Assembly (NCBI RefSeq): GCF_019947135.1
Contig: NZ_JAGSHT010000001.1
Location: 62,001-126,000 of the forward strand
Source of the DNA: Occultella gossypii
Lineage (GTDB): Bacteria; Actinomycetota; Actinomycetes; Actinomycetales; Beutenbergiaceae
Direction: 5' to 3'
DNA: 64,000 nucleotides
Shown here: in pieces, positions 1 through 64,000 of the stretch
Numbering within the stretch: the first letter of the stretch is position 1
Layout: each line of letters starts with the position of its first letter
Notes under the pieces: model-generated
Told to the model about the DNA's origin: nothing
What the model saw: the letters and a program-made list of their open reading frames with translations, nothing else
Database searches by the model: none
Made by a program: the position numbers and the translations under genes

Positions 1-2
1 TC

Positions 3-1490
3 AACGACCACCTGCTCGAGGGCATGAAGGTGGTCGGCGAGCTGTTCGGCCGTGGCGAGATGCAGCTGCCGTTCGTGCTGCAGTCGGCGGAGGCCATGAA
101 GGCGGCGGTGGCCTACCTCGAGCCGTACATCGAGAAGACCGACGAGGCCGGCAAGGGCACCATCGTCCTGGGCACCGTGCGCGGCGACGTGCACGACATC
201 GGCAAGAACCTCGTCGACATCATTCTCACCAACAACGGCTTCACGGTGGTCAACATCGGGATCAAGCAGCCGATCTCGGCGATGATCGAGGCCGCCGAGA
301 AGCACAACGCGGATGTCATCGGGATGAGCGGCCTGCTGGTGAAGTCCACCGTGGTGATGAAGGAGAACCTCGCGGAGCTCGCCGCCCGCGGCCTCGCCGA
401 GAAGTACCCGGTGCTGCTCGGCGGCGCCGCCCTGACCCGCGTGTACGTCGAGGACGACCTCGCCGGGCAGTACCCGGGCGAGGTCCGCTACGCCCGCGAC
501 GCGTTCGAGGGTCTGCGCCTGATGGAGCCGCTCGTGCGGGTCGCACGCGGGGAGGCGCGCGACGCCGTCGGGCTTCCCGCGTTGAAGAAGCGCATCCACG
601 CGAAGGTGACGGTCGACGAGACGCCGCCCGAGGATCTGCCGGCCCGCTCGGACGTGAGCCTGACGAACCCGATCCCGAGCCCGCCGTTCTGGGGCACGCG
701 GATCGTCAAGGGCATCAAGCTCGCCGACTACGCCGCGTTCCTCGACGAGCGCGCCACGTTCATGGGGCAGTGGGGCCTCAAGCCCTCCCGCGACGGTGAG
801 CTGTCCTACGAGCAGTTGGTCGAGACCGAGGGACGGCCACGGCTGCGGGACTGGCTGGACCGCATCCAGACCGAGGAGATGTTCGCCCCGGCCGTCGTCT
901 ACGGCTACTTCCCGGCCGTGTCCGAGGGCGACGACATGGTCATCCTGCACCACGAGGGTCCCGACGGCGGGTCCGGCGGGGAGCCGGGCACGGAGCGGAT
1001 GCGGTTCACGTTCCCCCGGCAGCGGCGCGACCGGCACCTGTGCCTGGCCGACTTCGTGCGCCCCCGCGAGTCCGGTGAGACCGACGTCGTCGGGTTCCAG
1101 CTCGTCACCGTCGGTGCGGCCGTGAACGACCACACGGCGCGACTGTTCGCGGCCAACGCCTACCGCGACTACATGGAGCTGCACGGGCTGTCGGTGCAGC
1201 TGACGGAGTCGCTCGCCGAGTTCTGGCACTCCCGGGTCCGCGAGGAGCTCGGCTTCGCCGCCGAGGACCCGGCGGACATCGAGGGCATGTTCAAGGTCGC
1301 CTACCGCGGTGCCCGGTACTCGCTCGGCTACCCGGCCTGCCCGAACATGGAGGACCGCCGCAAGATCGTGGAACTCCTCGGTGCCGCCCGGATCGGGGTC
1401 GAGCTCTCGGAGGAGCTGCAGCTGCACCCCGAGCAGTCCACCGACGCGATCGTGTTCCACCACCCGGAGGCCAAGTACTTCTCGGTGTGA
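3..1490 (+). CDS. metH: Cobalamin-dependent methionine synthase, C-terminal part (cut by window edge)
   Basis: Transfers the methyl group of methyltetrahydrofolate to homocysteine through a cobalamin cofactor; cytoplasmic, last step of methionine synthesis. The frame is open from base 3, so the homocysteine and folate domains lie outside the window. About 495 residues remain. They begin in the helical cap domain, then the B12 domain with the cobalt-ligand motif GDVHDIGKN (His codon at 192-194), and end with the S-adenosylmethionine reactivation domain, recognisable by [16 protein letters not shown] near the C-terminus. The C-terminal order matches MetH and rules out the B12-independent MetE. 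No odd features in the visible part. Confidence 0.95.
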
Positions 1491-1512
1491 CCGGCGCTGA
1501 TCCGGGCCGGGT

Positions 1513-2541
1513 TCACCCTCGGCTTCGGGTCCCCGGTGCTGGGCCGGTGGAGCCACGCACGATCAGGTCGGTGCCGAGTTCGCGGACCACCGGCTGCGTG
1601 GACGGTGCCGGGGCGAGCGCGATCTCGAGGGCGGCGGCGCCCATTGCGCGCAATGGCAACCGCACGGAGGTGAGCCCCGGGTTGAGGTCCCGGGAGACCG
1701 CGATGTCGTTGAAGCCGGCGACCGAGACGTCCTCGGGCACGACTCGCCCGTGCTCGCGCAGCCAGGACATCGCGCCGATCGCCATCTGGTCCGCGGTACC
1801 CACCAGAGCCGTCAGACCGGGCTGGGCGGCGAGCAGCTCACCGGCGCCCCTGTAGCCCTCGTCCCGGGTGGGCGCTCCCGGGCGTGCCGTCACAGATCCG
1901 CCCGCGCCCTCCACCGCCGACCGCAGGCCGTCGAGTCGTTCGATCGTGGAGCTCACCTCGGCCACACCGACCAGCACCCCGATGTGTCGATGCCCCAGCG
2001 AGACCAGGTGTTCACCGAGCCGGCGTCCGCCCGCGGCGTTGTCCACGAGCACGTGGTCCACCTCGAAGAACGGATGGCCGATCGCCACCACTCGGCCGCC
2101 GGCCGCCTCGAAGGACCGGGCTCGGGCGGTCATCCCCGCGCCGTAGCGATCGTCCGTGCGGCCGGAGCCGGCGATGATGACCACGCCGGTGCGGTGTGCC
2201 TGCAGGAGCCGGAAGTACTCGAGCTCACGTTCGACGTCCCGCTCGGTGCTGCAGATCGTCACCAGGAGGTGCCGGCTGGTCGCGACCTCGTGGATTCCGT
2301 TCACGATCTCCGAGAAGTACGGATCGTCCACGGTGCCGACCAGTACCCCGACGGTCCGGGCGGCGCCGCCGAGCAGACCCTGCGCCTGCGCGTTCGGGAC
2401 GTAGTCGAGGTCGCGGGCGGCCTGCACCACCCGCTCACGCAACGCGGTCGCCACCGGGTAGTCGCTGCCGGAGAGCACCCGGGACGCCGTCGGGACGGAG
2501 ACGCCGGCGCGTCGCGCGACGTCACGCAGGTTGACGGCCAT
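1513..2541 (-). CDS. LacI-family transcriptional regulator
   Basis: 342 residues. The N-terminus carries the classic LacI helix-turn-helix and hinge (LRDVARRAGVSVPTASRVLS, residues about 5-24), followed by a periplasmic-binding-protein-like effector domain, which in this family binds a sugar or related small molecule. It is divergent from the Nramp-like/epimerase/aldolase operon starting at 2668, so it most likely controls that operon in response to its substrate (inference from position). The start is ATG 2541; a TAGCCT hexamer at 2553-2548 lies six bases upstream and there is no ribosome binding site, suggesting a leaderless message. It converges on metH, with stop codons 22 bases apart. 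Confidence 0.9.
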   Translation of the reverse strand: MAVNLRDVARRAGVSVPTASRVLSGSDYPVATALRERVVQAARDLDYVPNAQAQGLLGGAARTVGVLVGTVDDPYFSEIVNGIHEVATSRHLLVTICSTERDVERELEYFRLLQAHRTGVVIIAGSGRTDDRYGAGMTARARSFEAAGGRVVAIGHPFFEVDHVLVDNAAGGRRLGEHLVSLGHRHIGVLVGVAEVSSTIERLDGLRSAVEGAGGSVTARPGAPTRDEGYRGAGELLAAQPGLTALVGTADQMAIGAMSWLREHGRVVPEDVSVAGFNDIAVSRDLNPGLTSVRLPLRAMGAAALEIALAPAPSTQPVVRELGTDLIVRGSTGPAPGTRSRG

Positions 2542-2603
2542 GGCAGGAGGCTATGGCATCGCGTGGCGTGCCGCCGATTCGATCACCTCCGGCGTGCTGT
2601 GGG

Positions 2604-2631
2604 TTGACGGCCTTGTGTCGTGCGTCATAGT
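2604..2631 (+). promoter_or_regulatory. Putative promoter of the Nramp-like operon
   Basis: TTGACG (2604-2609) and CATAGT (2626-2631) are separated by 16 bases and resemble a housekeeping sigma promoter (-35 five of six matches, -10 four of six). Transcription would start near 2638, downstream of the alternative GTG at 2620, so it supports the ATG at 2668 as the true start of the first gene. Predicted only from motif match. Confidence 0.5.
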
Positions 2632-2650
2632 TTCATCACCTACCCCCTTG

Positions 2651-2664
2651 AGAAAAGGCTTTCT
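2651..2664. promoter_or_regulatory. AT-rich inverted repeat, candidate LacI operator over the ribosome binding site
   Basis: AGAAA-AGGC-TTTCT is a perfect five-base inverted repeat in otherwise GC-rich DNA. It lies between the predicted transcription start and the ATG at 2668 and contains the purine-rich ribosome binding site (AAAAGG). A bound repressor here would block transcription just after initiation. The assignment to the adjacent LacI protein is inference; the centre lacks the CG typical of many LacI operators. Confidence 0.35.
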
Positions 2665-2667
2665 ACT

Positions 2668-3885
2668 ATGTCAACGAGTTCCCCGACGGCCGAGCCGCGG
2701 GTCCGCGTGCCGGGTCGCCTCGGCCCGGCCTTCATCACCGCCGCGCTCGTGTTCGGACCGGGCAGTGTGACCACGGCCAGCTCCATGGGGGCCGAGTTCG
2801 CCTATGACCTGGTCTGGGTTCCGGTCATCGCCACCGTGCTGATGCTGTGCTTCGTGGACCTGTCCGTACGGATCGGGCTGACCACGGACACCGGGCCGAT
2901 CGGAACCGTGTCGCGTCGGATGGGACGCGTCGTCGGTGTGCTCGTCGGACTCGGCGCGTTCGCCGTCACCGCGTCGTTCCAGGCGGGGAACTCGGTGGGC
3001 ACCGGCGCGGCCGGGAACGTGCTCTTCGGTGGGAGCACCGCCGTGTTCGCGGCCGTGTTCACGCTCGCCGCGATCGGGTTCCTGTGGCTGCGGTCGTTCT
3101 ACAAGTACCTCGAGCGCACCATGATCGTGATCATCCTGGTGATGCTCGTGATCTTCGTGGTCACCGCCGTGGTCGCCGCCCCGGACCTGGGCGCCCTGGT
3201 GGCCGGCCTCGTCCCGAGCATCCCGACCGGCTCCTCCGCGATCGTCGTCAGCGCCGTCGCCACCACGTTCTCGGTGGTCGGCGCGTTCTACCAGATCCAG
3301 CTCGTGCGGGAGAAGGGCTGGGGCGTCGACGACTACCAGGTGGCTCGCCGGGACGCGGTGATCGGCACCCTCATCCTCGGCACGCTGTCGACCGTCATCA
3401 TGATCGCGGCGGCAGCCGTGCTGAATCCGGCCGGGCTCTCGGTCACCTCCCCGGCGGACATGGCGACGATCCTCGAGCCGGCGATCGGACAGTGGGCCAC
3501 GGTCCTGTTCGCACTCGGCCTCTGGGCGGCCGCGTTCTCCTCGCTGATCGGCAACAGCACCATCGGCGGCAGTATGCTCGCCGGTGCCCTCGGGATCGAG
3601 GCCGGGGGCCTGGAGTCGAAGCGGGTGAAGATCTGCATCACCCTGGTGCTGGTGGTCGGCGGGGTGGTGGCCGTGCTGTTCGGGGGCATCCCGGTGCAGC
3701 TGATCCTGACCGCGCAGGCCGTGACGATCCTGCTGGTGCCGCTGATCGGGGTGGTACTGGTCGCGCTCTCCCGGCACCGGGATCGCGGCTCGCTGCGCCT
3801 CGGCACGCCACAGCTGGTGCTCGCCATCGTCGGCGTGATGTTCCTGACCCTGCTCGCCGTCAACTACGTGAGGAACCTGCTGTGA
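2668..3885 (+). CDS. Nramp-family (LeuT-fold) transporter lacking canonical metal-site residues
   Basis: 405-residue polytopic membrane protein with about 11 hydrophobic segments and the overall Nramp layout. Canonical Nramp proteins import Mn2+ or Fe2+ using Asp and Asn of a DPGN motif in helix 1 and Met/His of an MPHN motif in helix 6. Here helix 1 reads FGPGS (residues 29-33), and the helix 6 region (about 199-208, TTFSVVGAFY) has no Met, His or Asn. Ion transport of the usual kind is therefore doubtful. It is first in an operon with an epimerase and an aldolase, behind a LacI regulator, which suggests uptake of an organic substrate (inference). Start ATG 2668 is chosen over GTG 2620 because it has an AAAAGG ribosome binding site and lies downstream of the predicted promoter. 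Confidence 0.8.
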   Translation: MSTSSPTAEPRVRVPGRLGPAFITAALVFGPGSVTTASSMGAEFAYDLVWVPVIATVLMLCFVDLSVRIGLTTDTGPIGTVSRRMGRVVGVLVGLGAFAVTASFQAGNSVGTGAAGNVLFGGSTAVFAAVFTLAAIGFLWLRSFYKYLERTMIVIILVMLVIFVVTAVVAAPDLGALVAGLVPSIPTGSSAIVVSAVATTFSVVGAFYQIQLVREKGWGVDDYQVARRDAVIGTLILGTLSTVIMIAAAAVLNPAGLSVTSPADMATILEPAIGQWATVLFALGLWAAAFSSLIGNSTIGGSMLAGALGIEAGGLESKRVKICITLVLVVGGVVAVLFGGIPVQLILTAQAVTILLVPLIGVVLVALSRHRDRGSLRLGTPQLVLAIVGVMFLTLLAVNYVRNLL

Positions 3886-4916
3886 CAGAAGAGACCCGCC
3901 CCGCGGACGAGGCCGCACTGGACGATCTGCTCTCCCGGCCCGGGCCCGGTGTGGGCGCCGCGCTCGCGGCGGTGGGTGGCGACATCGTGCTGCTCGGTGC
4001 CGGCGGCAAGATCGGCCCGACCATGGCGCGGATGGCCGCGCGCGCGCTCGCCGAGGTCGGGTCCGACGCGCGCGTCATCGCCGTGTCCCGGTTCTCCGAC
4101 CCCGCGGCAGCCGAGTCGCTGGAGGCACACGGCGTGCTGGTGCACCGAGCCGACCTGGCCGAGCCGGCGAACTACCCCACGCTGCCCGATGCGGCAGCGG
4201 TGTTCTACCTCGCCGCGATGAAGTTCGGCACGACGGGCGCCGAGCACCAGACCTGGTGGTCCAATGCGGCCATCCCGGTGCTCGTGGCCGATCGCTACCG
4301 AAGCGTCCCCACGATGGTGTACTCCACAGGAAACGTCTACCCGCTCACCCCGCTGGCCCACGGCGGCTCGATCGAGACCGACGCCGCCGGGCCGGTGGGC
4401 GAGTACGCCCAGTCCGGGCTGGCCCGAGAGCGGATCTTCACCAACGCCGCGCACACCTGGGGGACCCCGACCACGATCTACCGGCTGAACTATGCCTGCG
4501 AGCTGCGCTACGGCGTGATCGCCGACATCGCCATGAAGATCGCCGGCGGTGAACCGGTGGACGTCACGATGCCGGCAGTGAACGTCGCCTGGCAGGGTGA
4601 CATCAACGCGTGGGCGTTGCGCAGCATCGAACTCGCCGGAGTGCCACCGCACGTCCTGAACGCCACGGGGCCGGAAACGGTCTCGGTGCGCCGGATCGCC
4701 ACGCTGCTCGGCGAGGTGATGGGCCGGGTGCCCGTGCTGGCCGGCGAGGAGTCGACGGATGCGCTGCTCAGCGATGCCGGCGAGTGTCATGACCGGTACG
4801 GCTACCCGAGTGTGCCGTTGCGCCGACTGGTGCGCTGGGTCGGGGAGTGGGTCGCCGACGGCGGGCGTCAGCTCGGCAAGGCCACCAAGTTCCAGCAGCG
4901 GGAGGGGAAGTTCTGA
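3882..4916 (+). CDS. NAD(P)-dependent epimerase/dehydratase family protein
   Basis: 344 residues, extended short-chain dehydrogenase fold. The Rossmann dinucleotide motif VLLGAGGKIG lies near residue 35 and MVYSTGNVYP, the usual catalytic Ser/Thr strand, near 145-155. The family normally has a YxxxK catalytic pair; here the corresponding stretch is EYAQSGLARER, in which Tyr is present but Lys is replaced by Gly, with Arg three positions later. The GTG start at 3882 overlaps the transporter stop by four bases, so translation is probably coupled. The substrate is unknown; the operon suggests a sugar or sugar-acid derivative whose product passes to the downstream aldolase (inference). Confidence 0.8.
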   Translation: MTEETRPADEAALDDLLSRPGPGVGAALAAVGGDIVLLGAGGKIGPTMARMAARALAEVGSDARVIAVSRFSDPAAAESLEAHGVLVHRADLAEPANYPTLPDAAAVFYLAAMKFGTTGAEHQTWWSNAAIPVLVADRYRSVPTMVYSTGNVYPLTPLAHGGSIETDAAGPVGEYAQSGLARERIFTNAAHTWGTPTTIYRLNYACELRYGVIADIAMKIAGGEPVDVTMPAVNVAWQGDINAWALRSIELAGVPPHVLNATGPETVSVRRIATLLGEVMGRVPVLAGEESTDALLSDAGECHDRYGYPSVPLRRLVRWVGEWVADGGRQLGKATKFQQREGKF

Positions 4917-5938
4917 TGCGTGTGCAGGAGCGTCTGCGTGGCGGTGTGGTCATCCCCGCGCACCCATTGGCCATCGCCGCCGACGGCGGCATCGATCTGC
5001 GTGCCCAACGCGCCCTCACCCGGTACTACCTGGAGGCAGGTGCGGACGGCCTGGCGGTCGGGGTGCACACCACCCAGTTCGAGTTGCATGCGGATCCGGG
5101 CGCGTTGCGTGAGGTGTGGGATCTCGCCGCCGCCACCGTGCTTGAGTTCTCCCCCGAGACGATGCTGATCGCCGGGCTCGTCGGCGATACCGAGCAGGCT
5201 GTCGCGGAGGCGCAGGCGGCGGTGGCTTCCGGCTATCACGCCGCGCTGCTCAGCCCGTGGGGGATGGCGGACGGCAGCGAGCGGGCCCTGCTCGAACGCG
5301 CCCGCGCCGTCGGAGAGGTCCTGCCCACGATCGGCTTCTACCTGCAGGACAGCGTGGGTGGCGGGCCGCTAGGACGCGGCTACTGGAGCGCCCTGTTCGA
5401 TCTGGAGTCCGTGATCGCGGTCAAGACCGCGCCCTTCGACAGGTACCGGACCAATGACGTGGTGCGGGCGCTGCTCGACCACGATCGCTGGGCCGAGGTG
5501 GCCCTGCTGACCGGGAACGACGACGCGATCGTGCACGACCTGATCACGCCGTACCGCCGTGGCGACCGGGAGGTCCGCGCCGCCGGTGGCCTGCTCGGGC
5601 AGTGGGCGGTGGGCACCCGGGCCGCGGTCGGGCTGGTCCGGCGCGCACGAGCAGCAGTCGCGGCCGACGCCATCGGGGCAGATCTGCTCACCGAGGCGAC
5701 CGACCTGGTCGAGGTCAACGCGGCGGTGTTCGACGTCGACCACGACTTCGCCGGATGCGTGCCCGGGGTCAACGAGGTGCTCCGGCAGCAAGGCCTGCTC
5801 TCATCGGCGCGCTGCCTCGACCCCGGCGAGGCGCTCTCGCCGGGGCAGGCCGACCTGATCGGCCGGGTCCGGACGCAGTTCCCGGAGCTGCTGGATGAGG
5901 AGTTCGTGGCCGGACGCCGCGATGAGTGGTTGCGCTGA
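4916..5938 (+). CDS. Dihydrodipicolinate synthase/N-acetylneuraminate lyase family aldolase
   Basis: 340 residues, class I aldolase of the DapA/NanA superfamily (TIM barrel). The Schiff-base lysine is K170 in SVIAVKTAPFDRY and the catalytic tyrosine is Y142 in GFYLQDS. These enzymes cleave or form 2-keto acids, with pyruvate as one partner. It is unlikely to be the lysine-pathway DapA because it sits in a LacI-regulated operon behind a transporter and an epimerase, and it is longer than DapA (about 290-300). The ATG shares its A with the upstream TGA stop, and GGGAGGGGAAG precedes it. A catabolic role, splitting an imported keto-acid sugar, is inferred. Confidence 0.85.
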   Translation: MRVQERLRGGVVIPAHPLAIAADGGIDLRAQRALTRYYLEAGADGLAVGVHTTQFELHADPGALREVWDLAAATVLEFSPETMLIAGLVGDTEQAVAEAQAAVASGYHAALLSPWGMADGSERALLERARAVGEVLPTIGFYLQDSVGGGPLGRGYWSALFDLESVIAVKTAPFDRYRTNDVVRALLDHDRWAEVALLTGNDDAIVHDLITPYRRGDREVRAAGGLLGQWAVGTRAAVGLVRRARAAVAADAIGADLLTEATDLVEVNAAVFDVDHDFAGCVPGVNEVLRQQGLLSSARCLDPGEALSPGQADLIGRVRTQFPELLDEEFVAGRRDEWLR

Positions 5939-6062
5939 CGGTCGGGCCCGGCGTGATGATCGCCGCCGCGCGGCCGGCCCGGGTGTGGGCTCCGAACTGA
6001 CGACCGGGGTCGGCGAGGGCTGACCGGCCGCGGTGCCGGACGGGGGCGGATCTCCTGACCTC

Positions 6063-6092
6063 TTGCACTATACGTATACATATGCGTATCCT
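6063..6092 (+). promoter_or_regulatory. Promoter with palindromic operator before the EXLDI gene
   Basis: TTGCAC (6063-6068) and TATCCT (6087-6092) form a possible promoter with an 18-base spacer. The spacer holds an AT-rich near-palindrome, ATACGTAT-ACAT-ATGCGTAT (6070-6089; arms match at seven of eight positions), which stands out strongly from the surrounding GC-rich DNA. A repressor bound there would block RNA polymerase directly. EXLDI genes are often found near TetR regulators; none is adjacent here. Confidence 0.5.
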
Positions 6093-6116
6093 CGTACCGG
6101 AGGTTACGATGAGCCC

Positions 6117-6635
6117 ATGCCGAACAAGACGATCTATGTCTCCGACGCCGACCTGCCTCTCTACGAACGGGCGCAGGAACTCGTCGGCGGCAACCTCTCC
6201 CAGGCGATCGTCAAGGCGCTGCGTCGGTACGTCGACGTCGAGGAGGGCAAGGACGAGGGTTTCGAGGAGATCACCGTCCGGGTCGGTCCTGGCAAGGGGC
6301 GGCGCCAGCGGTTCCTCGGCGTGCTGCTCGTCGAATGGCTCCAGTCCACCAAGGACCGGGTGCACAAGTACAAGGTGTATCGCAGCCGGACCGGCAAGTA
6401 CGTGGTCCACGCCGAACGCTCGCCGGAACAGATCTGGGCGGCCGGTGCCGACGGTCAGGCCAAAGGCTGGCGCAAGCACGTCAGCTCGGACCAGACCTGG
6501 GGCACCACCGCCGCCGTCGCCACGCTCGAGATCTTCGACGACCTGGACGCCCTCCGTGAGAAGGTCCCGGCCTCCCTCTACGACCTGGTCGCTGCCAGTG
6601 CCGACGTTCCCGAGGTCGAGGACCTCGACATCTGA
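6117..6635 (+). CDS. EXLDI-family protein
   Basis: 172 residues, beginning MPNKTIYVSDADLPLYERAQ and ending VEDLDI, which fits the family named for its C-terminal ExLDI motif (TIGR04342). The molecular function of the family is unknown. Members are found in actinobacteria, commonly beside ABC-2 type exporters, as here. The N-terminal part resembles small DNA-binding ribbon-helix-helix proteins in its pattern (KTIYVSDADLPLYERAQELV followed by a helix), but I would not assign that function. Start ATG 6117 follows GGAGG at 6099-6103 with a long 13-base gap; the overlapping ATG at 6109 is in a different frame that does not encode the family sequence. Confidence 0.75.
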   Translation: MPNKTIYVSDADLPLYERAQELVGGNLSQAIVKALRRYVDVEEGKDEGFEEITVRVGPGKGRRQRFLGVLLVEWLQSTKDRVHKYKVYRSRTGKYVVHAERSPEQIWAAGADGQAKGWRKHVSSDQTWGTTAAVATLEIFDDLDALREKVPASLYDLVAASADVPEVEDLDI

Positions 6636-6638
6636 GCC

Positions 6639-6661
6639 CGCCGGGGGATAGGCCCCCGGCG
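6639..6661 (+). terminator. Hairpin after the EXLDI gene
   Basis: A perfect nine-base-pair stem (CGCCGGGGG / CCCCCGGCG) with a five-base loop begins four bases after the stop codon. No T-run follows, so it would be of the U-less type common in actinobacteria. Confidence 0.6.
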
Positions 6662-6677
6662 CACCATCACCGCCCAC

Positions 6678-6786
6678 GGGCGGGCGCGAGCCTGCCCAGC
6701 AACGCCCCAGACCCCATGGGCGGGCGCGAGCCTGCCCAGCAACGCCCACACCTCAAGGGTTGGCGCGAGCCTGCCCACCCACCGCC
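6678..6786. repeat. Short tandem repeat, three units of about 40 bp
   Basis: Two nearly identical copies start at 6678 and 6718 (core GGGCGGGCGCGAGCCTGCCC) and a degenerate third starts at 6757 (GGGTTGGCGCGAGCCTGCCC). The rest of the 230-base gap between the EXLDI gene and the ABC transporter holds only the hairpin at 6639-6661 and the GAAAGG ribosome binding site of the next gene. Function unknown. Confidence 0.7.
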
Positions 6787-6866
6787 TCGGGGGGTGGGCC
6801 GGCCATGCCAACACGACCTCCGCCGTCGGCCATCGACGCGCCGGACGAAACGAAAGGAACCCCCAG

Positions 6867-7652
6867 ATGACAACCATTGCGGACCCACCCCCAGCGATCC
6901 ACGTCAAGGACCTGGAGAAGTCCTACAAGGACCTGCAGGTGCTGCGCGGCGTCGACTTCGACGTGGCGCCAGGCGCCATCTTCGCCCTGCTCGGCTCCAA
7001 CGGGGCCGGCAAGACCACGATCGTGCGGATCCTGTCCACACTGCTGCGGGCGGACGCGGGGACCGCGACCGTGAACGGCTTCGACCTCAGCACTCGGCCG
7101 ACCGACGTGCGGGAGTCCATCAGCCTGACCGGGCAGTTCGCGGCCGTGGACGAGATCCTCACCGGGCGGGAGAACCTGGTGCTGGTCGCCCGGCTGCGGC
7201 ACCTGCCGAACCCGGGCGCGGTGGCGGACGACCTGCTCGCCCGCTTCAACCTGACCGACGCGGCGGCCCGGCGGGTCTCGGGCTACTCCGGCGGCATGCG
7301 CCGGCGGCTCGATATCGCCATGAGCCTGATCGGGAGCCCGCGGGTGGTCTTCCTGGACGAACCGACCACCGGGCTCGACCCCCAGGCCCGCAACGACATG
7401 TGGCAGATCGTCCGAGACCTCGCCGACGACGGCACCACCGTGCTGCTCACCACCCAGTACCTGGAGGAGGCGGAGAAGCTCGCGGACCGGATCGCCATCC
7501 TGCACGAGGGGCGCATCATCGCGAACGGCACGCTGGCCGAGATCAAGCAGCTCGTGCCGCCCGTCGAGGTCACCTACGTCGAGAAGCAGGCCTCGCTCGA
7601 GGACGTCTTCCTCGCCATCGTCGGGACCAACACCACCAAGGAGCAGTCATGA
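6867..7652 (+). CDS. ABC transporter ATP-binding protein, daunorubicin-resistance (DrrA) type
   Basis: 261 residues, the ATPase of an ABC-2 type exporter at the inner face of the membrane. Walker A is GSNGAGKTT (near residue 48), the signature is YSGGMRRRLDIAM, Walker B is RVVFLDEPTTGLD, and the switch histidine is replaced by Gln in LLTTQYLEEAE, as is usual in the DrrA group. The ATG at 6867 is preceded by GAAAGGAAC. It overlaps the permease gene by four bases, so the two subunits are translationally coupled. The substrate cannot be read from sequence; relatives export drugs or lipids. Confidence 0.9.
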   Translation: MTTIADPPPAIHVKDLEKSYKDLQVLRGVDFDVAPGAIFALLGSNGAGKTTIVRILSTLLRADAGTATVNGFDLSTRPTDVRESISLTGQFAAVDEILTGRENLVLVARLRHLPNPGAVADDLLARFNLTDAAARRVSGYSGGMRRRLDIAMSLIGSPRVVFLDEPTTGLDPQARNDMWQIVRDLADDGTTVLLTTQYLEEAEKLADRIAILHEGRIIANGTLAEIKQLVPPVEVTYVEKQASLEDVFLAIVGTNTTKEQS

Positions 7653-8413
7653 CCGCGCACGTCCTCGCCGACACGTCCGTCCTCGTCGGTCGGTCGATGC
7701 GCCATATCACGCGCAGCATGGACACCATCATCACGGTCACCATCACGCCGATCGCGATGATGCTGATGTTCGTCTACGTCCTCGGCGGCGCGATCCAGGC
7801 GGGGGCCGGCCGGTACGTCGACTACCTGCTGCCCGGGATCCTGCTGATCACGATCGCGTCGGGAATCGCCTACACGGCCGTCCGGCTGTTCAACGACATG
7901 ACCAGCGGGATCTTCGAACGGTTCCACTCCATGCCGATCGCCCGCTCGTCGGTGCTGTGGGCGCACGTGCTGACCTCGCTGGTCTCCAACGGGCTCTCGG
8001 TCGCGATCGTCGTGCTCGTCGCACTCGTGATGGGGTTCCGGTCACCGGCGGGACTGCTGGCGTGGCTCGCGGTGGCGGGCATCCTGGCGCTGGTCACCCT
8101 GGCGCTGACCTGGCTCGCCGTGCTCGCCGCGCTCGCCGCGAAGACGGCGGAGGGTGCCACCGCGTTCTCCTACCCGCTCATCTTCCTGCCGTTCATCAGC
8201 TCCGCGTTCGTCCCGACGGACACCATGCCCGGGCCTGTCCGAGCCTTCGCCGAGAACCAGCCGGTCACCTCGATCGTCAACACGATCCGCGCACTGCTGG
8301 CGGGGGAGCCGGTCAGTGGCGACATCTGGATCGCGCTGGCGTGGTGCGTGGGGATCCTCGCCGTCGCCTACGTCCTCTCGATGGTTGCCTACCGGCGCCG
8401 GATCGCCTCGTAG
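7649..8413 (+). CDS. ABC-2 type permease, DrrB-like
   Basis: 254-residue integral membrane protein with about six hydrophobic segments (for example residues 25-48, 60-80 and 105-175). It is the membrane partner of the ATPase encoded just upstream, and its ATG overlaps that gene's stop. The pattern RFHSMPIARSSVLWAHV after the second helix is typical of the DrrB/ABC2-membrane family. It probably forms a homodimer in the exporter. The stop codon at 8413 is followed almost at once by a convergent gene. Confidence 0.85.
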   Translation: MTAHVLADTSVLVGRSMRHITRSMDTIITVTITPIAMMLMFVYVLGGAIQAGAGRYVDYLLPGILLITIASGIAYTAVRLFNDMTSGIFERFHSMPIARSSVLWAHVLTSLVSNGLSVAIVVLVALVMGFRSPAGLLAWLAVAGILALVTLALTWLAVLAALAAKTAEGATAFSYPLIFLPFISSAFVPTDTMPGPVRAFAENQPVTSIVNTIRALLAGEPVSGDIWIALAWCVGILAVAYVLSMVAYRRRIAS

Positions 8414-8419
8414 CAGGGG

Positions 8420-8965
8420 TCAGATCGCCAGGCCCTCGATGACCTCGACGCCGGGCATCGCGGCGAGGACCTCGCCCGGGAGCAGGATCTTGGAGCGCCG
8501 TAGGCCGCTGCCGATGATCGCCTGGCCGGTGCCGACCGCCGGATCGAGCAGGATCCGGTGGTCGGCGGGCAGCCCGATCGGGGTGATCCCGCCGTACTCC
8601 ATGCCGGAGTCGGCGACCGCCCGGTCCATCGGCAGGAACGAGGCCTTGCGGACGTCCAGCAGACGCTTGACCACGTTGTTGACGTCCGCGCGGGTGGTGG
8701 CGCGCACGACGGCGGCCGCGATCCGCTCCTCGCCGGCGCGCCGCCCGGCCACGAGTACGCAGTTCGCGGACGCCTCCAGCGGCAGGTCGTAGGCCTCGGT
8801 CATCTCCGCGGTGTCGGCGCATCCGGGGTCGATCTCGGCAACAAGCACCTGCCCGACGGCGTCGGGCGCCTGCTGCGCCCACGTCGCCAGGGCGACGCGG
8901 ACGCCGGTCGCGAGCAGGTCCGGGTGATCGAGGGCCGGCGCCCAGTCCAGGGTTCCGAACCGCAT
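8420..8965 (-). CDS. YbaK/EbsC-family aminoacyl-tRNA deacylase-like protein
   Basis: 181 residues of the YbaK/ProRS-editing fold. Family members hydrolyse mischarged aminoacyl-tRNA (Cys- or Ala-tRNA-Pro) in the cytoplasm. Visible family features are NNVVKRLLDVRKASFLP in the middle and the glycine-rich C-terminal half, GGITPIGLP and AIIGSGLRRSKILL, that forms the substrate pocket. The conserved lysine of YbaK is probably the K of RKASFL. Its ATG shares one base with the stop of the preceding YbhB-like gene, so the two are co-transcribed. The exact substrate is not assignable. Confidence 0.85.
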   Translation of the reverse strand: MRFGTLDWAPALDHPDLLATGVRVALATWAQQAPDAVGQVLVAEIDPGCADTAEMTEAYDLPLEASANCVLVAGRRAGEERIAAAVVRATTRADVNNVVKRLLDVRKASFLPMDRAVADSGMEYGGITPIGLPADHRILLDPAVGTGQAIIGSGLRRSKILLPGEVLAAMPGVEVIEGLAI

Positions 8966-9492
8966 CAGCGCTCGAACGTCGGCGTGATCACCGCGCGGGC
9001 GAGCGTGTGGAACAGTGCGACGAAGGAGAACTTGGTGGCGCTCTCCTCATGGGAGAGCTCCAGGGTCTCGACGTCGAGGGCGTGCACCGCGAACGCGTAG
9101 CGGTGCGGCCCATCCCCGGGCGGTGGTGCGGCACCCTCGTAGGCGTACGCCCCGCCGTCGGTACGGGCGTGGAAGGCCGCGCCGGGCAGGGTGAGGTCGC
9201 TCTCGCCCCAGCCCTGCTCCATCTCCGTGACGGTCACGTCCAGGTCCGCCACGGTCCAGTGCCAGTAGCCGGACGGGGTCGGGGCGTCCGGGTCGAAGCA
9301 GGTGAGCAGGAAGCTCTGCGTCTGCGGCGGGAACCCGGACCAGCTCAGCTGGGGCGAGACGTTGCCGCCGGTCAGCGAGTGCAGCGCGGGCAGGGGAGTG
9401 CCGTCGGTGATGTCGGTGCTGGTCACGGTGAACGTGGCGGTGGCGGGAAGTGCGTCATAGGGGGCGGGGGCGACGGGGCGCTGCAGGTCCAT
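8965..9492 (-). CDS. YbhB/YbcL (PEBP) family protein
   Basis: 175 residues. It matches the bacterial phosphatidylethanolamine-binding-protein (Raf kinase inhibitor-like) family: GNVSPQLSWSGFP, then CFDPDAPTPSGYWHWTVADL with the ligand-site DPDAP and HW motifs, and GPHRYAFAVHAL near the end. The biochemical role of bacterial members is unclear. The start at 9492 (MDLQRP) is chosen over an upstream in-frame codon at 9540 because AAGGAG lies five bases before it. There is no signal peptide, so it is cytoplasmic. First gene of a two-gene unit with the YbaK-like gene. Confidence 0.85.
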   Translation of the reverse strand: MDLQRPVAPAPYDALPATATFTVTSTDITDGTPLPALHSLTGGNVSPQLSWSGFPPQTQSFLLTCFDPDAPTPSGYWHWTVADLDVTVTEMEQGWGESDLTLPGAAFHARTDGGAYAYEGAAPPPGDGPHRYAFAVHALDVETLELSHEESATKFSFVALFHTLARAVITPTFER

Positions 9493-9573
9493 GTCATCTC
9501 CTTGTGCGAGTGGAGAACCGGTGGGTGCGTCCGGCTTCACGCTTAACCTACGACGAGTTCGGGTACGCGGCGT

Positions 9574-10245
9574 TCAGGGCACGCGCGCGTCGGTATCCGT
9601 TGCCGGCGGTGGGGCATCGGCGAACGGCGCCTCGGGGACGAGGTGGGTGACCAGGAGCTTGAGGTACAGCAGGACCGGGATCCAGGCGAGCACCCCGGGT
9701 ATCGGCACCAGCCACTGGTTTCCGATCACAGCGAGCAGGGTCAGACCCATCGCGACCGGACGCTGGACGCTCCGCGGGGCGAACTCGATGGCGAGCGTGG
9801 CGACGAGGAGTATCACGACGTTGGCCGCGACCCACGCCCAGTCGAGGTCCAACACGACCAGGCCCAGGAGGAGTAGGTGTGCCACGTGGGTGGCAACGAA
9901 AAGCAGGCGTTCGCGGCGGGTGCCGGGACGGTGGTACCAACGCTTCGCGGATCCGGTCGCGTTGGTCAGGACGCCACCGATCGCGTCGAACGCGAAGATC
10001 GCCAGGACGAGCGTGCGCCACCACTCGAACCGTTCGGCCGGTAGGTCGCGCAGGAGAAGCAGCGTGAGGACTCCGCCGATCACGAGCAGGCCGATTGCCT
10101 GCACGGCGACCTCGCGGCCGGTCTGGCCCGGGCCGAAGAACCGGTCGACGGCGCCCCGCCACCCCGGTCGCGGCGGCACCGGGGTCCAGTCGATGGCGAC
10201 GTCACTGCGGTAGGGACCTTGGGCGAGTGGGACGGTCTGTGGCAC
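9574..10245 (-). CDS. Integral membrane protein of unknown function under TetR control
   Basis: 223 residues. I do not recognise the family. The N-terminal 45 residues are soluble; then come five or six hydrophobic segments (roughly residues 48-67, 78-95, 112-130, 135-153, 162-178 and 182-200). The loop NATGSAKRWYHRPGTRRERL is conserved-looking, with two histidines nearby (HVAHLLLL). It starts at GTG 10245 with AGGGAGG seven bases upstream. The TetR gene lies immediately upstream on the same strand, and two matching operators sit between them, so this gene is very probably the regulator's target, perhaps an efflux or stress protein. Confidence 0.7.
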   Translation of the reverse strand: MPQTVPLAQGPYRSDVAIDWTPVPPRPGWRGAVDRFFGPGQTGREVAVQAIGLLVIGGVLTLLLLRDLPAERFEWWRTLVLAIFAFDAIGGVLTNATGSAKRWYHRPGTRRERLLFVATHVAHLLLLGLVVLDLDWAWVAANVVILLVATLAIEFAPRSVQRPVAMGLTLLAVIGNQWLVPIPGVLAWIPVLLYLKLLVTHLVPEAPFADAPPPATDTDARVP

Positions 10246-10265
10246 AGCGTGCCTCCCTCTGGGTT

Positions 10266-10314
10266 TGTACCGGGTGGTCCAGTCAGGCTAGAACGGTTTG
10301 GACCACCCGGTCCA
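10266..10314 (-). promoter_or_regulatory. Paired TetR-type operators in front of the membrane-protein gene
   Basis: Two 16-base sites face each other: TGGACC-ACCC-GGTCCA (10299-10314, perfect) and TGTACC-GGGT-GGTCCA (10266-10281, one mismatch), with centres 33 bases apart, about three helical turns. Together they include a perfect 13-base inverted repeat (10269-10281 and 10299-10311). The probable -10 region of the downstream gene lies between them. The layout suits cooperative repressor binding. Confidence 0.65.
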
Positions 10315-10359
10315 GAGGTTTCACGCTCGGGCGAATGACGGCAGATGTCCCGGGGGTGG

Positions 10360-11025
10360 TCAGATGGTGGTACCGACCAGGCGCCGGACTGTCGCGAACT
10401 GCGCATCGGCGAGGTCGTCGAGCACGGCGTCCGTGGCGATGCTGACATCCGGTTGGTGGTTCAGCCACCATTCGTCGAAGATCTGGATCACGGTCCGCAG
10501 CATTCGTGTCTGCAGCTCAACCGGCAGGTCGTCACGAACGGCACCGATGGCGCGCCCGATCTCGAGGGTCCGACGTAGCCAGGAGTCGAATCCGACGGTG
10601 GCGTTCGCACGTGTCGAGTCCGTGGGGTCGGTGCCGGCTGTGCTCACCGTGCTGACCGTGTCGAGCGAGGGGCCGGGCAGGTACCACATCCGTCCGAGGT
10701 GATGGAAGGTGGGGTCCGTGCGTCCGGCGGCGATGAGTCGCCGGACGGTTGCGGCGAGTTGTGCCCAGTAGTCCTGCGTGAGTTGCTCCGGATCCGGCGG
10801 GGCGATGGTCGCCAGGAGTGGTGGCGTGAACTCGGCCAGTACGGCATCGAAGAGCGCTTCCTTCGAGGCGACGTAGTGATAGAAGGAGCTCTTGCTCAGT
10901 CCGACCCGCGTGATGATCCGATTGAGGGAGGCCTGCTGATAGCCCTGCTCTGCGAATTCCTGGGCGGCTGTTCGGAGCAGGCGATCCCACCGCGGGGCAG
11001 GCATCGCGCCGGTTGCTCGAGGCAT
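10360..11025 (-). CDS. TetR-family transcriptional regulator
   Basis: 221 residues. The N-terminal helix-turn-helix is typical (LLRTAAQEFAEQGYQQASLN then VGLSKSSFYHYVASKEALFD, residues about 15-60); the C-terminal ligand domain is divergent, as usual in TetR proteins. It ends 46 bases before the paired operators and the membrane-protein gene, so it is probably that gene's repressor. The start ATG at 11025 has TAGGCT at 11037-11032, six bases upstream, and no ribosome binding site, consistent with a leaderless message. The ligand is unknown. It is divergent from the SOS-controlled imuA' gene. Confidence 0.9.
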   Translation of the reverse strand: MPRATGAMPAPRWDRLLRTAAQEFAEQGYQQASLNRIITRVGLSKSSFYHYVASKEALFDAVLAEFTPPLLATIAPPDPEQLTQDYWAQLAATVRRLIAAGRTDPTFHHLGRMWYLPGPSLDTVSTVSTAGTDPTDSTRANATVGFDSWLRRTLEIGRAIGAVRDDLPVELQTRMLRTVIQIFDEWWLNHQPDVSIATDAVLDDLADAQFATVRRLVGTTI

Positions 11026-11077
11026 GGAGCCAGCCTACGGGCGGTGGCCCTCGATCGTGCTCACCTTGGTACAGTAT

Positions 11078-11093
11078 TCGAACCGACGTTCGA
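11078..11093. promoter_or_regulatory. SOS box (LexA operator) upstream of imuA'
   Basis: TCGAAC-CGAC-GTTCGA is a perfect match to the actinobacterial LexA consensus TCGAAC-N4-GTTCGA. It is 45 bases before the imuA' start; a possible -10 (TAGCGT, 11111-11116) lies downstream, so the box covers the -35 region. This predicts LexA repression and DNA-damage induction of imuA'-imuB. Confidence 0.92.
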
Positions 11094-11138
11094 ATGTCGG
11101 TGGTGGCTTCTAGCGTGATGGACGTGGGAGGAGGAACG

Positions 11139-11987
11139 ATGGCGACCACGTCGAAGTTGGAGGATGCGCGGCGGGCGCTGGCCGCCGCGGAGGCCTCGGC
11201 CGGGCTGCGAACGGCGCTGAGCGGTCCCACCGTTCGTGCCATGCCCGGCCGCGCGGTATCCGGTCCCGCGGGGCCAGGCTCGCCGGCTCCCGACTCCCAG
11301 GAGCCCTCGCCCGCGCCCGCTGTGGTGAGCCTCGATCCGGAACGGGTGCTGCCCGTGCCGGCCGCGCTGGCGCCGCTGTTCCCCTATGGGGGGATCCGCC
11401 GCGGCACCGGGGTGCAGGTGGTCGGGTCCACCTCGCTGCTGCTGCGGCTCGCGGCCGCGACCAGTGGCGCCGGCGTGTGGTGTGCGGTGGTGGCCCTGCC
11501 GGACGTGGGGCTCGCGGCGGCCGCCGAGGCCGGCCTGCCCCTGGACCGGATGGTCGTGGTGCCACGGCCCGGTCCGGATTCCCCTTCCGTGGTGGGAGCC
11601 CTCGTGGACGGGTTCGACGTGCTGGTGCTGGGGGACTGCACGGCGTTGGCGGACCGGGACCGGCGGCTGCTCGCCTCCCGGGCCAGGACCCGAGGGTCGG
11701 TGCTGCTGACCACCACGCCCTGGCCGGGTTCGGAACTCGTGCTCGACGCCGGGGACCGGGTCTGGCGCGGTGTCGGGCGGGGGGCCGGGGTGCTGCGCAC
11801 CGAGGAGCTCACCGTCGTGGCGTACGGGCGGGGTGCCGCGGCGGCCCGGCCGGTCCGGGTCCGGGTGCGGATCGGCCCGGGTGGGGTGGAGACCGCCGCG
11901 CCCGATGAGGTCGGCGCGAACGGCCCGACGGCGGCCCCGGAGTTCGTGGTGCCGGTCGCCGAACGCTCGTTGGCGCAGGTCGGCTGA
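11139..11987 (+). CDS. imuA': ImuA'-type mutasome protein (RecA-like fold without ATPase motifs)
   Basis: 282 residues. In actinobacteria ImuA' works with ImuB and DnaE2 in damage-induced, error-prone translesion synthesis. The central part keeps a RecA-like pattern (GGIRRGTGVQVVGSTSLLLRLAAA, where a Walker A would be, but no GxxxxGKT), VWCAVVALPDVGLAAAAEAGL and DVLVLGDCTAL. The first 60 residues are Pro/Ala-rich and probably disordered. The start ATG 11139 is chosen because GGGAGGAGG precedes it; an upstream ATG at 11118 lacks such a site. It overlaps imuB by one to four bases and lies behind a perfect SOS box. Confidence 0.85.
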   Translation: MATTSKLEDARRALAAAEASAGLRTALSGPTVRAMPGRAVSGPAGPGSPAPDSQEPSPAPAVVSLDPERVLPVPAALAPLFPYGGIRRGTGVQVVGSTSLLLRLAAATSGAGVWCAVVALPDVGLAAAAEAGLPLDRMVVVPRPGPDSPSVVGALVDGFDVLVLGDCTALADRDRRLLASRARTRGSVLLTTTPWPGSELVLDAGDRVWRGVGRGAGVLRTEELTVVAYGRGAAAARPVRVRVRIGPGGVETAAPDEVGANGPTAAPEFVVPVAERSLAQVG

Positions 11988-13693
11988 TGGGCGCCGCCGA
12001 GCAGTTGCCGCCGCCGGGTCCGGCTCCCGAGGGCGTGCCGCTCACCGAGTCCGCCACCCGGCTCGCGGTGCTGTGGGTCCCCGACTGGCCGATCGCTGCC
12101 GCCGTCGCCGAGGGGTTGATCGGCGCGCACCAGAGCGCCGTGCTCCACGACGGGCGCGGTGTCACCGCCGTCTCCGCCAGGGCCCGCGCGCAGGGGGTGC
12201 GCCGCGGGATGCGCCGGCGCACCGCGCAGGGGCTCTGCCCGGACCTGGTGCTGCTGCCCGCGGATGAGGCGCGGGACGTGCGTGCGTTCGAGCCGCTCGT
12301 GCAGGGCGTTGAGGAGGTGGTGCCGCAGGTGCAGGTGATGCGGCCCGGGGTGATCGCCGTGGGCGCCCGTGGCCCGAGCCGCTACCTGGGGTCGGAGGAG
12401 GCGGTGGCCGAGGCGCTCGTCGGTGCGGTGGCGCAGGCCAGCGGCGCCGAGGCCCAGGTGGGGATCGCGGACGGCCTGCTCGCGGCCCTGTTGGCGGCCC
12501 GCACCTCCACGGTGGTGCCGCCGGGGAGGTCGGCGCGGTTCCTCGCCCCCCGGGACGTGCGGGACCTCATCTACATCACCACCACGCGTCAGTCCCGGGC
12601 GGCCTACACCGATCTGGTGGACCTGCTGCGCAGGTTGGGGCTGAGCACCCTGGCCGATCTCGCCACGATGCGCACGGCACACGTGCTGCCCCGGTTCGGT
12701 GAGCTCGGGGTGCAGGCTCAGCGGCTGGCCAGGGGGCTGGACGCGTACCCGCCGCAGACGCATCGGCCCGAACCCGACATCACCACCCATGCCGAGCTGG
12801 ACCCGCCCGCGCAGCGCATCGACACCGCCGCGTTCGCCGCGCGCCGGCTGGCCGAGGAGCTGCAGAGCCGGATGGTCCGGCGCGGCGTGGTGTGTGCCCG
12901 GTTGCGGGTGTCCGCCCGGGCGGAGAACGGCGCCGAACTGACCCGCACCTGGCGCATCGACGGCGCGCTCACCGCCACCGAGCTGACCGACCGGGTGCGG
13001 TGGCAGCTGGAGGGTTGGCTCAGTGGGCGCAGTGGGCAGCCACCGAGCGCGGCGCTGACCCACCTGGAACTCGCCGCCGAGGAGATCAGCCCGGCCGCCG
13101 CGGTCCAGGACGGGCTGTGGGGCCGGGTGGGGCGGGGCCAGGTCCAGGCCGACCGGGCCGTGCTGCGGGTCCAGGGGCTGATCGGGGCCGAGGGGGTGCT
13201 CGCCCCGGTGCTGGAGGGCGGACGCTCGCCGCGGGACCGGGTGCGGTTGGTGACCTGGGGGGACGAACTGCGCCCGCTCCGGGACCCCGAGGCGCCGTGG
13301 CCGGGGCAGATCCCGCGGCCGCTTCCGGCCACGGTGCCGGCCGAGCCGGCACCGGCCCGTCTCGTGGACGCCCAGGGTGATCCGGTGCGAGTGGGCCGAC
13401 GCGGTGAGCTCGAGGGCGATCCGGCCCTGGTGGAGGTGCGCCGAGCCACCCGAACCGCGTCGACCGGGACCGTCCGGGCGACCGGGACCGTCCGAGGGGC
13501 CGGGGCTGCTCGGGGAACCGGAACCGTTGCGAATGCGCACCCCATCACCGGATGGGCCGGCCCGTGGCCGGTGCATGAACGGTGGTGGTCCGGCACCGAA
13601 CCGCGCACCTATCTGCAGGTGGTCACCGAGGGCGGTGCCCTGCTGTTGGCGGGGGAGGGTGGCCGGTGGTGGGTCGAAGGGGTCTATGACTGA
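11987..13693 (+). CDS. imuB: ImuB, Y-family polymerase-like mutasome adaptor
   Basis: 568 residues with the Y-family (UmuC/DinB) fold. The first catalytic motif, normally DxDxFF, reads LWVPDWPIAA, and the SxDE motif of the palm is replaced by VGARGPSRYLGS, so it should be polymerase-dead. This is known for ImuB, which bridges DnaE2 to the sliding clamp and ImuA'. The fingers region has the conserved VSARARAQGVRRGMRRRTAQ, and a PQTHRPEPD segment starts the little-finger domain. The C-terminal third is Pro-rich with a repetitive Thr/Arg/Gly stretch around residues 484-515 encoded by imperfect DNA repeats. It is translationally coupled to imuA' and is expected to be SOS-induced with it. Confidence 0.88.
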   Translation: MGAAEQLPPPGPAPEGVPLTESATRLAVLWVPDWPIAAAVAEGLIGAHQSAVLHDGRGVTAVSARARAQGVRRGMRRRTAQGLCPDLVLLPADEARDVRAFEPLVQGVEEVVPQVQVMRPGVIAVGARGPSRYLGSEEAVAEALVGAVAQASGAEAQVGIADGLLAALLAARTSTVVPPGRSARFLAPRDVRDLIYITTTRQSRAAYTDLVDLLRRLGLSTLADLATMRTAHVLPRFGELGVQAQRLARGLDAYPPQTHRPEPDITTHAELDPPAQRIDTAAFAARRLAEELQSRMVRRGVVCARLRVSARAENGAELTRTWRIDGALTATELTDRVRWQLEGWLSGRSGQPPSAALTHLELAAEEISPAAAVQDGLWGRVGRGQVQADRAVLRVQGLIGAEGVLAPVLEGGRSPRDRVRLVTWGDELRPLRDPEAPWPGQIPRPLPATVPAEPAPARLVDAQGDPVRVGRRGELEGDPALVEVRRATRTASTGTVRATGTVRGAGAARGTGTVANAHPITGWAGPWPVHERWWSGTEPRTYLQVVTEGGALLLAGEGGRWWVEGVYD

Positions 13694-13788
13694 TTCGAGG
13701 GACGCGTCCTAGGACGGCTCCGATCACGATCGGGCATCGATCCGGCCAGGCCGCCGTGGTCGGAGGGTGCGGAGATACCCTCGACCAC

Positions 13789-14709
13789 ATGACCAGCAGA
13801 GTCCGGCACGCTCTCATGGCCGCCGCCGTCTCGCTCGGACTGGCACTCGTGGCCGGGTGCGGGGGACCCGGCGGTGAGGACCCGGGCGATGGCGCCCCGA
13901 CCGCTGAGCCGACCGAGACCACGGACGCCACGACGGACGCACCGCCCGCCGATCCGGTCGACCTGATCGACCTCTGGCGGGTCAGCGGCGCGGAGGGTGA
14001 AGCGCCCGACACCTGGCTGCGCCTGGAGGCCGGCCAGTTCCAACTGTGGCGTGACTGCGGGATGATCGCGGGCGGGTGGGCGGCATCGTCCAACCTGTTC
14101 CTGGCAAGCATCTCCAGCTGGTCGGGATCCTGCTCGGTCGACGATGCCGAGGGCGCCGACGATGCCGAAGGCGCCGCGTTTCCGGTCGTCCCGTGGCTGG
14201 ACCGGGTCACCGAGTACCAGGCGGCAGCCTCGGACTGGGAACTGCTCGCCGCCGGTGGCGTGGTGGTCGCCACCTTGAGCATCGACGGTGCGCCCGAGCC
14301 GATCGACACCGCGGCGTCGTTCTACGCGGAGCCGCCCGAGGTCACGGACGAGGTGCGCGACTGGCTCGCGGCACCGGCACCGCTCCCAGACGGACTCACT
14401 CCGGCCACGGAGGACGATCTGCTGGGCCGGTGGGTCCCCACCGACCCGGTGCCCACCGACCCGCATGTGGAGTTCGCCGCCGACGGCACGTGGACCGGAT
14501 CCGATGGCTGCAACGGCGGCGGTGGCCGATGGGTCGTCGGTCCCGACGGCCTGGTGCTCACCACGGCTGGGCCGCAGACGGCCATCGGCTGCGAGGGCGC
14601 GCCCGTGCCGACGTGGGTGGCGACGACGCGGACGGCCGCGCTGGACGGCGCAGTCCTGAGCCTGTTCGACCGCGACGGTGAGCTGCTCGGGGAACTGGCC
14701 GTGGGCTGA
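13789..14709 (+). CDS. Lipoprotein with a META/HslJ-like C-terminal domain
   Basis: 306 residues. The signal peptide ends in a lipobox (LALVAGC, Cys near residue 22), followed by an acidic Thr/Pro-rich linker, so the protein is anchored outside the membrane. The C-terminal 100 residues match the META domain: LLGRWVPT, FAADGTWTGSDGCNGGGGRW and a second Cys in TAIGCEG. A weaker similar unit begins near residue 62 (LIDLWRVSG). Function is unknown; HslJ-type proteins are linked to envelope stress. The start ATG 13789 follows TACCCT (13776-13781) by seven bases, a leaderless-type arrangement, and is preferred over GTG 13756. Confidence 0.75.
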   Translation: MTSRVRHALMAAAVSLGLALVAGCGGPGGEDPGDGAPTAEPTETTDATTDAPPADPVDLIDLWRVSGAEGEAPDTWLRLEAGQFQLWRDCGMIAGGWAASSNLFLASISSWSGSCSVDDAEGADDAEGAAFPVVPWLDRVTEYQAAASDWELLAAGGVVVATLSIDGAPEPIDTAASFYAEPPEVTDEVRDWLAAPAPLPDGLTPATEDDLLGRWVPTDPVPTDPHVEFAADGTWTGSDGCNGGGGRWVVGPDGLVLTTAGPQTAIGCEGAPVPTWVATTRTAALDGAVLSLFDRDGELLGELAVG

Positions 14710-14781
14710 GCCGCGCCATCCGGCGGGGCCGAATGTGTGCGAGGGCATGGCGTGCGCTAGGGCTGCCTGGACGGTGCCCGC

Positions 14782-15234
14782 TCAGCGGCGCGGCCGGATC
14801 CGAACCAGCGGCATCCGCTCCGCGATGTCCTCGGGCAGCGGGCCGTCGACGGTGAACCCCTCGATCCCGAGGCCCTTGGCCAGGGTGCGCACGGTGCCCG
14901 GGTGCCGCTTCCGATAGTCGTCCAGGACCTCGCGCCCCGCCACCGGATCGAGGACCCGGGCGATCGCGCTCACGCCGGTGCCCCACCCGGACCACATCCG
15001 CACCCGCGGATCGGCCTCGACGTTGCGCAGCCACTGGGAGGCCCACCCGTACCCGGAGATGACGTAGACGTCGTCGCCGTCGATCCAGATCGTCTCCAGC
15101 ACCACCTCCCGGATCAGCCCGCTCTTTCGCCCGCGATGCTCCAGCATCACGAACCGCTTGCTGAGCAGCCCGCCGAGGCCGAGGCGGAACATGGGGATCG
15201 GGGCACGGGCGATCACGCGAGGGATCTTTCGCAT
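14782..15234 (-). CDS. Deazaflavin(F420)-dependent nitroreductase family protein
   Basis: 150 residues of the DUF385/Ddn (FDOR-A) family, split-barrel proteins that use reduced F420 to reduce quinones or other acceptors. Visible features are FVMLEHRGRKSGLIREVVLE (the family's TxGRKSG-like segment) and DVYVISGYGWASQWLRNVEADPRV, where the GWASQWxRN motif contacts the cofactor. The physiological substrate is unknown. The start ATG 15234 has TAGGCT at 15245-15240, five bases upstream, and no ribosome binding site. An F420/NADP oxidoreductase-type gene at 25065 fits with F420 use in this organism. Confidence 0.88.
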   Translation of the reverse strand: MRKIPRVIARAPIPMFRLGLGGLLSKRFVMLEHRGRKSGLIREVVLETIWIDGDDVYVISGYGWASQWLRNVEADPRVRMWSGWGTGVSAIARVLDPVAGREVLDDYRKRHPGTVRTLAKGLGIEGFTVDGPLPEDIAERMPLVRIRPRR

Positions 15235-15327
15235 GGATCAGCCTAGGCATGAAAGCGCGATGTAAGCAGGTCGGGGGAGCCTTGACGCCGACGGTCGCCC
15301 GACGCGGCCACGGACGAGAGGACCACC

Positions 15328-15759
15328 ATGTCGATGATCCTGGCTGCGCGCCGAGCGAGTTGGGCTGGGCTCGCGGCGCTGACGGGAGTCATGCTGCTGA
15401 CGGCGACGTACGGCGTGGACCGCACCGACCGCGCGGACTGGGTGTCCACGTCGACGGTGACGTCCGCCACCGAGCCGGCCGGCGCCGTCGTCGTGGGCCT
15501 GAACCACCCCGACGGCGGGATCGGGTACCGCGCCGAGCTCCGGCCGGGCCCGGGGCGGCTGGTCCTCGTCGACAACGCCGACGACGGTGCACCGGTGCTC
15601 GCCTACATCTGGATCGAGGGCGAGGGTCCGCAGGTGTTCCTCGGTGCCGGTCCCGGAACGCAGACGCAGGACCTGGACGTCCCGCCGGACAGGGAGATCG
15701 GTCTGCAGGTGTGCGTCCAGGGCGGTGCCTGTTCGGCCACCGTCTACGGCAGGAGCTGA
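15328..15759 (+). CDS. Small secreted or membrane-anchored protein of unknown function
   Basis: 143 residues, no recognised family. Residues 8-28 form a signal peptide or single anchor (ARRASWAGLAALTGVMLLTA). The remainder is a predicted beta-rich extracellular domain with two cysteines near the end (LQVCVQGGACSATV) that could form a disulfide. The start ATG 15328 has GAGAGGACC just upstream. Neighbours face the other way on both sides, so it is a single-gene unit. Confidence 0.6.
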   Translation: MSMILAARRASWAGLAALTGVMLLTATYGVDRTDRADWVSTSTVTSATEPAGAVVVGLNHPDGGIGYRAELRPGPGRLVLVDNADDGAPVLAYIWIEGEGPQVFLGAGPGTQTQDLDVPPDREIGLQVCVQGGACSATVYGRS

Positions 15760-15766
15760 ACGGGCA

Positions 15767-16249
15767 TCAGTGTCCCGGGTGGAACTCCGCAGACTGCACC
15801 GACGCCATCGCCTCCTGGAAGCGAGGAAGTCTCATCCGGCGCTCGGCCTCTGCCTCGTCGACGTCGGCCACGTGCTGGTGGATCCAGTACAGGTTGCCGA
15901 ACGGGTCCGCGATCCTGCTGGTTCGATCGCCCCAGAACATCTCGGTCGGCTCGGTGATCACCCGCGCACCGGCTGCGATTGCCCGGCGGTGCACGGCGGC
16001 GTCGTCCGGCACGTAGAACCGCAGGAAGCAGGGGGTCGGCGGCCAGCTGGGCGGGGAGTCGAACATCATGATCACCGAGTCGCCGATCTGTACCTCGGCG
16101 TGCTCGATGACGCCGTCGACCTCCATGCGGCCGCGTTCGGTGGCCTCGAAGACCTCCACCAGGAAGTCGATCACCTCGGCCGTGCGTGCGTTGATCAACC
16201 ACGGATTCACGGTGTGGTAGCCGTTGGGGATGGTGGTGGGGATGGTCAT
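15767..16249 (-). CDS. VOC (glyoxalase/bleomycin-resistance) superfamily protein
   Basis: 160 residues. It has the paired beta-alpha-beta-beta-beta modules of the PhnB-like branch: NPWLINARTAEVIDFLVEVF at the start, then CFLRFYVPDDAAVHRRAIAAGARV and the end motif WGDRTSRIADPFGNLYWIHQH, typical of these proteins. Members bind a metal or antibiotic or catalyse isomerisation; the substrate cannot be told. A GAGGAG ribosome binding site precedes the ATG at 16249. Divergent from clpP1 and convergent with the secreted protein gene, whose stop lies 7 bases away. Confidence 0.85.
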   Translation of the reverse strand: MTIPTTIPNGYHTVNPWLINARTAEVIDFLVEVFEATERGRMEVDGVIEHAEVQIGDSVIMMFDSPPSWPPTPCFLRFYVPDDAAVHRRAIAAGARVITEPTEMFWGDRTSRIADPFGNLYWIHQHVADVDEAEAERRMRLPRFQEAMASVQSAEFHPGH

Positions 16250-16297
16250 GATGCGCTCCTCGGTCGATGGACAACGCCGATCACGCTAGGGGCGGTA

Positions 16298-16357
16298 CAG
16301 GTCAGTACCTGGCCGCTACCGGCAGCGCGAGGTGCGCCGATCTGCTCACAGCAGATC
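16298..16357. promoter_or_regulatory. Two inverted repeats in the clpP1 upstream region
   Basis: CAGGT-CAGT-ACCTG (16298-16311) and a perfect eight-base repeat GATCTGCT-CAC-AGCAGATC (16339-16357) lie in the 185-base gap between the VOC gene and clpP1. Either could be an operator or, for the second, a 5' leader hairpin 78 bases before the start codon. I do not see a convincing ClgR box. Confidence 0.4.
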
Positions 16358-16434
16358 CGCCGTCGGGCGCATCGACCTCGACCGACGCGCAAGCGGCGCA
16401 GGCTGAGTGGACCAACCCACGAAGGGAGCCTGCC

Positions 16435-17040
16435 ATGTCCGAAGGGACCAGACTCGACGACCGCCTGGCGGACGGTCTCATGCAACACCGCGTCATCGCC
16501 ATCGGCACCGAGGTCGACGACGATGTCGCCGCCCGCATCACCAGCCAGCTCCTGCTGCTCTCCGCCCAGGACCCGAAGGCGGACATCACCCTGCTGATCA
16601 ACTCACCGGGCGGCTCGGTCTCGGCCGGGCTCGCGATGTACGACACGATGCGGCTGATTCCCAACGACGTCGCCACCGTCGCGATGGGACTGGCCGCGAG
16701 CATGGGCCAGTTCCTGCTCTCCGCGGGCACCCCCGGCAAGCGGTACGCGCTGCGCCACGCGCGGATCCTGATGCACCAGGGTTCCGCCGGGCTGCAGGGC
16801 ACGGCGGTGGACATCGCGATCCAGGCGGAGAACCTCGAGCACACCCGCTCGGTGATGCTCTCCCTCATCGCCGAGCACACCGGGCAGCCGCTGAAGCGCA
16901 TCGAGGCGGACTCCGACCGGGACCGGTGGTTCACGGCCGAGGAGGCCCACGAGTACGGCTTCGTGGACGCGATCGTGACCGACGTCGGCGACGTGATGCC
17001 CGTGCGGGCCCGTCGCGCCGGGTTGGGTGGGCAGCTGTGA
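16435..17040 (+). CDS. clpP1: ATP-dependent Clp protease proteolytic subunit ClpP1
   Basis: 201 residues. Serine protease subunit that forms a barrel with ClpP2 and degrades proteins fed by ClpC/ClpX. The catalytic triad is Ser89 (GLAASMG), His114 (ARILMHQ) and Asp163 (SDRDRW). The ATG 16435 follows GAAGGGAG; longer in-frame upstream sequence lacks family similarity. The clpP2 gene overlaps its stop, giving the clpP1-clpP2 pair usual in actinobacteria, where both subunits are needed for activity. Numbering as 1 and 2 follows gene order only. Confidence 0.93.
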
Positions 17041-17648
17041 TGAGCCAGTACACGATCCCCAGCGTCATTGAGCGGACCACCTCGGGGGAGCGTGCGGCGG
17101 ATGTCTACTCCCGGCTGCTCTCGGACCGCATCGTGTTCCTCGGCACCGAGATCGACGACGGCGTGGCGAACACGATCATCGCCCAGCTGATCCATCTCGA
17201 GTCGGTCGACCCCGACGGCGAGATCAACCTCTACATCAACTCACCCGGCGGCTCGGTCACCGCGATGCTCGCGATCTACGACACCATGCAGTTCGTCCGG
17301 GCACCGGTCGCCACGATCTGCGTGGGCCAGGCTGCGTCGTCCGCGGCGGTCCTGCTGGCGGCGGGGGAGCCCGGCCGGCGCGGGGTGCTCCCGCACGCCC
17401 GGGTGCTGTTGCACCCGCCGTCGATGGGCGGGCAGGGTGCGCTGCCGGACCTGCGCATCCAGGCGGCGGAGATCGCCCGGATGCGCGCCGAGGTGGACGA
17501 GATCCTGTCCCAGCACACCGGGCAGGACGTCAGGCGGCTGGCCGAGGACACCTCGCGGGACCGGATCTTCACTGCGCCGCAGGCGGTGGACTACCACCTG
17601 GTGGACGAGGTGGTCGCCGTCAGAGCCCGCGCAGTCGCCTCACGCTGA
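17040..17648 (+). CDS. clpP2: ATP-dependent Clp protease proteolytic subunit ClpP2
   Basis: 202 residues. The catalytic triad is complete: Ser100 (VGQAASSAA), His125 (ARVLLHPP) and Asp174 (SRDRIF). It has INSPGGSV like other ClpP proteins. Its ATG overlaps the clpP1 stop by one base (TGATG), so the two subunits are made together. It differs from ClpP1 in the handle and N-terminal loop, consistent with a mixed two-ring complex. It converges on the ClgR-like gene five bases away. Confidence 0.93.
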
Positions 17649-17653
17649 GATGC

Positions 17654-18163
17654 TCACGCCGCGAGCAGCACCGGGGTGCTCGCGGCGAGCGAACGGGAGA
17701 CCCGGCCGGCCAGTTCGGCCAACTCCAGGCCGAGCGAGCTGCCGATCGCCTCGAGGATCTCCGAGGATGGCTCCTTGCGGCCGCGTTCGACCTCGGACAG
17801 GTACTGGGTGGACACCCCGGCGACCGAGGCGACGTCACCCTGGGTTCGACCCTGCTCGTGGCGTTCGGTGCGCAACTGGTGGCCGACGGCCTCGCGCCAC
17901 AGCAGCGGCCGGGGGTGCGTGGCGGGGCGCGGTCGGGACTGCGGGTCGCCGATGGCAGGAACGCCCGACGGCGGCGGCGCCGTCCGGTGATCGGGTACCG
18001 GCTGGTCGTACTCGCCCTGGGTCGGCTCGGGCGAGGGCTCGGTGTCCGCGCGCTCGGCCCAGGCGGCCTCGGGGTCGGCGGGTGCCGGCCGCGGCTGCGT
18101 CGTTCGTGCCGCTCGTGCCATTCGTGCTGCTCGGTGGGCCGCGAGCTCGATGACCTGTCCCAT
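17654..18163 (-). CDS. XRE-family regulator resembling ClgR
   Basis: 169 residues. The first 90 residues are Ala/Arg/Pro-rich and low complexity. The C-terminal half is a helix-turn-helix of the XRE/Cro type, LWREAVGHQLRTERHEQGRT then VASVAGVSTQYLSEVERGRK and EPSSEILEAIGSSLGL. This resembles the DNA-binding domain of ClgR, the actinobacterial activator of clp genes, and it sits tail to tail with clpP1-clpP2. Whether it regulates them is inference. ClgR itself is shorter, lacks the long N-terminus, and normally carries a C-terminal Ala-Ala degron; this protein also ends in LLAA. The start at 18163 is supported by TAGGCT at 18176-18171, a leaderless-type signal. Confidence 0.75.
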   Translation of the reverse strand: MGQVIELAAHRAARMARAARTTQPRPAPADPEAAWAERADTEPSPEPTQGEYDQPVPDHRTAPPPSGVPAIGDPQSRPRPATHPRPLLWREAVGHQLRTERHEQGRTQGDVASVAGVSTQYLSEVERGRKEPSSEILEAIGSSLGLELAELAGRVSRSLAASTPVLLAA

Positions 18164-18234
18164 GGTGGGCAGCCTACGGATGAGGCTCGGGACACGCATC
18201 GATGTTCCCGTGGAGCGTAATCGGGGGTCAGGCC

Positions 18235-18336
18235 CATCATGACTGCGTGGAAGGACTTCGTCTGGCCGTTGCCAGCCTGCCGCCGCTGGTCGTCTTCCTC
18301 GTTTTCCAACGACAGATCGTGAGCGGCGTCGCAACG
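18235..18336 (+). pseudogene. Relic of a carbohydrate ABC-transporter permease (MalG type)
   Basis: Two short peptides in different frames match consecutive conserved parts at the C-terminus of MalG-type sugar permeases: MTAWKDFVWPL (18239-18271), the usual AWNDFLWPL region, and ASLPPLVVFLVFQRQIVSG (18271-18327), the usual final helix. The roughly 35 residues that should lie between them are missing and the frame changes. The rest of the 256-base gap between the XRE gene and the next CDS shows nothing else recognisable. It appears to be the last trace of a deleted sugar-transport operon. Confidence 0.6.
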
Positions 18337-18419
18337 CGCCGAGCGATGAGTTTCGTCGCGCGCCCGGGTCTTATCCCTGGAGTGACGGACGACCTACCTC
18401 GTTGACCCAAGGATGTGAC

Positions 18420-18944
18420 ATGTCAGAGCGTGAACCGGAAGTTGTGCTCGGACCGTTCTCGACTCCAGGGGCGCAACCGACACCGTGGGCCTCGGCGTTG
18501 GCCGTCCTCGGTCCGGCGGAGGTGTTCTGGCTCGCCACGGTGCGCCCCGACGGGCGACCGCACGTGACGCCGCTGCTGGCGGCATGGAGCCTCGGTGGCC
18601 TGTGCTTCACCACGGGTGATCAGGAGCGCAAGGCGCTCAACCTCGAGCGCAACTCCCGCTGCGTGCTGACGACCGGCACGAATGCCCTGACCGGTGTGGA
18701 CGTCGTCATCGAAGGGGTGGCGACCGTGGTGGACGAGCGGTCGGCGCGCGAACGGGCTGTCGCGGACTTCGAACGTAAGTACGGTGCGCATCTGACCGCC
18801 CCCGAGGGCACCTGGTACCGGTTGGGCGAGGCCGTCGTCGCCGGCGACACCAGGCTCTATCGGGTCGCGCCGACCGTCGGATTCGCCTTCGGCAAGCTAC
18901 CGACCTCCAGTCAGACCCGCTACTCGTGGCCGGGTCGGCGGTGA
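18420..18944 (+). CDS. Pyridoxamine 5'-phosphate oxidase-like (FMN-binding split barrel) protein
   Basis: 174 residues. The pattern VFWLATVRPDGRPHVTPLLAAW followed by CFTTGDQERKALNLERNSRC is that of the PPOX/F420-binding split-barrel superfamily; such proteins bind FMN or F420 and act as oxidoreductases. C-terminal YRVAPTVGFAFGK is also usual. The substrate is not assignable. The ATG 18420 is preceded by AAGGATG; an upstream TTG at 18402 is less likely. The stop shares a base with the start of the following damaged serine-hydrolase gene. Confidence 0.85.
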   Translation: MSEREPEVVLGPFSTPGAQPTPWASALAVLGPAEVFWLATVRPDGRPHVTPLLAAWSLGGLCFTTGDQERKALNLERNSRCVLTTGTNALTGVDVVIEGVATVVDERSARERAVADFERKYGAHLTAPEGTWYRLGEAVVAGDTRLYRVAPTVGFAFGKLPTSSQTRYSWPGRR

Positions 18945-20020
18945 TGTCGACGATGCCCGCCCTGCAGGAGAAGGTCCAGGGCGTCCTGGGCGAACTCGTC
19001 GACGCCGGAGCCGAGACCGGCTTGCAGGTCGCCGTCTTCCACCACGGTGATCTCGTCGTCGACGCCGTCGCCGGGGTCGCCGACAGCCGGACCGGGCGCG
19101 CAGTCACCGCGGACACGCCGTTCTTCAGTTTCTCCTCGGGCAAGGTGATGTCATCGCTCATCGCGCACCTGCTCGTGAGCACCGGCGCCGTCGACTACGA
19201 CACACCGGTGGTCGACCTGTGGCCGGAGTTCGGTGCCCATGGGAAGGGGACCACGACACTTCGGCACGTGCTCACCCACTCGGCCGGGGTGCCTGCGATG
19301 CCTCGTGACATCGGTCCCACCGACCTGCCCGACTGGCCGCGGGTGTGCACCGCAATCGCCGACGTCGTACCCCGGTGCCGAGACGGGGTATCACTCGTTC
19401 ACCTTCGGCTTCCTCGTCGGCGAGGTCGCGCGCCGGGCCACCGGTCGCCCGATGCGACAACTCCTTGACGATTGGGTCGCCGCGCCTCTGGGCCTCGGCG
19501 GCGAGCTCTACTTCGGTGTGCCCCGAACCGACCTGGCCCGACTGGCACGACTCGAAGACGCCGCTCCACCCCCGGCCGTCCCATCCGACGACGACGCGGT
19601 CCTCGCGCCCTGGGAGAGGCAGCCGACCGCGGCCATGGGCAACAGCCCTGCGATCCTGCACGCTGACATTCCGTCGGTCGGCACGTTCACGGCGCGAGGG
19701 ATCGCCGCCGCTCATGCCGCGGTGCTCGATGGCCGCCTCATCGATCCGCACCAGCTCGAGGAAATGACGGCGGTCGCCTTCGAGGGCGTCGACCGGGTCT
19801 TCGGCAACCCCGTGCGGCTGGCACTGGGCTATCCGCTCGGGCGCCCGGGCGGCCGCCGGACGGCTCGCCCACCACGTTCGGCTGGGTCGGTGGCGGCGGC
19901 AGCTGCGTCTGGGCGGACCCGGCCACCGGCACGTCCTTCGCCATGACCAAGACGCGTCTGGTCCCGGATTTCGAGAGCGCTCGGCGTCTCACGGAGCTGG
20001 TGGCCGCCGAGATCGACTGA
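18944..20020 (+). pseudogene. Beta-lactamase-family serine hydrolase, disrupted by two frameshifts
   Basis: The reading frame of a class C/DD-peptidase-like serine hydrolase can be followed across two shifts. The first part (from ATG 18944) has the SxxK motif in FFSFSSGKVM and HVLTHSAGVP. Near 19370, an extra C in a run of four shifts the frame; ETGYHSFTFGFLVGEVARRA continues it, with the Tyr motif. Near 19845-19858 a second, opposite shift occurs in GC-rich DNA, and PTTFGWVGGGGSCVWADPA continues to the stop at 20020, with the usual Gly-rich third motif. Apart from the shifts the gene is full length (about 358 codons). Either a recent pseudogene or two sequencing errors; both sites are error-prone runs. 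Confidence 0.75.
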
Positions 20021-20037
20021 CGTGCCTGCGCCCGAGG

Positions 20038-20058
20038 TAGAATCGAACACATGTTCGC
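20038..20058 (+). promoter_or_regulatory. dnaE2 promoter: -10 hexamer and SOS box overlapping the start codon
   Basis: TAGAAT (20038-20043) is a near-perfect -10 located seven bases before the ATG at 20051, so transcription should start at or next to the start codon. TCGAAC-ACAT-GTTCGC (20043-20058) matches the LexA consensus at 11 of 12 positions and spans the ATG. LexA bound here would cover the transcription and translation start together. Confidence 0.85.
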
Positions 20059-23000
20059 ACCGGGTTACGCCGAGCTGCACGCCCACTCGGCGTTCAGCTT
20101 CCTCGACGGCGCCAGCCAACCCGAGGAGCTGGCGATCGAAGCAGCCGGGCTCGGCCTGTCCGCGATGGCGATCACCGATCACAACGGCCTCTACGGGGTG
20201 GTCCGGTTCGCCGAGGCCGCACGCACCCTGAAACTGCCCACCCTGTACGGGGCGGAGTTGAGCCTGGACGCGCCCGTGCGGCCCACCGGGATGCCGGACC
20301 CGCCGGGCACCCATCTGCTCGTCCTGGCCCGCGGGGCCGAGGGATACCGGCGGTTGTCCCGGTCCATCGCGAACGCCCACCTGGCCAGCGGGAAGAAGGG
20401 GGAGGCGCACTACCGGCTCGGTGAGCTCGCCGACCTGGCCGCCGGGAACTGGCTCGTCCTGACCGGCTGCCGCAAGGGTGCGGTGCGCCGGGCCCTGGAA
20501 CCCGAGCCCGGGCGGTTCGACCTGGTCGCCGCGCGCAGGGAGCTGGACGTCCTGGTGGACCATTTCGGCGCGGAGAACGTGGTCGTCGAGATCACCGACT
20601 CCGGTGCGCCGCTGGACTCGGTGCGCTGCGACGCGCTCGCCGAGCTAGCCGCGGCCGCCCGGCTGCCCGTGGTGGCCACCGGCGCGGTGCACTGCGCGAG
20701 TCCCGCGGACCAGCCCCTCGCGGACGTCCTGGCCGCGGTGCGGGCGCGCACCACCCTGGCCGAGCTCGACGGCTGGCTCCCGCCCAGCGCCGCTCACGTG
20801 CGTACGCCGGCGGAGATGTACGCCCGGCACGCCACCCGCCCGGAGGCGGTCGCGATGAGCGTGGAACTGGCACAGCAGTGCGCGTTCGACCTGCGCCTGG
20901 TGGCACCGAACCTGCCTCCGCACCCGGTGCCGCCGGGGCACACCGAAGCCACCTGGCTGCGCCACCTCACCTACGAGGGAGCCCTGGACCGGTACGGCCC
21001 GCCGGAGGCCCCGCGACTGCCCGGCGCGTACGCCACGATCGAGCGGGAGCTCGACATCATCATCGACCTGGACTTCCCCGGGTACTTCCTGATCGTGCAC
21101 GAGATCGTCGACTTCTGCCGACGCAACGACATCCTCTGCCAGGGCCGCGGCTCCGCCGCGAACTCCGCCGTCTGCTATGCCCTCGGCATCACCGCCGTCG
21201 ACGCCGTGCAGCACAAGCTGCTGTTCGAACGGTTCCTGTCCCCGGGCCGCTCCGGCCCGCCGGACATCGACGTGGACATCGAGTCCCGGCGCCGGGAGGA
21301 GGTGATCCAGTTCGTCTACGAACGCTACGGCCGCACCCACGCCGCACAAGTGGCGAACGTGATCTCCTACCGGCCGCGCTCGGCGATCCGGGACGCCGCG
21401 AAGGCGTTCGGCTACGACGTCGGGCAGCAGGACGCCTGGTCCAAGGGCATCGAACGATGGGGCAGTCTGCGCCCGAGCCCGCCGGACGGCGCCGACGGCA
21501 CCGACGGCTCGGGCAAGCGGATCAGCGAACTCGAGCGCCGCCGTCGGGACGGACCGTGGACCCCGAGCCCGGAGGTGGTCGCCGCGGCCGACGGCGCCAC
21601 CGGCGGCGGCGACCTCGACGGCATCCCCGCGGAGGTCGTGGACATGGCCGAACGGATGCTGCGCCTGCCCCGCCACCTCGGCATCCACTCCGGCGGCATG
21701 GTGCTGTGCGACCGCCCGGTCATCGACGTGTGCCCGGTGGAGTGGGCCACCATGCCCGGGCGCACCGTGCTGCAGTGGGACAAGGACGACTGCGCCGATG
21801 CCGGCCTGGTGAAGTTCGACCTGCTCGGCCTCGGCATGCTCACCGCGCTGCGGCTCGCGTTCACCTGGGTGCGGGACATCGAGGGGGTGGACGTGGGGCT
21901 GCACTCGCTGCCGCAGGAGGACCCAGCGGTGTACGACCTGCTCTGCGCCGCGGACACGGTGGGCGTGTTCCAGGTGGAGTCCCGGGCACAGATGGCCACC
22001 CTGCCGCGGCTGCAGCCCCGGGAGTTCTACGACATCGTCGTGGAGGTGGCGCTGATCCGGCCCGGGCCGATCCAGGGCAACTCGGTGCACCCCTACATCA
22101 ACCGGGCCCGGGGTCGGGAGGAGGTCACCTACCTGCACCCGCTGCTCGAGCCTGCCCTGTCCAAGACCCTCGGCGTGCCGCTGTTCCAGGAGCAGCTCAT
22201 GCAGATCGCGATCGACGTGGCCGATTTCAGCGCCGCCGAGGCGGACCAGCTGCGCCGGGCGATGGGGTCCAAACGGTCCGCCGAGAAGATGGAGGCCCTG
22301 CACGCGCGCCTGCTCGCCGGGATGGCGGCGAAGGGGATCTCCGCCGAGATCGGTGAACAGATCTTCGACAAGCTCAAGGCATTCTCCGACTTCGGTTTCC
22401 CCGAGTCGCACGCGTTCTCCTTCGCCTACCTCGTCTACGCCAGCTCGTGGCTGAAGGTGCACCACCCCGAGGCGTTCTACGCCGGGCTGCTCGCGGCGCA
22501 GCCGATGGGGTTCTACTCGCCGCAGTCGCTCGTCGCCGATGCCCGACGGCGGGGGGTTCGGGTCGAGCGTGCGGACGTCGCCTTCTCGCAGGTACAGGCG
22601 TGCGTGGAGCGGGCCGACGGCGGAGGGCTGGGCGTGCGCCTCGGGCTCGCCCCGATCCGGGGGATCGGGGAGAAGGGGGCCGAGCGGATCGTCGCGGCCC
22701 GGGAGGCCGCGCCGCTGCGCGACCTCGCCGATCTGGCCCGCCGGGTGCGGCTGTCCGCCGCCCAGCTTGAGGCGCTCGCGACCGCCGGTGCGCTCGACTC
22801 CTTCGGGCACTCCCGGCGGGAGGCGCTCTGGCTCGCCGGTGCCCTGGCCGGCGAGAGCGGCACCTCGACCCTGGTCCGCTCCGGCGACGGGCAGCAGGTG
22901 CTCCGGGCCGTGCAGGAGCCGCTGCCGTTCACCGCCGTCGGTATCGACCTGCCCACTCTGCCGGGCATGGACGAGGTGACCACCGCCGTCGCCGACGTGT

Positions 23001-23380
23001 GGGCCACCGGGGTGTCCACAGACTCCTTCCCCACCGAGTTCCTGCGCACCGACCTGGATGCCCGCGGGGTGCTGCGGGTGACCGACGTGCCCGGCGCCGG
23101 GTCCGGCAAGCGGGTGCGGGTGGCCGGGGTGGTCACGCACCGGCAGCGTCCGTCCACGGCCGGTGGGGTGACGTTCCTGTCCCTCGAGGACGAGACCGGC
23201 CTGCTGAACGTCATCTGTACGCAAGGGCTGTGGGGTCGCTACCGGCGGGTCGCCCGCACCAGCGCCGCCCTGGTGGTGCGGGGCACCGTGGAGACCGCCG
23301 ACGGCGTGACGAACCTGATGGCCGACTCGATCACCGCCCTGAGCCTGCGGGTGGCCTCCACCTCCCGCGACTTCCAGTGA
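20051..23380 (+). CDS. dnaE2: Error-prone DNA polymerase DnaE2
   Basis: 1109 residues, a C-family replicative-type polymerase used in damage-induced mutagenesis together with ImuA' and ImuB. The N-terminal PHP domain starts at YAELHAHSAFSFLDG and AITDHNGLYG. The palm aspartates are in PDIDVDIE (residues about 404-410) and KFDLLGLGM (about 589). The helix-hairpin-helix region is near residue 870, and an OB-fold domain (VAGVVTHRQRPSTAGGVTFL) ends the protein. The length and lack of the long tau-binding tail fit DnaE2 rather than DnaE1. It lies 6.4 kb from imuB but has its own SOS box overlapping the start codon. Confidence 0.95.
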   Translation: MFAPGYAELHAHSAFSFLDGASQPEELAIEAAGLGLSAMAITDHNGLYGVVRFAEAARTLKLPTLYGAELSLDAPVRPTGMPDPPGTHLLVLARGAEGYRRLSRSIANAHLASGKKGEAHYRLGELADLAAGNWLVLTGCRKGAVRRALEPEPGRFDLVAARRELDVLVDHFGAENVVVEITDSGAPLDSVRCDALAELAAAARLPVVATGAVHCASPADQPLADVLAAVRARTTLAELDGWLPPSAAHVRTPAEMYARHATRPEAVAMSVELAQQCAFDLRLVAPNLPPHPVPPGHTEATWLRHLTYEGALDRYGPPEAPRLPGAYATIERELDIIIDLDFPGYFLIVHEIVDFCRRNDILCQGRGSAANSAVCYALGITAVDAVQHKLLFERFLSPGRSGPPDIDVDIESRRREEVIQFVYERYGRTHAAQVANVISYRPRSAIRDAAKAFGYDVGQQDAWSKGIERWGSLRPSPPDGADGTDGSGKRISELERRRRDGPWTPSPEVVAAADGATGGGDLDGIPAEVVDMAERMLRLPRHLGIHSGGMVLCDRPVIDVCPVEWATMPGRTVLQWDKDDCADAGLVKFDLLGLGMLTALRLAFTWVRDIEGVDVGLHSLPQEDPAVYDLLCAADTVGVFQVESRAQMATLPRLQPREFYDIVVEVALIRPGPIQGNSVHPYINRARGREEVTYLHPLLEPALSKTLGVPLFQEQLMQIAIDVADFSAAEADQLRRAMGSKRSAEKMEALHARLLAGMAAKGISAEIGEQIFDKLKAFSDFGFPESHAFSFAYLVYASSWLKVHHPEAFYAGLLAAQPMGFYSPQSLVADARRRGVRVERADVAFSQVQACVERADGGGLGVRLGLAPIRGIGEKGAERIVAAREAAPLRDLADLARRVRLSAAQLEALATAGALDSFGHSRREALWLAGALAGESGTSTLVRSGDGQQVLRAVQEPLPFTAVGIDLPTLPGMDEVTTAVADVWATGVSTDSFPTEFLRTDLDARGVLRVTDVPGAGSGKRVRVAGVVTHRQRPSTAGGVTFLSLEDETGLLNVICTQGLWGRYRRVARTSAALVVRGTVETADGVTNLMADSITALSLRVASTSRDFQ

Positions 23381-23389
23381 GATCGAGGT

Positions 23390-24073
23390 TCACCACCCCA
23401 GCTCGCCGGCTTCGTCCTGGAAGGTTCCCGTCGGGCCGTCCACGCCCAGAGTCGCCCACCGCACGACGATCCGGGCGCTCTCCTCGACCGATCGCCCGAT
23501 GCCGAAGGCTGCGGTCATGTCGGTGGCGGTGGTCCCCGGCTCGATGGCGTTGAACTTGATGCCCGGCTGCGCCTTCGCGTACTGCACGGTCAGCATCGTG
23601 GCCGCGGTCTTGGATGCTGAGTACAGCGCGAGCGGCAGCCGGAACTCAGGCCGCTCGGGGTTGTTCACCGCCCAGAACGATCCAGCGCTGCTCGAGATGG
23701 TGACGACGTTGGGGTTCGACGAGCGGCGCAGCAGCGGCAGGGCCGCCTCCGTGACGCGCACGATGCCGACCACGTTCGTGTCGAACGAGCGCAGGGCCGC
23801 AGGGCCGTCGAGGGCCGTGTCCAGGACTCCGGCGTTGTGCACGAGGACGTCGAGGTGGCCCTCGGCCGCGTTGATCGCTGCCAGTGCGCTCGACACGGAT
23901 GCGTCGTCGGTGACGTCGAGCTGCACGAATCGCGCTCCGAGCGTTGCTGCAGCGCGCTCGCCTCGTTCGATGTCGCGTGCACCGACGTAGACGGTGTGGC
24001 CAACCTCCAGCAGTTGCCTCGCGGACTCGAAACCGATGCCCTTGTTGGCACCGGTGATCAGGGTGACGGTCAT
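23390..24073 (-). CDS. Short-chain dehydrogenase/reductase
   Basis: 227 residues, classical SDR. The NAD(P) motif TGANKGIGFESARQL begins at residue about 7, NNAG appears as HNAGVLD, the catalytic Ser is in ISSSAG, and the catalytic pair is YSASK (YxxxK). The start at 24073 (MTVTLITGANKG) has GGAAAGGAC upstream; longer in-frame sequence is not conserved. It faces an XRE-type regulator across a 140-base gap that holds a clear palindrome, a pairing commonly seen for these regulators. The substrate is unknown. Confidence 0.9.
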   Translation of the reverse strand: MTVTLITGANKGIGFESARQLLEVGHTVYVGARDIERGERAAATLGARFVQLDVTDDASVSSALAAINAAEGHLDVLVHNAGVLDTALDGPAALRSFDTNVVGIVRVTEAALPLLRRSSNPNVVTISSSAGSFWAVNNPERPEFRLPLALYSASKTAATMLTVQYAKAQPGIKFNAIEPGTTATDMTAAFGIGRSVEESARIVVRWATLGVDGPTGTFQDEAGELGW

Positions 24074-24143
24074 GTCTGTCCTTTCCATAGGGTCCGGCCC
24101 GAACAGGCCGCTCCGGACGCTACGAACATCCACCGCTCCCGCC

Positions 24144-24169
24144 CAGAGTCCCGTTGGGACGGGGGTCTG
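24144..24169. promoter_or_regulatory. Composite palindrome between the SDR and XRE genes
   Basis: CAGA-N2-CCCGT-N4-ACGGG-N2-TCTG: both the inner five-base and outer four-base arms are perfect. Located between the divergent genes, it probably is the operator of the XRE regulator, which would then control its neighbour and itself. A TAGAGT -10 for the regulator gene lies at 24202-24207. Confidence 0.5.
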
Positions 24170-24213
24170 ACAGGGCTCTCCCTGGCATCGCCGGACCGGC
24201 TTAGAGTTGCCGC

Positions 24214-25068
24214 ATGGACCAGACGACCAACGCTCTCGCCGCGTTCCTGCGAGCCCGGCGCGACTTGGTCGGACCGGAGCGGGCAGGCATCCCCGATGAC
24301 GGTACGCGGCGGGTACCGGGGCTCCGCCGGGAGGAAGTCGCCATGCTCGCCGGCATCAGCGCGGACTACTACCTGCGGTTGGAGCGCGGCCGCGACCGGA
24401 ACCCGTCCCCTCAGGTGCTCGAATCGATCGCGCGCGTCCTGCACCTCGACGACGATCACTTCGCCCACCTGCTCAGCCTGGTCGCGGAGGTTCCCCGGCA
24501 GCGCAGACGCCGCCGGAAGCAGGCACCTCCGTCAGGTGCGCTCAAGCTGCTCGACTCCCTCGCGCAGCCCGCGTTCATCGAGAACCGGTACTTCGACGTC
24601 CTGGCCTCCAACGCACTTGCCCGAGCGGTCGACCCCCGTCTGGCCGTCGGCCGCAACCAGCTGCGGGACCTGTTCCTCGACCCGGCGGGACAGGCCTTGT
24701 ACCCGGACTGGGCGAGCGCCACCGAATGTCTCATCGCCAACCTCCGCCAGGCGGTCGGGAACGACGTGGACGACCCGCGCTTCATCGAACTCACGGGAGA
24801 GCTCACCCTGGCCAGCCCGCGCTTCCGCCAGCTCTGGGCGCGGCACGAAGTGCGGGGCCAGAGCGGTGGCTCGCTTCGGTTCGACCACCCGCAGGTCGGG
24901 GAGCTCATCCTCAACCGGGAGCGAATGGGCATCGCCGGCACGGAGAGCCTGATGCTCGTCGTGTTCCATCCCGATCCCGGATCCAGCGATGCGGAGAAGC
25001 TGACCCTCCTTGCTTCTGCGGACCTGCCCACCCTGCCGATCCAGCGCAGGATCGGCAGGAGCGTGTGA
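24214..25068 (+). CDS. XRE-family regulator with MmyB-like ligand-binding domain
   Basis: 284 residues. The N-terminal helix-turn-helix (GLRREEVAMLAGISADYYLR then LERGRDRNPSPQVLESIARV) is characteristic of a large actinobacterial group with a C-terminal MmyB-like PAS-type domain (RYFDVLASNALARAV ... RFDHPQVGEL). These regulators usually sit divergent from an oxidoreductase they control, as here with the SDR gene; the ligand may be a fatty acid or similar. ATG 24214 is six bases after TAGAGT, a leaderless-type signal. The next gene's GTG overlaps its stop. Confidence 0.9.
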   Translation: MDQTTNALAAFLRARRDLVGPERAGIPDDGTRRVPGLRREEVAMLAGISADYYLRLERGRDRNPSPQVLESIARVLHLDDDHFAHLLSLVAEVPRQRRRRRKQAPPSGALKLLDSLAQPAFIENRYFDVLASNALARAVDPRLAVGRNQLRDLFLDPAGQALYPDWASATECLIANLRQAVGNDVDDPRFIELTGELTLASPRFRQLWARHEVRGQSGGSLRFDHPQVGELILNRERMGIAGTESLMLVVFHPDPGSSDAEKLTLLASADLPTLPIQRRIGRSV

Positions 25069-25736
25069 CGACGATCGGCATCATCGGAGCCGGCGAGGTC
25101 GGATCCCAGATCGCCCGCGCAGCGATCGCGAGCGGTTACACGGTCGTCATCGCCAACTCCCGCGGCCCGCAGACCCTCACCCGGCTCACCGCCGGACTAG
25201 GGCTCTCCGCTCGTGCGGCAACCGCTGCTCAGGCCGCTGCGGCCGGTGACTTCGCCGTCATTGCCGTGCCTCTCAAGCTCGGCAACGACATGCCGGTCGA
25301 GGAGCTCGCCGGCAAGATCGTGCTCGACACGAACAACTACATGCCCGCGCGCGACGGAGATTTTCCGGTGGTCGACTCCGGCGAGAAGACCGTTCACGAG
25401 CTGCGGCAGGAGCAGTTGCCGGCGTCGAAGATCGTCGTGGCGTTCACACACATCCAGGCACCGAGCCTGCTGTCGTTCGCGCGACCCGCCGGATCCCCTG
25501 AGCGCTTGGCACTGGCGGCCTCGAGCGACCATCCCGAAGCCGTCTCGCTCGTGACTGGGCTCTACGACCAGTTCGGATACGACACCGTGGACAACGGTCC
25601 GCTGAGTGAAACCTGGCGGGCCGGCCCCGGCACGCCCGTGTGGCACCGTTCCCTTCTGGGGGGACAGCGCCGCGACGAACTCGTGCGCAACCTGGCGGCG
25701 GCGACCCGGGCACCTGGGGCCACTGCTCGGACGTGA
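25065..25736 (+). CDS. NADPH-dependent F420 reductase-type oxidoreductase
   Basis: 223 residues. The Rossmann motif is at the very start (IGIIGAGEVGSQIARAAI), followed by VVIANSRGPQTL, whose Ser-Arg suits NADP binding. VIAVPLKLG and LDTNNYMPARDG match the F420-dependent NADP reductase family (related to NpdG). These enzymes pass hydride between F420 and NADP, or reduce other small substrates. Start GTG 25065 overlaps the XRE stop by four bases, so the two genes are coupled. The C-terminal part (ETWRAGPGTPVWH) is also conserved in the family. Confidence 0.85.
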   Translation: MTTIGIIGAGEVGSQIARAAIASGYTVVIANSRGPQTLTRLTAGLGLSARAATAAQAAAAGDFAVIAVPLKLGNDMPVEELAGKIVLDTNNYMPARDGDFPVVDSGEKTVHELRQEQLPASKIVVAFTHIQAPSLLSFARPAGSPERLALAASSDHPEAVSLVTGLYDQFGYDTVDNGPLSETWRAGPGTPVWHRSLLGGQRRDELVRNLAAATRAPGATART

Positions 25737-25764
25737 CCTCGTCGGGCCGGAGTGCCTGCGTGGC

Positions 25765-27084
25765 TCAGGGCTGGGCGGCTCTGGCGTCCGGTTCGAGGTC
25801 CTCCATCGGCGGGTCGAGGTTGCGCAGCTTCGCGTACACGGCCCACATCACCGCCACGATCGGGATGACGATCACGGCGCCGAGGATGCCCGCCACCAGG
25901 GTGCCGGCGGTCACCGCCAGGGCCACGACCAGCGGATGCAGGGAGACTTGCTTGCCCATCACCAGCGGCTGCAGGATATGGCCTTCGAACTGGCCGATGA
26001 GGGCAATGCCGATGCCGACCAGGATCGCGTTGACCGGTCCGTTCACGGCTAGGGCCACCACCATCGCGACGATCATCGCCGCGGGCGCACCCACGAGTGG
26101 GATGAACGCTCCGATGAACACCAGCACGGCCAGCGGCGCAGCCAACGGCACCCGCGCGATGAGCAGGATGATCGCGGCCAGGAAACCGTCCACCAGCGCG
26201 ATGATCACGGTCCCGCGGGCGTACCCGGAGAACGTGTACCAGCCGACGCCACCGGCGAGCATCCACTTCTCCCGCACCTTGGCGGGCAGCTGGTTCAGGA
26301 ACCACTTCCACATATCGTTGCCGCGGGCGAGGAAGAACACCGTGCAGAAGATCGCCAGTGCCAGGGCCGCGAACACCTCGAACACCGAGCCCGCGCCGGC
26401 GGCGGCCCGGTCCAACAGGGCGCTCTGGTTCTCCTGCAGCCACGTCTGGCCCTGATCCAGCCACTCGCTGACCTGCTCCTCGGTGATCGTCAGTCCGAAC
26501 GGCAGGTTCTGGGCGAGTGCGAACAGCTGGGCGATACCGGTGGAGAACTGCTCCGACAGGGACTCCCACTGTCCGGTCACGGACGTGATCACGTAGGTCA
26601 GCAGCCCACCGACGAACGCGAGTGCCGACAGCAGGCCCAGAGCGGTGGCCAGCCCGCGCGGCATGACCTTGGCGAACACGTTGACCAGCGGGCGCAGCAC
26701 GGCGGTGATGACCAGGCCGAGGAAGACCGCGACGAACACCAGCTGGATCCGGGCCGTCGCCCAGACCAGCAGCGAGATGAGCGCGATCACCACGAGGATG
26801 CGCCACGACCAGCCGGCCGACTTGCGCATCCAGCGGGGGACGCCGTCGCCGCCGTCGTCGGCACGCAGGTGCGCCTCCGGGAGGCGGTGCACCCGGGCCC
26901 GGGCACCCCGGGCGGGGGAGCGGGGCAGCGGGGGCAGGGGCACCGACGATGGCGAACCGTCGTCGGCGTCGGTGGCGGATCGGGTCGCTGACGCAGACGC
27001 GCCCGCATTCGCGGACGCCGCCCGGCGCGCGGCCGCGGCCTGGCGGACCGCGACGGCCTGGATGCGTGGGGGCACGAGTCTCAC
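25765..27084 (-). CDS. AI-2E (PerM) family transporter
   Basis: About 440 residues with eight hydrophobic segments and the family's order: paired helices near the N-terminus, a long extracellular region rich in Gln/Glu (EEQVSEWLDQGQTWLQENQS), then FIGAFIPLVGAPAAMIVAMV and IALIGQFEGHILQPLVMGKQ, the hallmark of PerM/AI-2E exporters. Substrates of most members are unknown. The start is uncertain: GTG 27084 fits codon usage, while GTG 27204 has a good GGAGG site but codes for 40 extra residues with much weaker GC at third positions. The first 80 residues are disordered in either case. Confidence 0.85.
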   Translation of the reverse strand: MRLVPPRIQAVAVRQAAAARRAASANAGASASATRSATDADDGSPSSVPLPPLPRSPARGARARVHRLPEAHLRADDGGDGVPRWMRKSAGWSWRILVVIALISLLVWATARIQLVFVAVFLGLVITAVLRPLVNVFAKVMPRGLATALGLLSALAFVGGLLTYVITSVTGQWESLSEQFSTGIAQLFALAQNLPFGLTITEEQVSEWLDQGQTWLQENQSALLDRAAAGAGSVFEVFAALALAIFCTVFFLARGNDMWKWFLNQLPAKVREKWMLAGGVGWYTFSGYARGTVIIALVDGFLAAIILLIARVPLAAPLAVLVFIGAFIPLVGAPAAMIVAMVVALAVNGPVNAILVGIGIALIGQFEGHILQPLVMGKQVSLHPLVVALAVTAGTLVAGILGAVIVIPIVAVMWAVYAKLRNLDPPMEDLEPDARAAQP

Positions 27085-27231
27085 GCGGCCAGTCTGCACC
27101 AGAGTCGTCCGGTTCGCGCGGAAGCAGACCCGTGCCACGAATCTTGCCCGCGACGTCCCGGCGTGCCCTACATTCGGCCCACCGGGCGAACGTACCGGCG
27201 CCACGAGTGGCCTCCACGAAAGAACACGCCC

Positions 27232-28050
27232 ATGGCCTCCCAGCCGCCAGACCGGTCATTCGCACCGCCCTATCCGCCGCACCGCCCGACGGTGACCGGC
27301 AGCTACCCGGCCGGGAACCGGGCCAGTTACCCGGCCGGCTACCCGACCGGGAACCAGTCCGGCTACCCGACCGTGCCCCAGGCCGGCTGGCCGTACGCGC
27401 AGACCGGCCCCGCGCCGTCGGGCGGTCCCGCGGCTACGTGGCCGCCGGCACCCCCGGCCCGCAGCCGGGTCCTGGTCTGGCTGGTGCCGAGCCTGGTCGG
27501 GGTGCTCGCGCTGGTGGTCGGCTTCGCGGCGGGAGCGCTCACCGCGCCGTTCGGCGGACCGCTGGCCGTCGCCTGGGAGTCGGGCAACACCACCTCGCGT
27601 GAGCAGCCGGCCGCGCTCGGGACAAGCGTGACGATCCTGGACGAGGGGTACGAGTGGGACGTCACGCTCGGCACACCGGAGTACGACGCCGATGACCTCG
27701 TGCGCGACGTGGATCCGCTCAACGATCCCGCCCCCGACGGCCAGGCCTACGTCGTGGTGCCGGTCACCGCGACCTACCACGGGCCCGATCGTGCGAATGC
27801 CGGTCTGGACCTGTGGGTCTCGTTCGTCACGGCGCAGGGGAACTCCTATGACGAGGCGAGCCTGTACACCGCGGACGGCTATCTGATGGGGCCGGATCCG
27901 CTCTACCTGACCGCCGACGTGTTCGACGGCGCCACCGTCACCGGCAACGTCACGTTCGCCATTCCCGAGGGTGCGCAGGACGAGCCGGGCGCGGTCTGGC
28001 TCGTGGCGGACGCGTGGACGGGGGATGGCGCGTTCTTCGAGGCGCACTGA
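27232..28050 (+). CDS. Membrane-anchored protein with Pro/Tyr/Gly-rich N-terminus, DUF4352-like
   Basis: 272 residues. The first 75 are cytoplasmic and low complexity with repeats of the YPAG/YPTG type (SYPAGNRASYPAGYPTG). A single transmembrane helix follows (residues about 82-108, LVWLVPSLVGVLALVVGFAA). The extracellular C-terminal domain, with AYVVVPVTATYHG and ATVTGNVTFAIPEG, resembles the immunoglobulin-like DUF4352 domain found in many actinobacterial envelope proteins. Function unknown. The start ATG 27232 has a weak GAAAGAA site. Divergent from the PerM-type gene. Confidence 0.7.
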   Translation: MASQPPDRSFAPPYPPHRPTVTGSYPAGNRASYPAGYPTGNQSGYPTVPQAGWPYAQTGPAPSGGPAATWPPAPPARSRVLVWLVPSLVGVLALVVGFAAGALTAPFGGPLAVAWESGNTTSREQPAALGTSVTILDEGYEWDVTLGTPEYDADDLVRDVDPLNDPAPDGQAYVVVPVTATYHGPDRANAGLDLWVSFVTAQGNSYDEASLYTADGYLMGPDPLYLTADVFDGATVTGNVTFAIPEGAQDEPGAVWLVADAWTGDGAFFEAH

Positions 28051-28079
28051 GGCCGGCGGGTACCCGCGGCCGCGGTACC

Positions 28080-29015
28080 TCAGCTGCGGGCGAGCACCGC
28101 CCAGCACCGCACCTGGGTCAGGTCCTTCAGCGCGAGCGCCTGGCGCGCCGGATCGGGCCAGGTCTCGAGCTGCCACAGCACCGACTCCACCGAGCGGGCG
28201 CACGCCCACTCGCAGATCCGTCGGAACGGGATCCCGAGCGCACGCGCGGCGAGGTCCACCCGCGGGCGCAGCACGGCCAACGGATCCGGGTACAGGAACG
28301 GGTTGTCGATCTGGGAGAGCACCGGCCACAGGTCGTACCCGGGATCGCCGATCATCGGCTTCGGGTCGATCGCGAGCCACTGCGGCGGCACCGAACCGGG
28401 TGCGTCGAGCAGGATGTTGCCCGGGTTCAGGTCGCCGTGCAGGACCACGAGCGGTCCGGGCTTCGCCCCCGGCCGCCCGAACGCCGCGAGCAGGCCGAGG
28501 CCGAAGGTGACCTCCTCCCGGTACGCCTCGTACAGGTGGGCCCACCGGTTCGCCCGCTGGGTCGCGATGCGGGACCACTTCGCGCTGACGGTGGTCAGCG
28601 GCGGCATCTCGGTCCCGCTGGCGACGGCGCGGTGCAGGTTCCGCAGGATCTCCACCGCGATCCCCAGCCGCACGTGTGGCGGTGAGGTGTCCGCCAGCAG
28701 CAGCGTGCCGGGGTGGGCCCGGCGCAGCAGCAGTGCCCAGTCCTGGGTGTCATGGTCGAGCAGTTCCACGGCGGCGTGACCCTGCCAGAGCGCCAGGGCG
28801 GTGGCCTCGTACTTGGCCTCGTCATGGGGGAAGGTGAGCTTGAGGACGACCGGTGTCCCGTCCGCCATGACGCCGGGCGTCGTCCACGCCGCGGTGCCGA
28901 CCGAGAACGGCGTGCCGAGCGTCAGCCCCCAGCGGCGGGTCGCGCGGTCGATCAGGCCGGGTAGCCGAGCCACCCAGGCCGCGCCGGCCGGTGTCGATGC
29001 TGCCCCGGTCGTCAA
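28080..29015 (-). CDS. Aminoglycoside/hydroxyurea phosphotransferase family protein
   Basis: About 311 residues with the protein-kinase-like fold of streptomycin 6-kinases (APH(6)). It has VVLKLTFPHDEAKYEA (nucleotide-binding Lys), the catalytic loop VVLHGDLNPGNILLD (HGDxxxxN) and the metal-binding WLAIDPKPMIGDPGYD. Relatives phosphorylate streptomycin or hydroxyurea, but many chromosomal ones have unknown substrates, so resistance should not be assumed. The start is uncertain: no ATG or strong ribosome binding site; TTG 29015 or GTG 28973 are possible, and a CTG at 29042 overlaps the stop of the upstream HAD gene. Probably co-transcribed with that gene. Confidence 0.8.
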   Translation of the reverse strand: MTTGAASTPAGAAWVARLPGLIDRATRRWGLTLGTPFSVGTAAWTTPGVMADGTPVVLKLTFPHDEAKYEATALALWQGHAAVELLDHDTQDWALLLRRAHPGTLLLADTSPPHVRLGIAVEILRNLHRAVASGTEMPPLTTVSAKWSRIATQRANRWAHLYEAYREEVTFGLGLLAAFGRPGAKPGPLVVLHGDLNPGNILLDAPGSVPPQWLAIDPKPMIGDPGYDLWPVLSQIDNPFLYPDPLAVLRPRVDLAARALGIPFRRICEWACARSVESVLWQLETWPDPARQALALKDLTQVRCWAVLARS

Positions 29016-29038
29016 CGACGTGGGCAGGACGGGGCCGT

Positions 29039-29755
29039 TCAGTGCCCGACCGCCGCGCCGTGGGCGGCGACCGGCCCGCCCTTCGGACCCGCGGGCAGTC
29101 CGAGCTGGGTGGCCAGCTGCCCGGCGTCGGTGGCGACCGCGTCGGCGTCGGCGAGCTCGGAGTCGGTGCCGTAGCCCCAGGCGACGAGTACGCACGGCAG
29201 GCCGTGCGCTCGGGCCCCCTCGAGGTCGTGCACGCGGTCACCGACCATCACCGCACCGGACAGGTCCGCCCCCGCCGCGCGCAACTGCGCCAGGGCCTTG
29301 CCCATCACGTACGCCTTGTCCGAGTTGCGGCCGCGGTCGTCGGCCCCGCAGATGGCGGTGAAGTACTCGGTCAGCTCGAAGTGGGCAAGGATCTCACGGG
29401 CGAACTCCTCCGACTTGGAGGTGGCCAGGCTCACCGGGACGCCGGCGTCGCGCAGCGCGACGAGCAACTCACGCATCCCGTCGAACACGGCGGAGTTGAA
29501 CATCGAACCGCCGCCGTAGTGAGCCCGGTAGAGGTCCTGGCCGCGCTCGACGTCTGCGGGGTCCACGCCACCGATGTGCTCGAGGGTCCAGGCCAGGGGT
29601 GGGCCGACCACGGCGCGCAGGGCGGACTGCGGAGGCTCCTCGAGGCCGAGGCCGCGCACCGCGGTGACGAACGAGTCGATCACGCCGGGTGCCGAGTCCG
29701 TCACGGTTCCGTCGAGATCGAGCAGGACCGCGGTCGCAGTTTCGGGCATCCTCAC
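29039..29755 (-). CDS. HAD-superfamily phosphatase, phosphoglycolate-phosphatase-like
   Basis: 238 residues. HAD motif I is LLDLDGTVTDSAPG, motif II the Thr/Ser in SLATSKSEEF, the conserved Lys is in NSDKAYVM, and motif IV is AVMVGDRVHDLEGARAHGL. The helical cap follows motif I. The closest match is the Gph/PGP group, which dephosphorylates 2-phosphoglycolate or similar small phosphates. Start GTG 29755 is seven bases after TAGGCT (29768-29763), while ATG 29749 two codons later is the alternative. Divergent from the pentapeptide-repeat gene. Confidence 0.88.
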   Translation of the reverse strand: MRMPETATAVLLDLDGTVTDSAPGVIDSFVTAVRGLGLEEPPQSALRAVVGPPLAWTLEHIGGVDPADVERGQDLYRAHYGGGSMFNSAVFDGMRELLVALRDAGVPVSLATSKSEEFAREILAHFELTEYFTAICGADDRGRNSDKAYVMGKALAQLRAAGADLSGAVMVGDRVHDLEGARAHGLPCVLVAWGYGTDSELADADAVATDAGQLATQLGLPAGPKGGPVAAHGAAVGH

Positions 29756-29866
29756 GCGCGTCAGCCTAATAGGTAGGGTGGCGGGATCGAACCGACGAAC
29801 CGCACGAACCCGACCGCCGGCGCCACGTCCGCGGGCCTCGACCTGCGTGCCGACTGCGCCCGCTGC

Positions 29867-30628
29867 GTGGGCCTGTGCTGCGTTGCCCTGGCATTCGCGA
29901 GGTCCGCCGACTTCGCGTTCGACAAGGCCGCCGGCGAGCCCTGCCGGAACCTGCTGGCCGACCACCGGTGCGCGATCCACACGAACCTGCGGGCCACGGG
30001 AATGGCCGGGTGCACCACCTACGACTGCTTCGGGGCCGGGCAGCACATCACCAGGACCACGTTCGCAGGGCGCACCTGGCGGGACGGCCCGGACACCAGC
30101 GCAGCCATGTTCGCGGCGTTCGGGGTGATGCGGCGGCTGCACGAGGCGCTCTGGTACCTGGCCTGCGCCCGCGCGCTCGACCTGCCCGCGGAGCTCGCCG
30201 GCGAGATCGGCAGGCTCCGGACCCGGATCGAGGACGCGACCACGGGTAGCGCTGCGGACCTGGCTGCCCTCGACGTCGACGCCATCTGGGCCGAGATGGC
30301 CGATGCCGCGCTCCGGGCCAGCGCTCACACCCGTGCACGGGTACGCGGACCGCGCCCCGAGCGTCGGGGCGCGGACCTCATCGGTGCGGACCTGCGCGGC
30401 GCCGACCTGCGCGGGGCGAACCTGCGGGGTGCCGCCCTGATCGGCGCCGACCTGCGCGGTGCCCGGCTGCACCGGGCTGACGTGATCGGTGCGGACCTGC
30501 GGGGCGCGGACGTGCGCGGTACCGACCTCGCCGACGTCCTGTTCCTGACCCAGCCGCAGATCGCCGCCGCGACCGGTGACACGCGCACCGGGATACCGGA
30601 CGGGCTCAGCCGCCCGGCGCACTGGTAG
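29867..30628 (+). CDS. Cysteine-rich pentapeptide-repeat protein (N-terminus extends upstream of the first usable start)
   Basis: At least 253 residues. The N-terminal half has a cysteine cluster (GLCC, CRNL, HRCAIH, GCTTYDCFGAGQ) that may bind metal. The C-terminal part is a pentapeptide-repeat beta-helix, GADLRGADLRGANLRGA, repeated about ten times. Such helices can mimic DNA, but here the function is unknown. GTG 29867 is the first ATG, GTG or TTG in frame, yet the conserved-looking CARCVGLCC motif begins before it. The frame is open back to a stop at 29774; a TAGGGT -10 (29775-29780) precedes an ATC codon at 29786 exactly where a leaderless start would be expected. Confidence 0.75.
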   Translation: MGLCCVALAFARSADFAFDKAAGEPCRNLLADHRCAIHTNLRATGMAGCTTYDCFGAGQHITRTTFAGRTWRDGPDTSAAMFAAFGVMRRLHEALWYLACARALDLPAELAGEIGRLRTRIEDATTGSAADLAALDVDAIWAEMADAALRASAHTRARVRGPRPERRGADLIGADLRGADLRGANLRGAALIGADLRGARLHRADVIGADLRGADVRGTDLADVLFLTQPQIAAATGDTRTGIPDGLSRPAHW

Positions 30629-30644
30629 GCGGGGGAGGGCTGTC

Positions 30645-31877
30645 ATGGCGGACTCCTCGCTCGGGTCCGGGTTCCGGAACGTCTTCGTCGCGAACCTGGG
30701 GTCCAGTCTCGCGGACGGTATCGCCCGGGTGGCAGCGCCGCTGCTCGCGGTCCGTCTCACCGACGACCCGCTGCTGATCTCAGGGATCGCCGCCGTGGCG
30801 CTGCTGCCCTGGCTGTTCTTCGCGATCCCGGCCGGGATCGTCCTGGACCGGATCGACCGGCGGCGGGCGCTCGCCATGGCGAACGCCGTGCGGACGGTGC
30901 TGGCAGTCGCCCTGTTGGTCCTCACGGCCACCGGCGCCCTCACCATCTGGTGGCTGTACGCCGTGATCTTCGTCTACGGCGCCTTCGAGACCCTGTACGA
31001 CGGCGCGATCCGCGCGGTGGTGCCGAGCCTCGTCGAGCGACACAACCTGCCGCGGGCGAACTCGCGGGTCGAGGCGGGTGAGATCGTGGTGCAGAACTTC
31101 GCGGCCGCTCCGTTCACGTCCGCGTTGTTCGCCGTCTCGGTGCTGATCCCGCTCGGGATCGGTGTGCTCGGCTACGCCGTCGCCGGGTTGCTCGCGCTCT
31201 GGCTGCCGTTGGCCGCCGCCGGGGCGCACCGGGCCGACGGCGCCACCCGCGAGCGGGTGCCGTGGCGTGACGAGGTACGGCAGGGCCTGCGGTTCATCCT
31301 CGGGAACCCGATGTTGCGGCCGCTGTGGTTCCTCAGCACGGTGGTCGCGTTGGGCCACTCCGCGGCGACGGCGACGCTGGTGCTCTACGTGCTGGACCGC
31401 CTCGGCGTCCCCGAGGCGCTGTTCGGGGTGTTCATGCTGTCGATGGCGCTCGGTGGGATCGTCGGGGCCTGGGTCGCCTCGCCGGCGAAGGAGCGCTTCG
31501 GCGCCGGGCCGGTGATGGCGGTCGCCAGCCTCGCCTCAGCGCTCGCCCTGGTCGCGATCGGCGTGTGGCCGACGGTGGTCGGCGGCGCAGTCGGACTGGC
31601 GGTGTCCTCGGGCGCGGTGACGGCGTGGAACGTCCTGGTCATGTCGCTGCGGCAGAGCATCATCCCGAGCCGGCTGCTCGGCCGGGTGCACGGGACCTGG
31701 CGCACCCTGCTGTGGGGCGTGGTCCCACTGGGATCGGTGATCGGCGGCCTGCTCGCACGGATCGACCTGGTCACACCCCTCCTGGTCGGCGGTGGGCTGG
31801 CCGCGCTGACCTCACTGATCGGGTTCCGGTTCCTGTACTCCCTGCCCGATCCCGAAGATGTCACGGTGCCTGGGTGA
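30645..31877 (+). CDS. Major facilitator superfamily transporter
   Basis: 410 residues with about 12 hydrophobic helices. It starts FRNVFVANLGSSLADGIARVAAPLLAV, and the loop between helices 2 and 3 reads AGIVLDRIDRRRALAMAN, the MFS motif A variant GxxxDRxxRR. The second half has LGRVHGTWRTLLWGVVPLGS, usual in the enterobactin-exporter-like (MFS_3) group, so it is probably a proton-driven drug or siderophore exporter; the substrate is unknown. ATG 30645 is preceded by GGGGGAGGG. It lies 16 bases after the pentapeptide gene and is probably co-transcribed with it. Confidence 0.88.
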   Translation: MADSSLGSGFRNVFVANLGSSLADGIARVAAPLLAVRLTDDPLLISGIAAVALLPWLFFAIPAGIVLDRIDRRRALAMANAVRTVLAVALLVLTATGALTIWWLYAVIFVYGAFETLYDGAIRAVVPSLVERHNLPRANSRVEAGEIVVQNFAAAPFTSALFAVSVLIPLGIGVLGYAVAGLLALWLPLAAAGAHRADGATRERVPWRDEVRQGLRFILGNPMLRPLWFLSTVVALGHSAATATLVLYVLDRLGVPEALFGVFMLSMALGGIVGAWVASPAKERFGAGPVMAVASLASALALVAIGVWPTVVGGAVGLAVSSGAVTAWNVLVMSLRQSIIPSRLLGRVHGTWRTLLWGVVPLGSVIGGLLARIDLVTPLLVGGGLAALTSLIGFRFLYSLPDPEDVTVPG

Positions 31878-31938
31878 GCGCGCGGAGCGCCGTGGCGAGG
31901 CAGGGCGTGGCCCGCACGTCTGCGAATGGCCGCACGGC

Positions 31939-32412
31939 TCAGGAGCCGCCCGCGTAGCCGTGCTGGCGCCAGGCCTCGTAGATCGCCAGCGCGGCGGCGT
32001 TGGACAGGTTCAGCGAGCGGATCCCAGGCAGCATCGGGATCCGCACACGGTCGGTGACCCGCTCGTCCGCCAGCACCTGCTCGGGCAGCCCGGTCGGCTC
32101 CGGGCCGAACAGCAGCGTGTCGCCCGGTGCGTAGGCCACGTCCGTGAACGAGCGGGTCGCGTGGCCCGTGAAGGCGTACACCCGCCCGGTGCCGACGGCC
32201 TGGACGCGAGTCAGCGCGGCGTCGAGACCGGGATGCACCTCGACCCGGGCGAGGTCGTGGTAGTCCAGGCCGGCCCGGCGCAGGTTCGCGTCCGAGAGAT
32301 CGAAGCCCAACGGCTCGACCAGGTGCAGCGTGGTGCCGGTGGCGGCCGTGAGCCGGATGGCGTTCCCGGAGTTACCTGGGATGCGCGGCTCGAAGAACAT
32401 GATGTGGAACAC
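31939..32412 (-). CDS. trmL: tRNA (cytidine(34)-2'-O)-methyltransferase
   Basis: 157 residues, the small stand-alone SPOUT-class enzyme that methylates the 2'-OH of the wobble base of tRNA-Leu isoacceptors using S-adenosylmethionine. It starts MFHIMFFEPRIPGNSGNAIR and has the knot motifs LLFGPEPTGLP and IPMLPGIRSLNLSNAAA, as in TrmL. The start is GTG 32412. It lies between the convergent MFS gene and a gene for an AAA ATPase transcribed in the same direction 48 bases upstream. Confidence 0.93.
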   Translation of the reverse strand: MFHIMFFEPRIPGNSGNAIRLTAATGTTLHLVEPLGFDLSDANLRRAGLDYHDLARVEVHPGLDAALTRVQAVGTGRVYAFTGHATRSFTDVAYAPGDTLLFGPEPTGLPEQVLADERVTDRVRIPMLPGIRSLNLSNAAALAIYEAWRQHGYAGGS

Positions 32413-32460
32413 GCGACCATCGTCCCACCGCGGGCCGGTCCGACCGGCCGCGGGCAGGAC

Positions 32461-33633
32461 TCAGCGGCTCGGCCAGGTCCACGACGGTCGGCTGAGCATG
32501 CCCTGCCCGGCGATCGTCGTCTCGCCCAGCTCCTTGACGAGTTCGACCCGCTCCAGGTCCTCGCCGGCCAGGTCCGCGAGCGAGGCCTGAAGCGGCCCGG
32601 AGTGCGTCACCACCACCACCTGCATCTCCTCGCTCGCCGCGTGGATGAGGCCGGCGAGCGGCGCGATCAGCTCCGGGTGCAGGCTCGTCTCCGGCTCGTT
32701 CAGGACGAGGAGTTCCGGCGGCCGGGGTGTGAGCAGCGCCGCCGCGAGCATCAGGTAACGCAGGGTTCCGTCGGAGAGTTCGTCGGCGCGCATCGGTCGG
32801 AGCATGCCGTCCTGACGCAGCGCGAGCGAGAACCGGCCCGAGTCCACCGACACCTCGATCCGCGAACCGGGGAACGCGGCGTCGACCGTGCGGGCGAGCA
32901 CCTCGGACCTGCCGATCTCCTGGATCGTCGCCAGCGCTGCCGCGAGGTCCGCGCCGTCGTGGGCGAGGACCGGCGTGCGGGTGCCGACCGGCGCGAGCCG
33001 GGCCGGGGCGGCCGCGTCCGTGCGCAGGTGGTCGTAGAAGCGCCAGCCGCGCAACTGCTCGCGCAGTTCCAGCAGCTCCGGGGCGCGGTGGGGGTCCGCG
33101 ACGTGCCCGAGCATGGAGTCGTAGTCGGCGAGGGACCGGGTGAGCTCGGTCCAGGAGCGCCCGTCCCGGACCCGCACCACCGGCCCGCGGCGGTGCGCCA
33201 ACACCGCCGCCTGCCGGGCCACCGGTCCGGACCACACCGTCTCCACCTTGATCTCCGGATCCAGCGAGAATGCACCCGAGCCCACATCCGGGCGGGGGAG
33301 CCCGAGGTCCATGGCATAGCCGAAGCCATCCCCGGCGAAGCCGAGCTGCAGGCGCACCGGTCCCGTGCGCCGGGTGCCCTGGACCGGAACCTCGCCCCGC
33401 CGCATCGACCCCGAGATGGTCTCCGGCCCCGCCCAGAGCGTGGACGGCAACCCGCCCTCGCGGGCCAGCGCTGCGACGGCGCCCCCGCGGGCGGCATCCG
33501 TGAGCAGGCGCAGTGACCGGTAAAGGCTGGACTTGCCCGAGCCGTTGGCGCCGGTGATCAGCGTCAGCCGCCCCAACGGCACCACGACGTCACGCAGCGA
33601 GCGGTACCCCTGGACGGCGAGCGTGGTGAGCAT
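32461..33633 (-). CDS. AAA ATPase of the RecF/SMC-like (ABC ATPase) type
   Basis: 390 residues. Walker A is ITGANGSGKSSLYRSL near residue 30; the signature-like ADELSDGTLRYLML and Walker B PELLVLNEPETSLHP are near residues 285-315, followed by VVVVTHSG. It is the single-polypeptide RecF/OLD-like ATPase class (AAA_21), which lacks the long coiled coil of SMC. These often act in DNA repair or in defence systems with a nuclease partner, but no partner gene is adjacent here. The start ATG 33633 follows TACTGT (33646-33641) by seven bases, a leaderless-type signal. Confidence 0.85.
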   Translation of the reverse strand: MLTTLAVQGYRSLRDVVVPLGRLTLITGANGSGKSSLYRSLRLLTDAARGGAVAALAREGGLPSTLWAGPETISGSMRRGEVPVQGTRRTGPVRLQLGFAGDGFGYAMDLGLPRPDVGSGAFSLDPEIKVETVWSGPVARQAAVLAHRRGPVVRVRDGRSWTELTRSLADYDSMLGHVADPHRAPELLELREQLRGWRFYDHLRTDAAAPARLAPVGTRTPVLAHDGADLAAALATIQEIGRSEVLARTVDAAFPGSRIEVSVDSGRFSLALRQDGMLRPMRADELSDGTLRYLMLAAALLTPRPPELLVLNEPETSLHPELIAPLAGLIHAASEEMQVVVVTHSGPLQASLADLAGEDLERVELVKELGETTIAGQGMLSRPSWTWPSR

Positions 33634-33744
33634 GGACCGAACAGTAGGGGCCACCTCCGACATGATGCCGCCGTCGGCCGAGCGGTGGCGGCAAGTGGTG
33701 GCAACCTTGTAGTCAGTGCGGTGCCGCGGCACTACCGTCGCGCC

Positions 33745-34635
33745 ATGGCGCAGGAGCTCTCGGAACGGTCCGAACTTGCCCCGGGGGTCACCTTGACCAC
33801 CGGAGAGGCCGGCCTGCCCATGATCCGGGTGGAGTGCGGACCGGCGACGGGCTCGATCTACCTGCACGGCGCGCACGTGGTCGACTGGGTCCCGGTCGGC
33901 CGCGGTTCCGCCCTCTGGCTCAGTGCCGTGCCGCACGACGGCGGTGGGGCGCTCATCCGTGGCGGCGTCCCGATCTGCTTCCCCTGGTTCGGCAACGGTC
34001 CCGACGGGACCAGTAATCCGCTGCACGGCTTCGCGGGCCGGCTCCCGTGGGAGATCGAGGAGGTCCGCGGCACCGACGAGGGTGTGCTCGTCGTCCTGCA
34101 CCTGACCGAGTCCCCGACCACCACCGCCCAGTGGCCCCACCCGTTCGAGGCGACGTACCGGGTGCTGTTCGGGGAGAAGCTCCGGCTGAGCCTGCAGATC
34201 CGTAACACCGGCACCGAGGCCTTCACGTTCGAGGAGGCCCTGCACAGCTACTTCACCGTCAACGACGTCGCCGGCATCGCGATCCGCGGACTCGAGGGCG
34301 AGACCTACACCGACCGCGCCCCCGGAGCCGCCACCGCGACCGGCGTCCTCGGCGGACCGATGCACATCGTGGCGGAGACCGACCGGGTGTTCGAGGGAAC
34401 ATCGGCACCGACCTACATCCAGGACACCCTGCACACGGTACGGATCGCGAAGACCGGGGCGGCGAGCACCGTGGTGTGGAACCCCTGGTCGGACAAGGCG
34501 GAGGCGATGCCTGACTTCGGCGACGACGAGTGGCCGTGGATGGTGTGCGTCGAGACCGGGAACGTCCGCTCCGACGCGATCACCCTCTCGCCCGGGCAGG
34601 CCCACACGATGACCACCACGATCACGCTCGACTGA
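33745..34635 (+). CDS. D-hexose-6-phosphate mutarotase (YeaD-like)
   Basis: 296 residues of the galactose-mutarotase-like beta-sandwich family. It interconverts the alpha and beta anomers of hexose 6-phosphates, in the cytoplasm. Family marks are GSIYLHGAHVVDW, GVPICFPWFGNGP, the catalytic His in NPLHGFAGRLPW, a second His in FEEALHSYFTV and Glu near the C-terminus (VCVETGNV). ATG 33745 follows TACCGT (33733-33738) by six bases and lacks a ribosome binding site. Divergent from the AAA ATPase gene. No sugar operon is nearby. Confidence 0.9.
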   Translation: MAQELSERSELAPGVTLTTGEAGLPMIRVECGPATGSIYLHGAHVVDWVPVGRGSALWLSAVPHDGGGALIRGGVPICFPWFGNGPDGTSNPLHGFAGRLPWEIEEVRGTDEGVLVVLHLTESPTTTAQWPHPFEATYRVLFGEKLRLSLQIRNTGTEAFTFEEALHSYFTVNDVAGIAIRGLEGETYTDRAPGAATATGVLGGPMHIVAETDRVFEGTSAPTYIQDTLHTVRIAKTGAASTVVWNPWSDKAEAMPDFGDDEWPWMVCVETGNVRSDAITLSPGQAHTMTTTITLD

Positions 34636-34760
34636 CCCTCGCTCGAGCGTCGCCGCTGCCCGGAACCTGGGTTCGGTAGGGTCCCAGCCACACGCAATCC
34701 TCGGATCACGTTCGGCGCCCTCATCCGGGTGGCGCCACGGGCCGACGAGGAGACGCACAG

Positions 34761-35261
34761 ATGGACTGGAACAAGATCTTCCGGAAGCGGATCGAGCACG
34801 CGCAGACGTCGGCCGACGAGCTCCGCAACGCGGACCCGGAGCAGCTGCGACTGGCCCAGCTCTCCCTCATCCAGGGCGCACAGGGTCACTACTCGGTCCA
34901 GGACGCCGCCGCGCTCAGCGACCCCGAGACCGCGGCCTTCCTGATGGCACCTCTCGACGAGCAGCGCCGTCAGCAGGATGAGCTCGTCTCCCGTGGTCAG
35001 CGGCTGCGCGAGCTGTGGGAGCACGGCGTGGCCGCGCAGGCGACGATCACGTCCCTCGTGCCGACGGGCCGCGTCCTCGGCGGGCAACGTGAGTTCGAAC
35101 TCGGCCTGGAGGTCGAGAGCGGCGGTGACCGATACGCCGCCACAGCCCAGCAGGTGGTGCCTGCTCCGATGGCCGGCCATTACGCCGTCGGAGGCCGGTT
35201 CGCGGCGAAGGTCGATCCCGGGGACCGCGGGCAGGTCGGCCTGTTCGAGAAGCTCGGCTGA
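34761..35261 (+). CDS. Hypothetical cytoplasmic protein
   Basis: 166 residues, no family recognised. The N-terminal half is predicted helical and charged (DWNKIFRKRIEHAQTSADEL, LDEQRRQQDELVSRGQRLRE), and the C-terminal half is beta-rich with a spacing that resembles small barrel domains (GVAAQATITSLVPTGRV, FAAKVDPGDRGQVGLF). The end looks like the short DUF-type barrels found in other actinobacterial membrane proteins, but there is no membrane segment. ATG 34761 is preceded by GAGGAGA, and a TAGGGT hexamer about 80 bases upstream could be its -10. Confidence 0.65.
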   Translation: MDWNKIFRKRIEHAQTSADELRNADPEQLRLAQLSLIQGAQGHYSVQDAAALSDPETAAFLMAPLDEQRRQQDELVSRGQRLRELWEHGVAAQATITSLVPTGRVLGGQREFELGLEVESGGDRYAATAQQVVPAPMAGHYAVGGRFAAKVDPGDRGQVGLFEKLG

Positions 35262-35504
35262 GTTGGTCACCCCGTTCCGCGACCCGGAGCGCCGGAAGCG
35301 CCACGCCCGGACCTGGCGGGTGGTCCTGGCTCCGGCGACTGCGATCGTCGCTGCGGCGTCTGGTTCAACGTGCTCGGCGGCGACGAGGTGAGGGTGGCCC
35401 GGCGCACGCTGACCGGCTCCGACGCGCCACGGTGCCGGGCCCGTCGTACCCTGGCCGGAACGGGCCCGCCGCAAGACGAGACCAGCAACCAGGAGGTCAT
35501 GGCC

Positions 35505-35675
35505 ATGGAGGAGACGCACCGCGAGGATCCGAGGCGGAACGGGGACGAAGAGCCGCCCGCCGACGACCCTCGACCCGAGGCGCCCGGCTCGGAACAGGGC
35601 GACACCCACGTGGACACGTCCGTGACGCCCGTACACGGCACCGGATCGGAGCCGGAACTCCCGCACGAGCACTGA
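35505..35675 (+). CDS. Small acidic protein of unknown function
   Basis: 56 residues, rich in Glu, Asp and Pro (MEETHREDPRRNGDEEPP ... GSEPELPHEH) and probably disordered. ATG 35505 has an AGGAGG eight bases upstream, which is the main support for it being a gene; an ATG two codons earlier is too close to that site. The 240-base gap before it holds a short open frame (TTG 35263 to 35391) that I do not consider a supported gene. Confidence 0.45.
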   Translation: MEETHREDPRRNGDEEPPADDPRPEAPGSEQGDTHVDTSVTPVHGTGSEPELPHEH

Positions 35676-35759
35676 CTGACGCGCGCCGGGTCGGTCCGGG
35701 ACATGGTGGTGGGCCCCACGAGCCCTGACGACGAGCCGTCCTGCCGCAATCCCGCCTGC

Positions 35760-36557
35760 TCAGCGCTTGGCCAGCCGGAACACGGGCCAGCCGATCTCCG
35801 TGCGCCAGGCTGCCTGGTCGGGGAGGTCGCGGGGCCCGACCAGATAGTGCTCCCGAACCGGCCCGGCCACTGCAAGCGCGTTGGCCACCACCCAGGCGCC
35901 GAGATCGCCGTAGGTGACATCGATGTCGTCGTGCGCGCCGACATGGGTGGTGGTGGCCAGTTCGACGGCCGGGAGGATCACCGGGTGCACCCGGCCGCGG
36001 CGCGGGGGTTCCGACGCCGGCCGGTAGACGAGCACGTGCCCGTGCCCGTTCTCGAACAGCGAGTTGTCATACAACCCTCCCGGCGCGCCGGTCTGCTCGC
36101 CGACGACGGCGTCCAGTTCGGCCATGGCGCCGGCGTACCAGGCCCGCACGTCTTCGTGCTCGACGTCGTCCTCGACCGCGGCCACCGTGGTCGCCGGGAC
36201 GGCGCGCAACTCGACGTCGAGGGGCGTCGCCTCCGGTTGCAGCAGCCGGCGCAGCGAGGCCACTGCTGCGCGCGTCCGGTCCAGCTCGGACTCGAGCCGT
36301 TGCAGGTGGTCGGCGACGAGGGCGGCGCGCGCGCCGGGGTCCGGTGAGCGCAGGATGCGTTGGACGTCCGGCAGTGGGACGTCCAGTTCGCGCAGCCGGT
36401 GGATGACCTGAGCGGTCGGGATCTGGTCTGCGCCGTAATAGCGATAGCCGCTCGAACGGTCCACCGTCTCGGGTTCGAGCAGGCCGGCTTCGTGATAGCG
36501 GCGCAGCGTGCGCACGCTCAGGTGCGTCAGGCGCGAGAACTCACCGATCGCCAGCAT
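35760..36557 (-). CDS. MerR-family regulator with GyrI-like effector domain
   Basis: 265 residues. The winged helix-turn-helix is at the start (LAIGEFSRLTHLSVRTLRRY, then HEAGLLEPETVDRSSGYRYY), followed by the coiled-coil dimerisation helix (LVADHLQRLESELDRTRAAV) and a C-terminal GyrI-like ligand domain, as in BmrR/TipA-type drug-responsive regulators. It is divergent from the small SnoaL-like gene, and the two share a regulatory region with two palindromes. ATG 36557 is chosen; CACAAT lies six bases before it at 36569-36564. The inducer is unknown. Confidence 0.9.
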   Translation of the reverse strand: MLAIGEFSRLTHLSVRTLRRYHEAGLLEPETVDRSSGYRYYGADQIPTAQVIHRLRELDVPLPDVQRILRSPDPGARAALVADHLQRLESELDRTRAAVASLRRLLQPEATPLDVELRAVPATTVAAVEDDVEHEDVRAWYAGAMAELDAVVGEQTGAPGGLYDNSLFENGHGHVLVYRPASEPPRRGRVHPVILPAVELATTTHVGAHDDIDVTYGDLGAWVVANALAVAGPVREHYLVGPRDLPDQAAWRTEIGWPVFRLAKR

Positions 36558-36563
36558 GCCTGA

Positions 36564-36630
36564 ATTGTGCACCCTCCCGCCGGGGGAGAGTTCCCGTGGT
36601 TGACCCTCCCGTCGGGAGAGACCGCATCGT
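36564..36630. promoter_or_regulatory. Divergent MerR-type promoters with two operators
   Basis: For the rightward gene, TTGACC (36600-36605) and CATCGT (36625-36630) are 19 bases apart, the long spacer that MerR proteins correct, and the palindrome CTCCCG-T-CGGGAG (36606-36618) fills it. The leftward promoter has CACAAT (36569-36564) with a second, imperfect palindrome CTCCCGCCGGGGGAG (36574-36588) in the same position. The centres are about 31 bases apart. Confidence 0.65.
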
Positions 36631-36636
36631 CGGGGC

Positions 36637-37008
36637 ATGACTACCCCGACCAGCATCCAGCCCGCCCAGCTCCCCGCCGTGGTCGGCGGATATCTTGCCG
36701 CACACGCGGCCCACGAGGCCGGGACCGCCCTGCGCTCCTTCGCCCCGACCGCCGTCGTCGTCGACGAGGGCCAGACCTTCCGTGGGACCGACGAGATCCT
36801 CGGCTTCCTGCGAAACGCCGGGGCCGAGTTCACCTATACGACCGAGCTCATCGGCGCCGAGCGGCTCGACGACGCGCGCTGGGTGGCTACCAACCGTATT
36901 GAGGGCGATTTTCCTGGCGGCATCGCCGAGTTGAACTACGGCTTCACGGTGGTCGACGACCTCATCACCCGACTGGTCATCGCTCCCGCCACGCCTCCCA
37001 CGCCGTGA
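36637..37008 (+). CDS. SnoaL-like/NTF2-fold small protein
   Basis: 123 residues. The pattern YLAAHAAHEAGTALRSFAPT AVVVDEG is that of the nuclear-transport-factor-2/SnoaL-like superfamily, alpha-beta cone folds that bind small hydrophobic molecules or act as isomerases; here a substrate cannot be predicted. The start ATG 36637 lies six bases after the CATCGT -10 of a MerR-type promoter, so the mRNA is probably leaderless and induced by the divergent MerR regulator. It ends at a strong bidirectional terminator. Confidence 0.8.
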   Translation: MTTPTSIQPAQLPAVVGGYLAAHAAHEAGTALRSFAPTAVVVDEGQTFRGTDEILGFLRNAGAEFTYTTELIGAERLDDARWVATNRIEGDFPGGIAELNYGFTVVDDLITRLVIAPATPPTP

Positions 37009-37032
37009 CCGTCTCCCGACCCGGGAGCACAA

Positions 37033-37077
37033 CGAAGGCCCCTGACCTTGCGCTCGGCGCAAGGTCAGGGGCCTTCG
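37033..37077. terminator. Strong bidirectional hairpin terminator
   Basis: A perfect 21-base-pair stem with a three-base loop (arms 37033-37053 and 37057-37077) lies between the SnoaL-like gene and the convergent tRNA-Leu gene; it can serve both strands. No clear T-run follows on either side. Confidence 0.85.
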
Positions 37078-37095
37078 TGTCGCTGTCTCAACGAG

Positions 37096-37181
37096 TGTCC
37101 GAGGGGGGACTTGAACCCCCACGCCCGATAAAGGGCACTAGCACCTCAAGCTAGCGCGTCTGCCAATTCCGCCACCCGGAC
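37096..37181 (-). tRNA. tRNA-Leu (anticodon GAG)
   Basis: The minus strand folds as a class II tRNA of 86 bases: acceptor stem GTCCGGG paired with the 3' end (one G-T pair), anticodon stem CTAGC/GCTAG with loop TTGAGGT, a long variable arm and the T-loop GGTTCAAGTCC. The anticodon GAG reads CUC and CUU leucine codons. The 3' CCA is not encoded. Confidence 0.97.
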
Positions 37182-37225
37182 TCAGGTGTGTTCGCGGCCC
37201 TGGTGAGGGCCTCGCAACGCCCGTA

Positions 37226-37231
37226 AAGATA
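37226..37231 (-). promoter_or_regulatory. Probable -10 of the tRNA-Leu gene
   Basis: TATCTT on the minus strand (four of six matches to TATAAT), in a small AT-rich patch 45 bases before the tRNA. No obvious -35 is seen. Confidence 0.4.
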
Positions 37232-37260
37232 TCACGCGTGCGCCGCTGTTCCGAACCGGG

Positions 37261-37294
37261 CGATGGGGCCCGGCCGAGTGGCCGGACCCCATCG
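37261..37294 (-). terminator. Hairpin after the subtilisin gene
   Basis: Two stacked stems, CGATGGGG/CCCCATCG outside and CGGCC/GGCCG inside with a GAGT loop, begin 33 bases after the S8 peptidase stop (reading leftward). It probably ends that transcript before the tRNA gene. Confidence 0.75.
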
Positions 37295-37326
37295 CTTCAG
37301 CCCTGGTTCAACCCAGGTTCAGCTGA

Positions 37327-40203
37327 TCAGCAGATCCCGAACAGGATGCACTTCAGCAGTGCGGCCAGGAGCTGAGCGAGCAGCTTCAGCAGGTCCCCGA
37401 TCGACGGCGGACCCGGCGGGTCCACCGGCGGCGGGTTCCCGTCACCGTCACGGTCGACCGTGAACGACGGCGTCGTGAAGTTCTCCACGTGGTCGGCGTT
37501 CGCCTCGTCACCGAGGGCGGCGAGCACGGTGATCTCCATGATGTAGTCACCGTCCGGCAGGGTCTGCACGCCCCCGCCGCTGCGACCGGGGCCGTGGCCT
37601 GTCAGCGTTCCGTCCCACGTGAAGGCTCCGAACGCGTTCGGGTTGGCGTCGCGGCCCAGGTAGTCGTGCACCTGGTAGGTCGGGTTCACCCCGGCCGGGT
37701 CGCCACGCGTGCCGTCTGCGTTCGCGTGGTAGATGTCCACCTGCAGGGACCGCGCCGGGTGCTCCAGGTGGACGAGGGCGGTCGGCACGTCGCCGTCCGC
37801 CATCGAGTAGACCTGGCCGGCCTCGGCCAGCTCCCAGACGCCACCGGCGGCGCAGTCCACGCCCTCGAACACGCCGCACTCGCTGAGCGTGGCCAGGGTC
37901 GGGAAGACCGAGCCCTCGTTCAGCATCAGCGGCAGGGCCTGGTAGTCACCGGCGAAGCCGGCGTAGGGCACCCGGATCGGCTCGGCGTCGGTAGCGGTCA
38001 GGCTGATGTAGCCGCCGTACTGGGCCAGATCAAGGTCGGCGCTCGGCGTGATGGAGACGTCCACGTCCACGCTGCCGCCGGCCGGGACGGTCACCGACTC
38101 GGGCAGGTCCACGGTCGATTCGGCCCAGTAGAAGCCCGGGTTGTAGGGAGCGTCCGCGGTCGAGACGGCGTCCTCGAACGTCAGCGCGTACGTGACGTCC
38201 TCGGCACCGGTGTTGGTCACCGTGATGGTCCGCGTGACCGCACCGGCCTCGCTCTCACCGAGGGACAGCTTGCCGGGCGTGACGACGGTCTCGGCGAGGA
38301 TCGCGTCGTCGATGTCCAGCATGCCGGCGCCCTGACGGTGCACCGGCTCCAACGCCCCGACGGTCGGGTTGAGGGACCACGGGGCCGGGTCCGCGTTGTT
38401 CTGCAGGACGTCCCGGATCGTCGACGGCGTCGCGTCGGGGTGGGCCTGCAGGTACAGGGCGACGGCGCCGGCCACGTGCGGGGACGACATCGAGGTGCCC
38501 GAGTTGCTGGCGTACCCACCCTGCTCGAGCGGAACCGTCGACCAGATCGACCCGCCGGGGGCGCCCAGATCGGGCTTGATCTGCAGGTCCGCCGTCATCC
38601 CGTACGAGCTGAAGGTTGAGATCAGCCCGCCCGTCGGGTTCGGTGCCGTGGTCGTCTGGTCCGTCCAGGTCAGGTCCACCGGGCCGGCGAGGGCCGCCGC
38701 GGTGTAGGCCTGACCGTCCGCGGCCCCGATGAAGATCACCGGGATGGTGATCTCCTCGGCGCCCTCGACGGTGGCGTTGAGCAGGCCGGGCACGTTGTTG
38801 TAGATGATGGCGGCGGCCGCGCCGGCGTTCTGTGCGCTCAGTGCCTTGTTGTAGAAGCTGGCGTCGCATTCGGGCGTGTTCGGCCCGAGACCCCGCTCGA
38901 TGAGCACGGCGGAGCCGGTCAGATCCGCCTCGATCGGCGTGCACGCACGGGCCTCGTCCGTGCCGGGCTCGCCGAGTGCGACCAGCGGCAGGGAGCCGGA
39001 GGTCGGCGGCGCCGGGGCCGCGGTGGCCGGGGTGTAGGCGGCCAGGTGGTCACCCACGGCGACGGCACTGGCCGTGATCTGCGTGTTGTCGTAGGAGGCG
39101 ACACCGATCACCTTGTCACCGACGCCGGGAGCGCCGGCGGCCCAGGTACCGAGGTCGCCCTCGTTGCCGATCGAGGCGACCACGACGACGCCCGCGTCGA
39201 CGAGGTTGTCCGACGCGACCGCCGTCGGGTACTCAGGCCAGGTGGCCAGGGCCGAACCGATGGACATGTTCAGCACGTCCATGCCGTCGGCGAGCGCCAG
39301 CTCCATGGCCTCGATCATGATGTCGGCCGTCGTGGAGCCCTCGCAGCCGAAGACTCGGTAGGCGCCGAGCGTGGCGTCCGGGGCCACACCCCGCACGCCG
39401 TCTCCTGCGAGGTCACCGTCGGCGCCGACGATGCCGGCCACGTGCGTGCCGTGACCCTGGCAGTCGTCGGGGACGGCGTCGGGCTCCGGTACCGGCTGGT
39501 AGGCCGGGTCGGAGGGATCGGCGTTGTAGGAGTCACCGACGAGGTCGTAGCCGTAGGCGATCCGCTCGGTCGGGAACGACGTCTCACCGGGCACGCCCGA
39601 GCCGCCGAAGTCCGGGTGGTCGATGTCGATGCCGGTGTCCATGACACCGACGCGCAGGCCCTCGCCGGTGTAGCCGAGCTCGCTCTGGGCGATGTCGGCA
39701 CCGGACTGCGACAGCGCAGAGGCCAGGTCCGGGACGGGTGAGCTCTGGTCCTCAGGGATCTCGTACAGCAGGACGGGGAACACGGCGACCACGCTGTCCG
39801 CCTGCTCGGCGAGCGTGGCGGCGTCATCGTCCGACACGGTGACCGAGAGGCCGTTCCACAGCGTGTTGTAGGAGTTTCGGACGTCGACGTCGACGCCCAG
39901 GCCGGCCGCCTCGTCGAGGAACTCCTGCTGGTCGCTCGCGGTGGCGGCGACGGTGCCTCCCCGTGCGGTCGGCGCGGCCTCGAGCTGGACGAACCAGGCC
40001 CCGGTCGGGGAGGTGAGGTCGCCGGCGTCGGTGGGAGCGGTCACTCCGTAGTCGGACGCCGAGCCGAGGTAGCTGCCATCGTCGGGACTGGCGGTCGCAC
40101 TTGTCATGGGGACAGCGGTGGCGGCGATGATGCCCGCCACTCCGCCCAGGGCTATGACCCGACGTCTCTTCGGGCTCACCCCGGACCTACTGGGTCGACG
40201 CAT
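37327..40203 (-). CDS. Secreted subtilisin-like serine protease (S8) with PA domain
   Basis: 958 residues. A signal peptide (basic MRRPSRSGVSPKRRR then a hydrophobic core ending SATAS) is followed by an inhibitor-I9-like propeptide. The catalytic triad is Asp (GVMDTGIDIDHPDF, near residue 188), His (GHGTHVAGIVG, near 252) and Ser (SGTSMSSPHVAGA, near 570). The large gap between His and Ser holds a protease-associated domain. A Fn3-like domain and another beta domain follow, then a Pro-rich linker and an unusual hydrophobic tail (DLLKLLAQLLAALLK ... LFGIC) in place of an LPxTG anchor. ATG 40203 is preceded by AGGAGA at seven bases and is preferred over ATG 40218. Confidence 0.92.
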   Translation of the reverse strand: MRRPSRSGVSPKRRRVIALGGVAGIIAATAVPMTSATASPDDGSYLGSASDYGVTAPTDAGDLTSPTGAWFVQLEAAPTARGGTVAATASDQQEFLDEAAGLGVDVDVRNSYNTLWNGLSVTVSDDDAATLAEQADSVVAVFPVLLYEIPEDQSSPVPDLASALSQSGADIAQSELGYTGEGLRVGVMDTGIDIDHPDFGGSGVPGETSFPTERIAYGYDLVGDSYNADPSDPAYQPVPEPDAVPDDCQGHGTHVAGIVGADGDLAGDGVRGVAPDATLGAYRVFGCEGSTTADIMIEAMELALADGMDVLNMSIGSALATWPEYPTAVASDNLVDAGVVVVASIGNEGDLGTWAAGAPGVGDKVIGVASYDNTQITASAVAVGDHLAAYTPATAAPAPPTSGSLPLVALGEPGTDEARACTPIEADLTGSAVLIERGLGPNTPECDASFYNKALSAQNAGAAAAIIYNNVPGLLNATVEGAEEITIPVIFIGAADGQAYTAAALAGPVDLTWTDQTTTAPNPTGGLISTFSSYGMTADLQIKPDLGAPGGSIWSTVPLEQGGYASNSGTSMSSPHVAGAVALYLQAHPDATPSTIRDVLQNNADPAPWSLNPTVGALEPVHRQGAGMLDIDDAILAETVVTPGKLSLGESEAGAVTRTITVTNTGAEDVTYALTFEDAVSTADAPYNPGFYWAESTVDLPESVTVPAGGSVDVDVSITPSADLDLAQYGGYISLTATDAEPIRVPYAGFAGDYQALPLMLNEGSVFPTLATLSECGVFEGVDCAAGGVWELAEAGQVYSMADGDVPTALVHLEHPARSLQVDIYHANADGTRGDPAGVNPTYQVHDYLGRDANPNAFGAFTWDGTLTGHGPGRSGGGVQTLPDGDYIMEITVLAALGDEANADHVENFTTPSFTVDRDGDGNPPPVDPPGPPSIGDLLKLLAQLLAALLKCILFGIC

Positions 40204-40344
40204 GAAGGATCTCCTCATCGTGATGTCGCAAGGCTCCCGGACCAGGAGCATCCGACGAACATACTGGGAATGAGGGGGAATTGTGAACAGGCTCACACCG
40301 AACGGTCGCGTCCCACGAGCGGTCGGCCCGTTGGCACGGCGCCC

Positions 40345-40500
40345 GCGGGAGAATAGGAACGGCCCCGAGGCGCAGTACGCCTCGGGGCCGCCCGCGCGAC
40401 GGCCGTTCAGAGGGGGGCCGTTCGGCCCGTCGCGACGTGCCGGGCTTCAACGTCTCCGAGGGGGACGGGGACTCGTCCCGGCTGAGGACCAACTGTACTA
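40345..40500 (-). ncRNA. Candidate small RNA with two C-rich loops and an intrinsic terminator
   Basis: The 407-base gap between the divergent subtilisin and M3 peptidase genes has no supported protein gene. On the minus strand, two hairpins with C-rich loops can form: CGAG/CTCG closing TCCCCGTCCCC inside an outer GCCGGG/CCCGGC stem (about 40476-40433), and an eight-pair stem (one bulge) closing a loop with six C residues (about 40432-40397). A perfect 13-pair hairpin (40390-40360) with a partly T-rich tail (TTCCTATTCT) ends it. TACAGT (40497-40492) could be the -10. The architecture recalls the actinobacterial 6C RNA, but the first loop departs from that consensus. Confidence 0.4.
40360..40390 (-). 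terminator. Intrinsic terminator upstream of the subtilisin gene
   Basis: A 13-base-pair perfect stem (CGGCCCCGAGGCG and its complement) with a five-base loop, followed on the minus strand by TTCCTATTCT. It lies 157 bases before the subtilisin start codon, so it must end an RNA made from this gap or act as an attenuator. Confidence 0.7.
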
Positions 40501-40610
40501 GAAAGTCCGGGATTCAACGAGCGGTCCATCGACGGGTTCGAGCGTGTCCACCGACGGCGCGCGGACCGGGCCGGAGACCGGCGATCGGGCGTTCCGGTAA
40601 GAATGGGCGT

Positions 40611-42689
40611 ATGACCTCATCGACCCTCGGCGACAACCCCTTCGCCGCCGCGTCCACCCTTCCCTACGGACTCCCGGATTTCGCGGCGATCCGCACCGAG
40701 CACTTCCGGCCCGCCTTCGACGCCGGCCTCGCCGAGCAGCGGGCCGAGTGGGACGCGATCGCCACCGATCCTTCCGCGCCCACGCTCCAGAACACGCTGG
40801 AGGCGCTCGAGGTGTCCGGCCGGCTGCTCGACCGGGCGCTGACCGTGTTCTACACGTTGGTCAGTTCGGCGGGCACGGACGAGATCCGCGAGATCGAGGC
40901 GGACTATGCGCCGAAGCTCTCCGAGCACCGGGACGCGCTCTACCTCGACGGGCGCATCTTCGCCCGGCTGGAGGCGCTGACCGACGCGGCGGCCGAGGCC
41001 GGGGCGCAGACGCAGTGGGCGCTGCGGACCCACCTGAAGAACTTCGTCCGCGCCGGGATCCGGCTCGACACCGCCCAGCAGGACCGGCTGCGTGCGCTCA
41101 ACGGCGAGCTCACCTCCCTCGAGACGGAGTTCTCGCAGCGCGTCGTCAAGGCGATGGAGGCCGCCGCGGTCACGGTCAGCGACCCTGCCGAGCTGGCCGG
41201 TCTGGCCCCGGACGCCGTCTCCGCCCTGGCCCAGGCGGCCACGGACCGCGACATCGAGGGCTACCTGATCACCCTGCAGCTACCCACCCCCCAGGCCGTG
41301 GTGTCGCAGAGCCCGAACCGCGAGCTGCGCCGTCGGGTGTTCGAGGCCTCCACCGGCCGCGGCACCGGCTCCGACCCCGACTCCGACACCCGCCGGCTGA
41401 TCCTCGACCTGGCCCGCAAGCGCGCCGAGCGGGCCCGGCTGCTCGGCTACGCCCACCACGCCGCCTACGTCGCCGAGGACGGCACGGCAGCCACCACCGA
41501 GGCCGTGAACGAGATGCTCGGCCGGCTCGCCGGGCCAGCCGTGCGCAACGCCCGCGCCGAGGCCGCCGACCTGCAGACGGCGCTCGCGGCCGACGAGCCG
41601 GGCGCAGAGCTGGCGCCGTGGGACTGGTCGCTGTACGCCGACCGGGTCCGCCAGCAGACGTTCGCGTTCGACGAGGGCGAGCTGCGCCCCTACCTCGAGC
41701 TCGAGCGGGTCATCGCCGACGGGGTGTTCTTCGCCGCGAGGGCGATCTACGGGCTCGAGTTCACCGAGCGCCAGGACCTCAGCGGGTACGCGGATGGCGT
41801 CCGGGTGTTCGAGGTGAAGGAGGCTGACGGCACCGCCCTCGGCCTGTTCGTGGCCGACTACTACGCCCGCGAGGGCAAGCGTGGTGGCGCCTGGATGCAC
41901 AACCTCGTCGACCAGTCCGACCTGCTCGGCCTGCCGCCCGTCGTCGTGAACAACCTGAACATCACCCGGCCCGCCGCCGGCGAACCCACGCTGCTCACCT
42001 GGGACGAGGTCATCACCGCGTTCCACGAGTTCGGGCACGCCCTGCACGGGTTGTTCTCCCAGGTGCGTTACCCGTCGCTGTCCGGCACCTCCGTGCCCCG
42101 CGACTTCGTCGAGTACCCCTCCCAGGTCAACGAGATGTGGGCCTGGCACCCCGAGGTGCTCGCCAGCTTCGCCCGGCACCACAGCACCGGCGAGCCGCTC
42201 GACGCCGCGACCCTCGACCAGCTGCGGGCCTCGCAGGCCTACGGGGAGGGCTTCGCGACCACCGAGTACCTGGCCGCCGCGCTGCTCGACCAGGCGTGGC
42301 ACCAGATCGCCCCCGAGGAGGTCCCCGACGACGTCGCCGAGGTGGAGGCGTTCGAGGCGGCAGCCCTGGAGCGGGCCGGCGTGGCCTACCCGCTGGTACC
42401 GCCGCGGTACCGGTCCACGTACTTCAACCACACCTTCGGTGGCGGCTACGACGCCGGGTACTACTCCTACATCTGGAGCGAGGTGCTCGACGCGGACACC
42501 GTCGACTGGTTCAGGGATGAGGCCGCCGAGAACGGCGACGGCGGCCTGAACCGCGCCGCCGGAGACTACTTCCGCGCGAAGCTGCTCTCCCGCGGGCACG
42601 CCCAGGACCCGCTGCAGTCCTACCGTGACCTACGCGGCCGCGACGCCGTGATCGAGCCGCTGCTCAAGCGTCGGGGACTGGGCGCATGA
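40611..42689 (+). CDS. M3-family metallopeptidase (peptidyl-dipeptidase Dcp/oligopeptidase type)
   Basis: 692 residues, cytoplasmic zinc peptidase. The zinc motif HEFGH is in ITAFHEFGHALHGLFS (residues about 472-476), with the third ligand Glu about 28 residues later in DFVEYPSQVNEMW, as in thimet-oligopeptidase relatives. The C-terminal GGYDAGYYSYIWSEV is also a family mark. The lack of a signal peptide and the Dcp-like N-terminus (NPFAAASTLPYGLPDFAAI) favour Dcp, which removes C-terminal dipeptides. The start ATG 40611 lacks an obvious ribosome binding site. The next peptidase gene overlaps its stop, pointing to shared use in peptide turnover. Confidence 0.93.
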   Translation: MTSSTLGDNPFAAASTLPYGLPDFAAIRTEHFRPAFDAGLAEQRAEWDAIATDPSAPTLQNTLEALEVSGRLLDRALTVFYTLVSSAGTDEIREIEADYAPKLSEHRDALYLDGRIFARLEALTDAAAEAGAQTQWALRTHLKNFVRAGIRLDTAQQDRLRALNGELTSLETEFSQRVVKAMEAAAVTVSDPAELAGLAPDAVSALAQAATDRDIEGYLITLQLPTPQAVVSQSPNRELRRRVFEASTGRGTGSDPDSDTRRLILDLARKRAERARLLGYAHHAAYVAEDGTAATTEAVNEMLGRLAGPAVRNARAEAADLQTALAADEPGAELAPWDWSLYADRVRQQTFAFDEGELRPYLELERVIADGVFFAARAIYGLEFTERQDLSGYADGVRVFEVKEADGTALGLFVADYYAREGKRGGAWMHNLVDQSDLLGLPPVVVNNLNITRPAAGEPTLLTWDEVITAFHEFGHALHGLFSQVRYPSLSGTSVPRDFVEYPSQVNEMWAWHPEVLASFARHHSTGEPLDAATLDQLRASQAYGEGFATTEYLAAALLDQAWHQIAPEEVPDDVAEVEAFEAAALERAGVAYPLVPPRYRSTYFNHTFGGGYDAGYYSYIWSEVLDADTVDWFRDEAAENGDGGLNRAAGDYFRAKLLSRGHAQDPLQSYRDLRGRDAVIEPLLKRRGLGA

Positions 42690-44011
42690 CCGACACCCCG
42701 CAGGTCAGCGCCGCCGAGCTCGACGCGGTCGCCATCTGCCGTGCCCTGATCCGGATCGACTCCTCCAACTACGGCGACGGAACCGGCCCGGGGGAGCGGG
42801 AGGCGGCCGAGTACGTCATGGGCCTGCTCACCGAGGTCGGTTACGAGCCGGAGTACTTCGAGTCCGCCGAGCGCCGCGGCAATGTGGTCCTGCGGATCCC
42901 GGGCACGGACCCGACCCGCCCGGCGCTCGTGGTGCACGGGCACACGGACGTCGTCCCCGCCCAAGCCTCCGACTGGAAGATGGACCCGTTCGGCGGTGAG
43001 GAGATGGACGGCATGATCTGGGGCCGCGGCGCCGTGGACATGAAGGACATGGACGCCATGATCCTGGCCGTCCTGAGGGACATGCGGCGCTCCGGCTGGC
43101 AGCCACCCCGGGACCTGATCGTCGCGTTCTTCGCCGACGAGGAGGCCGGCGGCACCTACGGGGCGAGGTACGCCGTCGACCATCGGCCCGAGCTGTTCGA
43201 GGGTGCCACCGAGGCGATCAGCGAGGTCGGTGGGTACAGCGTCGAGGTGAACGGGCGCCGTGCCTACCTGCTCCAGACCGCCGAGAAGGGCCTGGCCTGG
43301 CTCAAGCTCATCGCCGACGGTACGGCCGGGCACGGCTCCCAGGTGAACACCGACAACGCCGTCACCCGGCTGGCCGGCGCCGTGGCCCGGATCGGGGCGC
43401 ACTCGTTCGGGCGGAGCCTGTCCCCGACGGTGCACGCCCTGCTCGACGGCGTCGCGGAGTTGACCGGGACGTCGTTCGATCCGCAGGACCCCGGCTCGGT
43501 CGACGCACTCGTGGCCGCGCTCGGCCCGGCGAGCAAGTTCGTCGGCGCGACCCTGGCCACGAACGCCAACCCGACCCAGCTCGGGGCCGGGTACAAGGCC
43601 AACGTGATCCCCGGCAGCGCCGAGGCGGTCATCGATGTCCGATTCCTGCCGGGCCAGGAGGAGGCCACCATGGCGACCCTGACGGAACTGGCCGGGCCCG
43701 GCATCCGGTTCGAGGACGTGCAGCGCAACATCGCCCTCGAGGTGCCCTTCACCGGTGACCTGGTGGACGCGATGGTGGCGGCGCTGGACACCGAGGACCC
43801 GGGCGCGGTGGTGCTGCCGTACATGCTCAGCGGCGGGACGGACAACAAGTCCCTCGCCCGGCTGGGCATCACCGGCTACGGCTTCGCGCCGCTGCTGCTG
43901 CCCCCGGAGCTCGACTTCGCGGGCATGTTCCACGGCGTGGACGAGCGGGTGCCGGTCTCCTCCGTGCAGTTCGGGGTCCGGGTGCTGAGCCGGTTCCTGC
44001 GCACCTGCTGA
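42686..44011 (+). CDS. M20/M25/M40-family metallo-dipeptidase
   Basis: 441 residues, di-zinc exopeptidase of the M20 group. Metal ligands are His in LVVHGHTDVVP, Asp in GRGAVDMKDMDA, Glu-Glu in FFADEEAGGTYG and His near the C-terminus (FAGMFHGVDERVP). The dimerisation domain sits between residues about 200 and 310 (GLAWLKLIADGTAGHGSQ). It probably cleaves dipeptides or deacylates small substrates. The ATG overlaps the M3 peptidase stop by four bases, so the pair is translationally coupled and may work in sequence on short peptides. Confidence 0.92.
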   Translation: MTDTPQVSAAELDAVAICRALIRIDSSNYGDGTGPGEREAAEYVMGLLTEVGYEPEYFESAERRGNVVLRIPGTDPTRPALVVHGHTDVVPAQASDWKMDPFGGEEMDGMIWGRGAVDMKDMDAMILAVLRDMRRSGWQPPRDLIVAFFADEEAGGTYGARYAVDHRPELFEGATEAISEVGGYSVEVNGRRAYLLQTAEKGLAWLKLIADGTAGHGSQVNTDNAVTRLAGAVARIGAHSFGRSLSPTVHALLDGVAELTGTSFDPQDPGSVDALVAALGPASKFVGATLATNANPTQLGAGYKANVIPGSAEAVIDVRFLPGQEEATMATLTELAGPGIRFEDVQRNIALEVPFTGDLVDAMVAALDTEDPGAVVLPYMLSGGTDNKSLARLGITGYGFAPLLLPPELDFAGMFHGVDERVPVSSVQFGVRVLSRFLRTC

Positions 44012-44037
44012 CGCGGCGGCGCCGGGCCTACAGCGGC

Positions 44038-44262
44038 CTAGAGTGTACTGGCCACCTTGATGATCCGGCGCCGCAGCCACACCTTGCGGTGGCCGCCGAC
44101 GTACAGGCGCAGCCGCGCGAGCTCCCAGCGCCCGTACTCCGCCTCCTCGGTCAGCAACCGGCGCACGTCATGGCGGCTGGTGCTGCGGGGCAGGGTGAGC
44201 ACCCGGAACTCGTACTGGGAGGCATGGGCAGGTCGGGACGGTCTGGGTGCTGCGGACTCCAT
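44038..44262 (-). CDS. DUF5703-family small protein
   Basis: 74 residues. The core SQYEFRVLTLPRSTSRHDVR followed by EEAEYGRWELARLRLYVGGH and KVWLRRRIIK is typical of the actinobacterial DUF5703 family, whose function is unknown. Very basic, with no membrane segment. The start at 44262 (MESAAPRPS) is supported by TACGCT at 44274-44269, six bases upstream, and by the usual length of the family; an upstream in-frame start at 44304 is less likely. It converges with the M20 peptidase gene. Confidence 0.8.
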   Translation of the reverse strand: MESAAPRPSRPAHASQYEFRVLTLPRSTSRHDVRRLLTEEAEYGRWELARLRLYVGGHRKVWLRRRIIKVASTL

Positions 44263-44333
44263 CCGCACAGCGTAGGCGAGGAGTTCACATTTTTGCGGTG
44301 TCAAACCCCGCCGTTCACCGCTACGGTCAGCAC

Positions 44334-44624
44334 ATGGCTACCGAACCTCGCGCAGCACTTGACCGTCTCATCGCTGCCTTCGAGGCGCACCTCGATGCCG
44401 TCGTATCCGCCGCCGATGACGACGCGCCGGCCGTGATCGCGGCCACCAACACCCTCGCCGACGCGTTCGAGACCTACGACGAGGCCCTCTACGACGCCCA
44501 CGGCGTGGACACCCCGTTCGTGGTCTACGACGGCGAGGACGACGACGAGGACTTCGACGACGACGACGACTTCGACGACGAGGACGAGGACGAGGACCAG
44601 GCGGACGGCGACGACGACGAGTAG
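44334..44624 (+). CDS. Small actinobacterial protein with Asp/Glu-rich tail
   Basis: 96 residues. The N-terminal 60 residues are predicted helical (RAALDRLIAAFEAHLDAV and VIAATNTLADAFETYDEAL); similar small proteins occur widely in actinobacteria, often labelled only as hypothetical or primosomal proteins without evidence. The last 35 residues are almost entirely Asp and Glu. The start ATG 44334 lies six bases after TACGGT (44322-44327), a leaderless-type signal. Divergent from the DUF5703 gene, with a short shared promoter region. Function unknown; the acidic tail could mimic nucleic acid or bind basic proteins. Confidence 0.7.
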   Translation: MATEPRAALDRLIAAFEAHLDAVVSAADDDAPAVIAATNTLADAFETYDEALYDAHGVDTPFVVYDGEDDDEDFDDDDDFDDEDEDEDQADGDDDE

Positions 44625-44670
44625 GTCGCCGGAACGACCCGACGGCGGAGCCTGACGTGCGCGGGCGCCG

Positions 44671-45624
44671 TCACCGTCGTTCGGGGTAGCCGAACGAGGG
44701 CGCGGTGACCTCGTCCAGCACGGCCCGGATCTGATCGGGCAGCTCGAGGTCCACGGCCGCTAGCGTGCCCCGCAGCTGCGCGGGGGTGCGGGCGCCCACG
44801 ACGGCGCTCGCGACGCCGTCGGCGTCCCGGGCCCAGGCCAGCGCGACCTCGACGGGGGAGCGACCCAGCCCGTCGGCCGCGGTGGCGACCGCCTCGACCA
44901 CACCCCGGGCCTCGAGCGTCAGGTACGGGTCCACGAACCCACGCAGGTGCGGCGACGCCGCTCGCGAGTCCGCCGGGACCGACCGCCGGTACTTCCCGCT
45001 GAGCACTCCCCGCCCGAGCGGGGACCAGGCCAGGACGCCGACGCCGAGGTCCCTGGCGGCCGGCAGGACCTCCCGCTCGATGCCGCGCTCGAGCAGCGAG
45101 TACTCCATCTGGGCCGCCGTGCAGAACGTGTCGTCCGCCTCCAGCAGGGTGGCCATCCGGGTGAGCTGCCACGCCGGGAAGTTGGACAGCCCCACGTAAC
45201 GGGTGCGCCCGGACCGGACCGCCTCCCGCAGCGCGGAGATCGTCTCCCGGACCGGGGTGGCCGGGTCCGGCGCGCCCACCAGCCAGAGGTCCAGGTGATC
45301 GGTGCCGAGGCGGGCCAGGCTCGCGTCCAGCGTGTCCAGGAGGCTGCGCCGGGAGGCGTCCACCCGGCCGTCACGGACGCCGGCCTTGGAGCACAGCACC
45401 ACCTCGTCACGGTCGACCGCGTCCGCGAACAGGGACCCGATCAGCTCCTCGGCCGCGCCGTCGGCATAGGTGGCCGCCGTGTCCAGCAGGGTGCCGCCCG
45501 CGTCCAGGAACGCGCGCAACTGCTCGGCGGCCTCGTGCTCGTCGGTGTCGCGGCCCCAGGTCATCGTGCCCAGGCCGACCGCCGAGACCGTCAGCCCGCT
45601 GCCGCCCACACGCCGTGACTCCAT
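44671..45624 (-). CDS. Aldo/keto reductase
   Basis: 317 residues, TIM-barrel NADPH-dependent oxidoreductase. Catalytic Asp and Tyr are in [16 protein letters not shown], Lys in VVLCSKAG, and the NADPH pocket is at [11 protein letters not shown] and [12 protein letters not shown]. The fourth member of the usual tetrad, His in a segment like QLHAPD, appears here as LVGAPD, so His is replaced by Gly. The activity may therefore be altered or restricted. The start ATG 45624 has TAGCCT at 45638-45633. It is divergent from uppP. Confidence 0.88.
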
Positions 45625-45664
45625 GGGAGACGAGGCTACCTGCCGGGGCGTCTACCCTTGGCCC

Positions 45665-46519
45665 GTGACATGGTGGGAAGCAGTGATCCTGGGTCTGGTC
45701 CAAGGACTGACGGAATTCCTACCGATCTCGTCTTCGGCGCACCTGCGCATCGTCGGTGAGTTGCTGCCCGGTGGCAGCGATCCCGGCGCGGCGTTCAGCG
45801 CGATCACGCAGATCGGTACCGAGGCGGCCGTCATCCTCTACTTCCGGCGTGACTTCGCCCGGATCGTCAGTAGATGGTTCCAGGCCCTGCCGGTCGGGCC
45901 GTGGAAGAACCGGGTGCCCACCTCGGACCCGGACGCCCGGATGGGGTGGTACATCATCCTCGGGTCGATCCCGATCGTGGTGCTGGGCCTGCTGTTCCAG
46001 GACGCCATCGAACACGCGCTGCGCAATCTCTACCTGACCGCGCTCGTGCTGGCGCTGTTCGCACTGATCCTCGGCTGGGCGGACGTGCGGGGCGCGAAGA
46101 GCCGCCCGCTGGAGAGCCTCACGATGAAGCACGCGTGGCTGTTCGGGTTCGCTCAGGCGCTCGCGCTCGTCCCCGGCGTGTCGCGCTCCGGCGGCACCAT
46201 CACCGCCGGGCTGCTGATGGGTTACACCCGTGAGGCCGCCGCGCGGTACTCGTTCCTGCTCGCGGTGCCGGCCGTGCTCGGGTCCGGGCTGTACCAGCTC
46301 GTCAAGAGCGGCGGCACCGGGGGAGCGGCCGGGTTCGGCCCGACGGCGCTGGCCACCCTGATCGCGTTCGTCGTCGGTTACGTGGTCATCATCGCGTTCC
46401 TGAAGATCGTCTCGACGTACTCCTACAAGCCGTTCGTGTACTACCGCCTCGGGCTGGCGGCCCTGGTCGTGGTGCTCCTCGTGGTCGGCGTGCTCCAGCC
46501 GCTGCCGCCCACCGGCTAG
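45665..46519 (+). CDS. uppP: Undecaprenyl-diphosphate phosphatase (UppP/BacA)
   Basis: 284-residue membrane protein that dephosphorylates undecaprenyl pyrophosphate to recycle the lipid carrier of peptidoglycan synthesis. It has the two family motifs [13 protein letters not shown] (residues about 15-27) and [12 protein letters not shown] (about 168-180), with about eight hydrophobic segments. Overproduction confers bacitracin resistance in other bacteria. The start is GTG 45665, six bases after TACCCT (45653-45658), so the mRNA is probably leaderless. The TAG stop doubles as the first half of the -10 of mshC. Confidence 0.94.
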
Positions 46520-46528
46520 GGTGGGCGG

Positions 46529-47752
46529 GTGCAGTCATGGCCCGCCCCCCACGTCCCTGAACTCCCCGGTCGCGGCCCGGGCCTGAGCCTCTCCGACACC
46601 GCGACCGGTACCCGGGGAGAACCCGCGGCCGACGGTGTGGGCAGGTTGTACGTCTGCGGCATCACGCCGTATGACTCGACCCACCTGGGCCACGCGTTCA
46701 CGTACGTCACCTTCGACCTGATCGGGCGCGTGTGGCGCGACGCCGGCGTGGACGTGCGGTACGCGCAGAACATCACCGACGTGGACGACCCGCTGCTCGA
46801 GCGGGCCACCGAGACCGGCGTCGACTGGCAGGACCTGGCCGCGGACCAGGTGGAACTCTTCCGCGGGGACATGCTGGCCCTGCGGGTGATCCCGCCGGAC
46901 CACTACGTCGGCGTGGTGGAGTCCATCGACCTGGTCGTCGACGCCGTCGAGCGGCTCGTCGAGGCCGGTGCCGCCTACCTGGTGGACTCCGACGTGTACG
47001 CCGACCTGAGCCGCGACCCACGGTTCGGGGGTGTCTCCCACCTGGACGCGGCGCAGATGGACGAGCTGTTCGCCGAGCGCGGTGGTGACCCGGAGCGCCC
47101 CGGCAAGCGGCACCCGCTCGACCCGCTGCTCTGGCGTGGCCGCCGCGAGGGTGAGCCCCATTGGGACGGCCGCAGCCTCGGCGACGGGCGGCCCGGCTGG
47201 CATATCGAGTGCGCGGCCATCGCCGCCACCCACCTCGGCCTGCCGGTGACCGTGCAGGGCGGCGGAACGGACCTGATCTTCCCGCACCACGAGATGAGCA
47301 CGAGCCATCTGCGCCTGCTCGGTGACGGCAGCGAGCCGATCCGGGCGTTCGTGCACTCGGGCCTGGTCGGCTACGAAGGCCACAAGATGAGCAAGTCGCG
47401 CGGCAACCTGGTGTTCGTGTCCGCCCTCACGGCCGACGGCGTGGCTCCCGGCGCGATCCGGCTCACCCTGCTCGCGCACCACTACCGCGAGGACTGGGAG
47501 TTCACCGACGCCGACCTTGCGGCCGGAGCGACCCGGCACGAGGCGTGGCGTGCGGCCGCGACCCGTCCGGCCGAGGCCGCGGGCCCCGACCCCGAGCCGG
47601 TGCTGCACGCCCTACGGGCAGCGCTCAGCGACGACCTCGACACCGTGGCCGCGCTCGCGGTGGTGGACGCCTGGGCACGGACCGGCTCGTCCGCGGACAC
47701 CGTCGTGATCGACGCCGTCGACGCGCTCCTCGGCGTGGACCTGCGGGCCTAA
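46529..47752 (+). CDS. mshC: L-cysteine:1D-myo-inositol 2-amino-2-deoxy-alpha-D-glucopyranoside ligase
   Basis: 407 residues. MshC joins cysteine to GlcN-inositol in mycothiol synthesis and is related to cysteinyl-tRNA synthetase. Visible features are the zinc-ligand Cys43 in YVCGITPYDSTHLGHAFTYV (with the HxGH class-I motif), GWHIECAAIAATHLG, HHEMSTSHL and the KMSKSRGNL loop. It lacks the anticodon-binding domain of CysRS, and the WHIEC zinc site fits MshC. Start GTG 46529 is six bases after TAGGGT (46517-46522), a leaderless signal whose first three bases are the uppP stop. This shows the organism makes mycothiol. Confidence 0.95.
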   Translation: MQSWPAPHVPELPGRGPGLSLSDTATGTRGEPAADGVGRLYVCGITPYDSTHLGHAFTYVTFDLIGRVWRDAGVDVRYAQNITDVDDPLLERATETGVDWQDLAADQVELFRGDMLALRVIPPDHYVGVVESIDLVVDAVERLVEAGAAYLVDSDVYADLSRDPRFGGVSHLDAAQMDELFAERGGDPERPGKRHPLDPLLWRGRREGEPHWDGRSLGDGRPGWHIECAAIAATHLGLPVTVQGGGTDLIFPHHEMSTSHLRLLGDGSEPIRAFVHSGLVGYEGHKMSKSRGNLVFVSALTADGVAPGAIRLTLLAHHYREDWEFTDADLAAGATRHEAWRAAATRPAEAAGPDPEPVLHALRAALSDDLDTVAALAVVDAWARTGSSADTVVIDAVDALLGVDLRA

Positions 47753-47762
47753 CCGCGCGGAT

Positions 47763-48665
47763 CTACGACCCGGCGACCGGGCCACCGCCGGTGTCCCGAC
47801 GGCGCAGGTACCGCTCGAACTCGCGCGCGATCGCCTCGCCGCTGGCCTCGGGCAGCTCGGCCGTGTCCTTGGCCTCCTCGAGCTGGCGCACGTACTCGGC
47901 CACCTCAGGATCGTCCTCGGCGAGCTCGTCCACCCCGAGCTGCCAGGCCTTCGCGTCCTCGACGAGCTCGCCGACGGGTGCGGCCTCACCGAGGAACTCC
48001 TCGAGCGCCATCAGGATCGCCAGGGTGGCCTTCGGCGACGGTGGCTGCGCCACATAGTGCGGCACCGCGGCCCAGACGTTCAGGGTGTGGATGCCCCGCT
48101 CGTAGGCCATGTGCGAGAGCACCCCGACGATGCCCGTCGGCCCCTCGTAGTCGCTGCCCTCGACCCCGAGCAGCGCCTGCACGGTCGGGTCCTCGGAGGA
48201 CGTCTGCACCGGGATCGGCCGGGTGTGCGGCACGTCCGCGAGCAGCGCGCCCAGGCACACGACGGTGCGCACCCCGAGCTCCTCCGCGGCGTCGAGGATC
48301 TGGTTGCAGTAGGTGCGCCACCGGGTCGACGGCTCCACGCCCTGGACCAGCACGATCCGGCGCCCGGTCTGTGGACCCACGGTCACCGAGATCGTCGTGG
48401 ACGGCCAGGTCAGCGCGCGTCCGCCGGATCCGTCCGGACCGACCATGGGCCGGTTCACCTGGAAGTCGTGGAACTCGTCCGGGTCCAGGGTGCGGTGGGT
48501 GTGGGCGCCCCAGACCTCGGCGATCTGTGCAAGGGCGGACGTGGCCGAGCTGCCGGCGTCGTTCCAGCCCTCGAAGGCAGCGACCAGCATGGCCGGCGGG
48601 ACCTCGCTGGTCTCCTCGGCCTGCGCCTGCTCGTCCGGTTCGCGATGGCGGGGGGAACTACTCAC
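47763..48665 (-). CDS. PAC2-family protein (proteasome-assembly-chaperone-like)
   Basis: 300 residues. The PAC2 domain is seen in MLVAAFEGWNDAGSSATSAL, then VLVQGVEPSTRWRTYCNQIL, CLGALLADVPHTRPIPV and GPTGIVGVLSHMAYERGI. Eukaryotic and archaeal relatives help proteasome assembly; the bacterial family's function is not established. It is 3 kb upstream of the proteasome locus on the other strand, which hints at, but does not prove, a functional link. Start GTG 48665 is six bases after TAGGGT (48677-48672). The C-terminal 60 residues are acidic and helical. Confidence 0.88.
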   Translation of the reverse strand: MSSSPRHREPDEQAQAEETSEVPPAMLVAAFEGWNDAGSSATSALAQIAEVWGAHTHRTLDPDEFHDFQVNRPMVGPDGSGGRALTWPSTTISVTVGPQTGRRIVLVQGVEPSTRWRTYCNQILDAAEELGVRTVVCLGALLADVPHTRPIPVQTSSEDPTVQALLGVEGSDYEGPTGIVGVLSHMAYERGIHTLNVWAAVPHYVAQPPSPKATLAILMALEEFLGEAAPVGELVEDAKAWQLGVDELAEDDPEVAEYVRQLEEAKDTAELPEASGEAIAREFERYLRRRDTGGGPVAGS

Positions 48666-48752
48666 CGTCCTACCCTACGGGAGGTGCGGCGCCCCGCCGC
48701 GGCCCGCGGATCCGTCGGCCGGCGGGGTCCGCGCTGGGTAGACTTGCTGACC

Positions 48753-49451
48753 GTGCCCCCAGCCTCCACCACCGTGCTCTCCGCTGTCCTGTGGGACATG
48801 GACGGCACCATCGTCGACACCGAGCCGTACTGGATCGGGGCCGAGATCGACCTCGCGACCGAGCACGGCGGCACCTGGGACTCCTCCCTCGCCGTCGAAC
48901 TCGTCGGGAACTCGCTGGAGACCAGCGCCGCGCTGCTGCGCGAGCGCGCCGGGATCCGGGGCACGGACGCCGAGATCGTCGACGAGCTCCTCTCCCGGGT
49001 GGTTCGCCGGGTCAGCGAGGAGGGCGTCCCGTGGCTTCCGGGAGCCCGCGACCTGCTCGCCCAGCTGCGGGCGGCCGACGTCCCCTGCGCACTGGTGACG
49101 ATGTCCTGGCGCGCGCTCGCGGACGTCGTCGTCGCGGCGCTCCCGGCGGACACCTTCGCCGCCGTCGTCACCGGTGACCAGGTCACCAACGGCAAGCCCC
49201 ACCCCGAGCCGTACCTGCGGGCCGCCCGCGAACTGGGCGTGGACATCGGCGCCTGTGTCGCGATCGAGGACTCGATCCCCGGGCTCGCGTCCGCGGAGGC
49301 GTCCGGGGCCCGCGTGCTGGCCGTGCCCGCCGTGCAGCGGATCGACCCCGCGCCGGGCCGAAGCAGGGTGGACAGCCTGTCCGACGTGGATCTGGACGTG
49401 CTGCGGCGCATCGTCGCCGGAGAGGTGCATGACCACGCCGGCCAGAACTGA
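48753..49451 (+). CDS. HAD-superfamily hydrolase (beta-phosphoglucomutase/phosphatase subfamily)
   Basis: 232 residues. Motif I is LWDMDGTIVDTEPYW, the second motif is CALVTMSW, the Lys is in NGKPHPEPYL and motif IV is CVAIEDSIPGLASAEASG. The cap is helical, as in the beta-phosphoglucomutase/GS1-like group. The substrate is probably a small sugar or nucleotide phosphate. Start GTG 48753 lies eight bases after TAGACT (48739-48744). The downstream M50 protease gene overlaps its last 23 bases in another frame. Confidence 0.9.
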   Translation: MPPASTTVLSAVLWDMDGTIVDTEPYWIGAEIDLATEHGGTWDSSLAVELVGNSLETSAALLRERAGIRGTDAEIVDELLSRVVRRVSEEGVPWLPGARDLLAQLRAADVPCALVTMSWRALADVVVAALPADTFAAVVTGDQVTNGKPHPEPYLRAARELGVDIGACVAIEDSIPGLASAEASGARVLAVPAVQRIDPAPGRSRVDSLSDVDLDVLRRIVAGEVHDHAGQN

Positions 49452-50577
49452 GAGCCGCGGCTGGCGGATCGGCCGGATCGGTGGGGCGCCGGTCATCATC
49501 ACCCCCGGCTGGGCGCTCATCGCCGTCGTCCTCGTCGTCACCTTCGCGCCGTGGCTGGACTCGCTGCTCAACCTCGGGTTCGAGGCGTACCTGTGGGCCC
49601 TGGTGCTGCCGGTGCTGCTCCTGGTCTCGGTCCTGGCGCACGAGATCAGCCACGGCCTGATGGCCCGCCGGTTCGGGGTCGGTGTCGGTGAGTACGTGAT
49701 CACCCTCTGGGGTGGCCACACGTCCTTCACGGACGCGATCCGCACGCCCGGCCCGTCCGCCGCGATCTCGGTGGCCGGTCCGCTCGCGAACGTCGCGCTC
49801 GCGCTCCTGACCGCCGGCGGGGCGTACCTCACCGACGGCGTCGCCTCGGTCGCGTTCGCAGCGGCCACCTACTCCAATGGTTTCGTCGCCGTCTTCAACC
49901 TGCTGCCCGCGCTTCCCATGGATGGCGGCAAGCTCCTCGAGGCCCTGATCTGGAAGGTTCGCGGGGACCGGCTGAGCGGCACGATGGCCGCCGGCCGGTG
50001 CGGGCAGGTGGTCGCGATCGCCCTGCCCGTCGTGGTTCTCGGCGGTCCGCTGCTGCAGGGCGGGCGGCCCGACCTGTTCGCTGCGATCTGGTCCCTGCTG
50101 CTGGCCGGGATGCTGTGGAACGGGGCGCACGCCTCGGTCCGGTACGCCCGCGCCCAGCGCAGCGCCCAGGGCATGGACCTGCGCAGGCTCGCCGTCGGGG
50201 CGCATGTGCTGCCCGCCGGCGCGAGCGTCGCCGACGTGGACCGGTCGCTGGCCGGGGCGCCGTCCGTCTCCGTCGTCCTGGTGGACCCCCGGGGGATCCC
50301 GGTCGGACTCGTCGACGCGAGCGCCTTGGCGACCGTGCCCGCCGAGGGCCGCGACGCGGTGCCGGCCACCGCCGTCGCCACCGCCCTTGGCCCGGGCGCC
50401 CTGATCACCCAGCACACCGGACCGGTCGCGGTCGCCCAGGTGGCCCGGGCCGCGAAGGCGGGCGCCGCCACGGTCGTGGTGGTCGGGCTCGACGGCGGGA
50501 CACCGCAGGTCCTCGGGCTGGTTGCCGTGGCCGACGTCGCGCACGCGCTCGCGCCCCGCCGCGGACAGGGCGGATAG
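49429..50577 (+). CDS. Site-2-protease family (M50) intramembrane metalloprotease
   Basis: 382 residues. The zinc motif HEISH is in LLVSVLAHEISHGLMARRFG (residues about 72-76) and the third ligand is in FNLLPALPMDGGKLLEAL. About six hydrophobic segments surround them, and a C-terminal soluble part of about 120 residues resembles paired CBS domains. Such proteases cleave membrane-bound substrates, for instance anti-sigma factors, but no partner is adjacent. ATG 49429, with GGAGAGG before it, lies within the end of the upstream HAD gene. The stop TAG (50575-50577) starts the TAGACT -10 of trmI. Confidence 0.9.
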   Translation: MTTPARTESRGWRIGRIGGAPVIITPGWALIAVVLVVTFAPWLDSLLNLGFEAYLWALVLPVLLLVSVLAHEISHGLMARRFGVGVGEYVITLWGGHTSFTDAIRTPGPSAAISVAGPLANVALALLTAGGAYLTDGVASVAFAAATYSNGFVAVFNLLPALPMDGGKLLEALIWKVRGDRLSGTMAAGRCGQVVAIALPVVVLGGPLLQGGRPDLFAAIWSLLLAGMLWNGAHASVRYARAQRSAQGMDLRRLAVGAHVLPAGASVADVDRSLAGAPSVSVVLVDPRGIPVGLVDASALATVPAEGRDAVPATAVATALGPGALITQHTGPVAVAQVARAAKAGAATVVVVGLDGGTPQVLGLVAVADVAHALAPRRGQGG

Positions 50578-50588
50578 ACTCGCGGCCC

Positions 50589-51617
50589 GTGACTGACGAA
50601 CCCACCGGCGCCACCATCCGCCGCGGCCCGTTCCGCGAGGGCGACAAGGTGCAGCTGACCGACCCGAAGGGCCGGTTGCACACCATCGTGCTGCAGGCGC
50701 AGAAGGTGTTCCACACCCACCGCGGCTCGTTCGACCACGACGTCCTGCTCGGCGCGCCTGAGGGCACCGTCGTGGCCACCACGTCCGGGATCGAATACCT
50801 GGCGCTGCGCCCGCTGCTCTCGGACTACGTGCTGTCCATGCCGCGCGGCGCCGCCGTGATCTACCCCAAGGACGCGGGGCAGATCGTCACGATGGCCGAC
50901 ATCTACCCCGGTGCCCGCGTGGTCGAGGCGGGGGTCGGCTCCGGCGCCCTGTCCCTGTCGCTGCTGCGCGCGGTGGGGGACCGGGGGTCGCTGCTGTCGA
51001 TCGAGCGGCGCGAGGACTTCGCGGCCATCGCCCAAGGCAACGTCGAGGAGTTCTTCGGCGGGGTCCACCCGGCCTGGGACGTGCGGGTCGGCGACCTCGC
51101 GGACGTGCTGCCGGACGCCGTCGAACCCGGATCGGTCGACCGGGTGGTGTTGGACATGCTCGCGCCCTGGGAGAACCTCGGCGTCGTCGCGGACGCGCTC
51201 GCCCCGGGCGGGGTGCTGGTCGCCTATGTCGCGACGGCCACCCAGTTGTCCCGGTTCGCCGAGGATGCCAAGGCCGACGGCCGGTTCACCGAGCCGACGG
51301 CGTGGGAGTCGATGGTGCGCGGGTGGCACCTGGAGGGACTCGCGGTCCGCCCCGAACACCGCATGATCGGGCACACCGGTTTCCTCATCACCACCCGCAG
51401 GATGGCGCCCGGCGTCGTCGCCCCGGTGCGCCGCCGCCGCCCGGCACCGGGTGCCTACGCCGAGTCCGCAGTCTCCTTCGACGAGGACGAGCTGGCCACC
51501 GACCTGGGTCAGCGCGCCATCTCGGACAAGAAGATCCGGCGGGTCCGGCGCGACCTCGACGCCCGCCGGGACCGCCGCGAGGGCGGACCAACCTCTGGAC
51601 CGTCCGACGCGATCTGA
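50589..51617 (+). CDS. trmI: tRNA (adenine(58)-N1)-methyltransferase
   Basis: 342 residues. TrmI methylates A58 in the T-loop of tRNAs using S-adenosylmethionine; homotetramer in the cytoplasm. The N-terminal beta domain ([18 protein letters not shown]) is followed by the Rossmann methyltransferase: [20 protein letters not shown], then [17 protein letters not shown] and the end domain [14 protein letters not shown]. About 45 residues of basic, probably disordered tail follow, beyond the usual family length of about 280. GTG 50589 lies eight bases after TAGACT. It directly precedes the proteasome genes, as in other actinobacteria. Confidence 0.94.
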
Positions 51618-51658
51618 TCACACTGACCTACTCTTGTAGCAGAGGCGAGGAGGGTCCG

Positions 51659-53323
51659 ATGGCCGAGCAGAACGAGGTTCCGGGGCGGGTGTCGAGCACC
51701 CCCCGCGAGCGCGAGCTCGAGAAGAAGGCCATCGATCTGGCCGGCAAGAACGAGCGTCTCGTGACCGCGCTGACGTCCGCGCGCTCGCAGCTGGTGGAGA
51801 TGCGCACCCAGCTCGAGGAGATGACGAAGCCGCCCGGCAGTTACGCGATCCACCTGCATGACCACGGGGACCGCACCGTCGACGTGATGTCCTCCGGGCG
51901 CAAGCTCCGGGTCGGGGTGGCCCCGAGCGTGGACATCGAGACGCTGCGGCCCGGGCAGGAGGTCCAGCTCAACGAGGCGATGACTGTGGTCGCCGCGGGT
52001 GGGTACGAGCCGGTCGGTGAGCTGGTCACCGTGAAGGAGGCGCTCGACGGCGGTCGCGTCCTGGTCCTCGGGCGTGCCGACGAGGAGCGGGTGGTGCGGC
52101 TCGCCGGGCCGTTGCAGGACGTCACCGTTCGCGTCGGAGACACCCTCACCGTCGACGCCCGCACCGGCTTCGCGTTCGAACGGATCCCACGCTCGGAGGT
52201 CGAGGACCTCATGCTCGAGGAGGTCCCGGACGTCGACTACGCCGACATCGGTGGGCTGGCGGCCCAGATCGAGCAGATCAAGGACGCCGTGGAACTGCCG
52301 TTCCTGCACCCCGACCTGTTCCGCGAGCACGGGCTGAAGCCGCCGAAGGGCCTGCTGCTGTACGGCCCGCCCGGCTGCGGCAAGACGCTGATCGCGAAGG
52401 CCGTCGCGACGTCGCTGGCCGAGACCGCGGCCGCGCAGGGCGGTGGCGCGGCACCGGGGGCGGCGCGCAGCTACTTCCTGAACGTCAAGGGCCCGGAGCT
52501 GCTGAACAAGTTCGTCGGTGAGACCGAGCGGCACATCCGGCTGATCTTCTCCAGGGCCCGGGAGAAGGCCTCGCAGGGCATCCCGGTGGTCGTGTTCTTC
52601 GACGAGATGGAGTCGCTGTTCCGGACCCGCGGGACCGGCGTGTCCAGCGACGTCGAGACCACCATCGTGCCCCAGCTCCTCAGTGAGATCGACGGCGTGG
52701 AGCGGCTCGAGAACGTCATCGTGATCGGTGCCTCCAACCGGGAGGACATGATCGACCCGGCCATCCTGCGGCCCGGTCGCCTGGACGTGAAGATCAAGAT
52801 CGAGCGGCCCGACGCCGAGGCGGCCCGGGACATCTTCACGAAGTATCTGACCCCGGACCTGCCGATCCACCCGGACGATCTGGCCGAGCACGGCGGGGAC
52901 GCGGCGGCGGTCGTCGAGGCGATGATCGAGCGGACCGTGGGCCGGATGTACTCGGAGGAGCCCGAGAACCAGTTCCTCGAGGTCACCTACGCGAGCGGCG
53001 ACAAGGAGATCCTCTACTTCAAGGACTTCAACTCCGGGGCCGTGGTTCAGAACATCGTCGACCGGGCGAAGAAGAGCGCCATCAAGGACCTGCTCGCCAC
53101 CGGCGTGCGTGGGATCCGGGTGGAACACCTCCTCGACGCGTGCGTGGCGGAGTTCAAGGAGAGCGAGGATCTCCCGAACACCACCAACCCCGACGACTGG
53201 GCGCGGGTGTCCGGCAAGAAGGGTGAGCGGATCGTGTTCATCCGCACGATCGTGCAGAAGAAGGGCAACCCCGAGGCGGGGCGCACCATCGAGAACCTCA
53301 ACCCCACGGGCCAGTACCTGTAG
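51659..53323 (+). CDS. mpa: Proteasome-associated AAA ATPase (Mpa/ARC)
   Basis: 554 residues. Hexameric ring that recognises Pup through its N-terminal coiled coil, unfolds the tagged protein and passes it to the 20S core. The coiled coil spans residues about 14-57 ([20 protein letters not shown]), followed by two OB domains and the AAA module: Walker [19 protein letters not shown], Walker [12 protein letters not shown] and the arginine-finger region [10 protein letters not shown]. It ends in GQYL, the C-terminal Tyr motif that docks into the core. ATG 51659 follows GAGGAGGG. Between Walker A and B is a Gly/Ala-rich insertion ([13 protein letters not shown]). Confidence 0.96.
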
Positions 53324-53383
53324 GTGCTCCGTCCCCTGGTGGGGCGCGCGGAGGCTCGGGCCCGACGGAACTAGGGTGGGCCC

Positions 53384-55075
53384 GTGACTGTGCGACGCAT
53401 CATGGGTATCGAGACCGAGTACGGCATCCTCGGGATCGGCAATCCCGGCGCGAACCCGATGCTGATGTCCGCGCAGGTGGTCACGGCCTATGCGAACGAG
53501 GGCATCCACGGCGGTTCGCGGGCGCGCTGGGACTACCAGGACGAGGACCCGCTGCGGGACGCCCGCGGGTGGAGCCTGGACCGTTCCTCGGCGCACCCCA
53601 GCCAGCTCACCGACAACCCGAGCCGGCCCGCGCCGGACGGTGACGGTCCCGGCAACGGCAGCGCCGGCAGCGCTGCGGGCGGCGACGAGGCCACCGGCGG
53701 GAACTGGGGCGGTGTGACCCAGCGACGGCGCCCCGCCCCGCAGCCGGAACCTGCGACGGTCGCGAACGTGATCCTGCCGAACGGGGCCAGGTACTACGTC
53801 GACCATGCGCACCCGGAGTACTCCAGCCCGGAGGTCACCAGCCCGCTCGACGCGGTGCGCTGGGACCGGGCCGGCGAGGAGGTCCTGCTCCGGTCGGCGC
53901 GGCTGCTCGCCCAGATCCCTGGCATGCCCCAGGTGGCGCTGTACAAGAACAACACGGACGGCAAGGGCGCCAGCTACGGCACCCACGAGAACTACCTCGT
54001 GGGCCGCGAGGTGCCGTTCGACGACATCATCGACTACCTCACCCCGTTCCTGGTGACCCGGCCCGTCTTCTGCGGCGCGGGCCGCCTCGGCCGGGGTCAG
54101 CGCGGTGAGCAGGCCGGCTACCAGATCTCCCAGCGGGCCGACTTCATCGAGGCGGAGGTCGGGCTCGAGACGACGCTGCGCCGTCCGATCATCAACACCC
54201 GGGACGAGCCGCACGCGGACGCCACCCGGTACCGGCGCCTGCACGTCATCGTCGGGGACGCGAACATGCACGAGGTGTCCACCTACCTGAAGCTCGGCAC
54301 CACCTCCGTGCTGCTGTGGCTGCTTGAGCAGGGCCAGGTGCCCCTTGAGCTGAGCGCGCTCCGGCTCGCCGACCCGGTCGGCGCGGCCCACGCCGTCAGC
54401 CACGACCTCACGCTCGGCAGCCCGCTCGACCTGGCCGACGGCCGCCGGATGACGGCTCTGCAGATCCAACGCGTCTACGTCGACGTGATCACCGCCGCCG
54501 TCGGCGCCCACGCCGAGCGCACCGGCACCGCGCCGGACACCCAGACCGCGGATGTCCTGGCCCGCTGGTCCGACCTGGTCACCCGGCTGGCCGACGCCCC
54601 CGCATCCTGCGCCCGGGAGGTCGAGTGGCTCGCGAAGCTGCGGGTCCTGGACGGGATGCGGACCCGGGACGACCTGCCCTGGGACCACCCGCGGCTGGCG
54701 GCGCTGGACCTGCAGTGGTCCGACCTGCGGCCCGAGCGCGGCATCTACGCGAAGATGGCCGCCGCCCGGGCCGTGGAACGGCTCGTCGATCCGGCCGACG
54801 TCGAGCGCGCCATCACCCACCCGCCCGAGGACACCCGCGCCTACTTCCGCGGTGAGGCGATCCGCCGGTTCCCGGACGCGATCAGCGCCGCGAACTGGGA
54901 CGCGATCGTCTTCGACGTGCCCGGGCAGGCGCACCTGCAGCGGGTCCCGACGTCGGACCCCCTGCGAGGCACCCGGCGGCACGTCGGCGACCTGCTCGAC
55001 GCCCACGCGGACGCGGGCTCGTTGTTGCGTGCGCTGACCGCCGTGCCGCCTCCGGCGGAGGAGTCTGGGACGTAG
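53384..55075 (+). CDS. dop: Pup deamidase/depupylase Dop
   Basis: 563 residues, carboxylate-amine-ligase (glutamine-synthetase-like) fold. Dop converts the C-terminal Gln of Pup to Glu and removes Pup from substrates. It starts [20 protein letters not shown]; the catalytic Asp is in [14 protein letters not shown], and [14 protein letters not shown] matches the ligase family. The Dop loop after residue about 50 is unusually long: a Gly/Ala/Pro-rich stretch (residues about 85-120, [20 protein letters not shown]) is inserted, making the protein about 60 residues longer than usual. GTG 53384 lies six bases after TAGGGT. Its TAG stop begins the TAGGAT -10 in front of pup. Confidence 0.95.
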
Positions 55076-55113
55076 GATCGAACCACCCGCGTCAGCGCCA
55101 CGAGGAGGACATC

Positions 55114-55311
55114 TTGGCAGCACGGCAGTACGACCAGCGCAACACCCCCGAGCCTCGGCCGGACGACGAGCCCGCGGGCCCGCCGCCCACCGCAGGGAGC
55201 GCGAGCGCCCGCGATGCGGAGGTGGACTCGCTGCTGGACGAGATCGACGATGTGCTCGAGACGAACGCGGAGACCTTCGTGCGGGGCTTCGTCCAGAAGG
55301 GCGGCCAATGA
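55114..55311 (+). CDS. pup: Prokaryotic ubiquitin-like protein Pup
   Basis: 65 residues, disordered small protein attached to lysines of proteins to be degraded. The helix that binds Mpa is in [20 protein letters not shown]. It ends QKGGQ, so it must be deamidated by Dop before PafA can use it. The start is a TTG codon at 55114, supported by GAGGAGG seven bases upstream and by the usual length of 60-65; there is no in-frame ATG or GTG nearby. A TAGGAT hexamer (55073-55078) overlapping the dop stop is a possible -10. The stop overlaps the prcB ATG. Confidence 0.93.
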
Positions 55312-56114
55312 CGGCCGAGTTCGGCGACCGGCTCCCGGCCGCGTTCTCCCGACCCGGTAGTTCGTCGTTCGTCGATTTCCTCGCCGACCATGCCCCGAAC
55401 CTGCTGCCGGGTCGCGGGCCGGCCCCGATCGGCTCCGTCGAGACCCCGCACGCGACCACGATCGTTGCGCTCACCTACGACGGTGGGATCGTCATGGCGG
55501 GGGACCGGCGCGCCACGATGGGCTCGACGATCGCGCACCGGAAGATGGAGAAGGTCTTCTCGGCCGACGACTACTCCGCGGTGGGTATCGCGGGAACCGC
55601 CGGGGTCGCCGTCGAACTGGTCCGCCTGTTCCAGCTCGAGCTCGAACACTTCGAGAAGATCGAGGGCACGCTGCTGTCCCTGGAGGGCAAGGCGAACCGG
55701 CTCGCCACGATGGTCCGGGCCGGCCTGCCGATGGCGTTGCAGGGGCTCGCCGCCGTCCCGCTGTTCGGGGGCTACGACGAGCTGCGCTCCGAGGGCCGGA
55801 TCTTCTCCTACGACGTGGCCGGCGGTCGGTACGAGGAACAGGACTTCCACGCGATCGGCTCCGGCTCCGTGCACGCCCGAGGCTCCATGAAGAAGCTCTG
55901 GGCGCCGGGACTCGGGGCCGAGGAGGCCGTACGGACCGCGGTGCACGCGCTCATCGACGCCGCCGACGAGGACTCGGCCACCGGCGGACCGGACGTGGCC
56001 CGCGGCATCTACCCGATCGTCGCCGTGGTGGACTCCGGCGGGTACCGGCGGGTGAGCGATTCCGACCTCGCCGCCGTGGTTCGCGCGATCACCATGGGAG
56101 GGGACCAGTCATGA
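55308..56114 (+). CDS. prcB: 20S proteasome beta subunit
   Basis: 268 residues. The catalytic N-terminal nucleophile is Thr50, exposed after self-cleavage of the propeptide (residues 1-49) at PHA/TTIVAL. Other active-site residues are [13 protein letters not shown] (Asp and Lys region) and GTAG. In most homologues a Gly precedes the Thr; here it is Ala. The subunits form the inner two rings of the 20S core, with PrcA outside. ATG 55308 overlaps the pup stop, and the stop overlaps prcA, so expression of the three is coupled. Confidence 0.96.
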
Positions 56115-56824
56115 CGCAGCCGTTCTACGTCTCGCCCGAACAACTCATGAAGGACCGGGCGGACTTCGCGCGCAAGGGCATCGCCCGGGGCCGGTCGGTG
56201 ATCGTGGTCGGGTACCGCGGCGGCATCGCGTTCGTCACCGAGAACACGTCCCGCGCCCTGCACAAGATCAGCGAGATCTACGACCGGATTGGCTTCGCCG
56301 CGGTGGGCAAGTACAACGAGTTCGAGAACCTGCGGGTGGCCGGGGTCCGGTACGCCGACCTGCGCGGGTACTCCTACGACCGCGTCGACGTCAGCGCGCG
56401 TGGCCTCGCGAACGCGTACGCACAGACCATGGGTGCGGTGTTCACGACCGAGTCCAAGCCGCTCGAGGTCGAGCTCGCCGTCGCCGAGGTGGCCGCCACG
56501 CAGGCCGGCGACCAGATCTACCGGCTGGGCTACGACGGCTCGGTCGCCGAGGAGCCCGGCTTCGTGGTGATGGGCGGCGCGGCGGAACGCCTCGGCGCCC
56601 TGGTCCGCGAGGAGTGGACCGAGGACCTCACGCTGGCCGAGGTGCTCGGCCTGGCCGTGCGCGTGCTGGGCGCCGGCGAGGAGGAGGACGGCTCGGCCGA
56701 CCGGGTCCTTGCCCCGGCCAGCCTGGAGGCCGCCGTGCTCGACCGGCACCGGCCCCGGCGTGCGTTCCAGCGGCTGAGCGTCCCGGCCCTCACCGACCTG
56801 CTGCCGGGCGCGGAGCAGAAATGA
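56111..56824 (+). CDS. prcA: 20S proteasome alpha subunit
   Basis: 237 residues. It forms the outer rings and the gate of the 20S core. It starts [20 protein letters not shown], a gating N-terminus without the catalytic Thr; [20 protein letters not shown] begins the fold. The C-terminal part has a Glu/Asp-rich loop ([12 protein letters not shown]). The ATG overlaps the prcB stop and the stop overlaps the pafA start. The two subunits are similar in overall fold but PrcA lacks the propeptide, as expected. Confidence 0.95.
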
Positions 56825-58227
56825 AGATCCGCCGCATCTTCGGCCTGGAGACCGAGTTCGGCGTCACCTGCGCCGCTCCGGAGGGCCGGGGCCTGTCCGC
56901 CGAGGAGGTCGCCCGGTACCTGTTCCGCAAGGTGGTGGCGTGGGGCCGCTCCTCGAACGTGTTCCTCGGCAACGGCTCCCGCCTGTATCTGGACGTGGGC
57001 TCCCACCCGGAGTACGCCACCGCGGAGTGCGACGACCTGCGCCAGCTCGTCTACCACGACAAGGCCGGCGAGCGCATCCTCGAGGGCCTGGTCGCCGACG
57101 CCCAGGAACGCCTCGACGCCGAGGGCATCCCCGGCCGGATCCACCTCTTCAAGAACAACCTGGACTCCGCGGGGAACTCCTACGGCTGCCACGAGAACTA
57201 CCTGATCCGCAGGCGCGGGGACTTCGCCAGGACCGCCGAGGTACTCGTCCCGTTCCTGATCACCCGGCAGATCCTCACCGGTGCCGGGCACATCCTGACC
57301 ACGCCCCGCGGGCCGACGTACTGCTTCTCGCAGCGCGCGGATCACCTGTGGGAGGCGACCAGCTCGGCGACCACCCGGTCCCGGCCGATCATCAACACCC
57401 GCGACGAACCGCACGCCGACGCAGACCTGTACCGCCGCCTTCACGTCATCTCCGGCGACTCCTCGATGTCGGAGACCACCACCATGCTCAAGGTGGGCAT
57501 GACCGACATCGTGCTGCGGATGCTCGAGGCCGGCCATATCTTCGGCGACATGAACCTGGAGAACCCGGTGCGGGCGATCCGGGAGATCTCCCACGACATC
57601 ACCGGTACCAAGCAGGTGACGCTGGCCCGCGGCACGAAGGTGACCGCGGTCGAGCTGCAGGAGTCGTACCTGCAACGGGCCCGGGACTTCATCGCCGAGG
57701 CGCCCGAGGGGGGCCCGCACGACGAGTGGGTCCTGGAGCTGTGGGGTCGCGGGCTGGACGCACTCCGCAGCGGGGACCTCAGCCTCGTGGACCGGGACCT
57801 GGACTGGGCCATCAAGAAGCGCCTCGTCGACCGGTACGTCGAGGCCCACGACGTGCCGTTGTCCGACCCGCGGGTGCAGCGCCTGGACCTGGCCTACCAC
57901 GACATCTCCCGCACCGACGGCCTGTTCGCCCGCCTCGCCGCGCGCGGCATGGTCAGCCGGGTCGTCACCGACGACGAGATCGACGCGGCCACCACCGAGC
58001 CGCCGCAGACCACCCGGGCCAAGCTCCGCGGTGACTTCGTGACCGCGGCGACCGCCCGCCGTCGCGACTACACGGTCGACTGGGTGCACCTGAAGCTCAA
58101 CGACAACGCCGGCCGGACCGTGCTCTGCAAGGACCCGTTCCGCAACGTCGACGAGCGCGTGGACCGGCTGATCGCGAGCCTCGATCCACCGGCGCAGACG
58201 CAGGGGACTCCCAGCCTCGCCCCGTAG
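56821..58227 (+). CDS. pafA: Pup ligase PafA
   Basis: 468 residues. PafA couples the C-terminal Glu of deamidated Pup to lysine side chains using ATP; same fold as Dop. It starts [20 protein letters not shown] and has the catalytic Asp in [35 protein letters not shown] and [14 protein letters not shown]. It lacks the Dop loop, which separates it from Dop. ATG 56821 overlaps the prcA stop. Its TAG stop (58225-58227) is the start of the TAGACT -10 of the next gene, so the FKBP gene can be transcribed on its own. Confidence 0.96.
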
Positions 58228-58238
58228 ACTCAACGATC

Positions 58239-59141
58239 ATGCCCGCTCCTCGACGACCCCACGGCCCCGGTCCGGTGGGGATGCTGGTCCTGCGTCTGCT
58301 GGCCGTGATGGCCCTGCTGACCGTGGCCGCTTGCGCCCCCGACGAACCCGAGCCGACCGGGATCGACCTGGTCAGCGTGGGTGGCAACTTCGGTGCGCAC
58401 CCGCAGGTGACCTTCGACGCCCCGCTCGATGTCACCGAGACCGACACCGAGGAACTGATCACCGGCGAGGGCACTGTGCTCGTCGACGGCGCAGCCGTGA
58501 TGGTCTCCTTCCTCGCCCTGGACGCGGTCACCGGTGAGGTGATCGAGGACACGTTCAGCGCCCAGCCCGAGGTGATCCTGCTCACCGAGGCCGAAGCCGG
58601 GCCGCTGTACGAGGACCTGCTCGGTCGCACCGAAGGATCCCGGCTGTTGCGCGTGGAGGTCGGCACCACCACCAAGCCGAACCCGCTGGTACTGGTCTAC
58701 GACATCCTGCACACCCGCGCGTGGGGTGAGGAGGTGCCCGCGGTCGCAGGCATGCCGGTGGTGACCCGCAGCCAGACCGGCGAACCCACCGTGACCATCC
58801 CGGACTCCGCGGCGCCCGTGGACCTGAGCGTGGTGCCGCTGATCCGGGGCGACGGCGCCCAGGTACGTTCCGGACTGGCCGTCACCGTCCGCTACACCAC
58901 GGTCGCGTGGAGCACCGGGGCGGTCGTCGAGTCGACCTGGGGGGAGGGGCAGGCGCCGACCACGGTGGCGTTCACCGGGCTCATCCAGGGCTGGCAGGAG
59001 GGCCTGGTCGACGAGACCGTCGGCTCCCAGGTGATGCTGGTGGTGCCGCCCGAGCAGGCGTTCGGTGACGATACGCTCGTCTATGTGATCGACGTGCTCG
59101 CAGTCTCCGCCCTGACCGGTACCGACGGGGCGGGCGAGTGA
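58239..59141 (+). CDS. FKBP-type peptidyl-prolyl isomerase, lipoprotein
   Basis: 300 residues. A signal peptide ends in a lipobox (LTVAAC, Cys near 32), so it is anchored outside the cell membrane. The C-terminal FKBP domain (residues about 200-295) has [38 protein letters not shown] and [10 protein letters not shown], typical of the fold; an N-terminal half ([20 protein letters not shown]) looks like a second, degenerate FKBP-like domain. It probably helps folding of exported proteins. ATG 58239 lies eight bases after TAGACT. It commonly follows pafA in actinobacteria. The hisF start overlaps its stop. Confidence 0.88.
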
Positions 59142-59908
59142 GCCTCGCGCTGCGGGTGATCCCCTGCCTGGACGTGAATGCGGGCCGCGTCGTCAAGGGC
59201 GTGAACTTCGAGAACCTGCGCGACGCCGGGGACCCGGTCGAGCTGGCCCACCGCTACGACGCCGAGGGCGCCGACGAGGTGACGTTCCTCGACGTGAGCG
59301 CCTCCACCGAGGGTCGGGCGACCACACTGGAGATCGTCGCCCGCACCGCCGAGGAGGTCTTCGTGCCGCTCACGGTGGGTGGTGGGGTGCGCAGCACCGA
59401 CGACGTGGACGCCCTGCTGCGCGCCGGCGCGGACAAGGTCGGCATCAACACGGCCGCCATCGCCCGCCCGGAGCTCATCGCCGAGGTGGCGCACCGGTTC
59501 GGCTCCCAGGTGCTGGTGCTGTCCGTGGACGCCCGCCGCACGCCCGACGGCGTCAGCACGCCTTCCGGGTACGAGGTCACCACCCACGGGGGTCGCCGGG
59601 GCACCGGCATCGACGCGCTCGACTGGGTCGGCCGGGCCCAGGACGCCGGTGTCGGAGAGATCCTCCTGAACTCCATCGACGCCGACGGCACCACGGCCGG
59701 GTTCGACCTCGAGATGCTCACCGAGGTGCGTGCGCGGGTCCAGGTGCCGCTGATCGCCAGCGGCGGCGCCGGCACGGCCGACCACTTCGTCGAGGCGGCC
59801 CGCACCGGCGCCGACGCGCTGCTCGCGGCGAGCGTGTTCCACTACCGCACCCTCACGATCGGCGAGGTCAAGGACCACCTGCGCGCGGCCGGCTTCGAGG
59901 TGCGCTGA
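59138..59908 (+). CDS. hisF: Imidazole glycerol phosphate synthase subunit HisF
   Basis: 256 residues, TIM barrel cyclase that, with HisH, makes imidazole glycerol phosphate and AICAR in histidine synthesis. It starts [20 protein letters not shown], with catalytic Asp11 in CLDV and Asp about 130 in VLSVDARR; the phosphate sites are VGGGVRS and ASGGAGT. Start GTG 59138 overlaps the FKBP stop by four bases, suggesting co-transcription. The remaining his genes are outside the window, and the following gene is on the other strand. Confidence 0.95.
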
Positions 59909-59924
59909 CCGCAGGGGTCGAGCG

Positions 59925-60566
59925 TCAGAGCGCCGCCCAGGCCTCGAAGGCGGCGACGGCGTCCGGCGCCCCGGTGACCTGCACCTGCGCGGCGTCGCGG
60001 CGCCCCATCGCGAACAGTGTCTGCTCGATGGGACCACCGGTGAGGGCCACCGAGACGGCGCCCGCACGGGCACGCCGTCGCCGGTTCCCCGGGACCACCT
60101 GCACCACGCCGACGGGCGCGGACCGGAACGCGAACTTGGAGAACTGACCGACCCGCCGCCAGATGTCGTCGAGCATCGGCGCCGGGAGCTCCCGCGGCGG
60201 CAGCGGCTCGGCGCCGCCGCGGCGGACGTCCTCGTGGTGGACCACGTACTCGAGCAGGTTCATCGCCTCGTCGGCCCGCCCGCGCACCAGCCGCATCGGG
60301 TTCGCCCCGTCCGGGCCGGCCGCGAAGGTCTCGACCGCGTCGGTGTAGGCGGCGCGCTCGCGGAGGCCGTCCGCGACGTCGTCGATGAGCCGGTCCACGG
60401 CATCGGGAGCCCACGGCCGCGGGGTCAACCGCCACGGTTCCTGGCCCCGGAGCAGCAGGTGCGCGGCCAGGTGCCGGGTCTGCCAGCCCTCGCAGAGCGT
60501 GGGCGCGTTGGGGCCCGCGTTCGTCAGGGACTCGACCAGGTCGGACTTCTCGCGCGCGGACCACAT
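59925..60566 (-). CDS. TIGR03085-family (mycothiol-dependent maleylpyruvate-isomerase-like) protein
   Basis: 213 residues of the DinB/MDMPI four-helix-bundle group. Features are CEGWQTRHLAAHLLLRGQEP with the first His ligand and EYVVHHEDVRRG with two more, which together would bind a divalent metal. TIGR03085 proteins are actinobacterial and may use mycothiol, consistent with mshC in this window, but their reaction is unknown. The start ATG 60566 has a weak GTGGAA site. The much longer antisense frame that includes this gene is open only because of high GC and is not taken as real. Confidence 0.82.
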   Translation of the reverse strand: MWSAREKSDLVESLTNAGPNAPTLCEGWQTRHLAAHLLLRGQEPWRLTPRPWAPDAVDRLIDDVADGLRERAAYTDAVETFAAGPDGANPMRLVRGRADEAMNLLEYVVHHEDVRRGGAEPLPPRELPAPMLDDIWRRVGQFSKFAFRSAPVGVVQVVPGNRRRRARAGAVSVALTGGPIEQTLFAMGRRDAAQVQVTGAPDAVAAFEAWAAL

Positions 60567-60647
60567 GGGTTCCACGTTCTCACAAACCCACGTCGTGCCC
60601 GCGTCCGCAGCGCCGGACCGTCGGTGGGCGAGGGTAGGCTTGTGCCA

Positions 60648-62570
60648 GTGCCCGCAGAACCCGCCGGAGACGGCAACCCCGCCATGCCCAGCCCCGACGA
60701 TCGGCCCCTCCACGCACTGTCCGGCGGCGCCGTCCGACGCTCCCTGCTCCTGATCGGCCGGGGCATCGCCTCGCAGCCGCGCACGTTCACCATCGCCATC
60801 GTCGCGAGCGTCGTCTACGGCATCGGCCTGGTGGCCTCCGGCTGGCTGCTCGGCCGGATCACCGACGGGGTGGTGCTGCCCGCGATCGAGGGTTCGGGGG
60901 TGTCGACCGGGTCCATCTGGCTCGCCGGGCTCGGGCTCCTGCTGATCGGCGCCGTGACCGCAGTCGGAGTGGCGCTGCGCCGCATCTACGCCGGCATCGG
61001 CGCCCTCGACGTACAGGCGGGGCACCGGCGCGCCGTCACGCGCCAGTACCTCCGGTTGCCGATGACCTGGCACCGGCGGCACCCGGCCGGCCAGCTGCTC
61101 TCCAACGCGAACGCGGACGCCGAAGCCGCCGGTGGCGTGTTCATGCCGCTGCCGTTCGCGCTCGGGGTGCTCGTCATGATCATCGTCGCCGGGGTCGCCA
61201 TGATCGCCGCCGACCCGGTCCTCGGCATCATCGGGGTCAGTGTGCTCCCGCTGGTGCTCGTCGTGAATGCCGTCTACCGCAACTACATGAGCCCGGCGAT
61301 CACCCACGTCCAGCACCAGCGGGCGGTCGTCGCGGACGTCGCCCACGAGAGCTTCGAGGCGGCCGCCGTCGTGAAGGCACTCGGCACCGAGGACTTCGAG
61401 GAGCGGCGCTTCGCCGCCGCCAGCCGCACGCTGCGGGACGCGAACATCGCCGTCGGGCGGATCCGGTCCGTGTTCGACCCGGTGATCGACCTGCTCCCGG
61501 GCCTGGCCACGCTGGGGGTCCTCGCCGTGGGCGCGACGCGGGTCGCCGCCGGCGTGGTGGACACCGGCGCGGTCATCACCACCGCCTACCTGCTCACCGT
61601 GATGACGTTCCCGGTGCGTGCCATCGGCTTCGTCCTGGGGGATCTGCCGCGCTCGCTGGTCGGCCACGACCGGGTCTCCCGGGTCATCGACGCCCGCGGC
61701 TACCTCGGCGCGGGCCGCCACCGGCTCGGCGACGCGGTCCCCACCGACGAGGGGCTGCGCCTGGACCTGGACGGCGTCGGCGTGCGGGTGCCGAGCCACG
61801 ACGCCGACGGCGCGGCCACCGAGGCGGACCTGCTCACCGACGTCACGTTCTCCGTGCCGGCGGGCCGGACGGTCGCGATCGTGGGGTCCACCGGCGCCGG
61901 CAAGTCGACGCTGGTGGACGTGATCGCGCGGCTGCGGGACCCCTCGTCCGGGGTGGTCCGCTACGACGGCCGGGACGCCCGTGAGATCGCCGACGCGGAC
62001 CGCACCGGTGCGATCGCCCTGGTGGCGCAGTCGGCGTTCGTGTTCGAGGACACCGTCCGGGGCAACGTCACCCTCGCCGACGAGGTGGAGCCCGACGGCG
62101 AGGGGCTGCCGGTCAGCACCGGTTCCGGATACACCGACGAGCAGGTCTGGGCCGCGCTGGCGATCGCGCAGGCCGATGGTTTCGTCGCCGCGCTGCCCGA
62201 TGGACTGGACACCGTCATCGGCGAACGGGGCGCGTCCCTGTCCGGTGGTCAGCGGCAACGGCTGGCGATCGCCCGCGCCCTGATCCGGCGCCCCAGGCTC
62301 CTCATCCTCGACGACGCGACCTCCGCCGTCGACCCGCTCGTGGAGCAGGCCATCCTCGCCGGGCTGCGCCGCAGCGCCGGGGACGTCACGGTCATCCTGG
62401 TCGCCTACCGCACCGCCACGATCGGACTCGCCGACTCGGTGGTGCACGTCGAGCGTGGTCGCGTGGTCGACGCCGGCACCCACGCCGACCTGCTCGGCCG
62501 CGACCGGGGCTACCGGCGTCTGGTCACCGCCTACCAACGCGGCCGCGAGGAGAGGGAGGTGGCCCGGTGA
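60648..62570 (+). CDS. ABC exporter half-transporter with degenerate ATPase site
   Basis: 640 residues: a six-helix transmembrane domain (residues about 35-330) fused to an ATPase domain. Walker A is VGSTGAGKSTLV and the signature LSGGQRQRLAIARAL. Two key residues deviate: the catalytic Glu after Walker B is Asp (LLILDDATSAVD) and the switch His is Tyr (LVAYRTATI). This is the pattern of the non-canonical half of heterodimeric exporters, and the next gene, overlapping by four bases, would be the partner. Start GTG 60648 lies seven bases after TAGGCT (60635-60640). Substrate unknown; drug or lipid is typical. Confidence 0.9.
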   Translation: MPAEPAGDGNPAMPSPDDRPLHALSGGAVRRSLLLIGRGIASQPRTFTIAIVASVVYGIGLVASGWLLGRITDGVVLPAIEGSGVSTGSIWLAGLGLLLIGAVTAVGVALRRIYAGIGALDVQAGHRRAVTRQYLRLPMTWHRRHPAGQLLSNANADAEAAGGVFMPLPFALGVLVMIIVAGVAMIAADPVLGIIGVSVLPLVLVVNAVYRNYMSPAITHVQHQRAVVADVAHESFEAAAVVKALGTEDFEERRFAAASRTLRDANIAVGRIRSVFDPVIDLLPGLATLGVLAVGATRVAAGVVDTGAVITTAYLLTVMTFPVRAIGFVLGDLPRSLVGHDRVSRVIDARGYLGAGRHRLGDAVPTDEGLRLDLDGVGVRVPSHDADGAATEADLLTDVTFSVPAGRTVAIVGSTGAGKSTLVDVIARLRDPSSGVVRYDGRDAREIADADRTGAIALVAQSAFVFEDTVRGNVTLADEVEPDGEGLPVSTGSGYTDEQVWAALAIAQADGFVAALPDGLDTVIGERGASLSGGQRQRLAIARALIRRPRLLILDDATSAVDPLVEQAILAGLRRSAGDVTVILVAYRTATIGLADSVVHVERGRVVDAGTHADLLGRDRGYRRLVTAYQRGREEREVAR

Positions 62571-64000
62571 GCGCCACGACCCCCGGAACCAGCGCCCGGA
62601 TCGAGAGCACGTCCTCGCTCGGCGTGCTCGGCACCCTCAGGGCGGGCCTCGCGCTCTCCCCGGCGATGCGCACCGGCATCGGCGTCACCCTCGCTCTCGC
62701 CGTGCTCGCCACCGCGGGCCGACTGATCGTCCCGATCGTGGTGCAGCAGACCACGGACGTCGGCATCCTCGCCCCGGGCGGGGTGGACGTCGGCCTGGTC
62801 CTGCGGCTGTGCGGGATCGCTGCGGTCGGGCTGTTCGCCGCGGCCGCGTGCACCACCTGGGTGAATGTGCGTCTGTTCCGCGCGGCCGAGGCCGGGCTCC
62901 TGCAGCTGCGGGTGCGGGCCTTCCGGCACGTGCACGACCTGTCCGTGCTGACTCAGAACACCGAGCGGCGCGGGTCGCTGGTGTCCCGGGTGACCTCCGA
63001 CGTGGACACCATCTCCCTGTTCGTCCAGTGGGGCGGCATGCAGCTCGTGCTGTCCGTGCTGCAGATCGCCGGCGCGACCGTGGCGATGCTGTTCTACTCC
63101 TGGCAGCTGACCATCGTCGTGTGGCTCGCGTTCGCGCCGATGATCGTGCTCGCCCCGAAGGCGCAGAAGGCCCTGAACGTCGCCTATGGCACCGTGCGCC
63201 TGCGGGTCGGGGCCATGCTCGGGCGGATCTCGGAGTCGATCGTGGGCGCCCAGACCATCCGCTCCTACGGCGCCGGTGCCCGCACCCAGCGCCGCATGGA
63301 TGAGGCCATCGGCGAGCACCGGGATGCCGCCGTGCGGGCGCAGGCGTTCGCGTCGCTGGCGTTCTCCTCCGGCGTCCTGCTCTCCGGGCTGGCGCTCGGA
63401 GCCGTCGTGGTCGTCGGCACCCTGCTCGGGATAGACGGCGACCTGACCGTCGGTGGGCTGCTCGCGTTCCTGTTCCTCGTGCAGATCTTCACCGGACCGG
63501 TGCAGTCCGCCACCGAGGTCCTGAACGAGCTCCAGAACGCCGTGGCCGGGTGGCGCCGGGTGATCTCGGTGGTGCACACGCCGTTGGACATCACCGAACC
63601 CGACGAGCCGACCCCGGCCGGGCCGCGCGGCCCCGCGGCCCTGGACTTCGCCGACGTCACCTACACCTACCCCGGCTCCGCCGCCCCGGTGCTGCACGAC
63701 ATCGAGCTCGCGATCCCCGCGGGCGCCCGCGTGGCCGTGGTCGGGGAGACCGGCTCGGGCAAGACCACGCTCGCCAAGCTGCTCACCCGGATGATGGATC
63801 CCGACGCGGGCTCGGTGCGTCTGAACGGTGTGGACCTGCGCGACATCGCGCTCGCGGACCTACGCTCGCGGGTGGTGATCGTGCCGCAGGAGGGGTTCCT
63901 GTTCGACGACACGATCGCCGGGAACGTGGCCTACGGCCGCCCGGACACCGACGCCGACGGCGTGGCCGCCGCGCTCGAGCGCCTCGGCCTGGGCGACTGG
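62567..64000 (+). CDS. ABC exporter half-transporter, canonical partner (cut by window edge)
   Basis: 478 codons are present and the frame runs off the end. Start GTG 62567 overlaps the stop of the degenerate half-transporter gene. Six transmembrane helices are followed by an ATPase domain with Walker A VVGETGSGKTTLAKLL and the Q-loop VVIVPQEGFLFDD; signature, Walker B and H-loop lie beyond the window. Together the two form a heterodimeric exporter of the TM287/288 or BmrCD type. The transmembrane part has RRGSLVSRVTSDVDTISLFV, usual in drug or lipid exporters. Which residues complete its ATPase site cannot be seen here. Confidence 0.9.
   Translation, partial: MSATTPGTSARIESTSSLGVLGTLRAGLALSPAMRTGIGVTLALAVLATAGRLIVPIVVQQTTDVGILAPGGVDVGLVLRLCGIAAVGLFAAAACTTWVNVRLFRAAEAGLLQLRVRAFRHVHDLSVLTQNTERRGSLVSRVTSDVDTISLFVQWGGMQLVLSVLQIAGATVAMLFYSWQLTIVVWLAFAPMIVLAPKAQKALNVAYGTVRLRVGAMLGRISESIVGAQTIRSYGAGARTQRRMDEAIGEHRDAAVRAQAFASLAFSSGVLLSGLALGAVVVVGTLLGIDGDLTVGGLLAFLFLVQIFTGPVQSATEVLNELQNAVAGWRRVISVVHTPLDITEPDEPTPAGPRGPAALDFADVTYTYPGSAAPVLHDIELAIPAGARVAVVGETGSGKTTLAKLLTRMMDPDAGSVRLNGVDLRDIALADLRSRVVIVPQEGFLFDDTIAGNVAYGRPDTDADGVAAALERLGLGDW

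Follow-up and report, generated by a model that had tools for sequence, protein, structure and literature searches.

An Nramp-related transporter without canonical metal ligands in a predicted LacI-controlled catabolic operon of Occultella gossypii

Locus organisation and proposed function

In Occultella gossypii, a LacI-family repressor gene diverges from an operon of three overlapping genes (2668–5938, + strand) encoding an Nramp-related transporter, an extended-SDR protein and a DHDPS/NAL-superfamily aldolase-like protein; positions refer to the window, the whole 64,000-nucleotide stretch of DNA analysed. The reading we favour, with a probability of roughly 0.6, is that an organic substrate, probably an acid, enters through the transporter and is split by the Schiff-base aldolase, which would make the locus a nearly self-contained, substrate-induced catabolic operon. 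A catabolic system built around an Nramp fold had been proposed in the original prediction, and much of the context agrees with it (operon structure, conservation, ligand loss, aldolase residues, ABC importers elsewhere, and a second system combining LacI, a DHDPS-family enzyme and an Nramp relative), while its “epimerase” label is unsafe.

In the proposed mechanism, the absence of substrate would leave LacI on AGAAAAGGCTTTCT, just 3' of the promoter, where it would block transcription, a step suggested by the position and conservation of this operator. With substrate present, the transporter would import an organic, most likely acidic compound, such as a sugar acid or a similar hydroxy or keto acid. 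The NAD(P)-binding SDR protein would convert the imported compound by chemistry other than that of the textbook YxxxK enzymes, and the class I aldolase would cleave the SDR product to give, probably, pyruvate or a 2-keto acid related to it, as suggested by K170, Y142 and the superfamily.

The LacI gene (1513–2541, − strand) encodes a protein with LacI (PF00356, E=5.2e-15) and Peripla_BP_3 (E=3.2e-30) domains in Pfam. The transporter (2668–3885, +; 405 aa, ATG start) overlaps the SDR gene (3882–4916, +; 344 aa, GTG start) by 4 bases (3882–3885), and the latter overlaps the aldolase gene (4916–5938, +; 340 aa, ATG start) by 1 base (4916). The ORF coordinates thus bear out the single operon and divergent LacI gene of the original prediction. 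A sigma-70-type promoter, TTGACG-16-CATAGT (2604–2631, +), was recognised by motif as the only promoter-like match in 1450–6100, where shuffles gave a mean of 0.3, and its TTGAC element is kept in 19 of 19 related intergenic regions. Downstream of it, just 5' of the start codon, lies the predicted LacI operator AGAAAAGGCTTTCT (AGAAA-N4-TTTCT; 2651–2664, +), a palindrome that recurs in 18 of the 19 regions. The operator pattern, derived from these same loci, has a single match in the window, with 0.01 expected per shuffled 64 kb. The HTH and periplasmic-binding-like domains, together with the conserved palindrome at the promoter, are consistent with a LacI-family sugar regulator. A wider LacI regulon holding more pathway genes was not found in the genome, which the pattern matched once at ≤1 mismatch, as did the reversed control pattern.

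Family assignment of the three operon proteins

The transporter belongs to the Nramp superfamily (PF01566, E=2.9e-60, 204.6 bits against a cut-off of 29.8, residues 34–372) and aligns with canonical Nramp/MntH proteins over nearly the full length. However, the canonical features (DxxN within DPGN in TM1, A/CxxM and MPH in TM6, and the TM3 glutamate) are all lost. In the alignment, the TM1 aspartate and asparagine are replaced by G30 and S33, the TM6 methionine by S202 and the TM3 glutamate by N108; TM1 reads G30xxS33 (GPGS) and TM6 T199xxS202, with no charged ligand in either helix. The prediction of a transporter without canonical metal ligands was thus upheld, and the genome's second Nramp, a separate canonical MntH, keeps its ligands. 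The NCBIfam MntH model scored 75.2 bits, below its cut-off of 430, and the general model NF037982, “Nramp family divalent metal transporter”, was passed (89.9 against 50). Such proteins will therefore be named after the general model, and if the branch imports organic acids, many annotations would be wrong. Profile searches of the PDB returned 21 sequences, all named metal transporters, among them 7qia (E=2.2e-35), which we take to be EleNRMT.

Assignment of the SDR protein to Epimerase (PF01370) is weak (E=1.4e-6, 28.3 bits against a cut-off of 20.9). The NAD(P)-binding glycine motif reads GAGGKIG in 28 of 29 aligned rows and GVGGKIG in the remaining one. The YxxxK tyrosine is kept, and its lysine is absent in all 29 (24 C, 2 A, 2 G, 1 S), in an alignment that leaves out the frameshifted loci L053 and L054, which matched only piecewise, and keeps L065 with an X at its stop; a further alignment omits all three. 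A cysteine also occupies the lysine position in 15 further SDRs readable from 20 loci. Since the catalytic lysine is missing in every aligned relative, the “epimerase” label is unsafe, and an SDR family of this kind would be a further puzzle for enzymologists.

The aldolase-like protein also matches its family model weakly (DHDPS PF00701, E=1.2e-5, 24.7 bits against a cut-off of 22.1). Among the aligned proteins (L053 and L054 omitted), the Schiff-base lysine K170 is present in 21 of 21 and Y142 in 20 of 21, in keeping with membership of the class I aldolase superfamily. The lysine and tyrosine regions align with those of the NAL/DHDPS superfamily, including the lysine of N-acetylneuraminate lyase (NAL), though the best profile E-value is only 2.3e-8, and GVHTTQF replaces the usual TTGE-type motif. 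The scores lie far under the NCBIfam cut-offs, so the substrate is not readable from the sequence. A role as DapA in lysine biosynthesis was ruled out, as no dapA model was listed for the protein at E≤1 in NCBIfam and a far better DHDPS match elsewhere in the genome, which holds 11 other DHDPS-family genes, reaches 258.7 bits against 24.1 for the operon aldolase.

Conservation and variant loci

Seven other genomes of the family hold a close transporter (24 genomes searched; 72–96% identity), and all 7 have the four-gene unit, which is also present in Georgenia subflava, Amycolatopsis taiwanensis and Pseudonocardia CNS-004. This gives 11 distinct genomes including O. gossypii, with L037, L039 and L041 taken as the same genomes as G008, G017 and G015. 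Recurrence of the neighbourhood in other actinobacteria was one of the checks put forward in the original prediction, and the homologues do occur together, in seven family genomes and three others; chance neighbourhood was ruled out by this recurrence. Gene calling around the main genes of the relatives relied on a purpose-built composition rule that misplaces some ORFs, so presence and absence of neighbours were scored by tblastn.

The SDR-aldolase pair is a widespread module. In 22 of 30 SDR loci, which span three phyla, the aldolase is a neighbour of the SDR (in L064 they are separated by one gene). Among more distant aldolase matches, 35 in all, 20 loci were read, and 19 of these have the SDR alongside. 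Of the 22 genome_contigs loci with the pair, 14 also have a LacI orthologue next to it (57–91% identity), three of the 14 being cut by a contig end, and operator and LacI orthologue are common to loci with and without the Nramp gene.

Loci without the Nramp gene often carry another importer. A CUT1 ABC permease was detected near the pair in 7/13 and 12/20 of such loci, against 0/7 with Nramp (13 of 16 Nramp-less pairs were tested, with a query permease from L051, itself one of the 13), and in 0/27 loci around other Nramp relatives. A peptide-type ABC importer was found in L066 (by Pfam) and L040 (87–90% identical). In four of these 13 loci an ABC importer was not noticed; three of the four are on contigs cut near the operon, the exception being L042. 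In five loci (L048–L052), another LacI, a CUT1 importer and a Gfo/Idh gene accompany the pair, with a fructuronate-reductase-like gene in four and a D-mannonate dehydratase in three (ManD above the equivalog cut-off in L051); furthermore, a gluconokinase (L052) and a GH20 gene (L173) lie near the pair. Of eight Nramp-less loci with a LacI orthologue, five hold an enolase-superfamily gene and six a 2-hydroxyacid dehydrogenase gene, neither of which was found at the same threshold in 10 other Nramp loci or in the window. Since more than the transporter is swapped, the substrate or pathway may differ in Nramp-less loci, and these extra enzymes weaken the argument from transporter exchange.

In the sister transporter clade, the metal ligands and TM3 glutamate are likewise replaced by uncharged residues, and LacI and a distant DHDPS-family enzyme adjoin the Nramp-related gene in 10 of 10 loci. 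The two clades join with moderate support (85/69) in a tree that included one non-Nramp row (cand_L015_1657p) and carried a long-branch warning. We give even odds to a broader proposal, in which the whole branch (GPG[S/N] in TM1, Asn in TM3, Ser in TM6, Asn in TM8) would have given up metals and become organic-acid importers, in LacI-controlled units next to two only remotely related aldolases of the DHDPS family, and with a partner SDR family in which a cysteine or small residue replaces the lysine. Around more distant Nramp relatives, a DHDPS-family match was observed in 1 of 17 loci (L107). There, a sugar-acid cluster with an L-talarate/galactarate dehydratase (673 bits, cut-off 500) and a KdgD-type dehydratase (402 bits against 278 for the subfamily model) lies beside the Nramp relative, which helps the organic-substrate reading. 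A TctA-like ORF in L107, recognised by its first residues and without an NCBIfam match, may, however, be the importer there.

Alternative readings and known systems

The transporter is unlikely to have stayed an importer of a divalent cation (Mn2+ or Mg2+) needed under the same conditions, although the PDB profile matches, 7qia included, are metal transporters, and NRMTs, which likewise combine an Nramp fold with an altered central site, are described as carrying Mg2+ (PMC8806188). A Bacillus subtilis Nramp relative, YcsG/MntG, is moreover reported to raise cellular Mn as an importer despite its 5-oxoproline operon (PMC10448178). However, the NRMT motif DxxG-TxxA/T, as given in PMC8806188, keeps the TM1 aspartate, which is a glycine in the operon's transporter (GxxS-TxxS). 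Acidic residues are absent here both at TM1 and at the TM3 glutamate position, and the genome has its own canonical MntH. Neither class I aldolases nor SDRs are known to need a metal. There was no Rfam match at gathering scores in 1–9000 and therefore no known Mn/Mg riboswitch in that interval, on which ground a metal regulon was rejected; the operator pattern was found solely at this operon.

It is quite unlikely that the transporter imports another organic substrate, such as a lactam or amino acid, with the SDR-aldolase acting on its product. In its favour, 5-oxoproline is the only supported organic substrate found for an Nramp relative (PxpT; PMC13274462), and where planctomycete/Lentisphaerae loci lack the aldolase, their SDR can adjoin a 2-hydroxyacid dehydrogenase and a class III aminotransferase (L057; others by first residues). 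On the other hand, most characterised LacI regulators sense sugars (PMC4052901), and CUT1 importers, ManD, gluconokinase and GH20 genes occur near the pair. A non-catabolic operon that makes or detoxifies a compound, with the transporter as exporter, is very improbable: transport direction is not readable from sequence and the SDR is atypical, but LacI control speaks against export, as do the ABC importers and their solute-binding proteins that accompany the pair in other loci.

For uptake of an organic compound by an Nramp relative there is a single supported precedent: PxpT (cg1142), which Corynebacterium glutamicum requires for growth on 5-oxoproline (PMC13274462). This precedent is contested through the Mn claim for its homologue YcsG/MntG. 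Both are likewise Nramp-related transporters in catabolic operons with their own regulator, but their partner genes encode 5-oxoprolinase and the C. glutamicum regulator is of the GntR type. No pxp gene is present among the operon genes, and PxpT-like rows fall on a separate branch of the tree; two PxpT-like proteins beside pxpA (not PxpT itself) share the TM1 glycine, D64 and N108, with a gap next to D64. If this branch does import organic acids, the dispute over PxpT/YcsG, organic acid or Mn, would have an independent test case, and the Nramp substrate range would extend from metals to organic nutrients, which the rest of the APC superfamily carries. A 2026 preprint describes most Nramp-related groups as entirely uncharacterised (PMC12873925). 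Among the matches listed, literature searches gave no link between Nramp and operons of the LacI, sugar-acid, DHDPS or aldolase kind, and one match on “Nramp” concerned mouse genotypes, an unrelated usage. Among sugar-acid-type systems, xynABC of Salmonella and yagEF of Escherichia coli also combine a regulator with a DHDPS-family aldolase in one unit, xynABC together with a transporter (PMC12445098); the components there are an MFS transporter, an IclR regulator and a dehydratase, whereas the present operon has an Nramp relative, LacI and an SDR, and no dehydratase.

Organisation, conservation and predicted control of the operon

In the 5.84-Mb actinobacterial genome hosting the window, a LacI-family gene (1513–2541, minus strand) lies back to back with three overlapping plus-strand genes, which encode an Nramp relative (2668–3885), an extended SDR (3882–4916; 4-base overlap) and a DHDPS-superfamily aldolase (4916–5938; 1-base overlap). 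These coordinates, spanning 1513–5938, confirm the divergent, overlapping operon of the original prediction. The terminal part of a B12-dependent methionine synthase gene flanks the unit on the LacI side; the aldolase-side neighbours are a small gene that matches no Pfam family and an ABC ATPase gene. The small protein (6117–6635) keeps its position in the two nearest relatives (L029, L030). Between this small gene and the ABC ATPase gene lies a tandem array (6673–6777; period ~40, 2.7 copies) with the core GCGCGAGCCTGCCCA, whose three exact copies genome-wide all fall inside the array.

A close transporter (72–100% identity) was found in 8 of the 24 family genomes, own genome counted. The search for the same neighbourhood elsewhere, proposed with the original prediction, was positive: all four genes adjoin in each of the seven other family genomes with a close transporter. 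Scanning genome contigs with the SDR as query yielded 30 loci; the aldolase is beside the SDR in 22 (among them L064, where the two are one gene apart), a LacI orthologue (57–91%) is present in 14, and an Nramp relative in 6, the L053 copy being in pieces.

Upstream of the operon, a promoter (2604–2631) precedes the palindrome AGAAAAGGCTTTCT (2651–2664), the predicted LacI operator. It is the sole genome match at ≤1 mismatch (the reversed control likewise gave one), with an expectation of 0.01 per shuffled window. Of 19 related intergenic regions, 18 carry the form [AG]GAAA-N4-TTTCT; the one that does not, L053, is on a frameshifted contig. Given this singularity, rarity and retention, the LacI protein most likely governs only this operon.

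Transporter, enzymes and proposed route

The transporter matches Pfam Nramp, and profile comparison also finds solved Nramp structures. GPGS replaces DPGN in TM1, serine replaces methionine in TM6 and asparagine replaces glutamate in TM3, so the absence of canonical metal ligands noted originally holds. D64, N108, S202, Y208 and N296 are among the residues that are invariant in all 13 rows of the transporter clade and its sister but seldom occur in 20 other rows. Two PxpT-like proteins whose genes adjoin a pxpA-family gene also have D64 and N108 (Nramp-like neighbours occurred in 2 of 20 fetched loci around such genes). A canonical MntH is separately encoded in the same genome.

The aldolase aligns with N-acetylneuraminate lyase and DHDPS and retains the Schiff-base lysine K170 (21/21) and tyrosine Y142 (20/21); it scores far under NCBIfam cut-offs, the weak best models being KdgD-type. 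Both the nucleotide motif and the YxxxK tyrosine are present in the SDR. The lysine is absent from all 29 rows, which makes the earlier "epimerase" label unsafe, and the protein should be named an SDR-family protein. Cysteine occupies the position in 24 of 29 rows and in the 15 loci read of 20 further ones. K114, invariant in 28 rows, might stand in for the missing lysine. The best solved relative by profile is the TerB oxidoreductase.

The gene arrangement, the operator motif, the lost residues and the ABC importers near the SDR–aldolase pair elsewhere are observed. For the route that we propose, we infer the repression, the import, the substrate and the products. The substrate would free LacI from the operator; an organic acid would enter via the altered Nramp site, be converted by the SDR and be cut by the class I aldolase, giving pyruvate or a comparable keto acid. 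We assign this import-and-cleavage reading a probability of roughly 0.6. C. glutamicum requires PxpT to grow on 5-oxoproline (PMC13274462), which makes PxpT a precedent for an organic substrate of an Nramp relative; the authors of that work do not exclude metals. Metal import by the transporter, the chief rival and in our judgement unlikely, leans on B. subtilis YcsG/MntG, claimed as a Mn importer (PMC10448178), and on NRMT (PMC8806188). A preprint (PMC12873925) presents a family tree with two named groups, one NRMT-like and one, 'G-motif 3', that includes MntG, and terms the other Nramp-related groups uncharacterised. Our literature searches found no work tying an Nramp relative to LacI and a DHDPS-family enzyme.

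The SDR–aldolase pair without the Nramp relative

The SDR–aldolase pair has a wide distribution. In a class-wide search of 394 genomes, the aldolase was found in 29 (36 matches), and the SDR adjoins it in 19 of the 20 loci read. A CUT1-type permease lies near the pair in 12 of these 20 loci, and in 7 of the 13 genome-contig loci tested among the 16 with the pair and no Nramp relative. No such permease was found in the 7 loci that have the Nramp relative, or in 27 loci surrounding other Nramp relatives, of which 10 belong to the second system described below. Brachybacterium L066 and L040 carry a peptide-type ABC importer. Loci L048–L052 have in common another LacI, a CUT1 importer and a Gfo/Idh gene; three include D-mannonate dehydratase and four a fructuronate-reductase-like gene scoring under its model cut-off.

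Among the eight Nramp-less loci with an orthologous LacI, an enolase-superfamily gene is present in five and a 2-hydroxyacid dehydrogenase gene in six; both are absent from the 10 other Nramp loci and the window. These extra enzymes argue against plain transporter exchange, and the Nramp-less variants may therefore differ in substrate or join the pathway at an earlier step. In the Propionibacteriaceae MAG L047, ~27 codons resembling the Nramp gene end (930–1071) lie between operator and SDR gene, overlapping the SDR start; this apparent relic reflects real transporter loss or an assembly fault. The SDR plus aldolase tree, with support of 39–61 at deep forks, does not settle the number of transporter gains and losses.

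Additionally, the lysine-less SDR without the aldolase was observed in L055–L058 and L060–L063. In several of them, the SDR is followed by genes of the Gfo/Idh-like, 2-hydroxyacid dehydrogenase and class III aminotransferase types (two families confirmed in L057, the rest judged by first residues).

The second system and more distant Nramp relatives

The nearest other transporters (32–38% identity) adjoin LacI and DHDPS-family genes in 10 of 10 loci (L036, L092–L097, L193–L195), two of which, both from one genus, have reversed gene order. Their clade joins that of the window transporter with support of 85/69. The DHDPS-family enzyme of this second system is only distant kin of the window aldolase: the L094 protein matches at 26% (E=7e-5), and the L093 protein gives no useful BLASTP match.

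Around more distant Nramp relatives, a DHDPS-family match occurred in 1 of 17 loci, L107, whose Nramp relative is of the 26–29% type, on another branch, with GAGD in TM1. This sugar-acid cluster (L107 7059–13627) encodes an L-talarate/galactarate dehydratase that passes its cut-off, a glucarate-dehydratase-like protein that scores 278.8 (cut-off 828.7), a KdgD-type dehydratase that clears the subfamily cut-off and falls slightly short of the equivalog one, and an aldehyde dehydrogenase. L107 thereby links Nramp relatives to sugar acids in a third case, represented by one locus; a TctA-like ORF may be the importer there instead of the Nramp relative. The similar transporter of L111 is without sugar-acid neighbours.

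A further Nramp-related clade (L098–L103) has the TM1 motif GPGT and an aspartate in TM3, with no aldolase match around its transporters in the six loci searched. In L036, a partial DcuA/DcuB dicarboxylate-transporter ORF (6652–7521) lies between the DHDPS-family and Nramp-like genes, at this one locus. Furthermore, the intergenic regions upstream of the second system in L036 and L092–L097 contain repeated CGTTC/GAACG half-sites which, by eye, resemble LacI-type operators of another kind.
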